Part shown: piece by piece, positions 1 through 64,000 of the stretch
Position numbering within the stretch: position 1 is the stretch's first letter
How the letters are laid out: each line of letters opens with the position of its first letter
Source of the DNA: an uncultured Hyphomicrobiales bacterium
GTDB lineage: Bacteria > Pseudomonadota > Alphaproteobacteria > Rhizobiales > TMED25
Direction of reading: 5' to 3'
DNA length: 64,000 nucleotides
Assembly (NCBI GenBank): GCA_905181735.1
Contig: CAJIYR010000001.1
Coordinates: forward strand, 1 to 64,000
Made by a program: the position numbers and the translations under genes
The notes under the pieces: generated by a model
What the model was told of the DNA's origin: nothing
The model's database searches: none
Seen by the model: the letters and a program-made list of their open reading frames with translations, nothing else

Positions 1-122
1 TATGAAATTTATAATTTTAGTATTATAACTTATAACATATTTTTTACATTTTTTATTATATATTACTGAAGTTAAAAATACATTAGCTAAATAATTTAAA
101 TCAAACTAAAGGGAGAATCCAA

Positions 123-1208
123 ATGCCACCATTAAAGATGCCACTACAACCTTATGTATCGTCAACAGCAAGAGAACATTTAGGAGAATTTGAACGTTCT
201 TCAGCACTGACTGTTGATATTCACGGTCATATGGGTGTGCAAGAAGCTGCAGACCTAGTTAGTAAACATTTACCACCAGACGGACATGCTGGTCATAAAT
301 ATGCACCAGAAAAAACAAGAAAATTAAATGCAAAACAAACAGATGAAAGAAATGGTTGTCTTTTTGGACTAGACGAAAGAATTGCTGAAATGGATAAGAT
401 GCTAGTTGATGTGATGGCTGTATCACCTTGGCCACCGCAGTTGTATCCACCTGTTGAACCTACATTAGGTGCAGAAGTTGCTGAGATTGTTAATAATGGT
501 ATAGCTAAAAAAATAGCAGAACACCCTAAAAGACTAGTTGGATTAGGTACGGTTCCATTGCAAGACACAGACAATGCTATCAAAGAGCTTGACCGTTTAA
601 TGAATACTCTGAATTTTAAAGGCATAGAAATAGCTGCTAAAATGGGTGCAGAAGAATTAGATGTAAGAAGATTAGATCCATTTTGGGCACGATGTGAACA
701 TTATGATATACCAATATTCATTCATCCTACTTCCTTTGCAAGCGAACGACTATCAGCGCATTATCTAACTAATGTTATAGGCAATCCTTTAGATACATCT
801 GTTGCCGTTCATTACTTAATTTTTGGTGGTGTGTTAGAAAGATTCCCAAATCTTAAATTTGTATTATCACATGGTGGAGCATTTGCCGCAGCTTATGCTG
901 GTAGAATGGATCATGCTTATGGATCACGACCTGATTGCAGAGAAAATATTTCAATGCCACCAAGTCATTATTTAGCAAAATTCTACCCAGATTCATTAGT
1001 GTTTACAGTTGATCAATTGCAATTCTTGATTAATAAATTTGGACCTGATCATGTTCTTATCGGAACTGATTATCCTTTCGATATGGGTGAATACGATCCA
1101 GTTGAACATGTTTATCAAGTCCCCGGCTTAAGCTCTGATAACAGAGACTTAATCTGTGGCGGCAATGCACTAAGATTAATGCATATGACAGAAGAAGACT
1201 TTAAATAA
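123..1208 (+). CDS. Amidohydrolase family protein (ACMSD/amidohydrolase_2-like)
   Basis: This is a 361-aa metal-dependent hydrolase or decarboxylase of the amidohydrolase_2 (ACMSD-like) TIM-barrel group. The metal-site residues are visible: an HxH pair on strand 1 (H34, H36 in DIHGH), H201 in FIHPTS, H250 in VLSHGG and D316 in IGTDYPFDMGE. Members hydrolyse or decarboxylate small cyclic or aromatic acids; the substrate here is unknown. The start has a strong AAGGGAG ribosome site about 7 bases upstream. It stands alone on the plus strand and ends in a hairpin. There is no signal peptide, so it is cytoplasmic. Family is confident, reaction is not. Confidence 0.88.
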   Translation: MPPLKMPLQPYVSSTAREHLGEFERSSALTVDIHGHMGVQEAADLVSKHLPPDGHAGHKYAPEKTRKLNAKQTDERNGCLFGLDERIAEMDKMLVDVMAVSPWPPQLYPPVEPTLGAEVAEIVNNGIAKKIAEHPKRLVGLGTVPLQDTDNAIKELDRLMNTLNFKGIEIAAKMGAEELDVRRLDPFWARCEHYDIPIFIHPTSFASERLSAHYLTNVIGNPLDTSVAVHYLIFGGVLERFPNLKFVLSHGGAFAAAYAGRMDHAYGSRPDCRENISMPPSHYLAKFYPDSLVFTVDQLQFLINKFGPDHVLIGTDYPFDMGEYDPVEHVYQVPGLSSDNRDLICGGNALRLMHMTEEDFK

Positions 1209-1218
1209 GAAAAAAACA

Positions 1219-1256
1219 ATATCAGCAAAGAATATTATAATAATCTTTGCTGATAT
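1219..1256 (+). terminator. Hairpin terminator after the amidohydrolase gene
   Basis: A perfect 13-bp inverted repeat (ATATCAGCAAAGA at 1219-1231 with its complement at 1244-1256, 12-nt loop) begins 10 bases after the stop codon. The T-tract on the plus side is poor, while an A-run precedes the stem, so the hairpin would look more canonical read from the minus strand. Position argues for termination or 3'-end protection of the 123-1208 transcript. Confidence 0.6.
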
Positions 1257-1312
1257 ATTGTCTTAATATTATTTATTAACATACTGAAAAAAAACAACTA
1301 TTCGAGGTTACA

Positions 1313-1765
1313 ATGACTAATAATTTTAATGACGGATATGATCATGGTTTTTTAGCAATTCATGATTCTGATATTGAATGGGAAGAAGGTATTGCTAACG
1401 AATTACTAACTCTACCAAAAGGCGTTAAAGCAAAGATCTTTGCTCATGATAAAAAAATGGGTAGGATTGACATGAAAGTAAAATTTCCGCCTGGGTATGT
1501 AGAACCAGAGCATATGCACAAAAGCTGGCACTCTATTTTGGTATTAAAAGGTAGAATGTGTGTTGCTGGCAAAGATTTAAGGCCCGGTGATTATATATTT
1601 GGTTGGGACGCGCTGCATGGACCTTACGAATATCCGGATGGAGCAGAAGCATTCGTAGTATTCTATGGTGAAGGTACCGAACATATTTGGAACGAAGAGA
1701 AACATAATTCTCACGAAAAAATCTGGGAACCAGAAACAGAAATTGGAAAACAGTCAAAAAAATAA
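1313..1765 (+). CDS. Cupin domain protein
   Basis: A 150-aa single-domain cupin. The first metal motif is around residues 61-73 (GYVEPEHMHKSWH, with H67, H69 and possibly H73), followed by the typical Gly turn (LVLKGRM). The second motif is PGDYIFGWDALHG, with H102. Such small cupins bind a divalent metal and act as dioxygenases, isomerases or sensors; nothing here picks one. It has a GAGG ribosome site 6-7 bases before ATG, follows the hairpin at 1219-1256 and ends one base before the convergent CocE-type gene. Confidence 0.8.
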   Translation: MTNNFNDGYDHGFLAIHDSDIEWEEGIANELLTLPKGVKAKIFAHDKKMGRIDMKVKFPPGYVEPEHMHKSWHSILVLKGRMCVAGKDLRPGDYIFGWDALHGPYEYPDGAEAFVVFYGEGTEHIWNEEKHNSHEKIWEPETEIGKQSKK

Positions 1766-1766
1766 T

Positions 1767-3527
1767 CTATTCTGGAATAATGGGTAACATTATTGATGAC
1801 GGGTATTTCTTTCCTGTATAGACAGTAATGTTGCCATTATAAATATCTGCAGGTCTATCAGTTTTATCGCCATGTTTAAATGGACCTACTCCAGTAAATA
1901 TATCATCTAAATTTCCAAGACCTTTGACGCTACCTCCAGGCCACTCGTAATCCTTTCCTCTCACAGACAGTGCAATACGATGATTTTTAGGAACAACAAT
2001 TGAAGTTGCCCATATCTCAATATCAAGCTCATAGATAGTCTCTGGAGTTAAGTACATAATTTCATCATGCGTATGGTAAGGTTGATAAGGCTTACTCTTA
2101 ACTGAATCCAATTTTCTATGTGATGCTCTCAACCAGCCTTGTGATACTGGTGTATGAGGATCAATAGCACCCTGAAATGTAACCTCTTTCATTTCCTCAT
2201 CAAAAACTCTTAAAACTAGAAATATATCCGCATCTTTCGTTGATGAAGATACAAATAACTTACAAGATAAAGGTCCTGTAATTTCTTGCTGATCGTTTAG
2301 AGGATTTGTCATAAACGTAATGCCGTTTGAAAATCCTTCGTAAGAATTTGTTGTGTCAATTTCAGGAAGAGCACTATCGAGAGTGCAATAATTGTTATTA
2401 AGATATAGATTTTTCCATTCTGTATTTTCTAAAGGCCATTCTGAGTGGAAGCGCTCTTTAAAAACTTCATTTGGGTGCCTTACTAATAAACTTACCTTTG
2501 GCTGATCTTTCCAACCGTTATCTATGCCTTTTAGATAATAATCGAAGAATTTTTTCTGTATTTTTACACCATAATCTGTGTAGAATTCTGTCCAATGCTC
2601 AATACCGTGAACTTCAAGCCATTTTTCTTTTGATGCTACTTTTTGAAAACCATCGAAGTTACCACGACTATGCAGACCTTGCCCACCCCAGTTAGATGAC
2701 GATAACAGTGGAACGGTGATTTTATCCCAATCGGGCATTTTAGAAGCCCAGAATTCATCTGTTGCCAATTTAGATTCCAAAGCTCTTTTAGGAAAATCAA
2801 TTCTATTTGCTTCAAGTTCATCCTCTGATAGTGTTTCTGGGCCAGACACCCAATTATTTGATATGGAACCCTTTATTCCATTTTCCCCTTTGCCATGCTG
2901 AACTGTTAAAATTTGCTTTTTAAACCAAGCTTCTGGAAAAGAACAATAAATTCCTCCATGGTATCCAAGTTCACGGTAATAATCAGAGGCGCCTTCCCAT
3001 ATACACATTGCTGTTAAATGCTTGGGTTGCAGTGAAGCGACTTGCCATTGATTCATAGCGTAGTAGGATATTCCATTAATACCAACCTTACCGTTTGAAA
3101 AATCTAGTGATGCCGCCCAGTCTATACAAAAAGAAAAATCTTCAGCTTCTGTCTTTGACCATAGATCCATTACACCTTCAGATCTTCCGGCGCCTCTAGA
3201 ATCAACTCTTATGATCGCATATCCATCAGGAACCCATTTTTCAGGATCAACAAGTTCCCAGTTTTGATAAAAATTAGTCGAACCATCAGGTACATCAGGA
3301 TGATCATTGCACATTCTTTCCCATTGTTCACTATATAATTGAGAGAAATGTAACCATTTACCATAAGGCCCATACGTGATGATAATAGGAAAAGATTCTC
3401 CTTCAATAGGCTTGAAGATATCGCAACGTAGTGTCACTCCATCTGGCATTTCTATCGGATGATCCCAAATAATTTCCATATTTTTATCATTAATTAATTC
3501 AGAAACAGGATACTCAAGATCATTCAT
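1767..3527 (-). CDS. CocE/NonD family alpha/beta hydrolase (X-Pro dipeptidyl-peptidase S15-like)
   Basis: A 586-aa serine hydrolase of the CocE/NonD (peptidase S15) family, which cleaves esters, amides or acylated compounds. The N-terminal alpha/beta-hydrolase domain holds DSRGAGRSEG (residues 109-118) and the nucleophile elbow GISYY (Ser154). A His near H307/H311 (HGIEHW) is the likely triad base. The C-terminal third matches the beta-sandwich PepX_C domain, with a membrane-independent cytoplasmic look and no signal peptide. It is the last gene of a minus-strand run, 15 bases after the MaoC gene. Substrate unknown. Confidence 0.87.
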   Translation of the reverse strand: MNDLEYPVSELINDKNMEIIWDHPIEMPDGVTLRCDIFKPIEGESFPIIITYGPYGKWLHFSQLYSEQWERMCNDHPDVPDGSTNFYQNWELVDPEKWVPDGYAIIRVDSRGAGRSEGVMDLWSKTEAEDFSFCIDWAASLDFSNGKVGINGISYYAMNQWQVASLQPKHLTAMCIWEGASDYYRELGYHGGIYCSFPEAWFKKQILTVQHGKGENGIKGSISNNWVSGPETLSEDELEANRIDFPKRALESKLATDEFWASKMPDWDKITVPLLSSSNWGGQGLHSRGNFDGFQKVASKEKWLEVHGIEHWTEFYTDYGVKIQKKFFDYYLKGIDNGWKDQPKVSLLVRHPNEVFKERFHSEWPLENTEWKNLYLNNNYCTLDSALPEIDTTNSYEGFSNGITFMTNPLNDQQEITGPLSCKLFVSSSTKDADIFLVLRVFDEEMKEVTFQGAIDPHTPVSQGWLRASHRKLDSVKSKPYQPYHTHDEIMYLTPETIYELDIEIWATSIVVPKNHRIALSVRGKDYEWPGGSVKGLGNLDDIFTGVGPFKHGDKTDRPADIYNGNITVYTGKKYPSSIMLPIIPE

Positions 3528-3542
3528 ATTAGATACTCCCTA

Positions 3543-3986
3543 TTATTTTCTTTTTAATAAAAATGCTTGCACAGCGTCTTGTACCATTTCATCTCTTTGA
3601 TTAAAAACTTTTAAACTTCTTTTCATAACACCTCTGTCAGGCCTTGAAGTTTCTCTCTTTTCAATAACATTGATTTTTGCTGTTATTGTGTCACCAGCTA
3701 CAACATGTTTTGTAAATTTCAAACTATCGAAACCCAAAAAGGCTATCAATGTATCGTCATATAGATGAAGTTGAAATAAAAGCCCTGCAGCAATAGAGTA
3801 AACTAGAGGACCATGTGCAATTCTCGTTCCAAATTGTGTTTTTTTACAATATTCTTCATCCATGTGAAGCGGATTATAATCACCAGAAACTCCAGCAAAA
3901 TTGATGATATCAGTTTCGGTAACCGTTCTACTTGGCGAAATATATTCATTTCCTATTTCCCATTCTTCCCAATATAAACCTCTCAT
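3543..3986 (-). CDS. MaoC-like hotdog dehydratase
   Basis: A 147-aa MaoC/R-specific enoyl-CoA hydratase-type hotdog protein. The hydratase signature GDYNPLH gives the likely catalytic pair D36 and H41, and IAHGPLVYS follows as the central helix segment. The family adds water to or removes it from acyl-CoA thioesters. It lies between the CoA-transferase gene (12-base gap) and the CocE hydrolase, so it probably hydrates the enoyl-CoA made by the acyl-CoA dehydrogenase of the same operon; that link is inference. Confidence 0.9.
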   Translation of the reverse strand: MRGLYWEEWEIGNEYISPSRTVTETDIINFAGVSGDYNPLHMDEEYCKKTQFGTRIAHGPLVYSIAAGLLFQLHLYDDTLIAFLGFDSLKFTKHVVAGDTITAKINVIEKRETSRPDRGVMKRSLKVFNQRDEMVQDAVQAFLLKRK

Positions 3987-3998
3987 AGTATGCTTCCT

Positions 3999-5189
3999 TT
4001 ATTTTATTATATTATTATCTTTTAATTTTTTAATTTCATCGTTATTCAATTTCAAAATTGAACTTAGAATCTCATCAGTATGCTCTCCTAGCATGGGAGC
4101 TGGTGTTGATATTGAAGGACCCATATCAGCAAATTTAATTGGATTTCCTGGCAGCCTTACTTTACCTGCTTCAGGATGATCGTATTCGACAATCATCTCT
4201 CTCTCCGCAACAGGTGGTTCAGAAAAAGCTGAATCTAAATTATTTACAGGGGCAGATGGCACCTCGTTATCTCTGAGTATTTTTATCCAATCTTCAACAG
4301 ATTTCTTTGCAAATAGTTCTTCAAGTATCGGGACAAGAGTGTCACGATTCTCGACCCTAAGCGGATTATCTTTAAATCTATCATCTTTTGTTAGATATTC
4401 TGCATCCAATGCGGTACACAAACGCTCCCAGAACACCTCTTGACGCGTCGCGACAACGACGTAACCATCTGTACACTGAAAAGCTTGCCATGGAACTGAG
4501 TACATATGTGCGGAACCTGGTTTTTCTGGCAATTCACCTTTAGTTAACCAAACTGTACCAAGATAATTTAATAAACTTAACATACCATCAAACATAGATA
4601 AGCTTATAGACGAGCCTTCGCCAGTTTTTTCTCTTTTGTATAGAGCAGCCAATATTCCCTTACACGAGAAAATTCCACCTGATAAATCAGCCAATGGGAT
4701 ACCAGTTCTTACTGGTGGCCTTCCAGGTTCTCCGGTAATAGCCATATAACCAGATATTGATTGTATTATAATATCTAAAGCCGGCAAGTTTGCATATTCA
4801 CCCTCTTCACCATAACCTGTAATCGAACATTGTATTATCTTGTTATTAAGCTTTTTTAAAACAGGGTAATCAATTTTAAGTCTTTTTAAAACACCAGGTC
4901 TAAAATTATCTACAACAACATCGGATGTTTTAACAAGGCTATAAAATATATTCAGACCTTCTTCAGTCTTAAGGTCAATAGATATGCTTTTTTTATTTCT
5001 GTTTAATGTTAAAAAAAGACCACTTAAACCATTTATTGGTGCAACAGAGGGTATTCTTCCTAAGTCACCAATTGGAGTTTCAATTTTAATAACTTCAGCC
5101 CCCAAATCAGATAGAACCTGAGATCCATATGTACCTGCTATTATCTGTCCTAGTTCTAATATTCTTACGCCATCTAATGGATAACTCAT
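3999..5189 (-). CDS. CaiB/BaiF family (class III) CoA-transferase
   Basis: A 396-aa family III CoA-transferase, which moves CoA between carboxylic acids through an aspartyl-CoA thioester. It starts with the typical LDGVRILELGQIIAG block, and D168 in PLADLSGG is the expected nucleophile (Asp169 in formyl-CoA transferase). Length fits the family. It is 5 bases downstream of the acyl-CoA dehydrogenase gene and 12 bases upstream of MaoC, so it likely activates the operon's substrate as a CoA thioester. Individual members have narrow and unpredictable substrates. Confidence 0.93.
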   Translation of the reverse strand: MSYPLDGVRILELGQIIAGTYGSQVLSDLGAEVIKIETPIGDLGRIPSVAPINGLSGLFLTLNRNKKSISIDLKTEEGLNIFYSLVKTSDVVVDNFRPGVLKRLKIDYPVLKKLNNKIIQCSITGYGEEGEYANLPALDIIIQSISGYMAITGEPGRPPVRTGIPLADLSGGIFSCKGILAALYKREKTGEGSSISLSMFDGMLSLLNYLGTVWLTKGELPEKPGSAHMYSVPWQAFQCTDGYVVVATRQEVFWERLCTALDAEYLTKDDRFKDNPLRVENRDTLVPILEELFAKKSVEDWIKILRDNEVPSAPVNNLDSAFSEPPVAEREMIVEYDHPEAGKVRLPGNPIKFADMGPSISTPAPMLGEHTDEILSSILKLNNDEIKKLKDNNIIK

Positions 5190-5194
5190 AATAC

Positions 5195-6337
5195 CTATAA
5201 TCCTAAACTTTTTGCTATTATATTTCTCTGAATTTCCGATGTACCAGCACCTATTACAGATAATCTTGCGTCACGATAATATCTTTGGACTGGATATTCC
5301 ATGCAATAACCATAACCACCAAAAACTTGAAGAGACATATCAGCAATGCTTTTATAAGATTCACTGGAATATAGTTTTAATATCGCAGCCTCATGCCTAC
5401 TTGCAGTTCCTTGATCTATTGACCATGCGAACTTATAAAATAACATACGTGATAATTCTAGCATAACTTTCATATCAGCTATTTTATGAGAAATTCCTTG
5501 AAATTTACCTATAGGTCTACCAAATTGCTCACGGTTTTTTGCATAATCTACAGCCAGATCAAAACATGCTGTTGCTGCACCAGTTCTTGCGGCCGACAGA
5601 CACAATCTCTCGTACCATAGACATGAATCGCACACTTTCCAACCATTTCCAATGCCACCAATGATCGAATCTTCTGATACTTCAACGTCATTATAAAAGA
5701 CTTGAGTTGTTCCAATTGACCTGTGACCAAGTGTTTCTATTTTATGAATCTCTATCCCTTTTGATTTAGTATCAACCATAAGAGTAGTTATTCCTTTTTG
5801 TTTTATATCCTCCTTAGATGTTCTTAAAACAACCAAACAGTAGTCACTTATGTCCATTCCTGATGAAAAAACTTTTTGACCATTGATGATGTATTTACCA
5901 TCAACTAAATCTGCCTTAGTTGTTAACGCAGCCGCGTCAGAACCTGACTCAGGTTCTGTTAAACCAAACGCAAAAGACAATTGGCCTTTTGCTATCAATG
6001 GAAGGAATTTATTTTTTTGCTCGCTAGTTCCGTGTTCCATTATAGCAAAAGCACCCCATGTCATTGTCCTAAATACCCACATAGCAAGCTCTTCGAATTT
6101 ATTTCCTATTTCTTCAAGTAGAATAGCAAGGTCCGTTGCACTACCTCCTGCACCGCCAAACTCTTCTGGTATAATTAAACCAATCCAACCTGCGTCACAC
6201 AAAGCTTTATAAGCTTCGTATGGTGGCACCCCATCTTTATCGCATTTTTCAACGTATTCTGGAGGGCATACTTTTTCTAGTAAGTCTCTTATGTGTGATC
6301 TCATTTCATCTTGATCTTGTGTAAATGAAAAATCCAT
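5195..6337 (-). CDS. Acyl-CoA dehydrogenase (CaiA/IVD-type catalytic base)
   Basis: A 380-aa FAD acyl-CoA dehydrogenase that introduces an alpha,beta double bond in an acyl-CoA. Signature blocks are FGLTEPESGSDAA (about 124-136) and REQFGRPIGKFQ. The C-terminal motif reads VIGAGTSEIQRN, lacking the Glu that is the base in medium-chain enzymes; instead E243 in WYERLCLS aligns with the base position of isovaleryl-CoA dehydrogenase and CaiA. It lies between the flavin-reductase-like gene (2-base gap) and the CaiB-type transferase, so the pair resembles a CaiA/CaiB couple. Electron acceptor is presumably ETF, not encoded here. Confidence 0.93.
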   Translation of the reverse strand: MDFSFTQDQDEMRSHIRDLLEKVCPPEYVEKCDKDGVPPYEAYKALCDAGWIGLIIPEEFGGAGGSATDLAILLEEIGNKFEELAMWVFRTMTWGAFAIMEHGTSEQKNKFLPLIAKGQLSFAFGLTEPESGSDAAALTTKADLVDGKYIINGQKVFSSGMDISDYCLVVLRTSKEDIKQKGITTLMVDTKSKGIEIHKIETLGHRSIGTTQVFYNDVEVSEDSIIGGIGNGWKVCDSCLWYERLCLSAARTGAATACFDLAVDYAKNREQFGRPIGKFQGISHKIADMKVMLELSRMLFYKFAWSIDQGTASRHEAAILKLYSSESYKSIADMSLQVFGGYGYCMEYPVQRYYRDARLSVIGAGTSEIQRNIIAKSLGL

Positions 6338-6339
6338 TA

Positions 6340-7017
6340 TTAATCTTCCTCTTTGTTATTATTTTTTTTAAGTTTACTTAATTCTTTATCATTCATCCAT
6401 TCTTGATAATTTAACCTCTTTAGTTGGAATATATCAGAAATACTTGCATACATGTTACCAAATAATCTAGCAATAGGCTGATATTTTTCAATGTTAATAT
6501 AATTCTTATCAACGTCAACTACATCAGATGTTGTTGATATATTGATAACTTCTCCAAGAGTTATATTTCTATCAATACCCAATGGAATAATTGAATGTAA
6601 TTTACATTCCAAAGCTACAAGACTTTCTTTAATTGACGGAGTATTAACTGCATAAGACTTTTTAAGAGTAAAGTTTGCTTCTTCAATCTCACTAATATCT
6701 GGAGGGAAGTTTACACAAGATACATTCATTTTCTCAGCAATATCCTTGGTAACCATATGAACAACAAATTCTTTTGTGTAGTTAATATTTGTAGCTGTAT
6801 CTTTCATGCCACCATCTGGCCTAGAATTAACTCCTAAAGCAACAATTGTAGGTTGGTCAGAAAAGGCATTAAAAAAGGAAAAAGGAGCAGCATTTACTAC
6901 CCCGTTTTCTGATACGGTCGTAACAAGAGCGATTGGACGCGGTATAACTAAACCACATATTAATTTATATCTATCTGGCCTACTCAAATCATCAGGATTT
7001 ATATTTATTAAAGTCAT
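6340..7017 (-). CDS. Flavin reductase-like FMN-binding split-barrel protein
   Basis: A 225-aa protein of the flavin reductase-like domain family (DIM6/NTAB type). The N-terminal segment IPRPIALVTTVSENGVVNAAPFSFF-like block at about residues 26-50 is diagnostic: RPIALV, then NAAPFSFF. Such proteins bind FMN and act as NAD(P)H:flavin reductases for two-component oxygenases, or as stand-alone flavoproteins. No partner monooxygenase lies nearby. It is in the minus-strand operon with 2- and 13-base gaps to its neighbours. Confidence 0.85.
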   Translation of the reverse strand: MTLININPDDLSRPDRYKLICGLVIPRPIALVTTVSENGVVNAAPFSFFNAFSDQPTIVALGVNSRPDGGMKDTATNINYTKEFVVHMVTKDIAEKMNVSCVNFPPDISEIEEANFTLKKSYAVNTPSIKESLVALECKLHSIIPLGIDRNITLGEVINISTTSDVVDVDKNYINIEKYQPIARLFGNMYASISDIFQLKRLNYQEWMNDKELSKLKKNNNKEED

Positions 7018-7030
7018 TTATATCTAACCC

Positions 7031-8101
7031 TTAAAGTTTTATCGGCACGCCTTCTTTAGCAGAACGATCAGCAGCCATTGTTAACGCTAATATCTGTCTA
7101 GCTTCTTTGCCAGTTGTTAGCCCAACGCCACCGATACCTAAGGTATGACGAACAAATGCGTCAGTTTCTTCTTTCATTGGACCAAAAAATTCACCTAATA
7201 TAAAGTCACCAGGCATTGCTGATCCTAAAAAAGCAACACCAACTTCATGTTGAGGTGTATATGGACATGGAATTGGTTCGTTTGGAACAAGTATAACATC
7301 TCTATGAGCATCATCTATGCTTAGACAGCCTGTTGTACCCTGAAGATCAACTTCCATTGTTGCCGTGTATGCTGGCCAATGCCTTGGTTGCAACCAACTA
7401 GTACCCAAAGAAGCAACAGAGCCATCATCAAAGGTTACCAACATCCATTGAAAATCATCCCGATTATATGGTTTAAAAACATTGCTACCAGATTTTGCAT
7501 AAACTTCGACTGGAGTTTTTCCTTCCATGTACCATAACATTAGGTCAACTAAATATGTGCCTGTATTTATTGAAGGGGTAGTATTAGGAGATCTAGCTGC
7601 AACCGCTTCACCTACGGCCCTGGTTACATAAATTTTACCCATTGCAAATACGATATCACCTAATTGGCCTCTTCGGACCGCCTCTTTTGCTAATAAAAAT
7701 TTTCTACGAAACCTTTGCGTGTATCCAACAAATATTTCAGCGCCAGTTTCTTTAGCTTTATTTAAAATCCTATCAGCTTCATCAAGATCCAGAACAAATG
7801 GTTTTTCAATTAAAACTGATTTACCTAATTCTGCAGCTAGCATTGCAGCTTCATAATGGTTTTCTTCATCTGTTGATATAATTACAGCACCTACTCTATC
7901 ATCAAGAATAGCTTTTTTATAATCATTGGTTGCAATATCAGCTTTTACAGAATCAGCAACAGTATTTAATTTTTTACTGTCAATGTCACACATAGCAATG
8001 TAGTCAACTTGAGATATTTGCTGACATGAATGGGCTCTTAGATTTCCTATGCCCCCAGCTCCAATAACCGCTATACCAATTTCTTTTCTGTTTGATTTCA
8101 T
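7031..8101 (-). CDS. Gfo/Idh/MocA family oxidoreductase
   Basis: A 356-aa NAD(P)-dependent dehydrogenase. The Rossmann fold starts with AVIGAGGIGN (residues 11-20), and the family's EKPF motif, whose Lys is catalytic, is at 99-102. The C-terminal half is the alpha/beta substrate domain (GTYLVDLMLWYMEG). Family substrates are mostly sugars, inositols and sugar acids, sometimes other hydroxyl compounds; none can be assigned. Second gene of the operon, 15 bases after the nitroreductase. Confidence 0.92.
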   Translation of the reverse strand: MKSNRKEIGIAVIGAGGIGNLRAHSCQQISQVDYIAMCDIDSKKLNTVADSVKADIATNDYKKAILDDRVGAVIISTDEENHYEAAMLAAELGKSVLIEKPFVLDLDEADRILNKAKETGAEIFVGYTQRFRRKFLLAKEAVRRGQLGDIVFAMGKIYVTRAVGEAVAARSPNTTPSINTGTYLVDLMLWYMEGKTPVEVYAKSGSNVFKPYNRDDFQWMLVTFDDGSVASLGTSWLQPRHWPAYTATMEVDLQGTTGCLSIDDAHRDVILVPNEPIPCPYTPQHEVGVAFLGSAMPGDFILGEFFGPMKEETDAFVRHTLGIGGVGLTTGKEARQILALTMAADRSAKEGVPIKL

Positions 8102-8116
8102 ATCACACCCTTATAA

Positions 8117-8728
8117 TTATTTGTTACTGAATATTTTCGAAATTTCACCAAATTTATTAGAAAAAGTGAATTCAGATATTAAATTTCTTTTTCTTGCTTC
8201 GAGTTCTCTCTCAGCAAGTTCATCAGGAAGACTTTCAGCTTCACCTTGGTAACCAAGACCAAATCCACATACTACATCAACATTATCTGGAATAGAATAA
8301 TCTGCAGTAATTTTATCAATTAAAATACCACCTGCCTGATGTAAATATAGATTATGCTCAAGAGCTTGTAATGATAATTGTGCCATTGCCATACCTGTAT
8401 CATAAAAATATGTTCTGTTAGGATTTTCATTAGGCATTAGTTTGTATGCACAAACAAAACCAATTACAGGTGCATTTTTTACCCACCTTTGATTTCTTTC
8501 GTTGAAACATGATACCGCCTTATCGTGTGCATCTTTATCTTCACTCTTCGAAATAATAAATCTCCATGGTTGTGAGTTGTTGCATGATGCAGCCCACCTC
8601 GCGGCTTCCAACAAACTCATAAGCTTACTATTCTCAACAGTTTTGCTATCAAATGCTCTCGGACTCCATCTGTCATTAATTAGTGTATTTATAGGATATT
8701 CTGATAAAGCTGGTTTCTGTATTGGCAT
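8117..8728 (-). CDS. Nitroreductase family protein
   Basis: A 203-aa FMN-dependent nitroreductase-fold enzyme. The N-terminal block RWSPRAFD and the helix AARWAASCNNSQPWRF (about residues 43-58) are typical for FMN binding. These enzymes reduce nitro, quinone or enone compounds with NAD(P)H, and some are dehalogenases or dehydrogenases. This is the first gene of the seven-gene minus-strand operon, with GAAGG upstream of ATG, divergent from the GMC oxidoreductase across about 114 bases that must carry both promoters. Confidence 0.9.
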   Translation of the reverse strand: MPIQKPALSEYPINTLINDRWSPRAFDSKTVENSKLMSLLEAARWAASCNNSQPWRFIISKSEDKDAHDKAVSCFNERNQRWVKNAPVIGFVCAYKLMPNENPNRTYFYDTGMAMAQLSLQALEHNLYLHQAGGILIDKITADYSIPDNVDVVCGFGLGYQGEAESLPDELAERELEARKRNLISEFTFSNKFGEISKIFSNK

Positions 8729-8842
8729 TTTTACTACCTTCTATTAATATAGGTTTCATTTATATGTTGTATATTGATAGATCTAAATTTAATATATGAC
8801 AATACCGAAGATAAAAAAATTATAACTATGGGAATGAGGGAA

Positions 8843-10447
8843 ATGGAAAAGTCAAAGAATTTTGATTTTATTATTGTTGGTGCAGGAAGCGCTGGATGTA
8901 CGCTTGCAGCAAGACTAACTGAGAATAATAAATATAATGTGTGTTTGTTAGAGGCAGGTGGAAGAGACTCAAATCCATGGATACATGTCCCTATTGGATA
9001 TGCAAAGCTATTCACTAATCCTAAAGTTAATTGGATGTACAAAACAAAAGAAGATGATGGTTGGGTTAAAAGAAGTATGGCTGCACCGAGAGGCAAAGTA
9101 CTCGGTGGATCTAGCTCAATCAATGGGATGATCTATATTAGAGGGCAGAAGGAAGATTATAACCACTGGAGACAATTGGGTAACACAGGTTGGAGTTATG
9201 ATGATATCTTACCTTATTTTAAAAAAGCTGAAAAACAAGAAAGAGGTGAGAGCGATTATCACGGTACTGCCGGAGACCTTAATGTTTCTGATCATAAAGA
9301 CAATCATCCTCTTAGCGAAGCATTTCTTAGCGCAGCTGTATCTCAAGGGCACAAGAGAAACGATGATTTTAACGGAGAAGAGCAAGAAGGCTTTGGCCCA
9401 TACCAATGGACTACAGAAAAAGGTAGGCGATGTAGTGCAGCTGTTGCTTATTTAAAAAAAGCAAAACAAAGATCGAATTTAACAATTATATCAAATGCAC
9501 ACGCAACAAAGATTATCTTTGATGGAAAAACAGCAATAGGTGTAGAATATATTAATCGTGGAACAAAGAGTGAGGTCTATGCTAACAAAGAAGTGATATT
9601 ATCGCTTGGAGCTTTTAACTCGCCACAACTATTGCAACTTTCAGGAATTGGCCCTGCTGATTTGTTAAAAAAGCATAGCATTAATATAATCGCAGACTTA
9701 CCTGGTGTTGGATCAAATTTACAAGACCATATTAATGCACCGGTTATTTACAAACTAAACAAACCTTTTACAGTTAATGATGTGTATAATAATTTACACA
9801 GAAGAATTGGTGTTGGAATTGATTATATCTTAAATAGAAAAGGTATGCTGTCAATGGGAGTTGCTTATGTAGGGGGTTTTTTTAAAACAAACGATAAAGT
9901 TGCATCACCAGATATACAAAGCCTTGTATTGATGTTTTCAACTACTGCAATTGGTGGAGCGCCGCATAAATACCCAGGAGTAACAGTAGTATGTACTCTA
10001 TTAAGACCTCAAAGTCGTGGTTATGTTCACATAAAGTCTGCCAACCCATTAGACCCTCCAGAAATTGCTCCTAATTATCTATCGGAAGAAAGTGATAGGC
10101 TAACTCTCCTAGATGCTATTAAAAAAATTCGTCTAGTGTGTGAAGATAAAAACTTTTCAAAGTATGTCGTCGAAGAGAAATATCCAGGTAAAGATATTAA
10201 TACGGATGAATCATTGTTAGAATATTTAAAAACAATGTCTAGAACCAGTTACCATCCTGTTGGTACATGTAAAATGGGTCAAGATGATTTATCTGTAGTA
10301 GACGAAACACTGAAAGTAAAAAATATTCGTGGCTTAAGAGTTGTTGATGCCTCAATAATGCCCACATTAGTATCAGGGAACACGAATGCACCGACGATAA
10401 TGATTGCAGAGAAGGCCTCTGACATGATATTAGATAAATATAAATAA
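8843..10447 (+). CDS. GMC family oxidoreductase (choline dehydrogenase-like)
   Basis: A 534-aa FAD-dependent glucose-methanol-choline oxidoreductase that oxidises an alcohol group. Visible are the dinucleotide motif [11 protein letters not shown] near the N-terminus, GMC signature 1 ([18 protein letters not shown]), signature 2 ([18 protein letters not shown]), and the C-terminal catalytic His in [11 protein letters not shown] (H471), followed by [14 protein letters not shown] placed the start at the ATG at 8843 because the FAD motif should begin a few residues in; the frame stays open to a TTG at 8774, and ATGs at 8828 and 8834 are possible. It is followed after 20 bases by the molybdenum hydroxylase gene. 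Choline is only one of many family substrates. Confidence 0.9.
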
Positions 10448-10467
10448 TTTTTATAAAGGTAAACATT

Positions 10468-12831
10468 ATGGATGATTTGAACGAATACTCATTTACTAAA
10501 TTTGCGGTAGGACAATCTGTATCGAGATTTGAGGACCCCGTTCTGTTAAAAGGTGAAAGTACTTTTACAGATGATTATAAAAGTGAAGATTTTTATAATA
10601 GTTTTATGTTTAGATCACCATATGCACATGCTAAGATTCTTAATATTGACATTGAAGATGCGAAGAGTTCTGAAGGTGTTATAAGGATACTTACCTATAC
10701 TGACCTTGAGAAAGAAAATGTTGGACCAATTCCATGCGTTACAGCGGATAAATTAAAAAGTAAAGATGGCACACCTATTAATGTTCCACCACTGATGGCG
10801 CTTGCAAAAGAGAAAATTGCTTATGTAGGACAACCAATTGCGTTTGTGATTGCAGATACCATCAATAATGCAAAAAATGCTGCAGAAAAAATCATCTTAG
10901 ATATAGAAGAATTAGATGTGGTGACAGATCCACGTGAAGCTATAAAAGAAAATAATACAACAATCCATCCCGAAGCAAAAAATAATGTTGCAGTTGATTG
11001 GGAATATGGAGATGAAGCTAAAATCGATAAAATTATTGAAAATGCTTACCATAGAACAACATTAGACCTAAGAAACAGTAGGCTTATCGTTGCTCCAATG
11101 GAACCGAGAGCATGCTTTGCGAAGTATGACACCGAAAAAGATGAATACGAGCTTCATGCCCCTTCACAAGGTTTATTTGGCTTCAGTAATATATTAGCGG
11201 GACCTATATTAAACATACCAAAAGAAAAATTACATGTTCTGACTCATAGCGTTGGTGGGTCTTTTGGTATGAAATCCAGCCCTTATCCAGAATATATAGC
11301 CGCTTTAATTGGCTCTAAATTAACTGGAAAGAGTATAAAATGGAAAGACACTCGTACGGATTCCTTTATTTCAGATACCCATGGTAGAGATTCTTGGGCA
11401 ACAGCGACACTAGCCTTTAATGAAAAAAAAGAAATGATTGCCGGAAAAATTAATGTAGTTGCAAACTGTGGAGCATTCTTAGGCTTAATGGGACCAATGG
11501 CGCAATCAGCTAATATTAAAAACAATTTTCCAGGTGCGTATAACTTACCAGAATTATATGTCAATACAGTTGCAGCCTTTACAAACACAACTCCTATCGG
11601 TGCGTACCGTGGAGCAGGAAGACCTGAAGGTGTATATATAATGGAACGCTTGATTCAAAAGGCATCAACAGAAATGAATGTAGATCCAGTTGAATTAAGA
11701 AGAATAAACCTAATTAAAAAAGAAATGTTCCCATACAATGCCGTATCAGGTTTAACCTACGACAGCGGTGATTTCAACAGTGTTCTTGATGATGCCCTTA
11801 AAACATCTGAATGGGATACCTATGATAAAAGAGCTACTGAATCTAAGAAAAACGGATTACTAAGAGGTCGTGCGTTGACTTATTATTTAGAAGTTACAGC
11901 TCCAAGCGCAAAAGAAATGGGACGAGTAAGATTCGACGACAATAACCAAGTCACATTGGTAAGCGGTAATTTAGATTATGGACAAGGTCATTTAACCTCA
12001 TTCGCTCAAATCGTATCCGATAATCTTGGTATTCCTATGGAAAATTTTAAATTAATACAGGGTGATAGCCGAGAATTAACCGCTGGTGCTGGAACAGGTG
12101 GATCTAGAACAGCTATCGGTGGCGGTACTTTATTGTTAAAAGCTAGCAATATTGTCATAGAGAATGGCAAAAAAATTATGGCACATCTGTATAATACTGG
12201 AAGCGATAATGTAGAATTTAACGATGGTGATTTTGAAATACCAGGAACAAATCATAAAATAAGTATTTTAGATTTAAGTAATGAAGTAAAAAAATTATCT
12301 AAAAACAATCAAATACCGGAAGGCCTCCCCCAATCATTAGACGGAGAGTTAGCAGAAGACACACCTCCACAGTCATTTCCAAACGGATGCCATGTATCTG
12401 AAATTGAAATTAACCCAAATACTGGAGTTGTTAAATTAGTTAGACATATTGCGGTTAATGATTTTGGAAATTTAATTAATCCTATGCTTGTTGAAGGCCA
12501 AGTTCTTGGTGGAGTTATCCAAGCTCAAGGACAGATAATGATGGAAAACACTACCTACGATGATTATGGGCAACTATTGTCAGGATCATTTATGGATTAT
12601 ACTATGCCCAGAGCCTCACATATACCCCTTGATTTTAAATTTAAATCACATCCTGTGCCAGCTAAAACTAATCCTCTAGGTTTAAAGGGTTGTGGTGAAG
12701 CTGGAATATCAGGTGCGTTGCCAACAATAATGAATGCTATACTAGATGCACTTGAAAAAAATGGTTATGATACAAATATAAATATGCCAATAACAACCGA
12801 AAAACTATGGTCTGTTATTAATAAAAGTTAA
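10468..12831 (+). CDS. Molybdenum hydroxylase large subunit (xanthine dehydrogenase/CoxL form II type)
   Basis: A 787-aa molybdopterin-binding subunit of the xanthine oxidase family. It opens with GQSVSRFEDPVLLKG, has the active-site loop AYRGAGR at 379-385, typical of form II CoxL-like proteins and not of true form I CO dehydrogenase (AYxCSFR), and the catalytic Glu at E744 (GCGEAG). The family hydroxylates aldehydes, purines or aromatic N-heterocycles. Normally it works with an FAD subunit (CoxM) and a 2Fe-2S subunit (CoxS); neither is in the window. Start has AAAGG upstream. Likely co-transcribed with the GMC gene. Confidence 0.9.
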   Translation: MDDLNEYSFTKFAVGQSVSRFEDPVLLKGESTFTDDYKSEDFYNSFMFRSPYAHAKILNIDIEDAKSSEGVIRILTYTDLEKENVGPIPCVTADKLKSKDGTPINVPPLMALAKEKIAYVGQPIAFVIADTINNAKNAAEKIILDIEELDVVTDPREAIKENNTTIHPEAKNNVAVDWEYGDEAKIDKIIENAYHRTTLDLRNSRLIVAPMEPRACFAKYDTEKDEYELHAPSQGLFGFSNILAGPILNIPKEKLHVLTHSVGGSFGMKSSPYPEYIAALIGSKLTGKSIKWKDTRTDSFISDTHGRDSWATATLAFNEKKEMIAGKINVVANCGAFLGLMGPMAQSANIKNNFPGAYNLPELYVNTVAAFTNTTPIGAYRGAGRPEGVYIMERLIQKASTEMNVDPVELRRINLIKKEMFPYNAVSGLTYDSGDFNSVLDDALKTSEWDTYDKRATESKKNGLLRGRALTYYLEVTAPSAKEMGRVRFDDNNQVTLVSGNLDYGQGHLTSFAQIVSDNLGIPMENFKLIQGDSRELTAGAGTGGSRTAIGGGTLLLKASNIVIENGKKIMAHLYNTGSDNVEFNDGDFEIPGTNHKISILDLSNEVKKLSKNNQIPEGLPQSLDGELAEDTPPQSFPNGCHVSEIEINPNTGVVKLVRHIAVNDFGNLINPMLVEGQVLGGVIQAQGQIMMENTTYDDYGQLLSGSFMDYTMPRASHIPLDFKFKSHPVPAKTNPLGLKGCGEAGISGALPTIMNAILDALEKNGYDTNINMPITTEKLWSVINKS

Positions 12832-12902
12832 TTGTCTAGAATATAAAAATATAAGAAGCTATATAAAAAGATTACTTGTTATATTTTCAATACAAAGGTA
12901 TG

Positions 12903-12908
12903 TATAAT
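12903..12908 (+). promoter_or_regulatory. Candidate -10 box for the microprotein pair
   Basis: A perfect TATAAT lies 36 bases before the first microprotein ATG, in a 112-base gap after the molybdenum hydroxylase gene. No convincing -35 is seen at 17-18 bases, so this is a suggestion from the -10 match and position only; TATAAT is also common by chance in this base composition. Confidence 0.3.
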
Positions 12909-12943
12909 AATAATAACAATAGCCAATTCATTGGAGAAATTAA

Positions 12944-13099
12944 ATGAAACAATCAAGTCAAATTATTTTAATGTGCATTATCATAGGGATTATCGGTGGT
13001 ACTGCGTTTTATATATGGAAAACAACCCCACCTGCAGAACCAATGGATAACTCAGTAGTTGGTTTTACAGCAGAGGATGTTGACTATTATTCACAATAA
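12944..13099 (+). CDS. Single-pass membrane microprotein with C-terminal FTAEDV motif (first of tandem pair)
   Basis: A 51-aa protein, MKQSSQIILMC... to ...YYSQ. A single membrane helix covers about residues 7-25 (rich in Ile and Gly), then WKTTPP, a short polar linker, and the tail FTAEDVDYYSQ. GGAG sits about 8 bases before ATG. It aligns without gaps to the protein at 13136-13360 over 44 residues with 21 identities, including QII, IIGI, IW, PP and all six residues of FTAEDV. Two related proteins in tandem make it very likely to be a real gene. No family recognised; function unknown. Confidence 0.75.
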   Translation: MKQSSQIILMCIIIGIIGGTAFYIWKTTPPAEPMDNSVVGFTAEDVDYYSQ

Positions 13100-13135
13100 T
13101 AAATAAACATTTTTCAAATAAAGATTGGTAAACAT

Positions 13136-13360
13136 ATGACTGATTACAGAAAAAAAGCCAGAGAACATAACGGTGCTCAAATTATTGCAATGTCTGTAAT
13201 CATAGGAATAATGTCAACAGTATCTTTATGGATTTGGTATACAAGCCCACCAAAAGTAGAAGTGTCGAATGAGTATATACCATTTACAGCTGAAGATGTT
13301 GAATACTTTACAGGACGTTTCACTGATAACGGTGATAGCTTGGCTTTAAAATATCAATAA
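13136..13360 (+). CDS. Single-pass membrane microprotein with FTAEDV motif (second of tandem pair)
   Basis: A 74-aa paralogue of the preceding gene, 36 bases downstream. A basic N-terminus (YRKKAREH) and one membrane helix at about residues 15-34 predict N-in, C-out topology. The segment SPP, a linker and FTAEDVEYF follow, with a 15-residue polar extension absent from the first copy. The gene ends before a strong bidirectional hairpin, so the pair is probably one transcript. No known family recognised; a small subunit or assembly factor of a membrane complex is only a guess. Confidence 0.8.
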   Translation: MTDYRKKAREHNGAQIIAMSVIIGIMSTVSLWIWYTSPPKVEVSNEYIPFTAEDVEYFTGRFTDNGDSLALKYQ

Positions 13361-13401
13361 AATACAGTTGATCAACAATTTAAATAATGTACATATATTA
13401 T

Positions 13402-13433
13402 AAAAAGGTCTGTAATTTATTACAGACCTTTTT
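13402..13433. terminator. Bidirectional rho-independent terminator
   Basis: A perfect 14-bp stem (AAAAAGGTCTGTAA at 13402-13415, complement at 13420-13433) with a TTTA loop. The stem's flanking A and T runs give a U-tract in both directions, so it can end the plus-strand microprotein transcript and the minus-strand transporter transcript. Its right edge runs into the stop codon of the minus-strand gene (13432-13434). Confidence 0.9.
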
Positions 13434-14343
13434 ATATATTTAGTATTATTGCATACACACCAATTAAGGATATAAATATTCCTAGTATTGTTTGCAAATT
13501 TATAATTTCATGTTTTCGATTTATGAGCCAACTAAATAATATTCTGAATATCACTGTTGTTCTTTGAATAGGTTCAACTATTGTAATCGGCGCCAATGCC
13601 AAGGCCATATATTTTAAAAGTTGAGATAAAAAAACCAAAAAACCAGTTACCAGAAATAATCGAAAAGAGTTTTTATTCATTTTGTAATTATTAAGCAATG
13701 GCTCCTTTTTTATTAACAATACAATGTAGACAAGTATTGTTGCATTCAAATAAGACACAAAGCATCCAACTATATTTTCTTTTAAGCCACCATCATTAAG
13801 ACCGAGCTTTATAAGAAAGGGGCTTAGGCCAAAGCAAATAGCGCACATTAACCCCCATAGATAACCTTCTTTATACTTAATTTTAATACCAGATTTTGTA
13901 ACGACTGAATCTTTATTAGATGTTCCTATAAGTATCACTAAAGGACCGGCCAAAATTAATAGAATGCCAATTATTAAAGTAATGTTCACAGTTTCTTGTA
14001 AGAAGAAAAAAGCAGAAAACACGGAAATTAACAAACCTAATTGTGTAACAGGCCCAGCCTGTGTAGCGCCCAATGCTTTCGTGGCTTGGTAATTACAATA
14101 TCTTCCGACAACAAAGTGCGTTATACCTGCAAGACCGTAATAAATCCAAGAGGACATAGTTATATCAAGCAAAATATCATAACAATCAAATACCAATAAA
14201 ATTATAAGGAAGAAAGGAACTCCAATTGGAACAGTGATAGCGATTGCTTGAAGAACTGATGCTTTTAAGACACCTCTTCTCAACACCGTTACATTCATGG
14301 CGAAACAAGCCGATGAGAATAATGCTAATAGTGCGCCTAACAT
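13432..14343 (-). CDS. EamA/DMT family transporter
   Basis: A 303-aa drug/metabolite transporter-superfamily permease with about ten hydrophobic helices arranged as two EamA repeats. The second half starts near residue 157 (GYLWGLMCAICFGLSPF). Members export or import amino acids, nucleosides or other small metabolites; substrate unknown. The first residues MLGALLALFSSACFAMN are typical of the first EamA repeat. It is probably the last gene of a minus-strand unit with the DUF2141 gene 13 bases upstream, and ends in the bidirectional terminator. Confidence 0.88.
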   Translation of the reverse strand: MLGALLALFSSACFAMNVTVLRRGVLKASVLQAIAITVPIGVPFFLIILLVFDCYDILLDITMSSWIYYGLAGITHFVVGRYCNYQATKALGATQAGPVTQLGLLISVFSAFFFLQETVNITLIIGILLILAGPLVILIGTSNKDSVVTKSGIKIKYKEGYLWGLMCAICFGLSPFLIKLGLNDGGLKENIVGCFVSYLNATILVYIVLLIKKEPLLNNYKMNKNSFRLFLVTGFLVFLSQLLKYMALALAPITIVEPIQRTTVIFRILFSWLINRKHEIINLQTILGIFISLIGVYAIILNI

Positions 14344-14356
14344 TTAATCTTTAATC

Positions 14357-14764
14357 CTAATATATTAAATTTAATTTCAACGGAACATTATGCTTCAATT
14401 CAACAATGGTTTCCAGATAAATAGGTTTAGATTTTGGTATATAATTATTACTGTAAGCAAATCCTTCAAGATTTTTCCAGAGAAAACCTTGGTTAAATTT
14501 AGAATCTTCATTTTGATCATGAAAAACAAAAATAGACACTTTGCCTTCATGTAAATTTGAAAGAGGTATTGAAGTTAGTCCTTTTGTTGCAATTTTCTTT
14601 ATTCTTACTATTGGGTCAGATTTACCATAAAACGCAACTTCATTATCATAAATTGACAAATCAATATAACCAATGTCATTCTTTACATTAGTTATATTGA
14701 TAGTGCCATGTGAGTATGAATTATCGATGCTGATAATAAGAAAAATAAATACCAATAATCTCAT
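14357..14764 (-). CDS. DUF2141 domain secreted protein
   Basis: A 135-aa protein with an N-terminal signal peptide (hydrophobic residues 2-14, likely cut near SYS-H) and a DUF2141 domain. The domain is seen in the FVFHDQNEDSKFNQGFLWKNLEGFAYSN-type pattern: HDQNEDSKFN, then GFAYSNN at about residues 99-105. DUF2141 proteins are exported beta-rich proteins of unknown function. It sits 13 bases before the EamA transporter gene and 12 bases after the VOC gene, so all three may be co-transcribed. Confidence 0.8.
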   Translation of the reverse strand: MRLLVFIFLIISIDNSYSHGTINITNVKNDIGYIDLSIYDNEVAFYGKSDPIVRIKKIATKGLTSIPLSNLHEGKVSIFVFHDQNEDSKFNQGFLWKNLEGFAYSNNYIPKSKPIYLETIVELKHNVPLKLNLIY

Positions 14765-14776
14765 AATAAAAAAATA

Positions 14777-15304
14777 TTAAAGATCTGGATTTGGCGCAGC
14801 AATAGATTTCTGAGTAACCTTCATCATCCAGCAATAGAATTCAAGTCTATTTCCATCAGGGTCACATATATAGAAAGCGTGACTGCCGCTACCACCTACA
14901 AAACCCATTCCGTTATCATCTGCCTCGTAGTAGTCCGCCTCATGTCCGTGAACATAAGGTCCCGATACAAATGGGATACCTTTTGCCTTAACGCTTTCAA
15001 GAGCTAACAACCAATCCTCTCTTTCTGGGAACTCAAAGGCAATATGATGCAAACCAGGCTTTTGTCTTTTAGCGGTATCTGTTGTATCAAGCCCTGCTCT
15101 ATCAACAGTTTCATCTATTTCAAAAAAAACAATATTATGATGCATATTGTCAATTCTAACGAAACATTGTCTATTCTTTCTGTAAGGCTTGCCCCATAGA
15201 CCAGTTAATTTCAGTCCTACAACATCTCTATAAAACTCTAAAGATTTTTCTATATTTGTAACAGCAATCCCTACGTGACCTACGCCACTTATACCATTCA
15301 TCAT
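14777..15304 (-). CDS. VOC family protein (glyoxalase/extradiol dioxygenase-like)
   Basis: A 175-aa vicinal-oxygen-chelate protein with two beta-alpha-beta-beta-beta modules. Likely metal ligands are H10 (GVGHVGIAV), H86 or H87 (GLHHIAFEF) and E155 (NRLEFYCW), the two-His-one-Glu pattern of dioxygenases and glyoxalases. An acidic loop (about residues 122-140) precedes the last module. Good GGAG site 8 bases before the first of two adjacent ATGs. Substrate unknown; it could process a product of the neighbouring catabolic genes. Confidence 0.88.
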   Translation of the reverse strand: MMNGISGVGHVGIAVTNIEKSLEFYRDVVGLKLTGLWGKPYRKNRQCFVRIDNMHHNIVFFEIDETVDRAGLDTTDTAKRQKPGLHHIAFEFPEREDWLLALESVKAKGIPFVSGPYVHGHEADYYEADDNGMGFVGGSGSHAFYICDPDGNRLEFYCWMMKVTQKSIAAPNPDL

Positions 15305-15400
15305 AAAAGTTACTCCTTTAATTAAATATCCTTTTATATTAATTAATTAAATAAATAAAACAATAAGTATTTAACATAAATACGTATACTATAATTTTAA

Positions 15401-16735
15401 TTAAGCTGTCTCTAGAAGAGCTTTTTTAATTGATAATTTTAACTTTTCAACTATTTCATTTATATGATCGTCATTTATAATATATGGTGGTGCTAATAAG
15501 ACATGATCTCCATTTATGCCATCTATAGTGCCTCCCATAGGGTACACCATCAAGCCTAAATCAAAAGCATTTTTCTTAATTTTTGCATATATTTTATGCT
15601 TTGGATCAAATGATTCTTTAGTCATATTATTCCTTACAATCTCTAATCCAATAAATAGCCCTCTACCTCTAATGTCACCAATATTAGAGAAGTCTTTAAA
15701 TTCTTCAATTAATCTATTGCGCAATACCTCACCTAGTCTCTTTACGTTATTTAACGTAGACGTCTTAGAAATTTCTTTTAAAACCGCAACTCCAGCTGCA
15801 CAAGCAACCGGATGAGCAGAGTATGTATGACTGTGTTGGAAATAACCCGATAAATTATTTATATTATCGTAAATCTTATCATTGCATATCATTGCGCCAA
15901 TCGGTTGATAACCTGCACCCAGACCCTTTGCAATACAAACAATATCAGGAACAATAGAATGACATTCAAAAGCATAAAGCTGACCTACTCTGCCCATACC
16001 ACACATCACTTCGTCAAGTATCATTATAACATCGTACTTATTGCATATAGCCCTAATTCTTTTGAAGTAATTATTTACTGCGGGCACCGCACCCATAGTC
16101 GCTCCAACAATTGTTTCTGCAATAAATGTAGATACGTTATCAGCACCTAATTCCATAATTTTTTCTTCAAGTTCATTGGCTACCCTAAGCCCATAATCAT
16201 CCTCTGTTTCACCGTCTTCTCCCCATCTCCAATAATGGCATGGAGATATATGATGAACAGAGTTAGATAATATTAGTTCATATGGTTTTTTTCTCGGAAT
16301 ATTCTCACCTGCAGCTAATGCACCTAAAGTATTACCATGATAAGATTGTTTTCTAGCTATTATATGAGATTTTTTATTATGCCCCCTGTCATAGTGATAC
16401 TGTCGTGCAATTTTTAATCCAGACTCAACAGCTTCCGATCCGCCTGAAACCAGATAAACCCAATTCAATGGATTTGGCGTTAACGCGCTTAACATTGAAG
16501 CTAACTCTTCTGCGGGCTCAGTTGTAAAAAAACCACTATGAGCATAAGGCAATAATTCTAATTGATTTGATATAGATTTCTTTACAATTATATTATTGTG
16601 ACCTAAACAAGATACGGCTGCACCGCCGCATGCATCAAGGTACCTTTTTCCAACTTTATCGTATATATATGGACCATCTCCTCTAACAGCAATTGGCAAA
16701 ATTTGATCAAACTGCCTTTGAATTAAATCTGTCAT
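15401..16735 (-). CDS. Class III PLP-dependent aminotransferase
   Basis: A 444-aa class III (omega-amino acid type) aminotransferase. Motifs: GGAAVSCLGH at the start, the PLP-phosphate GSEAVESGLKIAR, the Asp that binds the pyridine nitrogen in DEVMCGMGR, and the Schiff-base Lys in IAKGLGAGYQPIGA. The frame is open 28 codons further, but the ATG at 16735 is chosen because it overlaps the permease stop codon as ATGA and begins at the usual MTDLIQRQF. That overlap implies translational coupling to the TRAP permease, so the imported substrate or its product may be an amine or amino acid; this is inference. Confidence 0.92.
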   Translation of the reverse strand: MTDLIQRQFDQILPIAVRGDGPYIYDKVGKRYLDACGGAAVSCLGHNNIIVKKSISNQLELLPYAHSGFFTTEPAEELASMLSALTPNPLNWVYLVSGGSEAVESGLKIARQYHYDRGHNKKSHIIARKQSYHGNTLGALAAGENIPRKKPYELILSNSVHHISPCHYWRWGEDGETEDDYGLRVANELEEKIMELGADNVSTFIAETIVGATMGAVPAVNNYFKRIRAICNKYDVIMILDEVMCGMGRVGQLYAFECHSIVPDIVCIAKGLGAGYQPIGAMICNDKIYDNINNLSGYFQHSHTYSAHPVACAAGVAVLKEISKTSTLNNVKRLGEVLRNRLIEEFKDFSNIGDIRGRGLFIGLEIVRNNMTKESFDPKHKIYAKIKKNAFDLGLMVYPMGGTIDGINGDHVLLAPPYIINDDHINEIVEKLKLSIKKALLETA

Positions 16736-19113
16736 GATATACCTTTTGTTATTCTTGAACGAACCGTTTGCATATAATACACTCCAATAAAAATAACCAG
16801 ACCAGGTATATAGAACCAATATTTAGAGATTCTATCCAAATGGGTACTTACAGACAAAATATTCATACCATTTTGTAAACCCGACTGATAACCGATCCCA
16901 TTAAATTTAGATATGCTTACTTGTATGGCATCTTGATATAAAAACGAAGGCATCGCCTTAATACCAAGATTATCCCAATTAAATTCCATGGTATTCTCGT
17001 TAGGAGAATTAATTATTATTGTTTGTTCGTTGTCAAGAAGATCAATAGTTTTGATGCTTATTTTATTTGAATTTATACCATTCGACATTTCGTTTATATT
17101 TATCCCTACAAATTCGTCTTGATAAAAATTATCTAGCAAAAAACCAGGTCTAAATAATATACAACATGCAATCAAAAGCAATAAAGACTCGTAGAATTTT
17201 AGTTTTATTTTAAACCAATTTAAAGTAACTGCTGTAAAAGAAATAATGGCAATTAAGCTCATCAGAAAGATTAAAATTCCCTCAATCCATGAATTTACAT
17301 TTATTAGTAATAATTCTGGATTAAACATGAAAACAAATGGCAATATAGCCGTTCTGCCTGAATATAAAAACGCCTGTACCCCCGTCTTAATTGGATCAGC
17401 TCTGCTAATAGATGCAGCAGCATACGAGGCTAATCCAACGGGCGGAGTAACATCTGCCATCAAACCAAAATAAAAACAAAACATATGTATGGCTATAATT
17501 GGAAAATCGTAACCCGCTTGACGTCCCAATGTAGAAACTATTCCAACCATTAGAGTTGATACAATTAGATAATTTGCAGTAGTTGGTAAACCCATACCTA
17601 ATATTATTGATAAAATAGCAGTGGCAAAAAGTATAGGAATAATTGCATCCCCTGCAACTGCAGTTAACACTTCTTGAATTGCATTTGATAACCCAGAGGC
17701 ACCAATTGATCCCATAACTAAACCTGCTGCTGCAACTGCAATTGATACTGTTACCATATTTTGTGCGCCATATTTTAATCCTGACGCAACTATCTTTGTC
17801 GTATTTGCCAATGAATTTCTTATTATTGAGATATTATTTTCTTTGTATTTTTTAATCAATTCTTCAACAAAAAAAACAATTATCAGAGTGATAATACAAT
17901 ATAAAGCAGACCTATCAGCTGAGAACCTAAAAACCGTAAGCATTAAAACAAGAACAATAATTGGTATTAAATACTGCCAACCTCTAGAAAGAACAGCTTT
18001 AACATTTTCTAAAATAGGCACTGGTTTTAATCCTAACTTCAATGCCTCCAAATGAACTATATAAAATAAAGCTATATATGAAATGAAGGCAGGTATAAAA
18101 GCATGTTTAATAATATCAAAATAAGGAATCCCTATAACCTCAGCCATTACAAATGCAGCAGCGCCCATTATTGGAGGCATTAATTGACCATTTACGGATG
18201 ATGCAACTTCAATAGCACCTGCCTTAACAGCAGGATAACCATTTTTTTTCATTATTGGAATCGTAAAAGTTCCAGTTGTAACGGTATTAGCAATAGAAGA
18301 GCCCGATATCATACCTGTAAGACCAGATGCTAGAACAGCAGATTTAGCTGGCCCACCACGCATGTGGCCAACAGATGCAAATGCAAGGTCTATAAACCAT
18401 TTCCCAGCTCCACCTTTATTTAAAAGAGCGCCAAACAAAACAAATAGAAAAATTGTCTTTGTAGAAACACCTAAGGGTATTCCAAATATACCCTCTTGAC
18501 CAAACCATTGGGTAGTTACATAACGAGTAAAGCTTACCGAAGATAAGCCAAAGGGTTCAGGTAAGTATTGATTAAAGAGTGTATAAATTACAAAAGTAAA
18601 ACCTATTATCGCTAGAGGCAATCCCACAGATCTTCTAGCTGCCTCTAAAACAACAAATATAGATATCCAGCCTAAAATAAATTCAAAATGAATATTTAAG
18701 CCAAATATTATGAAACTTCGAGTCTGCCCATTTAAACCTATAATATCTGCAAAAAAAAATGCTTGCCAGAGACATCCTGCTGCTATTATTAAAGCTAGGA
18801 TTATATCATATAGAGGTACGGATCTTTCTTTTAGATTATTTTTATTGAATGGAAAAATTAGAAAGCATAGAACACCGCCAAAAAATAAGTGTATTGATCT
18901 GGCATATATATCATTTATTAAACCAAAACCAGCATAATAATAAATAGTAGAACCTAAACTAGAGGAGATATACAGTTGGAACAGAGACCATGATATTAAT
19001 AATATAGATATTGGCTTGTTCCAAAAACCGATAATATTAATATCAGAAGTTTCTCGTGAAACAAGATCTTCTGCTACTGTTAGGCTCGCATCAAGAGAAT
19101 AAGTTTTTTTCAT
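16732..19113 (-). CDS. TAXI-type TRAP transporter fused permease (DctQM fusion)
   Basis: A 793-aa fused small-plus-large TRAP permease of the TAXI class, which drives uptake of organic acids or amino acids with an ion gradient. The N-terminal four-helix DctQ part spans roughly residues 30-165 and the DctM part follows (GGPAKSAVLASGLTGMISGSS, GMGLPTTANYLIVSTL). The C-terminal ~150 residues are a soluble DUF3394-like domain between two helices, usual in this class. It is 80 bases downstream of its binding-protein gene, with a hairpin between them, and overlaps the aminotransferase start by four bases. Confidence 0.93.
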   Translation of the reverse strand: MKKTYSLDASLTVAEDLVSRETSDINIIGFWNKPISILLISWSLFQLYISSSLGSTIYYYAGFGLINDIYARSIHLFFGGVLCFLIFPFNKNNLKERSVPLYDIILALIIAAGCLWQAFFFADIIGLNGQTRSFIIFGLNIHFEFILGWISIFVVLEAARRSVGLPLAIIGFTFVIYTLFNQYLPEPFGLSSVSFTRYVTTQWFGQEGIFGIPLGVSTKTIFLFVLFGALLNKGGAGKWFIDLAFASVGHMRGGPAKSAVLASGLTGMISGSSIANTVTTGTFTIPIMKKNGYPAVKAGAIEVASSVNGQLMPPIMGAAAFVMAEVIGIPYFDIIKHAFIPAFISYIALFYIVHLEALKLGLKPVPILENVKAVLSRGWQYLIPIIVLVLMLTVFRFSADRSALYCIITLIIVFFVEELIKKYKENNISIIRNSLANTTKIVASGLKYGAQNMVTVSIAVAAAGLVMGSIGASGLSNAIQEVLTAVAGDAIIPILFATAILSIILGMGLPTTANYLIVSTLMVGIVSTLGRQAGYDFPIIAIHMFCFYFGLMADVTPPVGLASYAAASISRADPIKTGVQAFLYSGRTAILPFVFMFNPELLLINVNSWIEGILIFLMSLIAIISFTAVTLNWFKIKLKFYESLLLLIACCILFRPGFLLDNFYQDEFVGININEMSNGINSNKISIKTIDLLDNEQTIIINSPNENTMEFNWDNLGIKAMPSFLYQDAIQVSISKFNGIGYQSGLQNGMNILSVSTHLDRISKYWFYIPGLVIFIGVYYMQTVRSRITKGIS

Positions 19114-19153
19114 TATTAACTAATTTTATAATATTGCATTAATTAAAAAATTC

Positions 19154-19184
19154 ATTAACGGGGTATATAAAATACCCCGTTAAT
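19154..19184 (-). terminator. Intercistronic hairpin between TAXI binding protein and permease
   Basis: A perfect 13-bp inverted repeat (19154-19166 with 19172-19184, core AACGGGGTAT) and 5-nt loop, GC-rich for this genome, starts 10 bases after the binding-protein stop codon. On the minus strand it is followed by GAATTTTTT, so it should act as a partial terminator or mRNA stabiliser. It would let the abundant binding protein be made in excess over the permease. Confidence 0.8.
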
Positions 19185-19193
19185 TAAACCGAA

Positions 19194-20171
19194 TTACATC
19201 CAGCCTTTTTCTTTGTAATACTTAATAGCCCCTTCATGCAATGGTGCAGAATTACCTTCACTCATCATTTGAAGCGGAGATAAATTTGCAAAAGCAGGAT
19301 GAAGTGATTTAAATGCATCAAAGTTTTCAAAAACAGCCCTAACGACTTCATAAACCATATCAGCATCAACTTTCGCAGATGTAACGAACGATGCTTTAAC
19401 ACCAAAAGTTGTTACATTACTTTCAATCGTAGAATAGGTTCCTGTAGGAATAGTAGCAAATGCATAAAAAGGATTATCATTAACTAAACCCGCAACAGCA
19501 TCATTGTTTAAACTAATAATAGTTGCGCCACAGCCATCAGCAGCTTGGGATACACCAGCATTTGGCACACCAACTGTATAGCCATAGGCATCAATATCAC
19601 CATTACATAGAGCAGATGATTGTTCAGACGAAGTTAGTTCTGTAGCAGAGCCAAAATAGTCAGTCCCAACACCGTTTGCATCTAATAAAACTTCAAATGT
19701 TCCACGTTGACCAGAACCGGGATTTCCTATGTTAACAGTCTTCCCTTCTAAGTCTTCCCAAGTCTTGATCCCAGTGTTACCACCTACAAGAATTTGAAAT
19801 GGCTCAGGGTGAACAGAAAAAACAGACCTTAGATCAGGTACCTGAGCACCCTCAAATTTAGAGGTTCCATTTGTTGCATGATATTGCCAATCTGATTGAG
19901 CAACGCCAAATTGTAGTTCTCCAGATTCAATATTTTTTATATTATAAATTGATCCCGCAGTTGAAGGGGCGGAACATCTATAACCATGTTGCCTACCATC
20001 TTTTCTACCCTCTCCTGCATTTCTATGAACCATTTGACAAACAGCGTTACCAACTTGAAAATATACACCAGTTGGCCCACCAGTACCTATAGACATAAAT
20101 TCTGTTGCATTAGCCGTACCAAGTGACAAAGCACCTGCTAGTAACGATGCAGATAATATTTTAAATTTCAT
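19194..20171 (-). CDS. TAXI family TRAP transporter solute-binding protein
   Basis: A 325-aa periplasmic binding protein. The signal peptide ends at about A22 (TANA-TEF), and the mature protein starts with the TAXI block MSIGTGGPTGVYFQVGNA. GQRGTF and GSATELTSSEQ segments match the family. It captures the solute for the fused permease downstream. A GGGAG site precedes ATG by about 7 bases. The upstream 130 bases contain TTGACA on the minus strand (20252-20257) but no clear -10. Ligand cannot be predicted; TAXI proteins include glutamate and other organic-anion binders. Confidence 0.93.
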   Translation of the reverse strand: MKFKILSASLLAGALSLGTANATEFMSIGTGGPTGVYFQVGNAVCQMVHRNAGEGRKDGRQHGYRCSAPSTAGSIYNIKNIESGELQFGVAQSDWQYHATNGTSKFEGAQVPDLRSVFSVHPEPFQILVGGNTGIKTWEDLEGKTVNIGNPGSGQRGTFEVLLDANGVGTDYFGSATELTSSEQSSALCNGDIDAYGYTVGVPNAGVSQAADGCGATIISLNNDAVAGLVNDNPFYAFATIPTGTYSTIESNVTTFGVKASFVTSAKVDADMVYEVVRAVFENFDAFKSLHPAFANLSPLQMMSEGNSAPLHEGAIKYYKEKGWM

Positions 20172-20304
20172 TTTAAAGTCTCCCTTTAATTATAATTAAT
20201 TCAAAACATGCAAATTACAAACATTCACAGCGTTGCATTAAGCAAAAGCTTTGTCAAAGAAATAAAAATAAGGGCATGAAAGTGTTCTAGTTAAATTATT
20301 AAGA

Positions 20305-20380
20305 TGGTGGGCCCTGTAGGAATCGAACCTACGACAAATTGATTAAAAGTCAACTGCTCTACCAACTGAGCTAAGGGCCC
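20305..20380 (-). tRNA. tRNA-Lys (anticodon TTT)
   Basis: A 76-base cloverleaf read on the minus strand. The acceptor GGGCCC pairs with GGGCCC before ACCA, so CCA is genome-encoded. The D arm has AGCTCAGTTGGTAGAGC, the anticodon stem TTGA/TCAA holds loop CTTTTAA with anticodon TTT, and the T arm has GGTTCGATTCC. It follows tgt by 80 bases on the same strand, and its 3' end faces the accessory region. Confidence 0.97.
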
Positions 20381-20460
20381 TAAGAATTCTTAGATATTTA
20401 AGTTACTTATAAATGTATATGCATCTAAATACTATATATAATAATATAAAATCTATATTG

Positions 20461-21573
20461 CTAGATATTATTTTTTTTTATCCAATTATCATGCATATTG
20501 TTAACAGTTTCAATCAAATTACCCTCATTTATAGCAAGTCTTAGGTCTTGCATTAAACGTTGATAATAAGAAATATTAGACCAACTTAATAACATTGATC
20601 CCAAGATTTCTTTTGATTTGAACAAATGATGCAAATAAGACCTAGAATATGTATTGCTTGCTTCACAATCACTCTCTTCATCTAGAGGTCTATTATCTTC
20701 GGCATATTTTGCATTTCTAATATTAATCCTTCCGTTTTTGGTAAATGCCTGACCATGCCTCCCTGCTCTAGTTGGCATAACGCAATCGAACATATCAACT
20801 CCCCTTACAACAGATTCAACTATATCTTGAGGGGTTCCAACACCCATCAGATATCTCGGTTTATCTTTTGGTAAAAAAGGAAGCGTACAATCTAGTGTTG
20901 CAAGCATTAATTCTTGTCCCTCTCCAACAGCTAAACCACCAACGGCATAACCATTAAAATTAATATCTACTAGTTCTTTAGCTGAAAACTCTCTCAATTT
21001 TGGATCAACCCCACCTTGAACTATACCGAACAATCCTCTTCCTTTCTTTTTAAAAAAATATCTTTTCGACAACTCAGCCCATTTTAATGATAACTCCATT
21101 GCAGCTTTAACGTCATCATTAGTAGATGGATATTGAATGCATTGGTCAAATATCATATGTATATCAGAGCCAATAGAATTTTGTATTTCCATTGATAATT
21201 TTGCATCTAGAAAAAATTCAGATCCATCGATATGGGATTGGAATCTTACACCATCATCAGATATTTTGCATAATTTTGATAAAGACATAATTTGGAAACC
21301 ACCTGAATCCGTTAATATAGGTCCTTCCCAATTCATAAAACTATTCAATCCTCCAGCCTTTTCTATAACGGACATTCCTGGTCGTAGCATTAAATGATAA
21401 GTATTTCCTAAAATAACCTCTGAACCAGTTTTTTTTACGGTATCAGTTGACATAGCTTTTACTGTTCCAGCGGTACCCACAGGCATGAAAGCTGGAGTAT
21501 TAACAACTCCATGCTCTAGTGTTATCTGCCCCTTACGTGCATTATTATCGACTTTATCTATCTTAAATTGCAT
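20461..21573 (-). CDS. tgt: Queuine/preQ1 tRNA-ribosyltransferase (tRNA-guanine transglycosylase)
   Basis: A 370-aa Tgt that exchanges G34 for preQ1 in Asp, Asn, His and Tyr tRNAs. Catalytic Asp residues D89 (LTDSGGF) and D263 (MFDCVMPTR) are intact, as is the substrate loop GGLAVGE. The zinc site is not: aligning without gaps to E. coli Tgt, C302, C307 and H333 are replaced by S301, S306 and S332, and only the second Cys (C303) remains. Flanking structure (TYSRSYLHH, YYQRLM) is conserved, so this looks like true ligand loss in an active enzyme. It follows queA by one base. Confidence 0.96.
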   Translation of the reverse strand: MQFKIDKVDNNARKGQITLEHGVVNTPAFMPVGTAGTVKAMSTDTVKKTGSEVILGNTYHLMLRPGMSVIEKAGGLNSFMNWEGPILTDSGGFQIMSLSKLCKISDDGVRFQSHIDGSEFFLDAKLSMEIQNSIGSDIHMIFDQCIQYPSTNDDVKAAMELSLKWAELSKRYFFKKKGRGLFGIVQGGVDPKLREFSAKELVDINFNGYAVGGLAVGEGQELMLATLDCTLPFLPKDKPRYLMGVGTPQDIVESVVRGVDMFDCVMPTRAGRHGQAFTKNGRINIRNAKYAEDNRPLDEESDCEASNTYSRSYLHHLFKSKEILGSMLLSWSNISYYQRLMQDLRLAINEGNLIETVNNMHDNWIKKNNI

Positions 21574-21574
21574 A

Positions 21575-22639
21575 TTAGTAATTCTTTTCTATAAAACAGA
21601 CATCACCATAGGAATAGAATCGGTAAAAGTTGTTAATAGCATGATTATAAGCATGCTTAATATCCTTAAGACCATACAACGAAGCAACTAAAACAAACAA
21701 AGAGGATTTTGGAAGATGGAAATTTGTAATTAAAACATCAATTGCTTTGAATTGATAACCGGGGGTTATATAGATGTTAGTTTCACCTTCGTAGGGCGAA
21801 AAGAAACCACTGTCATCACAGGCTGTTTCTAATAGCCTAAGTGAAGTTGTTCCGACTGCTATGATTTTTTTTCCATTTTTTTTTGTGTTATTTAAAATAT
21901 CCACATTATCAGAGCTCAATAAACCCCATTCAGAATGCATTTTATGCGATAATATATTATCTGTTTTAATGGGAAGAAAAGTTCCAATACCAACGTGTAG
22001 CGTTAATTTACAAATATTAACACCCTTTGTGATTAGCTTACTCATTACATTATCTGTAAAATGCAAACCAGCTGTAGGTGCTGCAACTGAACCACTATTC
22101 TTTGCATATATTGTTTGATAAGAATCAACATCATTATCGCCTATAGGTCTTTTTGATTTTATATATGGAGGCAGAGGAACATTACCAATACACTGTATCC
22201 ACTCATCTAATGATGTTGAAATATTATTAAATTGTATTCTAACTATACTATCGCTATCAACACTTATAACCTTTGCATAAACCTCAGGAAATCCTGTAAT
22301 TTTTTTAAATTGAATAGTCTCATTAACCTTTATTTTCCTTAAAGGTTTTAGCAATACATCCCAACTATAAGGATCTATTTTTTTTATTAGATTAAAACTA
22401 ATATTTGCTTTGTTTTCACCCCTATAACGATACCCTTCCAAAAATGTTGGTATTACTTTAGTTTCATTGATAACTAGAGTGTCACCTTCATCAAGTAAAT
22501 TTGGTAAATTATAAAAGTAGGAATCAACTAATATTCCGCCTGATTTAAGGCAAAGTAACTTTGAATTATCTCTAGGTTCAGCTGGATACAAAGCAATTAA
22601 ATTATCATCTAATAAAAAATTAAAATCTTCTATATTCAA
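21575..22639 (-). CDS. queA: S-adenosylmethionine:tRNA ribosyltransferase-isomerase
   Basis: A 354-aa QueA, which transfers the ribose of SAM to preQ1 in tRNA to make epoxyqueuosine. Recognisable blocks are NIEDFNFLLDDNLIALYPAE at the start, AAPTAGLHFT in the middle and the NFHLPKSSLFVLVASL block near the end. Next step after Tgt in queuosine synthesis; queA is immediately upstream of tgt and 24 bases after ppiB, in the gyrA-coaD-ppiB-queA-tgt unit. Confidence 0.97.
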   Translation of the reverse strand: MNIEDFNFLLDDNLIALYPAEPRDNSKLLCLKSGGILVDSYFYNLPNLLDEGDTLVINETKVIPTFLEGYRYRGENKANISFNLIKKIDPYSWDVLLKPLRKIKVNETIQFKKITGFPEVYAKVISVDSDSIVRIQFNNISTSLDEWIQCIGNVPLPPYIKSKRPIGDNDVDSYQTIYAKNSGSVAAPTAGLHFTDNVMSKLITKGVNICKLTLHVGIGTFLPIKTDNILSHKMHSEWGLLSSDNVDILNNTKKNGKKIIAVGTTSLRLLETACDDSGFFSPYEGETNIYITPGYQFKAIDVLITNFHLPKSSLFVLVASLYGLKDIKHAYNHAINNFYRFYSYGDVCFIEKNY

Positions 22640-22663
22640 TTTACATTACTTATTTTAATTTTA

Positions 22664-23233
22664 TCAATCATCTGAACTAATTATAGACATTTTAATGATT
22701 TTATCCGGGTACTCAGGAGGCTCGCCTTTTGCAATATTATCAACGTGCTCCATACCCTCAACAACGTTACCCCATACAGTATATTGGTTATCTAAAAAAC
22801 GTGCAGCCTTAAAGCAAATAAAAAATTGACTATTAGCGCTATTAGGGCTTTGCGAACGTGCCATTCCTATAGCACCACGTTCAAAGGGTTCTTTTGTGAA
22901 TTCCGCTGGTAAATCAGGATATTCAGATCCACCCATGCCGGTGCCAGTAGGATCACCAGTTTGAGCCATAAATCCATCAATAACTCTGTGAAAGATTATG
23001 TTATCGTAAAAACCTTCGTTTGTTAGCTTCTTTATTCTCTCGACATGTTTGGGAGCAAGATCTTCTCTAAGATCAATTACAACATTCCCATCTTTTAACT
23101 CAATTACTAATTTTTCTTTTGTATTACTCATGGCACTCGCTTTGCTAATTATTATTAAACTAAATACTGTTACTAAAAAAAATTTAAAAAATAATTTAGT
23201 ATAATTCACTTTGTATAATAGAAAATTATTCAT
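22664..23233 (-). CDS. ppiB: Cyclophilin-type peptidyl-prolyl cis-trans isomerase, exported
   Basis: A 189-aa cyclophilin. A hydrophobic stretch at about residues 12-34 ending in SKASA predicts a signal peptide, so the isomerase works in the periplasm. The domain shows FHRVIDGFMAQTGDPTGTG, MARSQSPNSANSQFFI and the shortened bacterial loop before TVWGNVVEGM. In relatives two cyclophilin genes often sit here; only one is present. Two bases separate it from coaD. Confidence 0.93.
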   Translation of the reverse strand: MNNFLLYKVNYTKLFFKFFLVTVFSLIIISKASAMSNTKEKLVIELKDGNVVIDLREDLAPKHVERIKKLTNEGFYDNIIFHRVIDGFMAQTGDPTGTGMGGSEYPDLPAEFTKEPFERGAIGMARSQSPNSANSQFFICFKAARFLDNQYTVWGNVVEGMEHVDNIAKGEPPEYPDKIIKMSIISSDD

Positions 23234-23235
23234 TA

Positions 23236-23721
23236 CTAGGTCTCATTTAAAAAGTTAATAACATTTTTGGGCACAAAGTTAGATACATCTCCACCTAAAT
23301 TATATATTTGCTTAACTATTGTAGAGGATATATAGCTATATTTATTACCTGTCGGCATAAATACTGTCTTAACATCTTTAGATAACATATTGTTCATATG
23401 TGACATTTTTAACTCATAATTAAGATCAGATGAGTCTCTAACACCTCTTACTATAATATTGCAGTTATGTTTTTTTAATACATCTACTAACAACCCGTTA
23501 AATATAATGATATCAATATTATCTAGATTAATATCAAACTCATTTAATGATTCTTTTATTAGCAATAATCGATTATCAATTTTAATAAGAGAAGATTTAT
23601 TGTGATGCTCTCCAATTCCAATAATCAAATGATCAAATATGCTCATAGAATTTTTTATAATATCTAAATGTCCAAAAGTGATTGGATCAAATGTACCAGA
23701 AAAGAACGCTGATTTGCCCAT
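23236..23721 (-). CDS. coaD: Phosphopantetheine adenylyltransferase
   Basis: A 161-aa CoaD, the penultimate enzyme of coenzyme A synthesis, joining ATP and 4'-phosphopantetheine. The nucleotidyltransferase motif GTFDPITFGHLDII is at residues 9-22 with the (T/H)xGH histidine, and the C-terminal YSYISSTIVKQI block carries the ISSTxVR-like motif. Length is normal. It starts two bases after gyrA. Confidence 0.96.
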   Translation of the reverse strand: MGKSAFFSGTFDPITFGHLDIIKNSMSIFDHLIIGIGEHHNKSSLIKIDNRLLLIKESLNEFDINLDNIDIIIFNGLLVDVLKKHNCNIIVRGVRDSSDLNYELKMSHMNNMLSKDVKTVFMPTGNKYSYISSTIVKQIYNLGGDVSNFVPKNVINFLNET

Positions 23722-23723
23722 AA

Positions 23724-26450
23724 CTATTCATCCTCTTCGTTTGAATCGTCATCTAAATCTCCAACTCTTTCAACGGAAACTACTTTTTCATCATTATCTA
23801 TGTCAAATATTGTTACACCCTGAGTTGAACGTGATGCTATCCGAATACCATTAATAGGGCATCTTATTAATTGCCCGCCATCAGTTACTAAAATTATCTG
23901 ATTGTCTTCATCTACTGGGAATGTAGTTGCTACGTTTCCATTTCGTTCATTCACAGTCATCGCAATAATGCCTTTACCACCTCTGCCGGAAACTCTGTAT
24001 TCATATGAAGATGTTCTTTTTCCATAACCTTTTTCTGAAACTGATAATATAAATTGTTCAGAGGCTCCCATGGCAGCATATTTCTCTTCAGTAATTTCTG
24101 ATAAAACGCTACCTTCCTCATCAGGAGTAACATTTATAACATTCTCATTATCAACATCTCCGCGAACAGCACGACTCATCTTTAAGTATGACAATCTCTC
24201 TGAAGGTGTTGCATCATAACCTTTAATGATAGAAGAATTAATAACAATATCATCTTTTGAAAGTCGAATACCTCTAACTCCAGTTGAAGCTCTGCCAACA
24301 AATACTCTTACATCTTGAATCTTAAATCTTATACATTGTCCTAGAAGAGTTGTAATCATCAGATCGTCATCTTTTTCGCAAGTCTCAACAGCAATTATTG
24401 AATCACCTAAGTCAAGTTTCATTGCAATCTTTCCATTAGACCTTACGTCAACGAAATCACTTAATTTATTTCTACGTACATTTCCAGAAGATGTGGTGAA
24501 CATTAAAGATAGGTTTTCCCATGATGATTCGTCTTCTGGGAGAGGCATTATTGTTGTAATATTTTCATCTTGCTTTAGAGGCAAGATATTAATCATCGCC
24601 TTGCCTTTTGATATTGGTGTTCCAACAGGAAGTTTCCACACTTTCATCTTATAAACCATGCCAGTAGAAGAAAAGAAAAGAATTGGTGTATGTGTATTTT
24701 CAACGAAAATTTTTGTTACAAAATCTTCATCTCTAGTAGCCATCCCAGAACGACCTTTTCCGCCTCTTTTTTGTGACCTGTAAGTTGAGAGAGGAACTCT
24801 TTTAATGTAACCCTTATGACTAACTGTTATCACTACATCTTCTTTTTGTATAAGATCTTCATCCTCTACATCTAATTCTATATCAGAAATTTTTGTTAAA
24901 CGAGGAGAAGCATGGTTTTTCTTAACTTCATCAAGTTCATCAATTATAATATTTTCTAATATCCCACGACTACCTAATATATCCAAATATTTTTGAATAT
25001 CTGCACCAATAGTATTAAGCTCATCTGAAATTTCATTTCTTCCTAAGCCTGTTAATCTTTGCAATCTTAAGTCTAATATTGCTTGGGTTTGTTCTTTCGA
25101 TAACACATAAAAACCATCTTCATCTACATTATGCCTTGGGTCAGCTATTAATAAAACTAATTCCTCAACACCTTTTGCAGACCATTTTCTATCCATAAGA
25201 GACGCCCTTGCGCTGGCGGGATCAGGTGCGGATCTAACAACCTTTATAACCTCATCAATATTTGCTACCGCTATAGCAAGGCCAACTAAAACATGAGCTC
25301 TATCTCTTGCTTTGTTCAAAAGAAATAAACTTCTTTTTGTTATTATTTCAACTCTAAATTCTAAGAAAGCAACTAGGATTTTTCTTAACGACAGAAGTTC
25401 AGGTTTTCCACCGTTTAGTGTTACCATGTTGCAACCAAAAGATGATTGCAAAGGTGTAAATTTATACAACTGATTTAAAATAACATCAGCTTCAGAATCT
25501 CTTTTTAACTCTATAACAACTCTAATACCATGCCTATCGGAAACATCTCTAATATCGGAAATTCCTTCGACTCTTTTGTCACGAACTAAATCGGCAATTT
25601 TTTCAATTAAATTAGATTTATTGACTTGATAAGGAATCTCAGTAATCACAATAGCGCTTTTATTATTTTTAACCTCTTCAACAGAAGCTACGCCCCGCAT
25701 AACAACGGAACCTCTACCTGTTGCTTGAGCGCTTCTTATACCCGATCTGCCAATAATAATGCCACCAGTTGGAAAATCAGGTCCTGGAATCAACTCTTCC
25801 AGGTCATTATCCGATAAATTGCTATCCTTTAACAGGGCTTTTGCTGCATCAATTACTTCACCAAGATTATGTGGAGGAATATTTGTAGCCATACCAACAG
25901 CGATGCCTCCGGCTCCATTTACTAATAAATTAGGATATTTCGCAGGCAATACGACCGGCTCACTCTCCGAGCCGTCATAGTTATCCTGGAAGGTTACACA
26001 ATTTTTATCAATGTCTTGCAATAAATGAGAAGAAATCTTCTGTAATTTACACTCGGTATATCTCATAGCAGCAGGTCTATCGCCATCTATTGAACCAAAA
26101 TTACCTTGACCATCTACGAGCATTTCTCTCATGGAAAATGGTTGAGCCATACGAACCATAGCTTCGTAAACAGCAGAATCACCATGTGGATGATATCGAC
26201 CTATAACATCACCAACAACACGTGCTGATTTACGGTAAGATTTACTTGATTCTAAGCCCATCTGATGCATTGAATATAAAATTCGCCTATGAACTGGTTT
26301 TAAACCATCTCTAACATCAGGAATAGCACGAGATACGATTACGCTCATAGCGTAATCAAGGTATGACCTACTCATCTCTTTTTCTATTGATATAGGGACA
26401 ATACCAAATGGATTATTTTTTATTTCAGTATCGTTATTATCTTCTGACAA
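23724..26450 (-). CDS. gyrA: DNA gyrase subunit A
   Basis: A 908-aa GyrA, the breakage-reunion subunit of gyrase. The catalytic Tyr is Y131 ([10 protein letters not shown]); the quinolone-determining stretch [11 protein letters not shown] has S92 and E96, a wild-type-like state. The C-terminal pinwheel follows with the GyrA box QKRGGKGR. The start codon is TTG at 26450, chosen since MSEDNN leads into the usual I-P-I-S-IEKEM block and no ATG fits. First gene of the gyrA-coaD-ppiB-queA-tgt unit; 160 AT-rich bases upstream separate it from ssb and probably hold its promoter. Confidence 0.97.
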
Positions 26451-26610
26451 TTTATTACCGCTTCTAATATTTAAATTATAAATATATTAATATAAACGAA
26501 TCATTTTTTATAATTATATATTATCAAAAAAATAAAGAAACTTATAATCAATAAGCATATATTATATTGATTTATTAATATCAGCTGTTAAAAAACAAAA
26601 TTTTATTTGA

Positions 26611-27069
26611 TTAAAATGGGATTTCGTCATCAAACTCATTATTTTCTTCAATTTTTGGCGAGGTATCATTAAAATTATTCTTATTGTCAGAAATTTGAGA
26701 ATTTTGAGAATTATCACTACGGGAATCTAAAAGAGTTAAGTTACCGCTATAGTTTTGAATTACAACTTCAGTAGTATATTTTTCCTGACCTGACTTGTCT
26801 TCCCATTTTCTTGTTTGCAATTGACCTTCAAGATAAACTTTAGATCCTTTGTTCAAATATTGCTGTGCAATTTTACCAAGACCTTCGTTAAATATTACAA
26901 CTCTATGCCATTCAGTTTTCTCTCTTTTTTCTCCTGAATTTTTATCTTTCCATGTTTCTGAAGTGGCAACACTAAAGCTGACAATACTTCTGCCATCCTG
27001 AGTCGACCTAACATCTGGATCACCACCAAGATTACCAATCAATGTAACTTTATTAATACTTCCAGCCAT
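26611..27069 (-). CDS. ssb: Single-stranded DNA-binding protein
   Basis: A 152-aa SSB. The OB fold fills residues 1-110 (SINKVTLIGNLGGDPDVR, TEWHRVVIFNEGLGKIAQQYL), then an Asn/Ser-rich linker and the acidic partner-binding tail EFDDEIPF. Acts in replication, repair and recombination. AGAAAGG precedes ATG. Divergent from uvrA, as in many alphaproteobacteria; no GTTC-N7-GTTC SOS box is visible in the shared 150-base region. Confidence 0.97.
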   Translation of the reverse strand: MAGSINKVTLIGNLGGDPDVRSTQDGRSIVSFSVATSETWKDKNSGEKREKTEWHRVVIFNEGLGKIAQQYLNKGSKVYLEGQLQTRKWEDKSGQEKYTTEVVIQNYSGNLTLLDSRSDNSQNSQISDNKNNFNDTSPKIEENNEFDDEIPF

Positions 27070-27184
27070 AAAAAAACCTTTCTATGTAAAAAAATAAATT
27101 AAAAAAAATAAAAAACTAATATTAAAAACATACACATAAATTAATTAAAATGAAATAAAAAATAACTTTTAACAATTGAATAGG

Positions 27185-27200
27185 ATAGTAATATTACTAT
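27185..27200. other. 16-bp perfect palindrome before uvrA
   Basis: ATAGTAATATTACTAT is self-complementary and lies 23 bases before the preferred uvrA start. It could be an operator or chance in AT-rich DNA. It falls within the open frame if uvrA instead starts at 27176. Confidence 0.3.
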
Positions 27201-27223
27201 ATATTATATATATAAAATTTATA

Positions 27224-30121
27224 TTGGACAGTACTATTCAAAAATACATAAAAATCAAAGGTGCAAACGAACACAATCTCAAAAATATAGATTTAAATAT
27301 ACCTAAAGATAAAATCATAGTGTTTACTGGATTGTCAGGTTCAGGTAAGTCAAGCTTAGCTTTTGATACAATCTACGCCGAAGGTCAAAGAAGGTACGTT
27401 GAAAGTTTATCCTCTTATGCCAGGCAGTTTCTTGAAATGATGGAAAAACCAAATGTTGAACAAATAGATGGGTTATCACCGGCAATTTCCATAGAACAAA
27501 AAACTACATCAAAGAACCCTCGGTCAACAGTTGGCACTGCAACTGAAATATATGATTATATGAGGGTACTATTCGCACGTATAGGTATTCCTCATTCACC
27601 AAAAACAGGGCTGCCGATCACCAGCCAATCTATAACAGAAATGATTGATCGAATACTAAAAATTGAAAACAATACTAAGTATTTAATACTTGCTCCATTA
27701 GTAAATAATAGAAAAGGAGAATTTCTAAAAGAAATTCAAACGATCAAGAAAAATGGTTTTCAGAGAGTAAAAATTGACGGTACTATTTATCTGTTAAACG
27801 AATTACCAATACTTAATAAAAATATAAATCACGATATTGATATAGTAATAGATAGACTTATTGGGGGTAGTGCTGACAAATCGAGAATTGAAGATTCCTT
27901 AGAAACAGCATTGAGTATATCTAAAGATAATATTATTATTGAATTTCCAGAAGAAGAAATCAATAGGAACGAAATTAAATCATTAGGTTACTCAAAGAAT
28001 CATACACATAAGAGGATCGTTTTTTCAACTAAATTTGCATGTCCTGTATCCGGTTTTACCCTTACGGAGATTGAACCAAGATTGTTTTCCTTTAATAGCC
28101 CGCATGGCGCCTGCAAAGGATGCGATGGCTTGGGATATATTTATTCAATTGACTCCCTAAAAATTATTCCTGATGAGGATTTAACCATAAATGATGGAGC
28201 AATTTTACCTTGGAGAAGCTATTCATCTCCTTTATATTTAGAAACATTAAAATCTCTAAGCATCGCTTATAAATTTAAATTAGATACACCTTGGAGAGGA
28301 TTGTCAGAGACAGTTAAGGATATTATCTTATACGGAACGGGTAATGAAAAAATTAAATTTGAATATTCGAATAGTGCAGAGAATTTAAATGATAAGAAAA
28401 TTATTCTTGATAAAAGTTTTGAAGGTATCATTAATAATTTAAATAAAAAAATTAAACTATATAGAGGAAAGAAGTCATTTAATGAATTTGCTAAATATCA
28501 ATCTCTAAGCCCGTGTAAAAAATGCAACGGCAAAAGGCTAAATGAAGAATCTATATGCGTTAAAATTGAAGGAAAAGATATCAGTCAAGTAACTGATCTA
28601 TCCATCAACGAGGCATTATATTGGCACACATCGATACAGAAAAACATGTCTGTTAATAACAAGATTATTGCAGCACCATTATTAAAAGAAATAATAGATA
28701 GATTAAATTTTCTAAATGAGGTTGGGTTAGAATACCTAACGTTATCAAGATCATCAACAACCTTATCAGGAGGAGAAGCCCAAAGAATAAGACTAGCAAG
28801 TCAAATTGGGTCAGGTCTATGTGGAGTTCTTTATGTTCTAGATGAACCTTCGATAGGATTGCATCAAAGGGACAATTCACGACTTATAGGAACCTTAAAA
28901 AAATTAAAAGACCTTGGAAATACAGTTATTATCGTTGAGCATGATGAGGATTCAATAAGAAGTGCTGATTACATAGTTGATATAGGTATAGAAGCTGGAG
29001 TTAACGGAGGTTACATTGTTGCGCAAGGTAATGTTAATGACATAATGAAAAATAGAAATTCAATAACAGGAAAGTACCTAAGTAAAAAATTAAAAATATC
29101 TGTGCCATTGCCAAGAAAAATTGATCGCGACAACACGATAGTAATAAAAGGTGCTTCAGGAAATAATTTAAAAAATTTAGATATAACGTTCCCACTGAAT
29201 AAATTTATTTGTGTTACAGGTGTTTCTGGTTCAGGAAAGTCAACATTAATTAATGGAACATTATACAAAGCGCTAGCAAAGAAAATAAACAAAAGCTCAG
29301 ATATTCCAGAAAAATACACCTCAATCGAAGGATCTGAGCATATAGACAAAATAATTGAAATAAACCAATCGCCAATAGGAAGAACACCAAGATCAAATCC
29401 GGCAACATACACTGGAACATTTACTCCAATTAGAGATTGGTATGCATCTTTACCTGAATCAAAAACGCGTGGTTACAAGTCCGGTAGATTCTCATTTAAC
29501 GTAAAAGGTGGAAGATGCCATAAATGTGAAGGGGATGGGGTTATTAAAATTGAGATGCATTTCTTATCAGATGTCTATATTACATGCGATAGCTGTAAGG
29601 GGAAAAGATATAACAGAGAAACTCTTGAGATAAAATACAAGGAAAAAAATATCTCGGATATCTTAAATCTAAGTGTTTCTGAGGGAATAGATTTTTTTAA
29701 GGCTATTCCCTCCATTAGAGACAAATTATTGATGCTCGACAGAGTTGGTCTGGGTTACATTAAAATAGGGCAACAAGCGACTACTATTTCTGGCGGTGAA
29801 GCACAAAGAATAAAATTATCAAAAGAATTAGCAAAACGTTCTACAGGAAAAACTATATATATATTAGATGAACCAACAACTGGACTGCATTTCCATGATG
29901 TTTCAAAACTTCTAGATATACTTCACGAACTTGTAGACCAGGGTAATACTGTAATTACAATAGAACATAACCTTGAGGTAATAAAAACAGCGGATTGGCT
30001 AATAGATTTAGGGCCAGAAGGCGGAGAGAAAGGCGGAGAACTTATTGGATGCGGTACGCCAAAAGAATTGTCTTGCAATAAAAAAAGCTATACAGGGCTA
30101 TATCTTAAAGATTATTTATAG
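27224..30121 (+). CDS. uvrA: Excinuclease ABC subunit A
   Basis: A 965-aa UvrA, the damage-sensing ATPase of nucleotide excision repair. Two ABC modules: Walker A GLSGSGKSS and GVSGSGKST, signatures LSGGEAQRIRLA and ISGGEAQRIKLS. The UvrB-binding zinc module reads CPVS...CKGC, with one Cys as Ser, which I recall as usual in alphaproteobacteria; the C-terminal zinc finger CHKC...CDSC is intact. I chose the TTG at 27224 (MDSTIQKYIKIKGANEHNL) over the TTG at 27176 because the family starts just before KGANEHNLKNI; neither has a clear ribosome site. Its 3' end overlaps the convergent lipoprotein gene by 17 bases. Confidence 0.96.
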   Translation: MDSTIQKYIKIKGANEHNLKNIDLNIPKDKIIVFTGLSGSGKSSLAFDTIYAEGQRRYVESLSSYARQFLEMMEKPNVEQIDGLSPAISIEQKTTSKNPRSTVGTATEIYDYMRVLFARIGIPHSPKTGLPITSQSITEMIDRILKIENNTKYLILAPLVNNRKGEFLKEIQTIKKNGFQRVKIDGTIYLLNELPILNKNINHDIDIVIDRLIGGSADKSRIEDSLETALSISKDNIIIEFPEEEINRNEIKSLGYSKNHTHKRIVFSTKFACPVSGFTLTEIEPRLFSFNSPHGACKGCDGLGYIYSIDSLKIIPDEDLTINDGAILPWRSYSSPLYLETLKSLSIAYKFKLDTPWRGLSETVKDIILYGTGNEKIKFEYSNSAENLNDKKIILDKSFEGIINNLNKKIKLYRGKKSFNEFAKYQSLSPCKKCNGKRLNEESICVKIEGKDISQVTDLSINEALYWHTSIQKNMSVNNKIIAAPLLKEIIDRLNFLNEVGLEYLTLSRSSTTLSGGEAQRIRLASQIGSGLCGVLYVLDEPSIGLHQRDNSRLIGTLKKLKDLGNTVIIVEHDEDSIRSADYIVDIGIEAGVNGGYIVAQGNVNDIMKNRNSITGKYLSKKLKISVPLPRKIDRDNTIVIKGASGNNLKNLDITFPLNKFICVTGVSGSGKSTLINGTLYKALAKKINKSSDIPEKYTSIEGSEHIDKIIEINQSPIGRTPRSNPATYTGTFTPIRDWYASLPESKTRGYKSGRFSFNVKGGRCHKCEGDGVIKIEMHFLSDVYITCDSCKGKRYNRETLEIKYKEKNISDILNLSVSEGIDFFKAIPSIRDKLLMLDRVGLGYIKIGQQATTISGGEAQRIKLSKELAKRSTGKTIYILDEPTTGLHFHDVSKLLDILHELVDQGNTVITIEHNLEVIKTADWLIDLGPEGGEKGGELIGCGTPKELSCNKKSYTGLYLKDYL

Positions 30122-30785
30122 CCATAAATTTAGATTTAATTTCTGACGATTTTGTCCAATCAAAAACCCAATCCTTTAACGGCATTATTACAGGAGGTTC
30201 GCCATTATCTAGATACCAAGAGTCAATTGCAAATTGCTCACTAGTTTTTTTGTCTCTAACAACAGCAGTAAAATGAGGCCAACGACCATCAATTAGTGCA
30301 CCTCTAGATTGTGGAATTTCAATGTAATGATAGTAAATCAATTCTAAATCAACCAAGTATTTTAAATAATTTGTTGTAGTTGAAGATTCGTCCACGCAAT
30401 CTTGTCTTGTAATATCTCCAATATATTCATTTTCTAGAACCCCACCCTTATCAACATTTGTACCAACTATTAATCCAGTTATTTGCTCCATCTTTCCAAT
30501 AGCTTTAGAGATCATGTCTCTTTCTTGTTTCGCAGTTCTCAAGCCAGACGGAAATAGATTAATAATCTCTCGGCGATCTCGATCGGTAAATTTTATATTT
30601 GTTATGAAATTACAGTTATATCCAGAGCAGACAGTTAGATCAAAGCCATTAATCGGGCTTAGATTGTTTTGGTCAATATAACTATCAAGCGTAACGTATT
30701 TAGAATTCATTGGAGAATACTTACCAGTGCATGCTGATAGTAATATAAATAATGGTAATAATTTTATAAAATTTAGAATTTTCAT
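30105..30785 (-). CDS. Predicted lipoprotein of unknown function with possible Cys-His-Asp triad
   Basis: A 226-aa lipoprotein: signal peptide with lipobox LLSAC, Cys19. The mature part has blocks that look strongly conserved, TRQDCVDESSTTTNYL (C130), DGRWPHFTAVV (H171) and EQFAIDSW (D188). Cys, His, Asp in this order and spacing resembles transglutaminase-like or NlpC-like cysteine hydrolases, but I do not recognise a named family and this is inference. Convergent with uvrA and overlapping its last 17 bases; divergent from trmFO across 63 bases. Confidence 0.8.
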   Translation of the reverse strand: MKILNFIKLLPLFILLSACTGKYSPMNSKYVTLDSYIDQNNLSPINGFDLTVCSGYNCNFITNIKFTDRDRREIINLFPSGLRTAKQERDMISKAIGKMEQITGLIVGTNVDKGGVLENEYIGDITRQDCVDESSTTTNYLKYLVDLELIYYHYIEIPQSRGALIDGRWPHFTAVVRDKKTSEQFAIDSWYLDNGEPPVIMPLKDWVFDWTKSSEIKSKFMAINNL

Positions 30786-30848
30786 AACTATATATATAGT
30801 GTATAAATCATTTAAATATAATTAAATAAAATAAGATAATCAGTAATC

Positions 30849-32225
30849 ATGAATGACAATATAGTGCATATAATTGGTGGTGGCCTTGCTGGATCTGAAG
30901 CGGCATGGCAATTAGTCAACAATAATATAAAAGTAATACTCCATGAAATGAGGCCGGTTATAGAAACACCCGTGCACAAAACAGATCTATTAGCAGAACT
31001 TGTTTGCTCTAATTCATTTAGATCCGATGATTATGAATCTAATGCAGTTGGATTATTACACCAAGAAATGAGAGTTTGCAATTCATTGATAATGTCTGCA
31101 GCAGATCAAAACAAGGTGCCAGCTGGCTCTGCTCTTGCTGTCGATAGAGAAAAATTTTCATTTAGTGTTAGCAAAGCGCTTTATGACCACCCTCTTTTAG
31201 AAATTAAAAACGAAGAAGTAAAAAAAATTCCAGATGAGTGGAAAAATATTATTATATCCTCTGGTCCCCTAACATCAGAACATCTATCAAACTATATACT
31301 AAGTCAGACTGACTCTGAATCATTAGCCTTCTTTGATGCCATAGCGCCAATTGTTTACAAAGAATCAATTAATATGGATGTGTGCTGGTATCAATCTAGG
31401 TATGATAAAGTTGGTCCTGGGGGAAACGGACTAGATTACATTAACTGCCCAATGAACGAAAAACAATACTTTCAATTTATCGAAGACCTTATAGCAGGGG
31501 AATCTACTGAGTTTCATCACTGGGAATTATCTACGCCATATTTTGAAGGCTGCCTTCCAATTGAAGTGATGGCTAAAAGAGGTAAAGAAACATTAAGATT
31601 TGGACCAATGAAACCTGTTGGTTTAACAAATAAACACAACGTAAATGTTAAGCCCTATGCCGTTGTTCAATTAAGGCAAGATAATCAAGAAGGCACACTT
31701 TATAATATCGTTGGGTTTCAAACAAAATTAAAATACAACGAACAGACCAAAGTTCTAAGAAATATTCCCGGACTAGAGGATGCTAAATTTGCAAGGCTCG
31801 GTGGAATGCATAGAAATACTTACATTAAAAGCCCTATTTTACTTGATAAGGATTTAAGTTTATCTACAGATAGGAGGATAAAGTTTGCAGGACAGATAAC
31901 TGGAGTTGAAGGTTATGTCGAATCTGCATCTATCGGTCTATTAGCAGGAAAATTTATGACTTCAAAAATTTTAAATAAAAAAATAATTATACCGCCTAAA
32001 ACAACGGCCTTAGGATCTTTGCTTAATTATATAACAACTGAATTAAAAGATAAAAAAGATAATGCTAAATATTTTCAACCAATGAACATTAACTATGGCT
32101 TGATAGAAACAATAACGAACGAACCAATACCAAAACTATCCAAAAAGGAAAAGTCTGCGTATACAAAAAAATTAATATCGAAACGAGCTTTACTAAATAT
32201 CCAAGAATGGCTTAACAAGCAGTGA
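30849..32225 (+). CDS. trmFO: Methylenetetrahydrofolate--tRNA-(uracil-5-)-methyltransferase
   Basis: A 458-aa TrmFO, the flavoenzyme that makes 5-methyluridine 54 in tRNA from methylene-THF. The N-terminal FAD motif is [14 protein letters not shown], followed by LHEMRP and [11 protein letters not shown], which are typical. The C-terminal block [22 protein letters not shown] is clear. Convergent with secF (14-base gap). Confidence 0.96.
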
Positions 32226-32239
32226 TAAAATAATTAGAA

Positions 32240-33154
32240 TTAGCTAACTTCGGACCAATCTCTTTTAACGTTCAAATATAGCAATACTGGAGCTGCTATA
32301 AATATTGATGAGTATGTTCCTATGATAACCCCCCAAATCATTGCAAACGTAAATCCTCGTATAACTTCACCTCCAAATATATAAAGAGACAATAATGCCA
32401 ATAACGTTGTTACTGAAGTAATTGTAGTTCTTGACAATGTGCTATTGACAGCTAGATTCAGCAAATCTAGAAAATTCATTGTTTTATATTTCCTTAGTTC
32501 TTCACGTATCCTGTCGTAAACAACAACAGTATCATTTAATGAATAACCAACAATTGTTAATATAGCAGCGATTATTGAAAGATTAAATTCTAGCTGTAGA
32601 ATTGAAAATAAACCTATAGTTATCATAATGTCATGCATTAATGCCAACATAGCACCAATACTAAATTGCCACTCAAATCTGAACCAAATGTAGAATACTA
32701 CAGCTGCTATAGCTAGAGTTATAGCTATTATACCTTTGTAAACTAATTCAGAAGAAACTTTTGGGCCAACAACTTCAACGCGTCTAAATTCGTACTGACT
32801 GCCTATTACCTCTTTAACAAGCTTAATAACATTTTGTTGTGCGGAATCGCCTCCATTTTGCTGCTCTACACGGATCAATACATCTGAACTCGAACCGAAC
32901 TCCTGTATTTGCACATCACCAATATCTATATTTTTCATTAACTCTCTTATGTTACTGACATCCGCATCGCCATTTATCTTTTGAATTTCAATTAATGTAC
33001 CGCCCCTAAAATCAATTCCAAAGTTAAGACCTTTTATAAACAAAAAAGATATTGAAATTGCTATTAACAAAGATGATGCAATAAAACAAATTTTTCTATT
33101 TGATAGAAAATTTATCTTGGTATTATCATTAATTAATTTTATTGGGAACTTCAT
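32240..33154 (-). CDS. secF: Protein translocase subunit SecF
   Basis: A 304-aa SecF, inner-membrane RND-like partner of SecD that uses proton motive force to help Sec export. First helix, then GLNFGIDFRGGTLIEIQ, a periplasmic domain, and five further helices with VGYSLNDTVVVYDRIRE. Twelve bases downstream of secD; last gene of yajC-secD-secF. Confidence 0.96.
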   Translation of the reverse strand: MKFPIKLINDNTKINFLSNRKICFIASSLLIAISISFLFIKGLNFGIDFRGGTLIEIQKINGDADVSNIRELMKNIDIGDVQIQEFGSSSDVLIRVEQQNGGDSAQQNVIKLVKEVIGSQYEFRRVEVVGPKVSSELVYKGIIAITLAIAAVVFYIWFRFEWQFSIGAMLALMHDIMITIGLFSILQLEFNLSIIAAILTIVGYSLNDTVVVYDRIREELRKYKTMNFLDLLNLAVNSTLSRTTITSVTTLLALLSLYIFGGEVIRGFTFAMIWGVIIGTYSSIFIAAPVLLYLNVKRDWSEVS

Positions 33155-33166
33155 AATAAACTGCCT

Positions 33167-34753
33167 TTATATCGGTAAAACTTTTGGTCTATATTTTTTT
33201 AACCATATAGATACAATCAATCTTGTTAGTGTAAATGCTGTAAATAAAGATGTTATTATTCCTATCGCCAAAGTAACAGCAAAACCTTTTACTGGACCAG
33301 AACCCATTTGAAATAATATAATCGCAGCAATAAAAGTTGTAATATTTGCATCAAGAATTGTTGAAAGAGCTCTTTTATAACCATTGTCTAATGCATTTAT
33401 CGGAAGTTTGCCATTCTTAACTTCTTCTCTAACACGTTCGTATATCAGTACATTAGCGTCTACCGCCATACCAATTGTTAATATAATACCAGCAATTCCA
33501 GGAAGAGTTAAAGTGGCTTGCAAAAGAGACAAGACACCTACTATAAATACAATATTTAACAATAAAGCAATATTAGAAAAAATTCCAAACAACCCATAGG
33601 ACAACATCATAAAAACAAGTACAGCCAACAAACCTAATGCAGCAGCAAACTTACCAGCATTTATTGAATCCGCACCCAAACCAGGACCAACAGTTCTTTC
33701 CTCAAGTATAATTAAAGGTACAGGCAAGGCACCAGCTCGTAACAATATAGACAGATCATTTGCTTCTTCGACTGTAAAACTACCAGATATCTGGCCTGAT
33801 CCACCTAATATAGGTTCGTTTATAACAGGCGATGAAATAACAATATTATCTAAAACGATAGCAAAGGGTTTCCCAACGTTCTCTGTAGTAACTTTACCAA
33901 ATGACTTTGCGCCAGCTGTATCAAATCTAAAATTTACGATTGGCTGGTTTGTCTGGCTATCGAAACCAGGTTGAGAATCAATTAAATTTTCACCACTAAT
34001 AATTGCCCTTCTTTTAACAACAAAACTTAGCTTCGGATCATCGTTATTATACATTAGTTGTGATCCAGAAGGAATATTGGTTTCAGAAGCATTCATATTT
34101 ACTATATGAAATGATAATTTAGCTGTCTGACCTAACAAAGCCTTTAATCTCTCAGGATCATCTAGACCAGGAACTTGAATTAATATTCTATCTCTGCCTT
34201 GCCTTTGAATTGTAGGTTCTTTGGTTCCCAGTTCATCTATACGCCTTCGAACAATCTCTATCGACTGATCGACTGCTGTTGAAAGATAGTTATCAATAGC
34301 AGTTTCTGTTAATGATATACTGTATAAATTGTTATCTTTTCTTAAAACAACCAAAAAAGACTTACCAGTATTAGCACTACCTGAAATATCCGCACTAAGT
34401 TCAGCTATTATCTCTTTAATTTGATCGGATTGGGATTCTATTAATGAGATAAAGCTTAAAGTACTATCTTTTACAGAAAGATTCTTATACTTTATATTCG
34501 ATTTCCTTAATGACAATCTTGTTTCATCAAGTAAATATTCCAGCTTCTCATTCACTATATAACCAGCATCTACTTCGAGTAATAAATGCGATCCCCCTCT
34601 TAAATCCAAACCAAGATTAATCTTGTTAGAAGGCAATAGATTTGAAAAATTACTAATTTTACCGTCATCAAATAAATTAGGCAACGCTAACAGAATACCG
34701 ATAGCGCATATCATTGAAATGTAAGTAATTTTAAATTTTGAGAAATAAAGCAT
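33167..34753 (-). CDS. secD: Protein translocase subunit SecD
   Basis: A 528-aa SecD with GLDLRGGSHLLLEVD near residue 50, a large periplasmic P1 domain (IVRRRIDELGTKEPTIQRQG), and six helices, the block GMAVDANVLIYERVREE included. Length is normal for alphaproteobacteria. It sits between yajC (22 bases) and secF (12 bases). Confidence 0.97.
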   Translation of the reverse strand: MLYFSKFKITYISMICAIGILLALPNLFDDGKISNFSNLLPSNKINLGLDLRGGSHLLLEVDAGYIVNEKLEYLLDETRLSLRKSNIKYKNLSVKDSTLSFISLIESQSDQIKEIIAELSADISGSANTGKSFLVVLRKDNNLYSISLTETAIDNYLSTAVDQSIEIVRRRIDELGTKEPTIQRQGRDRILIQVPGLDDPERLKALLGQTAKLSFHIVNMNASETNIPSGSQLMYNNDDPKLSFVVKRRAIISGENLIDSQPGFDSQTNQPIVNFRFDTAGAKSFGKVTTENVGKPFAIVLDNIVISSPVINEPILGGSGQISGSFTVEEANDLSILLRAGALPVPLIILEERTVGPGLGADSINAGKFAAALGLLAVLVFMMLSYGLFGIFSNIALLLNIVFIVGVLSLLQATLTLPGIAGIILTIGMAVDANVLIYERVREEVKNGKLPINALDNGYKRALSTILDANITTFIAAIILFQMGSGPVKGFAVTLAIGIITSLFTAFTLTRLIVSIWLKKYRPKVLPI

Positions 34754-34775
34754 GAACGTGTCCTAAAAAATTATA

Positions 34776-35084
34776 CTATTTACCTCTAACTTCAGCAATC
34801 ATACTTCTTACAATTTTAACTTTAACACCATCCGCTATTTCAATTTGAACTTCATTGGCATCAATAACTTTAGTTACTTTTCCTAATATACCGCCTTGAG
34901 TGACCACTGTGTCACCTTTCTGAACTGAATGAACCATGTCACGATGAGCTTTAACCCTTTTCTGTTGGGGTCTCAGTATTAAAAAATAAATAATAACAAA
35001 AATTAAGAGAAACGGTAAAAGTTGAAGAAAAATATCTGATCCACCAGCCGTTTGTGTAGCTGCATATGCTTTACTAATAAACAT
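34776..35084 (-). CDS. yajC: Preprotein translocase subunit YajC
   Basis: A 102-aa YajC, accessory subunit of the SecDF complex. One helix (about residues 22-42, IFLQLLPFLLIFVIIYFLIL) is followed by RPQQKRVKAH and a beta-rich cytoplasmic tail (GDTVVTQGGILGKV). First gene of the unit; about 220 very AT-rich bases lie upstream, shared with the divergent DUF815 gene. Confidence 0.95.
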   Translation of the reverse strand: MFISKAYAATQTAGGSDIFLQLLPFLLIFVIIYFLILRPQQKRVKAHRDMVHSVQKGDTVVTQGGILGKVTKVIDANEVQIEIADGVKVKIVRSMIAEVRGK

Positions 35085-35304
35085 TTAAACCCCTTTTAAT
35101 TAGATAATTTTAAAATATAAACTAAAGAAACATTTTAAAAAAAATTAATTACAAATTATAAATTAAGAATACTATTATAGAATTATGTATAGTTTAAAAT
35201 TATATGATAATAAAGGGTAATTAAATTAATATTTTTAAAATATACTATTATTCTTAATTAGAATGTTGTAAATATCTTTTGATATTTATTTTTTAGAGAT
35301 AAAA

Positions 35305-36174
35305 ATGGAAAAAGAATTATTAAATCAAGTTACGTCTGAGCTTAAGTTAATAAGACAAGCGTTAGAAAAATTAACACCAAAAGAGTCCGTTGAACCAATA
35401 TGGAGCAACTCAAATGCTTACTTATGGAATTCAGAAATTAAATCATTTTCTGAAATTAGTGAAGTAAATAGAATTCCTATAAAGCTTCTAAAAGGTATTG
35501 ATTTAAATATTAAAATTCTACATGACAATACAAAACAGTTTTCCAAAAAATTACCAGCTAACAATGCTTTGTTATGGGGTTCTCGTGGAATGGGAAAAAG
35601 CTCAATAATCAAAGCAATACACCATGAGATAAATACAACAGAAACAAATAACCTAAAGCTTATTGAGGTGCATAGAGAAGATATTGAAGATTTACCTATA
35701 ATCCTGGGTTACTTAAAAAAATACTTACATTATAGTTTTATCGTATTTTGTGATGATTTATCATTCGATGGCGATGACACAACATACAAATCACTTAAAG
35801 CAGCTCTTGAGGGTGGTTTAGAAGGCAAGCCTAAAAATGTAATATTTTACGCAACATCTAATAGAAGACATTTAATGCCAAGAGATATGATAGAAAACGA
35901 AAGCTCAACAGCAATCAATCCAAATGAATCGGTAGAAGAAAAGGTTTCTTTATCAGACAGATTTGGCTTGTGGATCGGTTTCCATAATTGTTCGCAATCA
36001 GATTATCTTGATATGATTGAATCATATGCGAAGCATTATAAAATAAACATAGAAAAAAAAGACCTCAGCAAACTTGCTATTTCATGGGCTGCAGGAAGAG
36101 GATCCAGGTCAGGAAGGGTTGCTTGGCAATTTATAAATAATCTTGCAGGGCAAAATTCTATAGATCTTGACTAG
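35305..36174 (+). CDS. DUF815 family AAA-type ATPase
   Basis: A 289-aa P-loop ATPase of the DUF815 family. Walker A GSRGMGKSS is at residues 92-100 and a Walker B-like FIVFCDDLSF near 145-155; YATSNRRHLMP acts as the sensor-1 strand, and SDRFGLWIGF follows. The family's role is unknown. It stands next to yajC-secD-secF and nlpD-surE, a neighbourhood kept in alphaproteobacteria. The 220-base gap before it holds a weak AT hairpin (35270-35287) but no clear promoter. Confidence 0.9.
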   Translation: MEKELLNQVTSELKLIRQALEKLTPKESVEPIWSNSNAYLWNSEIKSFSEISEVNRIPIKLLKGIDLNIKILHDNTKQFSKKLPANNALLWGSRGMGKSSIIKAIHHEINTTETNNLKLIEVHREDIEDLPIILGYLKKYLHYSFIVFCDDLSFDGDDTTYKSLKAALEGGLEGKPKNVIFYATSNRRHLMPRDMIENESSTAINPNESVEEKVSLSDRFGLWIGFHNCSQSDYLDMIESYAKHYKINIEKKDLSKLAISWAAGRGSRSGRVAWQFINNLAGQNSIDLD

Positions 36175-36179
36175 ATCCT

Positions 36180-37241
36180 TTAGTTTGGCAAATGATCTTC
36201 TGGATTTACGTTAACAGAATCTTTCTTAACAGAAAAGTATAATTGTGGCGTATCGAGATCGTCACTCTTACCTGATTTTGCTATAACCTGCCCCCTACTT
36301 ATAATGTCACCTCTTTTAACCAAGTATTCGCTAAGATGCCTGTAACTAGTAATCCAGCCATAAGAATGTTTAACTAAAATAACATTCCCCAATCCATCCT
36401 CTATACCAGAAAAAAGAACAACACCGTCTTCAGCGGCTTTAATAGATGACCCTACTGGAACAGATATACTTATACCTTTATTGATTTCACCATTAACTAA
36501 GTCCGAAAAACCATAAATAACTCTTCCTTTAACTGGCCATCTAAAGTTAATATCCTGCTCAATAGATTGACGGTTATCTGATATTTTTAGATCTTGAGTT
36601 TCTTTTGGTAAAGCGATTGTAGTAGATTCTTTTTTTCCTGAATCATAAAATTTATTCTCTTTAGGTATAGTTAACTTCTGCCCAACATAGATCCTGCTTG
36701 GATCTGTTATATTATTCAAAACCGACAATGACTTTATATTAATATTGTACTTACTTGAAATTAACGACAGACTATCTCCACTTTTTACTACGTACACATC
36801 ATCGATAGTCGCTATTGTTTCTTCTTTACCCCTAACAACAGATGAGTTTAAATTATCATTATTAGTCGTAAAGGTTATTTTTTGACCAGTCCTTAGCTCA
36901 TAAGGATAATTAATGAAATTTTGCCTAGCAATGGCTTCTACAGATACACCGTACTCTCTTGAGATGGAGTATATATCCTCACCTTGCTTGGCTATTATAG
37001 TTATATTCTCTGGAATTAATTTAACCTGAGAAGTAATATTATTAGATTTGATTTGATTTTCTTTATAAGAATTTTTACCTTTGTAAGAACTTGGCGTATT
37101 TGTTACATTCTTATAAAGAAATCTCTCCGAGTCACCAAGACGCTTAACATCACCGCTACAGGCAACAAATAAAAGTGCCATAGAAATTGTAATAACAAGG
37201 CAGAGATATTTATTAATTTTTGATAACGATTTATTGTTCAT
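36180..37241 (-). CDS. nlpD: NlpD-like lipoprotein: two LysM domains and an inactive LytM/M23 domain
   Basis: A 353-aa envelope lipoprotein (lipobox FVAC, Cys28). LysM domains at about 82-125 and 150-193 bind peptidoglycan; the M23/LytM fold spans about 236-345. Its zinc site is gone: the HxGxD place reads NKGISI (254-259) and the HLHF place reads PQLYFSV, so it should activate an amidase for septum splitting, as NlpD/EnvC do, instead of cutting peptidoglycan itself. Downstream of surE by 60 bases, the classic surE-nlpD pairing. pcm, often between them, is absent. Confidence 0.9.
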   Translation of the reverse strand: MNNKSLSKINKYLCLVITISMALLFVACSGDVKRLGDSERFLYKNVTNTPSSYKGKNSYKENQIKSNNITSQVKLIPENITIIAKQGEDIYSISREYGVSVEAIARQNFINYPYELRTGQKITFTTNNDNLNSSVVRGKEETIATIDDVYVVKSGDSLSLISSKYNINIKSLSVLNNITDPSRIYVGQKLTIPKENKFYDSGKKESTTIALPKETQDLKISDNRQSIEQDINFRWPVKGRVIYGFSDLVNGEINKGISISVPVGSSIKAAEDGVVLFSGIEDGLGNVILVKHSYGWITSYRHLSEYLVKRGDIISRGQVIAKSGKSDDLDTPQLYFSVKKDSVNVNPEDHLPN

Positions 37242-37301
37242 CTTTACATCCTTTAGTGTAAAGCTAAAATTATCATATTTTAGTTAACAACACGTTTCAC
37301 A

Positions 37302-38063
37302 TTAGGATATTTTATTTAAAAGACTGTAATCAGTTCTATTGGGCTGCACTGGTGTAATGGAAATTTTACCATCATGAATGGCTTTTAAGTCGGAACCCTC
37401 TAAAGTACCACCTTCGGCTCTTTCAAAGCCAACCCAATAGTATATATTACCCCTAGGATCAGTTCTTTCCTCAAGAAGATGGGCTGGGACATCTCTTTTT
37501 CCTTGAAAGGTATAACTTATATCCAAATTAGATTCAGGAATATCTGGAAAATTCACATTCATAACAATATTGTTATTATATTTGGTATTTAGTAATCTAT
37601 CTATAACCACTTCAATGTTTTTCTTTGCCGGTTCGAATGAATAAATACCCGGATTATGTATATTAAATACCTGGCTAAATGCAATTGATTTAATGTTATG
37701 CATGGCACCTTCCATTGCGGATCCAACTGTTCCTGAATAATTAAGGTCATCACCAAGGTTTTGACCCCTATTAACACCGGATAATATTAACGTTGGTTTT
37801 TGATCAAACATGATTTTTCTAAGAGCGACCATGACACAATCAGCTGGCGTGCCAGATATAGTATATTCTCTGTCTTTAATATTATTTAACCTAATTATAT
37901 TTGACAGTGTCAAGGCTTGCGATTTACCACTTTGCTCGTCGGCTGGAGCAATTATTGTTACGTCATCAGAAAAAACCTTTGCGGCGTCCTGCAATAATTT
38001 AATACCTTCTGAAGCATAGCCATCATCATTGGTAATTAATATTCTGTACTTTTCAGTATTCAT
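37302..38063 (-). CDS. surE: 5'/3'-nucleotidase SurE
   Basis: A 253-aa SurE, a metal-dependent nucleoside monophosphatase. The N-terminal ITNDDGYASEG carries the metal-binding DD pair, with APADEQSGKSQALT and LSGVNRGQNLGDDLNYSGTV following as the other two conserved blocks. Ten bases after serS; GGAAC before ATG. Confidence 0.96.
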   Translation of the reverse strand: MNTEKYRILITNDDGYASEGIKLLQDAAKVFSDDVTIIAPADEQSGKSQALTLSNIIRLNNIKDREYTISGTPADCVMVALRKIMFDQKPTLILSGVNRGQNLGDDLNYSGTVGSAMEGAMHNIKSIAFSQVFNIHNPGIYSFEPAKKNIEVVIDRLLNTKYNNNIVMNVNFPDIPESNLDISYTFQGKRDVPAHLLEERTDPRGNIYYWVGFERAEGGTLEGSDLKAIHDGKISITPVQPNRTDYSLLNKIS

Positions 38064-38073
38064 TTAATGTTCC

Positions 38074-39411
38074 TTAATTAGATACGTCAATACTATTTAT
38101 ATTATTCATGTATTTCCTTAATGACCTTGGGATTTCAATGGATCCAGTTGAAGTTTGGTAGTTTTCAAGAATTGCTACCAAAGCTCTTCCAACAGCAATA
38201 CCAGAACCATTTAATGTATTAACAAAGGTTAATTGACCATTTTCGTTTCTATAGCGCGAATTCATTCGCCTTGCTTGAAAATCACCACAATTTGAACAAC
38301 TAGAAATTTCACGATATTTTTTTTGGCCAGGAAGCCAAACTTCTATGTCGTATGTTTTTTTAGAAGAAAAACCTAGATCACCTGTTGATAACAACATTAC
38401 GCGGTATGGTAAATCTAATTTCTTTAATATATTCTCAGCACAATTTAACATACGATCATGCTCAACGGCAGACTGATCTGGTTTTATTATTGAAACTAAT
38501 TCAACTTTATTAAATTGATGCTGCCTGATCATGCCTCTAGTGTCTTTTCCCGCTGCTCCAGCCTCAGCCCTAAAGCAAGGTGTTAATGCTGTAAAACGTA
38601 ATGGCAACTGATCTAAATCTAGGATTTGCTCTCTAACAATATTTGTTAATGGAACTTCACCTGTTGGTATTAGCCATTTTTTAGTATCTTCGTTAGCTAA
38701 AGCATCACTATCAACTTGAATTTCATCGGCGTTAATCATCACTTGAAATTGATCGTCCTTAAATTTAGGTAATTGCGCTGTTCCGAACATAACATTATTA
38801 TTGACTATTAGAGGAACAGAAACTTCAGTGTATCCGTGTTCTTCGATATGGGTATCAAGCATAAATTGTCCAAGGGCTCTTTCGAGACGCGCTACTGGAC
38901 CTTTTAACAGAACGAATCTTGATCCTGACAATTTCGATGCAGTTTCAAAATCTATAAATTCTTCAAAACCTTTTATTTCAAAATGCTGCTGAACAACAAA
39001 GTCTTGTTTCTTAAGTTCACCAAACCTCTTGTTTTTAATTTCTATATTATCATTTTCATTGGAACCAATAGGGACTTCGTCAAATGGATTGTTTGGCAAC
39101 CTATACAATATATCATTCAGTTTTTTTGTAATTTCTTTCACAATTAAATCATGAGATAAAATGTTATCTTTAAGTTTATTAACGTCCTCGATTAACAAAT
39201 CTGCCTGTTCTTTGCTCCCAGAAGATTTGATCTTTCCAATTTTCTTTGAAAGCAGATTCCTATTATTTTGAAACTCTTGCAATTCAGTTAACAATAGTCT
39301 TTTCTCTTTATCTAAAGAAATAATCTGTGAGCTCACTGGCGGTAAATTTCTCTTCAATAAACCTTTATCGAAATCTGCTGGATTATCTCTTATTAATTGT
39401 AAATCATGCAT
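38074..39411 (-). CDS. serS: Seryl-tRNA synthetase
   Basis: A 445-aa class II synthetase that charges tRNA-Ser. N-terminal coiled-coil arm (about residues 30-105), then motif 2 FRAEAGAAGKDTRGMIRQHQF and motif 3 near GSGIAVGRALVAILEN. Length is usual. In the pyrG-serS-surE-nlpD run, with 63 bases before it after pyrG. Confidence 0.97.
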   Translation of the reverse strand: MHDLQLIRDNPADFDKGLLKRNLPPVSSQIISLDKEKRLLLTELQEFQNNRNLLSKKIGKIKSSGSKEQADLLIEDVNKLKDNILSHDLIVKEITKKLNDILYRLPNNPFDEVPIGSNENDNIEIKNKRFGELKKQDFVVQQHFEIKGFEEFIDFETASKLSGSRFVLLKGPVARLERALGQFMLDTHIEEHGYTEVSVPLIVNNNVMFGTAQLPKFKDDQFQVMINADEIQVDSDALANEDTKKWLIPTGEVPLTNIVREQILDLDQLPLRFTALTPCFRAEAGAAGKDTRGMIRQHQFNKVELVSIIKPDQSAVEHDRMLNCAENILKKLDLPYRVMLLSTGDLGFSSKKTYDIEVWLPGQKKYREISSCSNCGDFQARRMNSRYRNENGQLTFVNTLNGSGIAVGRALVAILENYQTSTGSIEIPRSLRKYMNNINSIDVSN

Positions 39412-39474
39412 CTAAATTACCATTTTAATTATTTCTACAGAAACATTCCTATTAATCAACTAACAATCACCAAG

Positions 39475-41103
39475 TTAAACTAATCTACTTTGCTCCAAAG
39501 CCGCCAATACAAATGAAACAAATAAAGGGTGAGGATCAAACGGTCTTGATTTCAATTCAGGATGATACTGGACCCCAATAAACCAAGGATGGTCATTAAT
39601 TTCAACAATTTCAGGCAACTTGTTATCAGGGGACATTCCAGAAAAAGATACACCGACTTTTTTAAATTGATCGCAATATTTGCTATTTACCTCAAAACGA
39701 TGACGATGCCTCTCGGAAATGACTTCTTTTTTATAAATTTTTTCTACCTTACTACCTATTACCAAATAAGCATTATATGCTCCTAACCTCATTGTGCCCC
39801 CAAGATCGTTATCTTGAACTCTTTTTTCAATTTTGGTATCTTTAGCCCACTCATACATTAGGTCGACTACCGGTTCATCCGTTTTACCAAATTCCGTTGA
39901 ATTTGCATTTTCTAAGTTTAATAAATTTCTAGCCATTTCAACGACAGCCATTTGCATTCCAAAACAAATTCCAAAAAATGGAATATTTTTAGTTCTAGCG
40001 AAATTAATAGCTTTAATCTTTCCTTCCACTCCTCTTTTACCGAAACCACCTGGAACAAGAATTGCATGAGCATTTAATAGGTATTCACTTGGATCATTGT
40101 TCTCTAAGACTTCAGAATCTAACCATTTTATATTAACCTTAATCTTATTAATCAAACCACCATGATACAAAGCTTCAGCTAAAGACTTATAGGCATCTTG
40201 CAGTTGAACATATTTTCCAACAATCACTATGTTTACAGAATCTTCTAAAGATTTTGCATTTTCAGATATTTTATACCATTTATCAATATTTGGTTTTTTT
40301 TGAGAATCTAAATTAAAGGCACTTAAAACCTCTCTATCAAGACCTTCTTTGTGTAATAAAATTGGAACATTATATATATTAGAAGTGTCTATGGCTTGAA
40401 TGACGCGTGATTCTTTCACATTACAAAATAATGCGATTTTTTTTCTCTCATCAAGAGGGACTTCCCTATCACACCTTACTAGCAAAATGTCTGGTTGTAC
40501 GCCAATTGACCGAAGCTCTTTAACTGAATGTTGGGTTGGTTTGGTTTTAAGCTCACCTGATGCAGCTATAAAAGGAAGGAGAGTTAAGTGAATAAAAATT
40601 GACTGATAGGGATCGAGTTCGTATTTTAACTGCCTGATAGCCTCAAAGAAAGGCAAGGCTTCGATATCCCCTACCGTACCTCCAATTTCACATAACACAA
40701 AATCACATTCTTCGGTGTTATTTGTAATAAATTTTTTTATCGCATCAGTAACATGGGGTATTACTTGTACGGTTGCACCCAAATAATCGCCCCTTCTCTC
40801 TTTATGAATAATATTTTGGTATATCTTTCCACTAGTAATATTATCATTTTTTGTTGCAGAAACAGCTGTAAATCTTTCATAATGACCAAGATCTAGATCT
40901 GTTTCAGCACCGTCGTCTGTTACAAAAACCTCACCATGCTGAGTAGGATTCATAGTTCCAGGATCTATATTAAGATAAGGGTCTAATTTTCTTAGGGTTA
41001 CCTTATAACCATGGCCTTGCAGCAAAGATGCAAGAGAAGCTGAAGATAGACCTTTGCCTAATGATGATACCACGCCACCCGTTATGAATATATAATGTGC
41101 CAT
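39475..41103 (-). CDS. pyrG: CTP synthase
   Basis: A 542-aa CTP synthase, UTP to CTP with glutamine. The amidoligase domain starts [19 protein letters not shown] and the class I glutaminase domain has its nucleophile Cys in [12 protein letters not shown] and the RHRHRFEVN block. The ATG at 41103 is used; the frame extends six codons upstream to a TTG with no support. Confidence 0.97.
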
Positions 41104-41172
41104 GGTATTGTATATTACCAAAATTTATGTAAATGCAAAACATTTAAATAGGATAATGAAAAAAAATTTGTA

Positions 41173-41547
41173 TTATTGAGAAATCGGTACGGAAGGTGAT
41201 AAATTTTTAACAAGATTATCTATGGTAATATCATCTTCAATAGTATTGTTGATAACGATATTATTTGTCTCTACTTCCGTAAGCCCGTCCACTATAGACT
41301 TGTTACCTAGTGTATTTATAACAGTTAATGAAATAGAAGTTGCAAAAAATATTGCACCTAATATTACAGTAAATTTTACAATACTACCACCTGAACTTCT
41401 TCCTTTTAACAATCCACCGAAGCCGCCGCCGCCGCCGGAACCACCACCACCGATACCTAGGGCACCACCCTCTGACCTTTGCATTAAAATTGCTACAATC
41501 ATAATTACAGCAACAATTAAATGGATTATAAGAAGAATAGATTGCAT
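41173..41547 (-). CDS. secG: Preprotein translocase subunit SecG
   Basis: A 124-aa SecG, two membrane helices (about 2-22 and 56-76) joined by a Gly-rich cytoplasmic loop with IGGGGSGGGGGFGGLLKG. The loop is encoded by GC-rich GGC/GGT repeats that stand out from the AT-rich surroundings. The acidic/Asn-rich tail is variable in the family. Between pyrG (69 bases) and tpiA (75 bases). Confidence 0.93.
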   Translation of the reverse strand: MQSILLIIHLIVAVIMIVAILMQRSEGGALGIGGGGSGGGGGFGGLLKGRSSGGSIVKFTVILGAIFFATSISLTVINTLGNKSIVDGLTEVETNNIVINNTIEDDITIDNLVKNLSPSVPISQ

Positions 41548-41622
41548 AATAATTCCTAATTAATTAATAACAGATTTTTACTACAAATTAAAAAAATAAA
41601 CAATTCAAAATAAATAAATAAT

Positions 41623-42378
41623 TTATATCGCATCAATAATACCGAAAAAACTATCCGCTTTTAAAGACGCTCCACCAACTAATAGGCCATTTACGTAATC
41701 AATGTTTATAATTTCTTTAGCATTAAATTGTGTAACTGATCCACCGTATATTATAGGTAAAGAGTAATTTTCCTTTGAATATTTTAACAGGAATGAAGCT
41801 ATAAATTTATGCATCTGGTTTATTTCTTCCTTTGACGCACTATTATTAGATCCAATTGCCCATATTGGCTCATAAGCTACTATTGTATTTTTATTAGTAA
41901 AACCATTTGGTAAAGAATCAGCTAACTGTCGGCCAATAACTTCTTTATGATTCCCGTTACTCCTATCTTCCAGGCTTTCGCCAACACAGATAATAGTATT
42001 TAATTTCAGTAATTGTGCTGCATGAGCTTTTTTCGATACAAGTTCATTGGTTTCTTTGTGTTGTATTCTTCTTTCAGAATGCCCCAGTATAACATATTGA
42101 GCGTTAGAATCTTTAATCATTTCACCTGACACAGAGCCCGTGTGAGAACCGGATGCAATATGATGGCAATCTTGAGCTCCAAGCTTTAAAAGTGATTCAT
42201 TTTTTTTTATGAGATCGTTAAAGCTATGCAATAGTGTATAAGGTGGAGCTATAACGACATCAAATTTTGTATTTTTAGAACATAAATCAATTAATTTAAC
42301 CAATTCATCAATTGAAGATTTCAGACCGTTCATCTTCCAATTACCCACAATAATCGGTTTAATAAATTTATTTGGCAT
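41623..42378 (-). CDS. tpiA: Triosephosphate isomerase
   Basis: A 251-aa TIM that interconverts dihydroxyacetone phosphate and glyceraldehyde 3-phosphate. N-terminal IIVGNWKMNG with the catalytic Lys, His in ILGHSERR, and the Glu in VAYEPIWAIG are all present; loop 6 and GGSVTQ follow. ATG at 42378 is preferred for the GGAG upstream and the family start; the frame continues 18 codons further. Confidence 0.97.
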   Translation of the reverse strand: MPNKFIKPIIVGNWKMNGLKSSIDELVKLIDLCSKNTKFDVVIAPPYTLLHSFNDLIKKNESLLKLGAQDCHHIASGSHTGSVSGEMIKDSNAQYVILGHSERRIQHKETNELVSKKAHAAQLLKLNTIICVGESLEDRSNGNHKEVIGRQLADSLPNGFTNKNTIVAYEPIWAIGSNNSASKEEINQMHKFIASFLLKYSKENYSLPIIYGGSVTQFNAKEIINIDYVNGLLVGGASLKADSFFGIIDAI

Positions 42379-42500
42379 TTTTTTATCTCCAATTAAAATA
42401 ATATATCTATAACATAACGTAACATTATACAATTATCATTGGCTATTTATTATCATATAATTTATATTTGGCTTTTATTAGAAATTAGGAATTTTTTAAA

Positions 42501-44384
42501 ATGTTAAACATACTCAGAAAATCTATAGCCGGTCCATTAGCTAAAATTTTTATTGGACTTCTAGTTTTAAGCTTTGCTGTTTGGGGAATTCAAGATATTT
42601 TCGGTAATTACGGCAATAGAGTAATAGCAACAATAGATAAGATTGAATTAACTGTTGAAAATTATATTAAAGAATACAATAAACAACTATCCTTAATTTC
42701 TAGATCTATGGGAAGACAATTATCTCAAGAAGAAGCCTTGTCAATAGGTGTTGACAGAGAAGTTTTGCAAAATTTAATAGTAGAGGGACTACTAAGAGTT
42801 GAGACCGAAAACTTAAGACTTGGAGTTTCTGAAAGCTATATCGCTAATAAACTAATATCTGACAACACGTTTTTCAGAGATGGTAAATTTAACAAAGACA
42901 TCTATCTTCAAAGAATTTCTTTAGCAGGCTATAATGAAGAAACATTTTTAGAAGAGTTAATTAAAACAGAAAAAAAACTCCAACTTTACAACATTATAAG
43001 CAGTGGAATTAAAGCACCAAATATTATGGTGGAAGCTAAAAATAGTTACGATAATAACGAACGAATAGTCGAATACATTGTATTGCCTAACAAACAATTC
43101 GATATAAAGTATCCTTCGGAAAATGAACTAAAAGAATATTACGAGAATTTTCAAAATAATTTTATAGAGAACGAAACAAGAGATTTTGAAATCCTTACAT
43201 TGAATCAAAAATCTGTTAAGGAGCTTATTAAGGTCAATGATAAAGAGATTAACGACTATTACAAAGAAAATATAAATGATTACTTTAGCAATGAAAAAAG
43301 GGAAGTTTATCAATTTCTTTTTGATAATTTAACAGAAGCAGAATTGGCTTATAAAAATTCATACAAAAAAGATATTAGCAACTTAATATCAGAATTAAAT
43401 TATGAAACCGATGATATATTCATTGGTAATATTACAAAAGATAAGATAGCCGACCCTGTAATTGCTAATTTAGCCTTTTCAATTGAACAAAATTCATACA
43501 GCCAGCCAACAAAGGGAGCCTTAGGATTCGCCATAATATATATCAATAATATTACTAAAGAACAAACGCTTCCTATTGAAAAAGTTAAAATAGATATTGA
43601 GGAAATAATCTTAACAAATAAATCAGATGATAAAATCATTGAATTGTTTGATAAAATTGAAGATGCGAGAGCAGCAGGAGAAAACCTAACTTCAATAGCA
43701 AGCGAACTTTCGCTAAACGTTAACACCTACTCTGCTGTTAATTCATCTGGCTTGGACAACAAAGGCAATCCAATTGATGAGATTAAAGATAGCAAATTAA
43801 TAGAATCTATCTTCTCAAACGAAATTGACACAGAAGTTGATGCTATAGAAAGTGAAGTTGCCAATTCTTTTGCATGGTTACATATAACGGAGATCAACGC
43901 ACCTTATATTAAGGCATTTAATTTAGTTAAGAAAGACTTAGCTGAATTGATAATTAACGAAGAAAAAATGAAACAAGAAAAATTACATATAAAAAGTATA
44001 TTAGACAAAATACAAGCTACAAATAATATCAATACTGTTGCAAATGAATTAGGTGTTGATGTAAACGCTAGTCAGCCGTTTTCTAGGAAAAATCCGTCTA
44101 AGATATTCTCAAATGATTTTATAAAAATAATTTTTAACTCTAGAATCAATTCAACTATTGCTGGGAAATCTCCTGTTAATAATCAAAACATAATACTAAC
44201 CATAAAGAAAGATATAAAATCAATCGATAAGCTTGATGATAACAGTAAATTAACAATAGAAACGTTCGAGCAGCAGTTAAATAATGATATATTTGATAAT
44301 TATATAAACGGTTTACAAAATAAATACGATATAACGGTAAATCAAGATAATCTAAACCAATTGTTTGCAAATAGTGATGAATAA
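42501..44384 (+). CDS. ppiD: Membrane-anchored PpiD/SurA-like peptidyl-prolyl isomerase
   Basis: A 627-aa periplasmic folding factor with one N-terminal anchor helix (about 12-32, AKIFIGLLVLSFAVWGIQDIF), a SurA-N-like chaperone region rich in helix, and a parvulin-like segment around residues 310-360 (LAFSIEQNSYSQPTKGALGFAIIY) that is weakly conserved, so isomerase activity is doubtful. It precedes trpE by 14 bases and is likely co-transcribed; the same order is common in alphaproteobacteria. Divergent from tpiA. Confidence 0.88.
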   Translation: MLNILRKSIAGPLAKIFIGLLVLSFAVWGIQDIFGNYGNRVIATIDKIELTVENYIKEYNKQLSLISRSMGRQLSQEEALSIGVDREVLQNLIVEGLLRVETENLRLGVSESYIANKLISDNTFFRDGKFNKDIYLQRISLAGYNEETFLEELIKTEKKLQLYNIISSGIKAPNIMVEAKNSYDNNERIVEYIVLPNKQFDIKYPSENELKEYYENFQNNFIENETRDFEILTLNQKSVKELIKVNDKEINDYYKENINDYFSNEKREVYQFLFDNLTEAELAYKNSYKKDISNLISELNYETDDIFIGNITKDKIADPVIANLAFSIEQNSYSQPTKGALGFAIIYINNITKEQTLPIEKVKIDIEEIILTNKSDDKIIELFDKIEDARAAGENLTSIASELSLNVNTYSAVNSSGLDNKGNPIDEIKDSKLIESIFSNEIDTEVDAIESEVANSFAWLHITEINAPYIKAFNLVKKDLAELIINEEKMKQEKLHIKSILDKIQATNNINTVANELGVDVNASQPFSRKNPSKIFSNDFIKIIFNSRINSTIAGKSPVNNQNIILTIKKDIKSIDKLDDNSKLTIETFEQQLNNDIFDNYINGLQNKYDITVNQDNLNQLFANSDE

Positions 44385-44398
44385 TAAGTATAAAGAAA

Positions 44399-45904
44399 AT
44401 GAATCCGGCTAAACATAATTACGAAGAAGGTGAAGAAAAATACACCAAGGGTATATCTCAGGTTGTGTGGGAAAAGATTGTATCCGACACAGAAACGCCC
44501 GTATCAAGTATGATGAAACTTTCCGATTCCTTTAAGAACTCATTGCTACTTGAATCTGTAGAGGGAGGGTCTGTTAAAGGAAGATATTCTGTTATTGGCC
44601 TTGAACCAGATTTAATATGGAAAGCAGAAGGAAATACAGCTTATATAAAAGATAACGAACAGGATTCAGGTTCCTATATTAAACAGGACAATGGTACATT
44701 CGAATCTTTATCCAATTTAGTTAACGACTCTAAAATCGACCTACCAAATGAATTGCCGCCAATGTCAGCTGGTATATTTGGCTACATAGGATATGATGCT
44801 ATAAGACTTATAGAGAATATTAAAGATTCATTGCCAGAACAGAATGAATTTCCTGACGCCATGTTTATGAGACCATCGGCTATGGTAGTCTTTGATAATA
44901 TTAAAGATGAAATTACCATAATTATTCCAATAAGGTTTAAAAAAAATATAGATTATATTGATGCAGTGATGGAATCTAAAAAAAAGATACTAGAAATAAT
45001 AGATAAAATTAATTCTGATCAAAAGAAGCAGGTAAAAATAAAAACTAATCAAAAAGAAACATCGATCACATCAAACGTAGAAAAAGAAGAATATATATCC
45101 ATTGTAAAAAAAGCTAAAGATTACATCAAAGATGGTGATATTTTTCAAGTGGTTTTAAGTCAAAAGTTTAAATCACCATTCAAATTACATTCATTCTCAC
45201 TATACAGGTCGCTTAGAAGAATAAACCCATCTCCGTTTCTCTTTTTCCTTAACTTTGAAGATTTTTCGGTCGTGGGGTCAAGTCCAGAAATATTAATAAA
45301 ACTATCTGACGACGACATAACTTTAAGACCTATAGCAGGAACAAGACCCAGAGGAAACACGGAAGAAGAAGATAAAGAAAATTCGAATTCACTACTAAAC
45401 GACCCCAAGGAATTAGCGGAACATTTAATGTTACTTGATCTTGGTAGGAATGATATAGGAAAGGTCTCTAAAATTGGCTCCATCAAGGTTACGGATAAGT
45501 TTTTCATAGAGTACTACAGTCATGTTATGCATATCGTATCTAATATTGTAGGGAAAATAAAAGAAAAGCTAACAGCGATAGATGTACTGAAGTCAGGCTT
45601 CCCTGCAGGAACTGTATCCGGTGCCCCCAAGATACGAGCTATGCAAATAATCGAAGAATTAGAGAAAGAAAGAAGATCTATCTACGCTGGATGTGTTGGT
45701 TATTTTTCAGCAAACGGAAATATGGATACATGTATTATCCTTAGAACGGCGATAATTAAGGATGACCAAATGTACGTACAGGCTGGAGCTGGCATAGTTG
45801 CCGATTCAAATCCTCAAAGCGAATATAACGAGTGCATTGCTAAAGCTAAGGCTTTATTTAATGCAGCTGACGATGCTTTGTCTATTAATACAAAATTAAA
45901 GTAA
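44399..45904 (+). CDS. trpE: Anthranilate synthase component I
   Basis: A 501-aa TrpE, chorismate to anthranilate with TrpG. The LLESVEGGSVKGRYS block carries the tryptophan feedback site, and the chorismate-binding domain shows DIFQVVLSQKF, PIAGTRPRG, HLMLLDLGRNDIG and SGFPAGTVSGAPKIRAM. There is no leader peptide or attenuator space before it, so control is probably by feedback or the upstream promoter. Confidence 0.97.
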   Translation: MNPAKHNYEEGEEKYTKGISQVVWEKIVSDTETPVSSMMKLSDSFKNSLLLESVEGGSVKGRYSVIGLEPDLIWKAEGNTAYIKDNEQDSGSYIKQDNGTFESLSNLVNDSKIDLPNELPPMSAGIFGYIGYDAIRLIENIKDSLPEQNEFPDAMFMRPSAMVVFDNIKDEITIIIPIRFKKNIDYIDAVMESKKKILEIIDKINSDQKKQVKIKTNQKETSITSNVEKEEYISIVKKAKDYIKDGDIFQVVLSQKFKSPFKLHSFSLYRSLRRINPSPFLFFLNFEDFSVVGSSPEILIKLSDDDITLRPIAGTRPRGNTEEEDKENSNSLLNDPKELAEHLMLLDLGRNDIGKVSKIGSIKVTDKFFIEYYSHVMHIVSNIVGKIKEKLTAIDVLKSGFPAGTVSGAPKIRAMQIIEELEKERRSIYAGCVGYFSANGNMDTCIILRTAIIKDDQMYVQAGAGIVADSNPQSEYNECIAKAKALFNAADDALSINTKLK

Positions 45905-45929
45905 ACCGATACAAAATGGAATTTAATTT

Positions 45930-46502
45930 ATGATAGTCATTATTGATAATTATGATAGCTTTACATATAACATAGTTCATTATGTAGGCGACATTGGTTA
46001 CGAATCAATTGTTATTAGAAACGACGAAACAAGTGTCAGTAAAATAAAAGAAATTGCTTCTTCAATTATTATTTCACCAGGACCTTGCACACCAAATGAA
46101 GCAGGCATATCTCTGGATATAGTTAAAGAATTAGCTGATACTATACCTATTTTAGGAATTTGCTTAGGCCACCAATCAATTGCTCAGTCTTACGGGGCAA
46201 AAATAATAAAATCCGAATTATTAATGCATGGTAAGGTAGATAAAATTATACACAATAGCCATAGTCTATTTGACAATATTCCGAACAATTTTAATGCAAC
46301 AAGATATCATTCACTTACGGTCAAAGAAGAAACTATTCCAGAATGTCTTAATATTATTGCGAGATCAGAAAAGGATAATAGTATAATGGCAATATCGCAC
46401 AAAAATTTACCTGTATTTGGCTTGCAGTTTCATCCAGAAAGCATATCATCTGAATACGGCCATCAAATATTAAAAAATTTTTTTAAAAAAATTGTTAAAT
46501 AA
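45930..46502 (+). CDS. trpG: Anthranilate synthase component II (glutamine amidotransferase)
   Basis: A 190-aa class I amidotransferase giving ammonia to TrpE. Start IVIIDNYDSFTYN, nucleophile Cys in GICLGHQSI, and the His-Glu pair in LQFHPESI near the C-terminus. Between trpE (25 bases) and trpD (21 bases). It may also serve aminodeoxychorismate synthase, as TrpG/PabA proteins often do. Confidence 0.96.
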   Translation: MIVIIDNYDSFTYNIVHYVGDIGYESIVIRNDETSVSKIKEIASSIIISPGPCTPNEAGISLDIVKELADTIPILGICLGHQSIAQSYGAKIIKSELLMHGKVDKIIHNSHSLFDNIPNNFNATRYHSLTVKEETIPECLNIIARSEKDNSIMAISHKNLPVFGLQFHPESISSEYGHQILKNFFKKIVK

Positions 46503-46523
46503 ATAATATAAAGCTCTAGTTAA

Positions 46524-47543
46524 ATGACAAGTATATCAGAATATATTGAATTAATAACAAACAAAAAAACCCTAACATTCCAAGAATCAAAAGATGCTTT
46601 TAATACTATAATGTCAGGTGATGTTTCTGAAAATCAAATTGCAGGATTTCTTATAGCGCTAAAATCAAAAGGAGAAAGCGTTGATGAAATTTCAGGGGCT
46701 GTTTCTGCTATTAGAGAAAAGATGGTGAAAATAGTCATACCAGAGAACTCAATAGATATAGTAGGGACAGGTGGAGATGGTTTTGGAACTTATAACATAT
46801 CAACTACCGTAGCTTTTGTCTTGGCAGGATGTGGTGTCAATGTAGCCAAACACGGGAATAGATCAGTCTCTTCTCTATCCGGGTCTTCGGATATTTTAAC
46901 AGAGTTGTCAGTTAACATAAACTTATCTCCGAGCAGTTTAACAAAATGTATAAATGAAACTAACATATGTTTCATGTTTGCACCAACGCATCACCAAAGC
47001 TTTAAATATGTTGCAAATACAAGAAAAGAACTTGGTGTTAGAACTATCTTCAATCTACTGGGCCCCCTATGCAATCCAGGTAATGTTAAGAATCACTTAA
47101 TAGGTGTCTATGACAAAAAATGGATGAACCCCATTGCAAGAACTTTGCATCAATTAGGTTCAAAAAAAGCATGGGTTGTTCATGGGAAAGATGGATTAGA
47201 CGAATTGACTACAACTAACAAAAACTATGTCACAGAACTGAGCAACGGAGAATGCAAAGAATTTGAAATAAGCTGCACTGACTATAGTATAAATAAAACA
47301 AATATCAGTAAACTTAAGGGCGGACATCCAAAAGAAAACGCTCGTGAACTTATAAAGGTTTTAAACGGAGAAAAAAATGAATATCGAGACATAGTCTTGT
47401 TAAATTCCTCGGCTGGACTGTTGGTATTAAATAAATGTAAGAATATATTTGAGGGAATAGAAATTGCAAAAGAATCAATTGATAGTGGCAATGCTATTAA
47501 TTCACTAAACAAGTTAATTAAAACAACTAATAAGTTAAAATAA
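46524..47543 (+). CDS. trpD: Anthranilate phosphoribosyltransferase
   Basis: A 339-aa TrpD joining anthranilate to PRPP. PRPP loop DIVGTGGDGFGTYNIST (about residues 75-91), KHGNRSVSSLSGSSD, and FNLLGPLCNPG are typical. Its stop overlaps the trpC start by one base (TAATG). Confidence 0.97.
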   Translation: MTSISEYIELITNKKTLTFQESKDAFNTIMSGDVSENQIAGFLIALKSKGESVDEISGAVSAIREKMVKIVIPENSIDIVGTGGDGFGTYNISTTVAFVLAGCGVNVAKHGNRSVSSLSGSSDILTELSVNINLSPSSLTKCINETNICFMFAPTHHQSFKYVANTRKELGVRTIFNLLGPLCNPGNVKNHLIGVYDKKWMNPIARTLHQLGSKKAWVVHGKDGLDELTTTNKNYVTELSNGECKEFEISCTDYSINKTNISKLKGGHPKENARELIKVLNGEKNEYRDIVLLNSSAGLLVLNKCKNIFEGIEIAKESIDSGNAINSLNKLIKTTNKLK

Positions 47544-48334
47544 TGACAAGCATCCTAAAAAAAATCTATAGATACAAGCTAGAAGAAATACAGGAGAGAA
47601 AAAATATAATCTCCTTTAAAGATCTTGTTTCTAATTTAAAGAATTCTAATTTGATTGAACGTGGTTTTTTAGAATCTTTAAAGAAAAGTGTAAAAAAAGA
47701 AGTTACTCCAGTAATAGCAGAGATTAAAAAAGCAAGCCCATCTCAAGGCGTAATCCGCAAAAACTTTGATGTAGCTGAAATAGCTAAAAGCTATGAAGAA
47801 GGTGGTGCAACTTGTCTTTCTGTATTGACTGACTCCCCCTCTTTTCAAGGAAAAGATGAATATATAGCTGTAGCAAAAAATAATTGTAATTTACCAATAC
47901 TAAGAAAAGATTTTTTTATCGACCCCTATCAAGTGGTTGAATCAAAATTATTAGGCGCAGATTGCATATTAATAATACTTGCCATGCTTGACAGAGAAAA
48001 AGCAAAGGAACTCTACGATACCTCTATCCTGTATAATATGGATGCAATATTTGAAGTGCACAATGAAGAGGAATATGATATTGCAGAAAAACTGAATGCT
48101 AGAATAATAGGAATAAACAATAGAAATCTGCATAATTTTGAAACATCTATAGAAACCACAACAAAGTTGTCTCATAAGTTTAATAAAGATATATTTGTAT
48201 TATCGGAAAGCGGTATAAAAGATAGGACTGACATAGAAAAACTTAACAATTTTGGGGTAAATGGGTATCTTATAGGGCAAAGTTTTATGGCAGAAAAAAA
48301 TATAAAAAAAGCTATTGAAAAATTGGTTAAATAA
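47543..48334 (+). CDS. trpC: Indole-3-glycerol phosphate synthase
   Basis: A 263-aa TIM-barrel TrpC. VIAEIKKASPSQGVI holds the catalytic Lys, with SVLTDSPSFQG, LRKDFFIDPYQV, IGINNRNLHNFET and LSESGI following in the usual order. Monofunctional, so trpF must be elsewhere, as must trpBA. Confidence 0.97.
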   Translation: MTSILKKIYRYKLEEIQERKNIISFKDLVSNLKNSNLIERGFLESLKKSVKKEVTPVIAEIKKASPSQGVIRKNFDVAEIAKSYEEGGATCLSVLTDSPSFQGKDEYIAVAKNNCNLPILRKDFFIDPYQVVESKLLGADCILIILAMLDREKAKELYDTSILYNMDAIFEVHNEEEYDIAEKLNARIIGINNRNLHNFETSIETTTKLSHKFNKDIFVLSESGIKDRTDIEKLNNFGVNGYLIGQSFMAEKNIKKAIEKLVK

Positions 48335-48344
48335 CGGATTAGAT

Positions 48345-48827
48345 ATGAATATTAAAAAATTATCTCACTTAAATGACAACGGTGACGCTAATATGGTAAA
48401 TATTTCACCAAAGAATATCACTCAAAGAACAGCCGTAGCTAAAGGTAAGATTTATCTTGAAAAGGATACTATTGATTTGATAGCAAGTAATCTCATAAAA
48501 AAAGGAGATGTTATATCCATAGCACGCATTGCAGGTATTATGGGCGCTAAGAATACATCTACAATTATTCCCCTTTGTCACCAAGTTCCCTTAGATTCAA
48601 TAGAAATTGATATAAAGGTAATGAAGAATAACAAAGGGATAGAGGTTTCTAGTACATGCATCTGTAATGGAAAAACCGGGGTAGAAATGGAAGCTTTGGT
48701 ATCCGTCTCTATTTCATGTTTAACTATATATGACATGGTTAAGTCGGTTGATAGATCTGCAATTATTAGCGATATTAAGTTGATTGAAAAATCAGGTGGC
48801 AAATCTGGTCATTATAAAATAAAATGA
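48345..48827 (+). CDS. moaC: Cyclic pyranopterin monophosphate synthase
   Basis: A 160-aa MoaC for molybdenum cofactor synthesis. IPLCHQVPLDSI, CICNGKTGVEMEALV and MVKSVDR are diagnostic. ATG at 48345 is preferred over the frame's earlier codon, which would overlap trpC by 20 bases. Its stop overlaps the moeA start (ATGA). The molybdenum hydroxylase at 10468-12831 is a possible user of the cofactor. Confidence 0.96.
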   Translation: MNIKKLSHLNDNGDANMVNISPKNITQRTAVAKGKIYLEKDTIDLIASNLIKKGDVISIARIAGIMGAKNTSTIIPLCHQVPLDSIEIDIKVMKNNKGIEVSSTCICNGKTGVEMEALVSVSISCLTIYDMVKSVDRSAIISDIKLIEKSGGKSGHYKIK

Positions 48828-50017
48828 GTTTATTGAATCTAAATAAAGCGATTAAAAAAGCTTTATCTAATATAGCGCCCTTAGATATACAAAATGTTAG
48901 CCTACTTGAAGCAAATAATAGAGTATTGTCTAACAACTTAAAGGCACTTAAATCACATCCGCCATATGATAATTCATCAATGGATGGCTATGCTATTTCA
49001 TTTGAATCAATAAAAAAAATACCTATAAAAATTGAAGTAATTGGCGAAGTGCCTGCTGGACATCCTTTTTTAAAAAAGGTGCCTAAAGATAAAGCTGTTA
49101 GAATTTTTACGGGCGGGATAATTCCAACTGGAACCGATACTGTAATTATACAAGAAAATGTTACAATATTTGGTAAATACATAACAATAAAAAACACAGA
49201 GAAGCAATTTCAGCACATAAGAAAAAAGGGTCAAGATTTCAAAAAAGGCCAAGTTTTACTTAACAAAGGACAACTCTTAAAACCAAAAGACATAGCTCTA
49301 GCAGCTTCAATGAATTATGTGTCATTGCCGGTCTACAAAAAACCAAAAATAGCTGTGATTTCAACGGGAGATGAAATAGTTTTACCTGGGTCTAAAGACG
49401 CTGAATATAAAATAATTACCTCTAATTCATATGGTATACTGAGCTATATAAAAAACCTTGGTGGAGAAGGCATTGATTGCGGAATAGCAAAAGATACAAT
49501 CAAATCAATTAAAGATAAATTAACATTAGCTAAAGACGCCGATATAATAGTAACACTAGGTGGGGCAAGTGTTGGTGATTACGATTTGATTCAAAAAAGC
49601 TTAAAAGACGATTTAAAGATTGGTTTTTGGAAAATAGCAATGCGACCTGGCAAGCCTTTAATTTACGGTACTATGAATAAATCAAAATTTTTAGGCCTAC
49701 CCGGAAATCCTGTGTCTTCTATGGTTTGTAGTCAATTATTTTTAAAACCTATGATAGAAAAATTTTTAGGCCTAAAGAATAAAAATGAATATCCAAAAAT
49801 TTCACATGCTGAACTTGGGCAAGACTTACCTAAAAATGATATTAGAGAAGACTACATTAGAGCTAAGCTCGACAATAATATTGTTTATCCATTTAAAAAA
49901 CAAGATTCCTCAATGTTAGCTAATTTTCAGCGATCTAACGTATATATAATTCGCCCGCCACACGCAAAATCTATAAAAAAAGGGAATCAAGTCCCTATTC
50001 TATTCATCGACCTGTAG
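48824..50017 (+). CDS. moeA: Molybdopterin molybdenumtransferase
   Basis: A 397-aa MoeA that inserts molybdate into adenylylated molybdopterin. PPYDNSSMDGYA at the start, IFTGGIIPTGTDTVI, VTLGGASVGDYD and LGLPGNPVSSMV mark the family in order. Overlaps moaC by four bases; 95 bases then lead to lexA. Confidence 0.96.
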   Translation: MSLLNLNKAIKKALSNIAPLDIQNVSLLEANNRVLSNNLKALKSHPPYDNSSMDGYAISFESIKKIPIKIEVIGEVPAGHPFLKKVPKDKAVRIFTGGIIPTGTDTVIIQENVTIFGKYITIKNTEKQFQHIRKKGQDFKKGQVLLNKGQLLKPKDIALAASMNYVSLPVYKKPKIAVISTGDEIVLPGSKDAEYKIITSNSYGILSYIKNLGGEGIDCGIAKDTIKSIKDKLTLAKDADIIVTLGGASVGDYDLIQKSLKDDLKIGFWKIAMRPGKPLIYGTMNKSKFLGLPGNPVSSMVCSQLFLKPMIEKFLGLKNKNEYPKISHAELGQDLPKNDIREDYIRAKLDNNIVYPFKKQDSSMLANFQRSNVYIIRPPHAKSIKKGNQVPILFIDL

Positions 50018-50044
50018 CTGATTAATTAAATATTAAATAAATAC

Positions 50045-50073
50045 TTGTAGAACATAGAAAGAACATGTATAAA
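50045..50073 (+). promoter_or_regulatory. lexA promoter
   Basis: TTGTAG (50045-50050), a 17-base spacer, and TATAAA (50068-50073), 39 bases before the lexA ATG. The LexA box lies over the -35 end and spacer, where bound repressor would block polymerase. Confidence 0.7.
50050..50064 (+). promoter_or_regulatory. LexA operator (SOS box), alphaproteobacterial type
   Basis: GAAC-ATAGAAA-GAAC is an exact match to the alphaproteobacterial SOS box (GTTC-N7-GTTC read on the other strand). A second near match, GTTC-N7-GTAC, follows at 50075-50089 with one mismatch. Both precede lexA, as expected for autorepression. Confidence 0.85.
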
Positions 50074-50112
50074 TGTTCTTGTTTTGTACATTCATTTTTA
50101 TAAGGTATTGAT

Positions 50113-50799
50113 ATGTTAACCGGAAGACAAAGAGAATTATTAAAGTATATAAACGAAAAAATGAAAGAAACAGGAGTATCTCCTTCTTATGATGAAATGA
50201 GAATTGCTGTTAATTTATCTTCAAAATCTGGAATCCATAGACTAATAAATGCACTAGAAGAAAGAGGGTTTATCAGAAGACTTGCCAATAGAGCCCGAGC
50301 TATTGAAATCATAAAATTTCCAGAAGAATTACTCGCCTCTTACAACGGATCTAAGTTTGAACCAAAAATTATCAGTAGTAACAGCAATATTGAAATAGAA
50401 GACAACCTAAAAACAAATACAATAAATATTCCATTAATGGGTAATATTGCTGCAGGAACACCAATAACAGCAATCCAAAATTTAACTGATAATATTCCTT
50501 ACCCCGCCAATCTCTTGTCAAACCACGAACATTATGCTTTGAAAATAAAAGGAGATTCCATGGTTAACGCAGGAATTCTTGATGGGGACACAGTTATAAT
50601 TAAAAAGACAGAAACAGCAATATCTGGTGATATTATTGTCGCTTTAATTGACAATGAGGAAGCTACATTGAAAAGATTTAGGAAACGTGGAGATTCAATT
50701 GCATTAGAGGCGGCAAACCCAAATTTTGAAACCAAGATATTTGGTCCAGATAGAATAAAAGTACAGGGTTGTATGGTCGGTTTAATGAGGAGTTATTAA
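50113..50799 (+). CDS. lexA: LexA repressor
   Basis: A 228-aa LexA, SOS regulator with RecA-stimulated self-cleavage. N-terminal winged helix (about 1-65, MLTGRQRELLKYI, SKSGIHRLINALEERGFI), cleavage site A114-G115 (IAAGTP), Ser149 in KGDSMVNAG and Lys187 in EATLKRF. Preceded by its own operator and promoter. In relatives comEC often lies between lexA and gltX; here it is absent. Confidence 0.97.
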   Translation: MLTGRQRELLKYINEKMKETGVSPSYDEMRIAVNLSSKSGIHRLINALEERGFIRRLANRARAIEIIKFPEELLASYNGSKFEPKIISSNSNIEIEDNLKTNTINIPLMGNIAAGTPITAIQNLTDNIPYPANLLSNHEHYALKIKGDSMVNAGILDGDTVIIKKTETAISGDIIVALIDNEEATLKRFRKRGDSIALEAANPNFETKIFGPDRIKVQGCMVGLMRSY

Positions 50800-50841
50800 A
50801 AGTATAACAATTATTCACTGTTAAATTAAACGTTAAGATGC

Positions 50842-50877
50842 TAAATAAATAGTCATTAACGTATAACTATTTATTTA
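50842..50877. repeat. 12-bp inverted repeat between lexA and gltX
   Basis: TAAATAAATAGT at 50842-50853 and its exact complement at 50866-50877, with a 12-nt loop, ending 15 bases before gltX. The stem is nearly all A/T and lacks a T-tract, so a terminator role is weak; an operator or chance are alternatives. Confidence 0.3.
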
Positions 50878-50892
50878 AAAAATTGTGATCCT

Positions 50893-52305
50893 ATGAATTC
50901 TGAAATCATTACTAGATTTGCACCCTCACCTACAGGTTATTTGCATATAGGAGGTGCCCGTACAGCACTATTCAATTGGCTCTTTTCAAAAAACCAAAAT
51001 GGAAAAATGCTTTTGAGAATAGAAGATACAGATAAAACAAGGTCTACAAAAGAAGCAATAGATGCAATATTATTTGGCATGGAATGGCTAGGCTTAAATT
51101 GGGACGATGATGTAATTTTTCAAAGCCAACAAATAGATAGGCACAAAGAAGTTGCTTATAAATTATTAGATAGCAATAATGCCTACTATTGTTATTGCAC
51201 ACAAATTGAACTAGACGAGATGCGTAAAAAAGCTGCATCCGAAGGAAAATCTCCAAAATATAACGGAAAATGGAGAGACAAGACTCCAAATGAATCAGAT
51301 AAAACCGTTAAACCGGTTTTAAGGATTAAAACCTCAGAGACTGGAAGCACTCTACTAGATGACTTAGTGCAAGGCCAGGTGCATTTTAAAAACGACCAAT
51401 TGGATGATTTTGTTCTTTTGAGAAGCGATGGTTCACCAACATATATGTTGGCGTCAGTTGTAGATGACTTTGATATGGGTGTTACGGATATTATTAGAGG
51501 TGATGATCACCTCACAAATGCCGCAAGACAATCACAAATATATGATGCTATGCAATGGAGAAAACCAAGAACATCTCATATACCTCTTATTTATGGTATT
51601 GACGGAAACAAGCTATCAAAAAGACATGGTGCAATGGCTATTGGTGATTACAAGAACATGGGTTATTTACCAGAAACAATAATCAATTATTTAGTAAGGC
51701 TAGGATGGAGTCATGGTAATCAAGAATTCTTTACAGTAGGAGAAATGATAGATTTGTTTAAAATTGAAAAAGTTAATAAATCACCTTCTAGATTAGATTT
51801 TAAAAAACTAACAAATATGAACAGCAATTATATAAAAAGCAAGGATAACAATGATATTTTAACAATAATTAAAGATCACCATCAAAACTTGAACATCAAA
51901 ATAAAAGATGGAGATATTTACAATCAAATACTAACCATAATTCCATCTCTTAAAGAAAAATCTAAGACGATTAATGACCTAATTGAACTAAGTTCCTATC
52001 TTACAAGAGATGATGACGAGATCACTGTTAAAAATGAATTATTAGATATCAACAACCAAGCTACAAACAAGCATTTAACAGGTATAGTAAATATAATAAA
52101 AAATATTAAAAATTGGAATATTATTGAGATAGAGAATTCGATTAAATCTTATATCGATGACAACGATATAAAACTCTTCGAATTAGCTCAACCATTAAGA
52201 ATAGTATTAACAGGTTCAACCGTATCTATTGGTATTTATGATATAATAACATCACTTGGAAAGAACGCTGTTATAAATAGGGTTAACAAATATTTAAAAA
52301 ATTAA
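50893..52305 (+). CDS. gltX: Glutamyl-tRNA synthetase
   Basis: A 470-aa class I synthetase. HIGH-type motif in SPTGYLHIGGARTALFNW and KMSKS-type motif in KLSKRHGA. C-terminal anticodon domain is less conserved. Alphaproteobacteria often carry two GltX copies with different tRNA preference; which one this is cannot be told here. Upstream of gltA by 79 bases. Confidence 0.96.
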   Translation: MNSEIITRFAPSPTGYLHIGGARTALFNWLFSKNQNGKMLLRIEDTDKTRSTKEAIDAILFGMEWLGLNWDDDVIFQSQQIDRHKEVAYKLLDSNNAYYCYCTQIELDEMRKKAASEGKSPKYNGKWRDKTPNESDKTVKPVLRIKTSETGSTLLDDLVQGQVHFKNDQLDDFVLLRSDGSPTYMLASVVDDFDMGVTDIIRGDDHLTNAARQSQIYDAMQWRKPRTSHIPLIYGIDGNKLSKRHGAMAIGDYKNMGYLPETIINYLVRLGWSHGNQEFFTVGEMIDLFKIEKVNKSPSRLDFKKLTNMNSNYIKSKDNNDILTIIKDHHQNLNIKIKDGDIYNQILTIIPSLKEKSKTINDLIELSSYLTRDDDEITVKNELLDINNQATNKHLTGIVNIIKNIKNWNIIEIENSIKSYIDDNDIKLFELAQPLRIVLTGSTVSIGIYDIITSLGKNAVINRVNKYLKN

Positions 52306-52384
52306 CTTTATAATTGATTAAACTCTAATATATATATAAAAATGTAAATACATTAAGATAACACCACAGTGTGAGGGAAAAAGA

Positions 52385-53692
52385 ATGAGTAATAATAGAA
52401 AAAGTAATAACGGCCCAGCTTTCATAGAGCACGAAAAAAAAACATACGAACTCCCTGTTTACGAACCTTCAATAGGTCCAAAAGTTATAGATATATCTAA
52501 ATTATACGCACAGGCAAACGTGTTTACTTATGATCCAGGTTTTACCTCAACTGCTAACTGCGCATCTTCTATAACTTATGTAGATGGAGATAATGGTATT
52601 CTATTGTATAGAGGCTATAAAATAGAAGATCTTGTAGAAAATGCAGACTTTCTTGAAGTATCCTATCTATTGTTAAATGGAAAATTACCTAATAATAAAG
52701 AAAAAAAACAATTTGATGCATCTGTAACAAACCACACAATGCTTCACGAGCAAATGAGCAAGTTTTATTCAGGATTTCGTAGAGATGCTCACCCAATGGC
52801 AATTACATGTGGAGTAATAGGTGCTTTATCAGCTTTTTACCATGATTCAACAGATATAAATGATCCAGTACAAAGAATGATAGCAAGTAGACGATTGATT
52901 GCAAAAATGCCGACTATTGCTGCTATGGCTTATAAATACTCAACAGGGCAACCGTTTGTATATCCAAGAAATGACTTAGACTATGCATCTAATTTTATGC
53001 ATATGTGTTTTTCAGTTCCCTGCGAAGACTACCATGTTAACGAACTACTAGCAAAAGCAATGCATAAAATATTTATTTTACACGCAGATCATGAACAAAA
53101 CGCTTCTACCTCCACGGTACGCTTAGCTGGTTCATCCGGCGCCAATCCATTTGCATGTATTGCTGCTGGAGTGGCGTGTTTATGGGGACCTGCTCACGGC
53201 GGAGCAAATGAAGCTGCCTTAAATATGCTAGAGGAAATACAAACAGTTGATAGAATTCCTGAATACGTGAACAAGGCTAAAGATCCTAATGATCCTTTTA
53301 GGCTAATGGGATTTGGTCACAGAGTTTACAAGAGCTATGACCCGAGAGCAAGAATAATGCAAAAAACTTGTCATGAGGTATTAGATGCACTAAAGCTTAA
53401 AGATGAACCACTATTGCAAGTGGCAATGGAATTAGAAAAGATTGCCCTAGAAGACCCGTATTTTATTGATAAAAAACTATACCCAAATGTAGATTTTTAC
53501 TCAGGTTTAACGCTTCGTGCCCTTGGCTTTCCTAAAGACATGTTTACAGTATTATTTGCTGTAGCAAGAACTGTTGGGTGGATATCTCAGTGGAACGAAA
53601 TGATTGAAGATCCTGAGCAAAGAATAGGAAGACCTAGGCAATTATATACAGGTGATATAGATAAAAAATACGTTGATATAGATAATAGATAA
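52385..53692 (+). CDS. gltA: Citrate synthase
   Basis: A 435-aa type II (hexameric) citrate synthase, acetyl-CoA plus oxaloacetate to citrate. Catalytic His in [10 protein letters not shown] and [10 protein letters not shown], substrate residues in [14 protein letters not shown]. Strong GAGGG before ATG. Possible promoter in TATATATATAAA about 45 bases upstream, not firm. Convergent with lpxB. Confidence 0.97.
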
Positions 53693-53852
53693 TTTCTATC
53701 TTACTTTACAACCTTAAGATATTTTTCTAAAAAGAAGCAATGAGGAATCTTTGTTTTGTATTAACTTATTTGCAGTTCTGTCTAACCTGACCAAACATTC
53801 ACCTGATGCAGTTAAAAGATGAACAGATTAAAAATTGATGCTCATAAATTAA
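53693..53852. other. gltA-lpxB convergent gap, possible gene remnant
   Basis: 160 bases between convergent stop codons, with no clear terminator. On the minus strand 53714-53827 is an open frame of 37 codons without start (...SGECLVRLDRTANKL...), and the plus strand is open over nearly the same interval. It may be a decayed gene or chance. Confidence 0.3.
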
Positions 53853-55013
53853 TCACACCAAATAACTAACAATAATATTTGCAGCTTCTTTGCTTGGGTT
53901 ATTTGATTTAGTATACATTTTATCAGCAATTTCATCCAAAGCTTTTAACTGCCTAACTCTTTGGTGGGTATCTTCTAGTAGCGGTATAATTTCATTTGCT
54001 ATTTTTTTCCCTGTGCAGTTTATTTGGAATAATTCTTTAATTGGTAACATTCCGTGAATAATATTTGCTAGTACAATAGATTTTATTGGAATAAAAAATC
54101 TAACAAGCGAAATTAACAATTGCGTTTTATATGCAACAACCATCGGAATCTTTGCCAAAGATACTTCTAATGTAGCGGTTCCAGAGCATACAATTGCTAC
54201 ACGTGCATTCAGCATTTCATATTTTTTTTTCTTATTATTTGTAATAACAAGAGGTTTAAAAACCCAATCATTTGTATTTTTTTCAATGTAATCTTTTAAA
54301 TTCTCCAAGGTTGGTATAACAATTTCTATTTCAGGATATAATTTTGATAAATGAAACAATGAATTACCAAAGGGTCTAAGTAATTTTTTTACTTCACTGA
54401 TTCTACTTCCTGGCATTATTATTATTTTTATATTATCTTGAGAAAAAGATTTTGTACTCACAGACTTTTGAACGATATCAACTATAGGAAAGTCTTCAAT
54501 CAACGGGTGTCCAACGTAAGTGCATTTCGGACCATTTAATTTATCGTACATTTCCTTCTCAAAGGGTAAAATAGATAAAACATGATCAATATACCTATTC
54601 ATTTTAGTCGCCCTACTTTTCCTCCAAGCCCAAATACTTGGTGAAACATAATTAATTATCAAAATATCGGGTAAAGATTTCTTAACTTTAGCTGCGACTC
54701 TATGGCTGAATTCTGGACAGTCAATAATAATTAGAATATTAGGATTATTTTTTACAATAAAATTTTTTGTATAGTTTATTTTTCTTAACAACGAGCGTAT
54801 GTTAAACAAAATTCCAAGAGGACCAATTATAGAAATATCTTGCATGGAAAATATGGAATCAAAGCCTTCTTTAATCATATTTTCTCCACCTACACCAAAA
54901 TATGATTTAACATTTATACAATTATTAATTTCTTTTATAAGCTTAGCACCTAAAAAATCACCCGATGCTTCTCCTGCAATAATGGCGATTTTAATTTGAT
55001 TTTTAATATTCAT
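53853..55013 (-). CDS. lpxB: Lipid-A-disaccharide synthase
   Basis: A 386-aa LpxB, joining UDP-diacylglucosamine and lipid X. AIIAGEASGDFLGAKLI at the start, SPSIWAWRKSRA and LPFEKEMY are diagnostic. The ATG at 55013 is used; the frame runs 7 codons further to a TTG that would overlap lpxI. Last gene of the envelope operon. Confidence 0.97.
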   Translation of the reverse strand: MNIKNQIKIAIIAGEASGDFLGAKLIKEINNCINVKSYFGVGGENMIKEGFDSIFSMQDISIIGPLGILFNIRSLLRKINYTKNFIVKNNPNILIIIDCPEFSHRVAAKVKKSLPDILIINYVSPSIWAWRKSRATKMNRYIDHVLSILPFEKEMYDKLNGPKCTYVGHPLIEDFPIVDIVQKSVSTKSFSQDNIKIIIMPGSRISEVKKLLRPFGNSLFHLSKLYPEIEIVIPTLENLKDYIEKNTNDWVFKPLVITNNKKKKYEMLNARVAIVCSGTATLEVSLAKIPMVVAYKTQLLISLVRFFIPIKSIVLANIIHGMLPIKELFQINCTGKKIANEIIPLLEDTHQRVRQLKALDEIADKMYTKSNNPSKEAANIIVSYLV

Positions 55014-55024
55014 ACCAAAATTCT

Positions 55025-55864
55025 TTAAGAACAATTAAGTGGTCTTGCAACTAAAAAAATATTGTATTTATTTAATAGTCGGCATACTTCTATATAATCA
55101 CAAACAATTACACCGTCAGATGATATTGCTATACCGCTTAACCCAGCTTCATATACTTTTTGTATTGTAATAGGGCCAATCGTAGGCATGTCAATTCTAC
55201 CGTCCTGTATCTCCTGTAAACATTTGATAAAAACTCCATTATTAGATATTTTTTTACCACATCTTAATGCCCTTACTCTATCTAACATAACATCTGTACC
55301 TTCCGCAGCCTCAATTGCTAGCACCCTCTTATTTTCTACAACAATACCTTGACCTATATCTAAATTACCAATCTCCCTTGCTATAGAAAATCCATACTCT
55401 ATGTCGATTTCATTCTTTTTATTTGGAGGCGTGTTCGAAAAAATACCTTCTTGTAAAACTAGTTCATTTGCTATTTCATGTGTTCCATGAACTATAAAAT
55501 CTTTTTTCTCTAAAAAATCTATTACCTTATTAAGCATAGATGCATCACCTCGTCTGAAGAAATCTCTATTTTTTATAGACCAAAGTATCAAACTTAATCC
55601 GATATCTCTTCTCCAATTAGTAGGCCTATCCACATAGCCTACCATAAGAATATCTTTAATATTCTTATTTTTTAAAGTATTAATAATTTTTGTTACTTTT
55701 GTAAGATTGATTTTAATATTAGGATATTTATCTAAAGCTTTATCGGTATCACCGTTAAGAGATATAACAAATACCTTCCAACCATTTTTTTGAGCTATAT
55801 CAGCTACTTTTACAGGTATGGTTCCTCTCCCTGCTAAAATAGCCAATTGTTTATCTTTATTCAT
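55025..55864 (-). CDS. lpxI: UDP-2,3-diacylglucosamine pyrophosphatase LpxI
   Basis: A 279-aa LpxI (DUF1009), which makes lipid X in bacteria that lack LpxH. AILAGRGTIPVKVA at the start, GYVDRPTNWRRDIGLSLILW, then ANKR-type core VENKRVLAIEAAEGTDVML and the C-terminal GPITIQKVYEAGLSGIAI are typical. Between lpxA and lpxB as in most alphaproteobacteria. Confidence 0.95.
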   Translation of the reverse strand: MNKDKQLAILAGRGTIPVKVADIAQKNGWKVFVISLNGDTDKALDKYPNIKINLTKVTKIINTLKNKNIKDILMVGYVDRPTNWRRDIGLSLILWSIKNRDFFRRGDASMLNKVIDFLEKKDFIVHGTHEIANELVLQEGIFSNTPPNKKNEIDIEYGFSIAREIGNLDIGQGIVVENKRVLAIEAAEGTDVMLDRVRALRCGKKISNNGVFIKCLQEIQDGRIDMPTIGPITIQKVYEAGLSGIAISSDGVIVCDYIEVCRLLNKYNIFLVARPLNCS

Positions 55865-55874
55865 ATTAGAAATA

Positions 55875-56687
55875 TTATTTTATTATATTTTTATCTGATG
55901 GAAGGCATAAATTACGTTCTGGCTTGTCAAGAATGAAAGATGCTAAATCCTGAACCTCCACTATATTTGGGTATTCATTTAAAACCATAGTAGTTCTATC
56001 TATAATTTCGCTATTGTGCCCGTTGAATATAGTTTTATAACAAGCTCTTAATAGTGAAATAGTTTCTTTTGAAAAACCTCTTCTTTTTAGTCCTATTAAA
56101 TTTAGCCCTGATAATTGACAACGTCTTAAGACACCCTTAGCTATACCAAATGGGATTAAATCCTGCTCAACACCTGTCATTCCAGCTACAAAAGCATGCT
56201 TACCTATTCGAACATGTTGATGTAATGCTGACAATCCGCCTATTATAGCATAATCTCCAATTTCAGTGTGGCCAGCAAGGGTTGCTTGGTTGATCAACAC
56301 AACATTATTACCAATAATACAATCATGTGCCACGTGAGAGGACACCATAAAAAAACAATCATTTCCTATTCTTGTTGTAGAATTGCCGTTAATAGTTCCT
56401 GAATGAATCGTAACATTTTCTCTAATAATGCATCTTTCTCCTATAATAAGGTAAGTTATATCATTTTTGTATTTTAAATCTTGAGGCTGATAACCTATAG
56501 ATGCGAAAGAATAAATATTACTATCTTTTCCTATTGAAGTATAACCTGCAATAACAACGTGAGGGTGTACAATTACATGATCTGCCAATATTACATTTGG
56601 TCCAATTATGGAGTATGCTCCAATTGAAACATCATTTCCAATAACAGCACCATCGTGAATAATACTAGTAGGGTGTATAAGTGCCAT
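55875..56687 (-). CDS. lpxA: UDP-N-acetylglucosamine acyltransferase
   Basis: A 270-aa LpxA with left-handed beta-helix of hexapeptide repeats (IGNDVSIGAYSIIG, VIGNNVVLIN) and the catalytic His in MVSSHVAHDC. It adds the 3-O-acyl chain, the first step of lipid A. The C-terminal helical part holds GLKRRGFSKETI. Two bases after fabZ. Confidence 0.96.
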   Translation of the reverse strand: MALIHPTSIIHDGAVIGNDVSIGAYSIIGPNVILADHVIVHPHVVIAGYTSIGKDSNIYSFASIGYQPQDLKYKNDITYLIIGERCIIRENVTIHSGTINGNSTTRIGNDCFFMVSSHVAHDCIIGNNVVLINQATLAGHTEIGDYAIIGGLSALHQHVRIGKHAFVAGMTGVEQDLIPFGIAKGVLRRCQLSGLNLIGLKRRGFSKETISLLRACYKTIFNGHNSEIIDRTTMVLNEYPNIVEVQDLASFILDKPERNLCLPSDKNIIK

Positions 56688-56689
56688 AA

Positions 56690-57160
56690 TTATCTTTTCT
56701 CTGTAACCATGGCACTTATCTCAGCCTCTGCCACTAAACTTCCTAAAACCAACCCCTCGCCTTTGTATTTCCAAACATTATTTCTTTGTCTTATTTTTTT
56801 TAAATGGTAATAGACTATGTCACCTGGAATAACAGGCTTGCGAAACTTAGCTTTATCAATTGTCATAAAATAGACTGAAGGTGTTGGGCCAATATTACCC
56901 GAGGCCATCATACATAAAACGGCAGCCGTTTGAGCCATTCCTTCTATTTGCAAAACTCCAGGCATTATTGGGTTGCCTGGAAAATGCCCTTGAAAATAAG
57001 GTTCATTAATTGTTACATTCTTAACGCCAATTGCATAATCATCACCTCGCATTTCAATTATCTTATCTATAAGTAAAAAAGGGTATGCGTGAGGTAATAA
57101 TTTAGAAATTTGATTAATATCTGCAGTTTGAATTTTATTATTTGATATAGAGTTACTCAT
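56690..57160 (-). CDS. fabZ: 3-hydroxyacyl-ACP dehydratase
   Basis: A 156-aa FabZ hotdog dehydratase. [14 protein letters not shown] and the catalytic helix [20 protein letters not shown] (His, and Glu) are present. Acts on 3-hydroxyacyl-ACP in fatty acid synthesis, and shares substrate with LpxA/LpxD, hence the operon. Confidence 0.97.
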
Positions 57161-57236
57161 TTAATTTTTACACTTCCCAAAAATAGATATGATTAATTAT
57201 ACCTAATATAGTAAAAGATATAATAAAAATATATAA

Positions 57237-58259
57237 TTATTTTCTAGCTATTCTAGCGAGAGCTTTAACCTCTCTTAAATATTTATCGATAGACCTATGG
57301 GGTCTTCCAGCAACTCTTTCAGCATCATTAACGTTATGCATAACTCCAGAACCAGCTGCTATCTGTGCATTATTGCCAATTGATAAGTGAGGAATTACTC
57401 CAGCCTGTCCACCAAACAAAACGCCGTCACCAATTTTAACACTACCTGATATACCAACTTGCCCAGCTAAACCACAATTACGCCCGATGGATACATTATG
57501 AGCTACATGAACCAAGTTATCTAACTTACTTCCCTCGCCAATAACAGTATCTTCGAGAGCCCCGCGATCCACGGTAGAGTTTGATCCAATTTCAACGTTA
57601 TCTTGAATTATAACTTTTCCTATTTGAGGAAACTTAACGAAACCACTTTTAGAAGCAACGTAACCAAAACCATCCTGACCAATTCTAACACCTGGATGGA
57701 TTACCACACTATCGCCTATAATTGCACACATTATTGAAGAATTCGAACCGATGAAACAGTTTCTTCCAATCTTTACATTGTTTTCAATTACTACATTTGA
57801 TGAAATAACAGATGAAGAACCAATTTCAACTCCTGATTTAATTACTGCACCAGACTCAATGGTAACACCCTCTTCGATTAAGACACCTTCTTCTATAAGT
57901 GCATCTTTACTAATTTTACCAGATCCTATGTTTGCTGGGGCATCTGGATAAAATAAAGCTAAAATCTTTGCAAATGAGAGTTCAGGGTTGTTAGTTATTA
58001 TAGGGATAACAGAATTTGGCAGTTTTTGCAGAAGATCAGATGTAATAAAACATGCTTTCGCATTTAGTGCACCTATATTTTTAATATTACCATTCCCAGA
58101 CAGGAAAGTTAAATCATTTTCAGTAGCATTGTGAGAAGAAGATACACTATAAATTAGAATGTCATTGTCAATTGACTCTATAGTTGAAGAATCCGTTTCT
58201 TCTAAAATTAACGACAATGCAATTGCTTCAGAAACTTTAAAAAAATCATTTACAGTCAT
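57237..58259 (-). CDS. lpxD: UDP-3-O-acylglucosamine N-acyltransferase
   Basis: A 340-aa LpxD. N-terminal uridine-binding domain (about 1-105), hexapeptide beta-helix (about 110-300, GVLIEEGVTIESGAVI) with the catalytic His in LVHVAHNVSIG, and a short C-terminal helix. Adds the N-linked acyl chain. 67 bases downstream of bamA with no skp gene between; 76 bases before fabZ. Confidence 0.97.
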   Translation of the reverse strand: MTVNDFFKVSEAIALSLILEETDSSTIESIDNDILIYSVSSSHNATENDLTFLSGNGNIKNIGALNAKACFITSDLLQKLPNSVIPIITNNPELSFAKILALFYPDAPANIGSGKISKDALIEEGVLIEEGVTIESGAVIKSGVEIGSSSVISSNVVIENNVKIGRNCFIGSNSSIMCAIIGDSVVIHPGVRIGQDGFGYVASKSGFVKFPQIGKVIIQDNVEIGSNSTVDRGALEDTVIGEGSKLDNLVHVAHNVSIGRNCGLAGQVGISGSVKIGDGVLFGGQAGVIPHLSIGNNAQIAAGSGVMHNVNDAERVAGRPHRSIDKYLREVKALARIARK

Positions 58260-58326
58260 AATAAGCTTTCTAATAAAAACACAATTTATTAATATCTTAT
58301 ATATTTAATTGCATTAATTATATTAA

Positions 58327-60621
58327 TTAAAATTGTGTTCCACCAGAAAATTGAAAAAATTCATCTTTGTCATACAATTCTTTGTTAATAACTTCAGTAA
58401 AATCAAACCTCAAAGGTCCAACAGGAGAATCCCAAAAAATTGTTGCACCAGCTGAACTTCGCAAAGAGTTTGATTCACTTACAGTGACACCAGAAATATT
58501 AACATCACTTCCATAAAGAGTTCCAGCATTTACACTAACCCCACCAGAGATACCTAGTGATGGAGGGATTCCTGGTAGCGGAAAGGTAACTTCAGCACTT
58601 GTTGAAAAATAAGTATTACCTCCAAAAGCATCTTTAGTTGAACTATCTCTTGGGCTAATTCCACCAACAGCAAAACCTCTCAAAAGTTTACCAGGATCTT
58701 TATATGCTTTAGTTACCGATATACCGTCATTACCAAGATCAGCAATGTGCCCAGCATTGAATTGTAAATTTCCAACTAAATCATCTGTTATTTTTTGAAA
58801 GTATATAGCTGAGAATTCTGTACTTAAAAATTTAACATCACCACCTATTCCAGCTAAATCCTGATTAAAGGATATTTTCATACCATCAGTCGGGTCTAAA
58901 TAATTATTCAAAGTATTGTAAGTTAAACCATAGCCAGCTTTCGATTCAATTTTATGACCGGCCAATGCTTTTGTAGCATTAGACGCAGTTGAAGAAATTC
59001 CATATACATCTGATTTTATAAGAGAATAACTGGTGTTTAAGTTTAGTTTTTTACTTAACGGTAAGCCGAAATTAAATCCTCCACCTACGATACTCTGCGT
59101 GTAACCAGAAACACCTGAAACATCGTCCTCCTGGCCATAGACATCAAAGCCAAAAAGAACCGGTGAATTATTTAAACTGGGTTCAACAAACTTTATATTC
59201 ACTAAGTTTTTATCTGCACTAATATTTGTATTAATCGCTACATAATGCCCTCGGCCAAGAAAATTTGCTTCCGAAAGAGATACAGTACCAGCAACTCCAA
59301 ATGTAGATGAAAAACCAGCTCCAAAAGATAAAGAACCCGTTGATTTTTCTGACACCCTCACAACAACAATTTTTCTATCCTGATCGGACCCTGGTATTGT
59401 CGTAAATACAACCGAGCTAAAAATACCTAAATTTTGTATATTACGCTTTGAAGCATTCAAATAAGTTTTGTTTAATGCATCTCCTTCAGCTATTGCCATT
59501 TCCCTGCGAACAACATAGTCATAAGTTCTTTGATTGCCGAATATATCAATTCTCTCAACGTACACCCTAGGACCATCGTATATATTGTATGTTAAATCTA
59601 TTGTATTATTAGCGTTATTTTGAACGACATTTGGTTGGATATCAACAAAAGCGTAGCCAATTTCTCCTAATTTACTTGTGGCCATTTCAATGGATGTATC
59701 TATTTCAGAAGCATTATATACATCACCGCTTATTGTTGTAATTGACTCAGCTAAAGCAGATAGAGGAAGGTCATCTATATCGTTTTGTATATTGACTTCA
59801 CCAAATCTATATTTATCTCCTTCATTAACAGTAAATGTAATGAAAAAATTCTCAGCATTCTTGTCTAGCTCTGCTACAGCATTAATGACTTCAAAATTTA
59901 TATACCCGTTATTATTATAAAACTTTTTTAACAACTCTTTGTCAAATGACATTATGTCATTGTCATACGATCTACCTGTAGAAAATATTTTATCTATAAA
60001 ATTAGATTTTTTAGTAGCAAGAACAGCCGTGAGCGCCTTATCAGAAAATATTTCGTTACCTATAAAATTTATATTTGATATTTTTGTAGTAGGACCTTCA
60101 GTTATCTCGAATATCAGATCAATACGATTATAGTCTAAAATTATAATCTTAGGATCAATTCTTACCGAAAAACGACCAGCATCTCTGTATGATTTAATAA
60201 TTTTTTCTATATTATCCTGAATCTTTCTTCTTGAATATGTGCTTCTAGCCTTTACCGAAACTAATGCAGCTAAGGTTTCATCGTCTAAAGCCTTATTGCC
60301 TTCAAAAGCAATTCTATTTATTACGTAATTTTCTTTAACATTTATGGTTAAAACAGAATTGTAATATTCAATATTTACATCAGAAAACAACTCAGTCTCA
60401 TACAAATTTCTTAACGATTCATCAGCTAAAAGTGAACTGTATGCATCATTTGTATTAATATTAGAGTAAGTGATTATAGTGTTTGAATCGACTCGATTAT
60501 TTCCGGTTACCTGAATCTCCAATATCAAATGCTCGTCTGCAAATAGCTCTGATGGAGAATACGATAAGAATATTAGGAAAATAAAAAACGAACCAAAATG
60601 TCTTATTAAATTATTTTTCAT
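58327..60621 (-). CDS. bamA: Outer membrane protein assembly factor BamA
   Basis: A 764-aa Omp85. Signal peptide ending near SELFA-DEH, five POTRA domains (about 30-425) and a 16-strand barrel whose last strands read DSPVGPLRFDFTEVINKE and end FFQFSGGTQF. ATG at 60621 is used because GAGAAG lies just upstream; the frame opens 4 codons earlier with TTG. Between rseP and lpxD. Confidence 0.96.
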   Translation of the reverse strand: MKNNLIRHFGSFFIFLIFLSYSPSELFADEHLILEIQVTGNNRVDSNTIITYSNINTNDAYSSLLADESLRNLYETELFSDVNIEYYNSVLTINVKENYVINRIAFEGNKALDDETLAALVSVKARSTYSRRKIQDNIEKIIKSYRDAGRFSVRIDPKIIILDYNRIDLIFEITEGPTTKISNINFIGNEIFSDKALTAVLATKKSNFIDKIFSTGRSYDNDIMSFDKELLKKFYNNNGYINFEVINAVAELDKNAENFFITFTVNEGDKYRFGEVNIQNDIDDLPLSALAESITTISGDVYNASEIDTSIEMATSKLGEIGYAFVDIQPNVVQNNANNTIDLTYNIYDGPRVYVERIDIFGNQRTYDYVVRREMAIAEGDALNKTYLNASKRNIQNLGIFSSVVFTTIPGSDQDRKIVVVRVSEKSTGSLSFGAGFSSTFGVAGTVSLSEANFLGRGHYVAINTNISADKNLVNIKFVEPSLNNSPVLFGFDVYGQEDDVSGVSGYTQSIVGGGFNFGLPLSKKLNLNTSYSLIKSDVYGISSTASNATKALAGHKIESKAGYGLTYNTLNNYLDPTDGMKISFNQDLAGIGGDVKFLSTEFSAIYFQKITDDLVGNLQFNAGHIADLGNDGISVTKAYKDPGKLLRGFAVGGISPRDSSTKDAFGGNTYFSTSAEVTFPLPGIPPSLGISGGVSVNAGTLYGSDVNISGVTVSESNSLRSSAGATIFWDSPVGPLRFDFTEVINKELYDKDEFFQFSGGTQF

Positions 60622-60699
60622 ATCACTTCTCAATTAATTAAACTTCTAAATATATATTTCTGTTAATAAATCAAAATTGTTCACAATTAGTAAACTTTT

Positions 60700-61839
60700 T
60701 TAAAAAGAATCAAAAATATTCAATTGTATTAAATCATTCCAGGTGGCATAAATCATTAAGAAAATAACAAATCCAAGACCTATACGGAAAAATATTCCCT
60801 GAATTTTTTCACTTAATGGCTTCTTTCTTATAGCTTCAATAGCATAGAAGAACAAATGACCGCCATCTAACATAGGTACTGGGAATAAATTTATCAAACC
60901 AATACTAACGGAAAGAAGTGCAGTTAGGCTTATTAAGGGTGAAAAACCCATTGACGCGACTTGGCCAGATATTTGAGCTATACGTATCGGCCCACCAAGT
61001 TGATCGGCAGATTCTTTTCCTATAATTATTCCGCCCACATAATTCAGTGTAACTTTGATAATGTTATAAGTGTCAGAAATTCCCATAACGAATGATTTGT
61101 GAATTGGGTATTTTTTTATTTCAACGTTTCCTTGAGATAACCCCCCTGATATACCCAAAACTCCTATTCCTGTTGTGTTTTCAGGCATGTTCTTAGATTC
61201 TAAGTTACCAGGTGTTGCAAAAAGAATTATCTCTTGATTCTTTCTATGAATTGTAAAGGTTAATTCTACCCCTGAATTAACAGCTACTATGTTTGGTATA
61301 TCGCTAAAATTATGAATGTCTTTATCGTTGATTCTAACAATCTTATCACCAACATTAAAGCCGGCTACATCAGCGGCGCTATACTCTTTTATACTTTCCA
61401 CTATAGGTAGGACTGTAGGCTTTCCTATAAATGTATATAGAAAAGAAAAAAGAATTATAGCTAAAATAAAATTAGCAATTGGACCCGCAGCAACAATTGA
61501 AGACCTTGCTAGCAAAGATTTACCATGAAAACCATTAATATCTTCACTTTTATCCACACTGTTATTTATTGAACTTGTAGGGTCTTCGTCGTCTATAAAT
61601 TTAACATAGCCACCAAGCGGAATCCAACAAAACTTCCATCTCGTATTTTTGTTATCAACAAACCCAAATAATTCTCTTCCAAATCCCACAGAAAAACTTT
61701 CTATATCCACTTTATTGTAACGTGCAACAAGAAAGTGACCTAACTCATGAAAGAAAACGACAACAGTAAGAACAAACAAAAAAGGGATTGTGTAAAGAAA
61801 TGCATTTGACGCATATTGAGATAACAATTGAATATCCAT
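60700..61839 (-). CDS. rseP: Site-2 zinc metalloprotease RseP
   Basis: A 379-aa inner-membrane protease that cuts anti-sigma factors within the membrane. HELGH gives zinc ligands H31, H35 with E32 catalytic; a periplasmic PDZ domain at about 130-215 (ADVAGFNVGDKIVRINDKDI) and the LDG motif PVPMLDGGHLFFY complete it. Adjacent to dxr with no gap. Confidence 0.96.
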   Translation of the reverse strand: MDIQLLSQYASNAFLYTIPFLFVLTVVVFFHELGHFLVARYNKVDIESFSVGFGRELFGFVDNKNTRWKFCWIPLGGYVKFIDDEDPTSSINNSVDKSEDINGFHGKSLLARSSIVAAGPIANFILAIILFSFLYTFIGKPTVLPIVESIKEYSAADVAGFNVGDKIVRINDKDIHNFSDIPNIVAVNSGVELTFTIHRKNQEIILFATPGNLESKNMPENTTGIGVLGISGGLSQGNVEIKKYPIHKSFVMGISDTYNIIKVTLNYVGGIIIGKESADQLGGPIRIAQISGQVASMGFSPLISLTALLSVSIGLINLFPVPMLDGGHLFFYAIEAIRKKPLSEKIQGIFFRIGLGFVIFLMIYATWNDLIQLNIFDSF

Positions 61840-63027
61840 TTACATAACTCTCCCAATAATTTTATCTATACATTTCAGAGCATATTTTTCTGATAAGGCG
61901 ACTGTTTCAAATATATTATCAAGCGTAACGATCTTGTTGCTTGTTAATTCATAATCATTTAATGACATTTCTACTACCTTAAATATATCTAAAAATTTAA
62001 TTTTTTTTAATAAAAATGCATTTACGGCAATCTCGTTAGCCTTACTATATACAATAGGAGCTCCACATCCAACATCTATGACGTAACGTGCCAAAGAAAG
62101 AGATGGAAATCTTTTTAAGTCAGGGCTACTGAACGATAAGTTTTTAATTTCTGAAAAATTTATCGTTTTAATGGCGTTAGGCATGTAATTAGGCCAAAAT
62201 ATAGCTGATGATATAGGTAGCCTCATGTCTGGATCACCTAACTGTGCTATCGTAGATCCGTCTTTTAAATTTACCATTGAATGTACAATTGATTGAGGAT
62301 GTATAATTACATCAATGTCTTGGTGTTTTAAATCAAACAAATAGCAAGCTTCAATAATCTCAAGACCTTTATTCATCATTGAAGCGGAGTCTATTGTAAT
62401 TTTCTTTCCCATTGTCCAGGTGGGATGCTTTAGCGCTTCAGAGGGAGTTATATTCTCCATGTCTTTTTTACTGTAATTAAGAAATGGCCCACCAGATGCA
62501 GTAATAATTATATTTTCAATATCTTTTTTATCAAATTTTTCAAGTATATTAAATATTGCACTATGCTCAGAATCAACAGGTATTATCTTTGTGTTATGTT
62601 TTTTAGCTAAGTTGAAAAGAATTTGACCTCCACATACAATGCTTTCTTTATTAGCTAACGCTAATATACCAGTATTCCCTATACACGAGAAGGTTGATGA
62701 AATGCCCTCGTTACCTGAAATAGCACATACAGTAATGTCAGACTTCATCTTTGCAATAGACAATATAGAATCATAACCAGATTCGACAATAATCGATGTT
62801 TTTTCTAATAAATATTTTAATTTTTTATAATGAATTTTGTTCCCAATAATAACGTATTTAGGATTGAATTTTAGCGCCTGCTTTGCTAATAATCGATAAT
62901 TATTATTTCCAGTAATCGCAAGCACATCAAACAATGAATTTCTTTCAATAACATTTAACGTATTGGAACCAACAGAACCTGTTGAACCTAATATAATAAT
63001 TTTCTTTAAAGCGTTATCGGTATTCAT
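61840..63027 (-). CDS. dxr: 1-deoxy-D-xylulose 5-phosphate reductoisomerase
   Basis: A 395-aa Dxr, second step of the MEP isoprenoid pathway. NADPH motif LGSTGSVGSNTL, PVDSEHSAIF metal/substrate loop, ITASGGPFL, and TWTMGKKITIDSASMMNKG. Overlaps cdsA by four bases. Confidence 0.97.
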   Translation of the reverse strand: MNTDNALKKIIILGSTGSVGSNTLNVIERNSLFDVLAITGNNNYRLLAKQALKFNPKYVIIGNKIHYKKLKYLLEKTSIIVESGYDSILSIAKMKSDITVCAISGNEGISSTFSCIGNTGILALANKESIVCGGQILFNLAKKHNTKIIPVDSEHSAIFNILEKFDKKDIENIIITASGGPFLNYSKKDMENITPSEALKHPTWTMGKKITIDSASMMNKGLEIIEACYLFDLKHQDIDVIIHPQSIVHSMVNLKDGSTIAQLGDPDMRLPISSAIFWPNYMPNAIKTINFSEIKNLSFSSPDLKRFPSLSLARYVIDVGCGAPIVYSKANEIAVNAFLLKKIKFLDIFKVVEMSLNDYELTSNKIVTLDNIFETVALSEKYALKCIDKIIGRVM

Positions 63028-63857
63028 ATTAAAAAACTTTCGGATAGGTTTTTATAATCATCGAAAAATACTACTAATAGAAATAATAAAATTGCCATAC
63101 CCAATGCTACACCTATCAAGCTATCTGCACGATCAATAAATCCGCCGTGCCCTGGTATCAAATTACTAGATTCATCACTTTTAAAATACCTTTTCAAGAA
63201 AGAAGCAAAAAGGTCTCCAATGATTGATAAAAAAGATAACAAAGAAAAAAAGATGACCATCATCAGAGTATAGCTTGCAAAAAAATCATAAAAAAGTACA
63301 CTAAGAACAGCGGTACTAATCAAGATACCAAAAAAAGCTCCTGAAATAGTTTTATTAGGAGATATTCTGGGAGCAAGCTTTGGACCACCAATTAATTTTC
63401 CCATAAAATATGCAGAAGTATCTGATATCCATGTTACAAGGAATACCATTAAGACCATCTCAAAACCATAAATTTTATTTTGCCTAAGAACGATGAGAAT
63501 AACGGATGGAAGCAATGAATACAAAAAAGCAAATAAATACCACTGGTTTTTGGAATTAAATAAAATATTGGATAACGCGATTACTAAAATAAAAACTAAA
63601 GAAAGTACAAGTAATTCATAAAAATGCTGGATAAAGGCATAATAATTTATAAAAACAGAGAATAGAGACAGTAACAGAAATATTTTATACCGTTTCTCTA
63701 TCTTTTTTTGAATTAAATTATTAAATTCATACAAAATTAAAATTGACAACAAACTTAAAATTATAAAAAATAAATATCCCCCAATCCATATCGATATTAA
63801 CAACAAAGGGATCAAAAAAAGTGAAGATAATATTCTTAGCATTAAATTATTATTCAT
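63024..63857 (-). CDS. cdsA: Phosphatidate cytidylyltransferase
   Basis: A 277-aa polytopic CdsA, making CDP-diacylglycerol. About eight helices; signature near the C-terminus WISDTSAYFMGKLIGG then RISPNKTISGAFFG, and GDLFASFLKR with IPGHGGFIDRADSL. 26 bases after uppS. Confidence 0.95.
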   Translation of the reverse strand: MNNNLMLRILSSLFLIPLLLISIWIGGYLFFIILSLLSILILYEFNNLIQKKIEKRYKIFLLLSLFSVFINYYAFIQHFYELLVLSLVFILVIALSNILFNSKNQWYLFAFLYSLLPSVILIVLRQNKIYGFEMVLMVFLVTWISDTSAYFMGKLIGGPKLAPRISPNKTISGAFFGILISTAVLSVLFYDFFASYTLMMVIFFSLLSFLSIIGDLFASFLKRYFKSDESSNLIPGHGGFIDRADSLIGVALGMAILLFLLVVFFDDYKNLSESFLI

Positions 63858-63883
63858 ATCAATTGCACAACATTAATTTTCAC

Positions 63884-64000
63884 TCAGAAAACATCTGAGC
63901 CAAAACGCCTTTCTCTATCTTGATATTGAGATATTGCTTTTCTAAAAGAAATCTCATTAAAATCTGGCCAGAGCGTATCAACAAATACAAATTCGGAATA
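63884..64000 (-). CDS. uppS: Undecaprenyl diphosphate synthase, C-terminal fragment
   Basis: 38 codons at the window edge end in TGA at 63884. The peptide [17 protein letters not shown] followed by YQDRERRFG is the UppS C-terminus (TLWPDF and RERRFG). The gene continues beyond base 64000. It lies just upstream of cdsA, as expected. Confidence 0.92.

Follow-up and report, generated by a model that had tools for sequence, protein, structure and literature searches.

MgrB and AcrZ are examples of small membrane proteins with a regulatory role. Other proteins that have been discussed as small membrane proteins are CydX, CcoQ, CcoS and CcmD (PMC10903887). Our literature searches yielded nothing on a paired one-helix family of the kind described here, whose first two members were noticed as short open reading frames in a 64,000-nucleotide stretch of DNA (hereafter the window) from an uncultured Hyphomicrobiales bacterium (contig CAJIYR010000001.1, positions 1 to 64,000). 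These frames, ORF1 and ORF2, belong to a real, lineage-restricted family of one-helix microproteins from the OCS116/TMED25 clade, and this family has no name in any of the family libraries that we searched.

A tandem pair of related microproteins

The original prediction described two tandem frames on the plus strand that encode 51 and 74 amino acids and lie 36 bases apart, and the coordinates prove to be exactly as claimed (Table 1; the gap spans 13100-13135). It also placed the pair downstream of a molybdenum-hydroxylase gene and upstream of a strong terminator, both of which were found. An ungapped alignment of 44 columns with 21 identities had been proposed for the two proteins; BLASTP returns 46 columns, again ungapped and with 21 identities (49.7 bits), and the sequence FTAEDV is common to both. 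The ungapped score of 119 compares with a mean of 24.4 and a maximum of 56 for segment-preserving shuffles (n=5000). Between the two coding copies of FTAEDV[DE]Y there are three synonymous changes and one nonsynonymous change (D/E). Because these differences are mostly synonymous, the match between ORF1 and ORF2 reflects conservation at the protein level rather than a fresh copy of the DNA. A Pfam search with ORF1 and ORF2 matched neither protein to a family.

Table 1. Features of the ORF1-ORF2 locus (positions within the window; a point marks a feature assigned to neither strand).
Feature	Positions	Strand	Basis or remark
GMC oxidoreductase (choline-dehydrogenase-like), syntenic neighbour	8774..10447	+	Pfam GMC_oxred_N/C; NCBIfam NF002550 over cut-off
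Molybdenum-hydroxylase large subunit, syntenic neighbour	10468..12831	+	Pfam MoCoBD_1/2, Ald_Xan_dh_C
Spacer upstream of ORF1, probable own promoter and ribosome-binding site	12832..12943	+	Conserved block in relatives
ORF1, 51-aa one-helix membrane protein, type A member	12944..13099	+	SD-like GGAG at 12933-12936
ORF1 transmembrane helix, residues 6-25	12959..13018	+	Hydrophobic stretch from family-invariant Gln
ORF1 FTAEDV motif, residues 41-46	13064..13081	+	
ORF2, 74-aa paralogue with N- and C-terminal extensions	13136..13360	+	AlphaFold helices 3-36 and 52-63
ORF2 transmembrane helix, residues 15-34	13178..13237	+	Sequence and AlphaFold
ORF2 FTAEDV motif, residues 50-55, start of predicted short helix	13283..13300	+	
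Strong intrinsic terminator	13399..13436	.	17 pairs then T-rich tail; 1 found versus 0.2 expected
EamA-family transporter, convergent neighbour	13432..14343	-	Pfam EamA

A lineage-restricted family, usually in two copies

Within the same GTDB family, a single-sequence search recovered small open reading frames at roughly 30-44% identity, and profile searches (A2, then A4) recovered 22 members from 12 of 14 genomes, with E-values of about 1e-20 to 3e-31. The record titles of these relatives point to the marine OCS116/TMED25 clade of the Hyphomicrobiales. Homologues are thus present in related genomes, as the original prediction of a functional pair leads one to expect. Exactly two copies are found in 10 of the 14 genomes. 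The other four are incomplete, in many pieces or interrupted at the locus: in one (G001) the hydroxylase contig ends inside the hydroxylase gene, another (G005) is assembled in 120 contigs, and for two (G008 and G013) completeness is 75% and 53%. The window's own genome has the tandem pair as its two copies, and no other family member was found there. In the DNA form that was searched, the motif pattern has no match in these genomes other than the family members.

A profile search of 385 genomes from across the class, and of the other genomes of the order that were searched, gave no credible member. The few weak matches outside the GTDB family cover the profile in part, chiefly its helix, and most of them fall in frames that are far longer. 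When compared with Pfam, NCBIfam, PHROGs and PDB, the family profile produced only weak matches of the kind that any membrane helix gives, and the viral contigs and phage records searched contained no relatives.

Conserved motif, helix and predicted topology

The family-wide motif is F-[TK]-[AS]-E-D-V-[DE]-[FY]-[WF]. Among 21 aligned sequences, Q15, M19, F50 and D54 (ORF2 numbering) are strictly invariant, and V23 (V or I), M26, E53 and V55 are nearly so. The notion of an invariant FTAEDV tail therefore needs amending, since within the motif only F and D are invariant family-wide, with E and V nearly invariant. The motif is also terminal only in the short members, with ORF2 and relatives of 92 amino acids extending well past it. 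Likewise, the TxPP turn that had been described is peculiar to the window pair, and relatives carry DHDRKLPKE, NAEKDxPKV and similar sequences. The linker between helix and motif varies in sequence and is nearly constant in length (15-16 residues), and conservation of the helix is one-sided (p = 0.019 for 20 columns of related sequences).

AlphaFold predicts a single long helix and, apart from it, a short one that begins just after the conserved Phe, with modest confidence at the motif; these single-chain models are of low confidence outside the transmembrane helix (pTM 0.27-0.33). The pattern T/S-x-E-D marks a helix start, and the short helix predicted at the motif is consistent with this. 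In most members the N-terminus is basic and the segment after the helix is net acidic, which suggests that the N-terminus lies in and the C-terminus out. At 51-92 amino acids and with a single transmembrane helix, the proteins fall within the limits for bitopic small membrane proteins (fewer than about 100 amino acids, one such helix). We would assign the family to this group, which is a structural class rather than a homology family, with a predicted location in the inner membrane. No catalytic residues are evident.

Three forms and their gene contexts

Family members take three forms. Type A proteins (51-52 amino acids) carry the motif at the C-terminus, and their genes directly follow the GMC and molybdenum-hydroxylase genes in 11 of the 11 genomes in which this spot can be read, the window included. 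Type B proteins (65-92 amino acids) continue after the motif with [IT][KR]GGGNILGPP, and have a further tail in six genomes. Their genes occur in different contexts: some follow a two-helix open reading frame of 74 amino acids and precede a DUF4864 gene, some adjoin a DUF4149 gene, and some are near deacetylase-like and glyoxalase genes. Two genomes carry type C (52 amino acids, FTAEDFEYWMQ, apparent start codon TTG), flanked on one side by a PLP-enzyme gene and on the other by a glyoxalase gene. Relatives have their second copy at one of several unrelated sites, and only in the window's genome does it stand in tandem with the first.

The two-helix frame found ahead of type B (L078:5776-6000) encodes a membrane protein of no known family, and its stop codon is followed at once by the type B ATG. 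As a general partner of the family it was considered and rejected, being absent from the tested genomes that carry other family forms.

ORF2 and type B proteins each have both an N-terminal and a C-terminal extension. In the tree, ORF1 groups with ORF2 (93/96) and type B with type C (91/98), and for this reason a local tandem duplication in the window's lineage is favoured over relocation of a type B copy to the position of ORF2. This origin is not proven, as a topology that joins ORF2 to B/C is not rejected (p 0.27) and both ORF1 and ORF2 are on long branches.

Synteny around the type A locus spans some 20 genes. In divergent relatives the type A spacer holds a conserved block, TATTTTCTTTATCTTTG...TTTGATATATATA, followed by GGAG, and the block suggests that type A genes have their own promoter; a consensus promoter scan of the window gave nothing above chance. 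On the other side of the pair, the terminator runs into the final bases of the EamA gene, which converges on the pair, and it is probably used on both strands. Several relatives have a tandem of two EamA transporter genes in place of the window's single one (L043:9836-11670). The molybdenum-hydroxylase large subunit is an orphan, with no adjoining 2Fe-2S or FAD subunit gene in the window or in relatives, and an apparently complete three-subunit hydroxylase set is encoded elsewhere in the genome (L114, G000:C1 near 216867).

Selection on the motif

The motif of eight type A orthologues has a pN/pS of 0.056, as compared with 0.30 for the linker and 0.37 for the helix; this set excludes L090 and L092, in which the linker is one residue shorter and the motif is out of register. 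Comparison of ORF1 with ORF2 gives 0.08 for the motif versus 0.88 and 0.57 for linker and helix, values that rest on few sites. Across six type B genes the motif shows no nonsynonymous change at all; as it also has few synonymous ones, this set is less telling. As judged from these ratios, the motif is under strong purifying selection. The depletion of nonsynonymous changes agrees with the original prediction, under which the two kinds of change should not be equally common in the tail. Coding selection of this sort also lends indirect support to the view that the proteins are made. In type B (L078:6136-6279), synonymous differences fall sharply from the motif onward, which may reflect an additional constraint at the DNA or RNA level or a recent common origin of this stretch.

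A candidate subunit or adaptor acting in trans

The explanation that we consider best, to which we give about an even chance, is that the proteins are accessory subunits or adaptors of a candidate inner-membrane complex and act in trans. It is preferred because it accommodates two paralogues, a constrained helix face, a constrained short extramembrane helix, the lack of evident catalytic residues and the lack of a fixed neighbour for the second copy. In such an arrangement, the N-terminus would lie in the cytoplasm and the C-terminus in the periplasm, and the helix face formed by Gln, Met, Val, Met, Ile and, at the outer edge, Trp would pack against a larger membrane protein. The near-fixed linker of 15-16 residues would then set the short helix F-x-[AS]-E-D-V-[DE]-[FY]-[WF] on the periplasmic side of this partner. 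The two paralogues would probably pair with each other or else fill two related sites. As for the partner itself, it is probably a membrane protein encoded elsewhere and not one of the neighbouring enzymes, and the several unrelated gene contexts of the second copy point to action in trans. Counting against a role as subunits, the two copies per genome could be simple redundancy.

The original prediction had likewise pointed to a membrane complex, in which the proteins would serve as a docking peptide or small subunit. That proposal fits the two-copy pattern, the one-sided helix face and the predicted short helix, whereas the terminal placement, the invariance of FTAEDV and the TxPP turn on which it also drew do not extend to the family. 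A more specific version holds that the two paralogues work as an obligate heteromeric pair of one-helix subunits that arose in the OCS116/TMED25 clade. The pair would add a lineage-specific module to some core membrane machine of these very small oceanic genomes, be it for respiration, secretion or transport, and would have been re-created or brought together in tandem in the window's lineage. We regard this fuller scenario as speculative and rather improbable.

A different role, which we consider unlikely, is that ORF1 and ORF2 are regulators which, like MgrB or AcrZ, bind a target such as a sensor kinase, a transporter or a protease and tune it, with the paralogues answering different conditions. 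The shared size class and topology are in keeping with this possibility, and separate genomic sites together with a probable own promoter would permit separate regulation. However, no regulator or transporter consistently adjoins both forms and there is no sequence match to those regulator families, although sequence cannot separate such a role from that of a structural subunit.

The consistent position of type A directly after the GMC-hydroxylase pair (11 of 11 readable genomes) raises the possibility that the proteins are membrane anchors or adaptors of one or both enzymes, tethering them to the membrane and the quinone pool. An unusual partner is conceivable for a hydroxylase large subunit that has no adjoining Fe-S or FAD subunits. 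However, synteny takes in the whole region, some 20 genes, so that adjacency does not count as separate evidence, and with the second paralogue located elsewhere the link to the hydroxylase is weak. In addition, separate transcription is suggested by the spacer, which measures about 80-110 bp and carries a conserved block of its own, and neither enzyme has an evident export signal at its start while the motif is predicted to be outside. Other alphaproteobacteria have hydroxylase homologues that are 40-48% identical, and a search next to these found no such small gene. Taken together, these observations make an anchoring role quite doubtful.

Small membrane toxins of the toxin-antitoxin type, or phage-derived lysis proteins, are highly improbable: the proteins are short and hydrophobic with a single helix and give weak profile matches to spanin and holin helices, but such matches are typical of any membrane helix, a phage holin or spanin was rejected for want of homologues in viral contigs or phage records, and small genomes keep two conserved copies with strong constraint on the extramembrane motif. 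That ORF1 and ORF2 are chance open reading frames forming no functional pair has a negligible likelihood, since both are indeed short but the protein sequence is conserved while synonymous sites are near saturation across genera, and the selection test refutes it.

If the proteins are subunits, as we favour, a marine clade that is widespread would have, in one of its membrane complexes, a lineage-specific component that has gone unrecognised. The genomes concerned are small (about 1.3-1.6 Mb), yet they keep these genes of 51-92 amino acids, usually paired and with a strongly constrained motif. The motif and the single helix face offer a clean handle for finding the partner.

Comparison with known small membrane proteins

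FixQ/CcoQ (PF05545) was considered for its similar layout of a helix and an acidic tail, and was rejected on sequence, operon and predicted topology. A permissive Pfam scan with FixQ matched none of 21 members, none of the family loci came up when six genomes were searched for FixQ, and the genes are not part of a ccoNOQP operon, their neighbours being the GMC/molybdenum-hydroxylase genes or unrelated genes. COX4_pro_2, the bacterial aa3-oxidase subunit IV, is like the present family a small one-helix protein of Alphaproteobacteria. Its model (PF07835) does not match the family, and the true gene scores over the cut-off elsewhere in the genome (G000:C3:155350-155457) and also in relatives.

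MgrB and AcrZ resemble the family in size and topology class; the family differs from them in having no sequence match and in possessing two paralogues per genome with a common motif. With regard to the small subunits of oxidases, the family differs in not being encoded with oxidase genes, and its predicted N-in/C-out topology is opposite to that given for CcmD (PMC10903887). The family also shows how readily such small proteins are missed by profile libraries. CydX of cytochrome bd, CcoQ/FixQ and CcoS of the cbb3 oxidase, and CcmD share its size class, its single helix and its lack of cofactor residues, and they are often overlooked.
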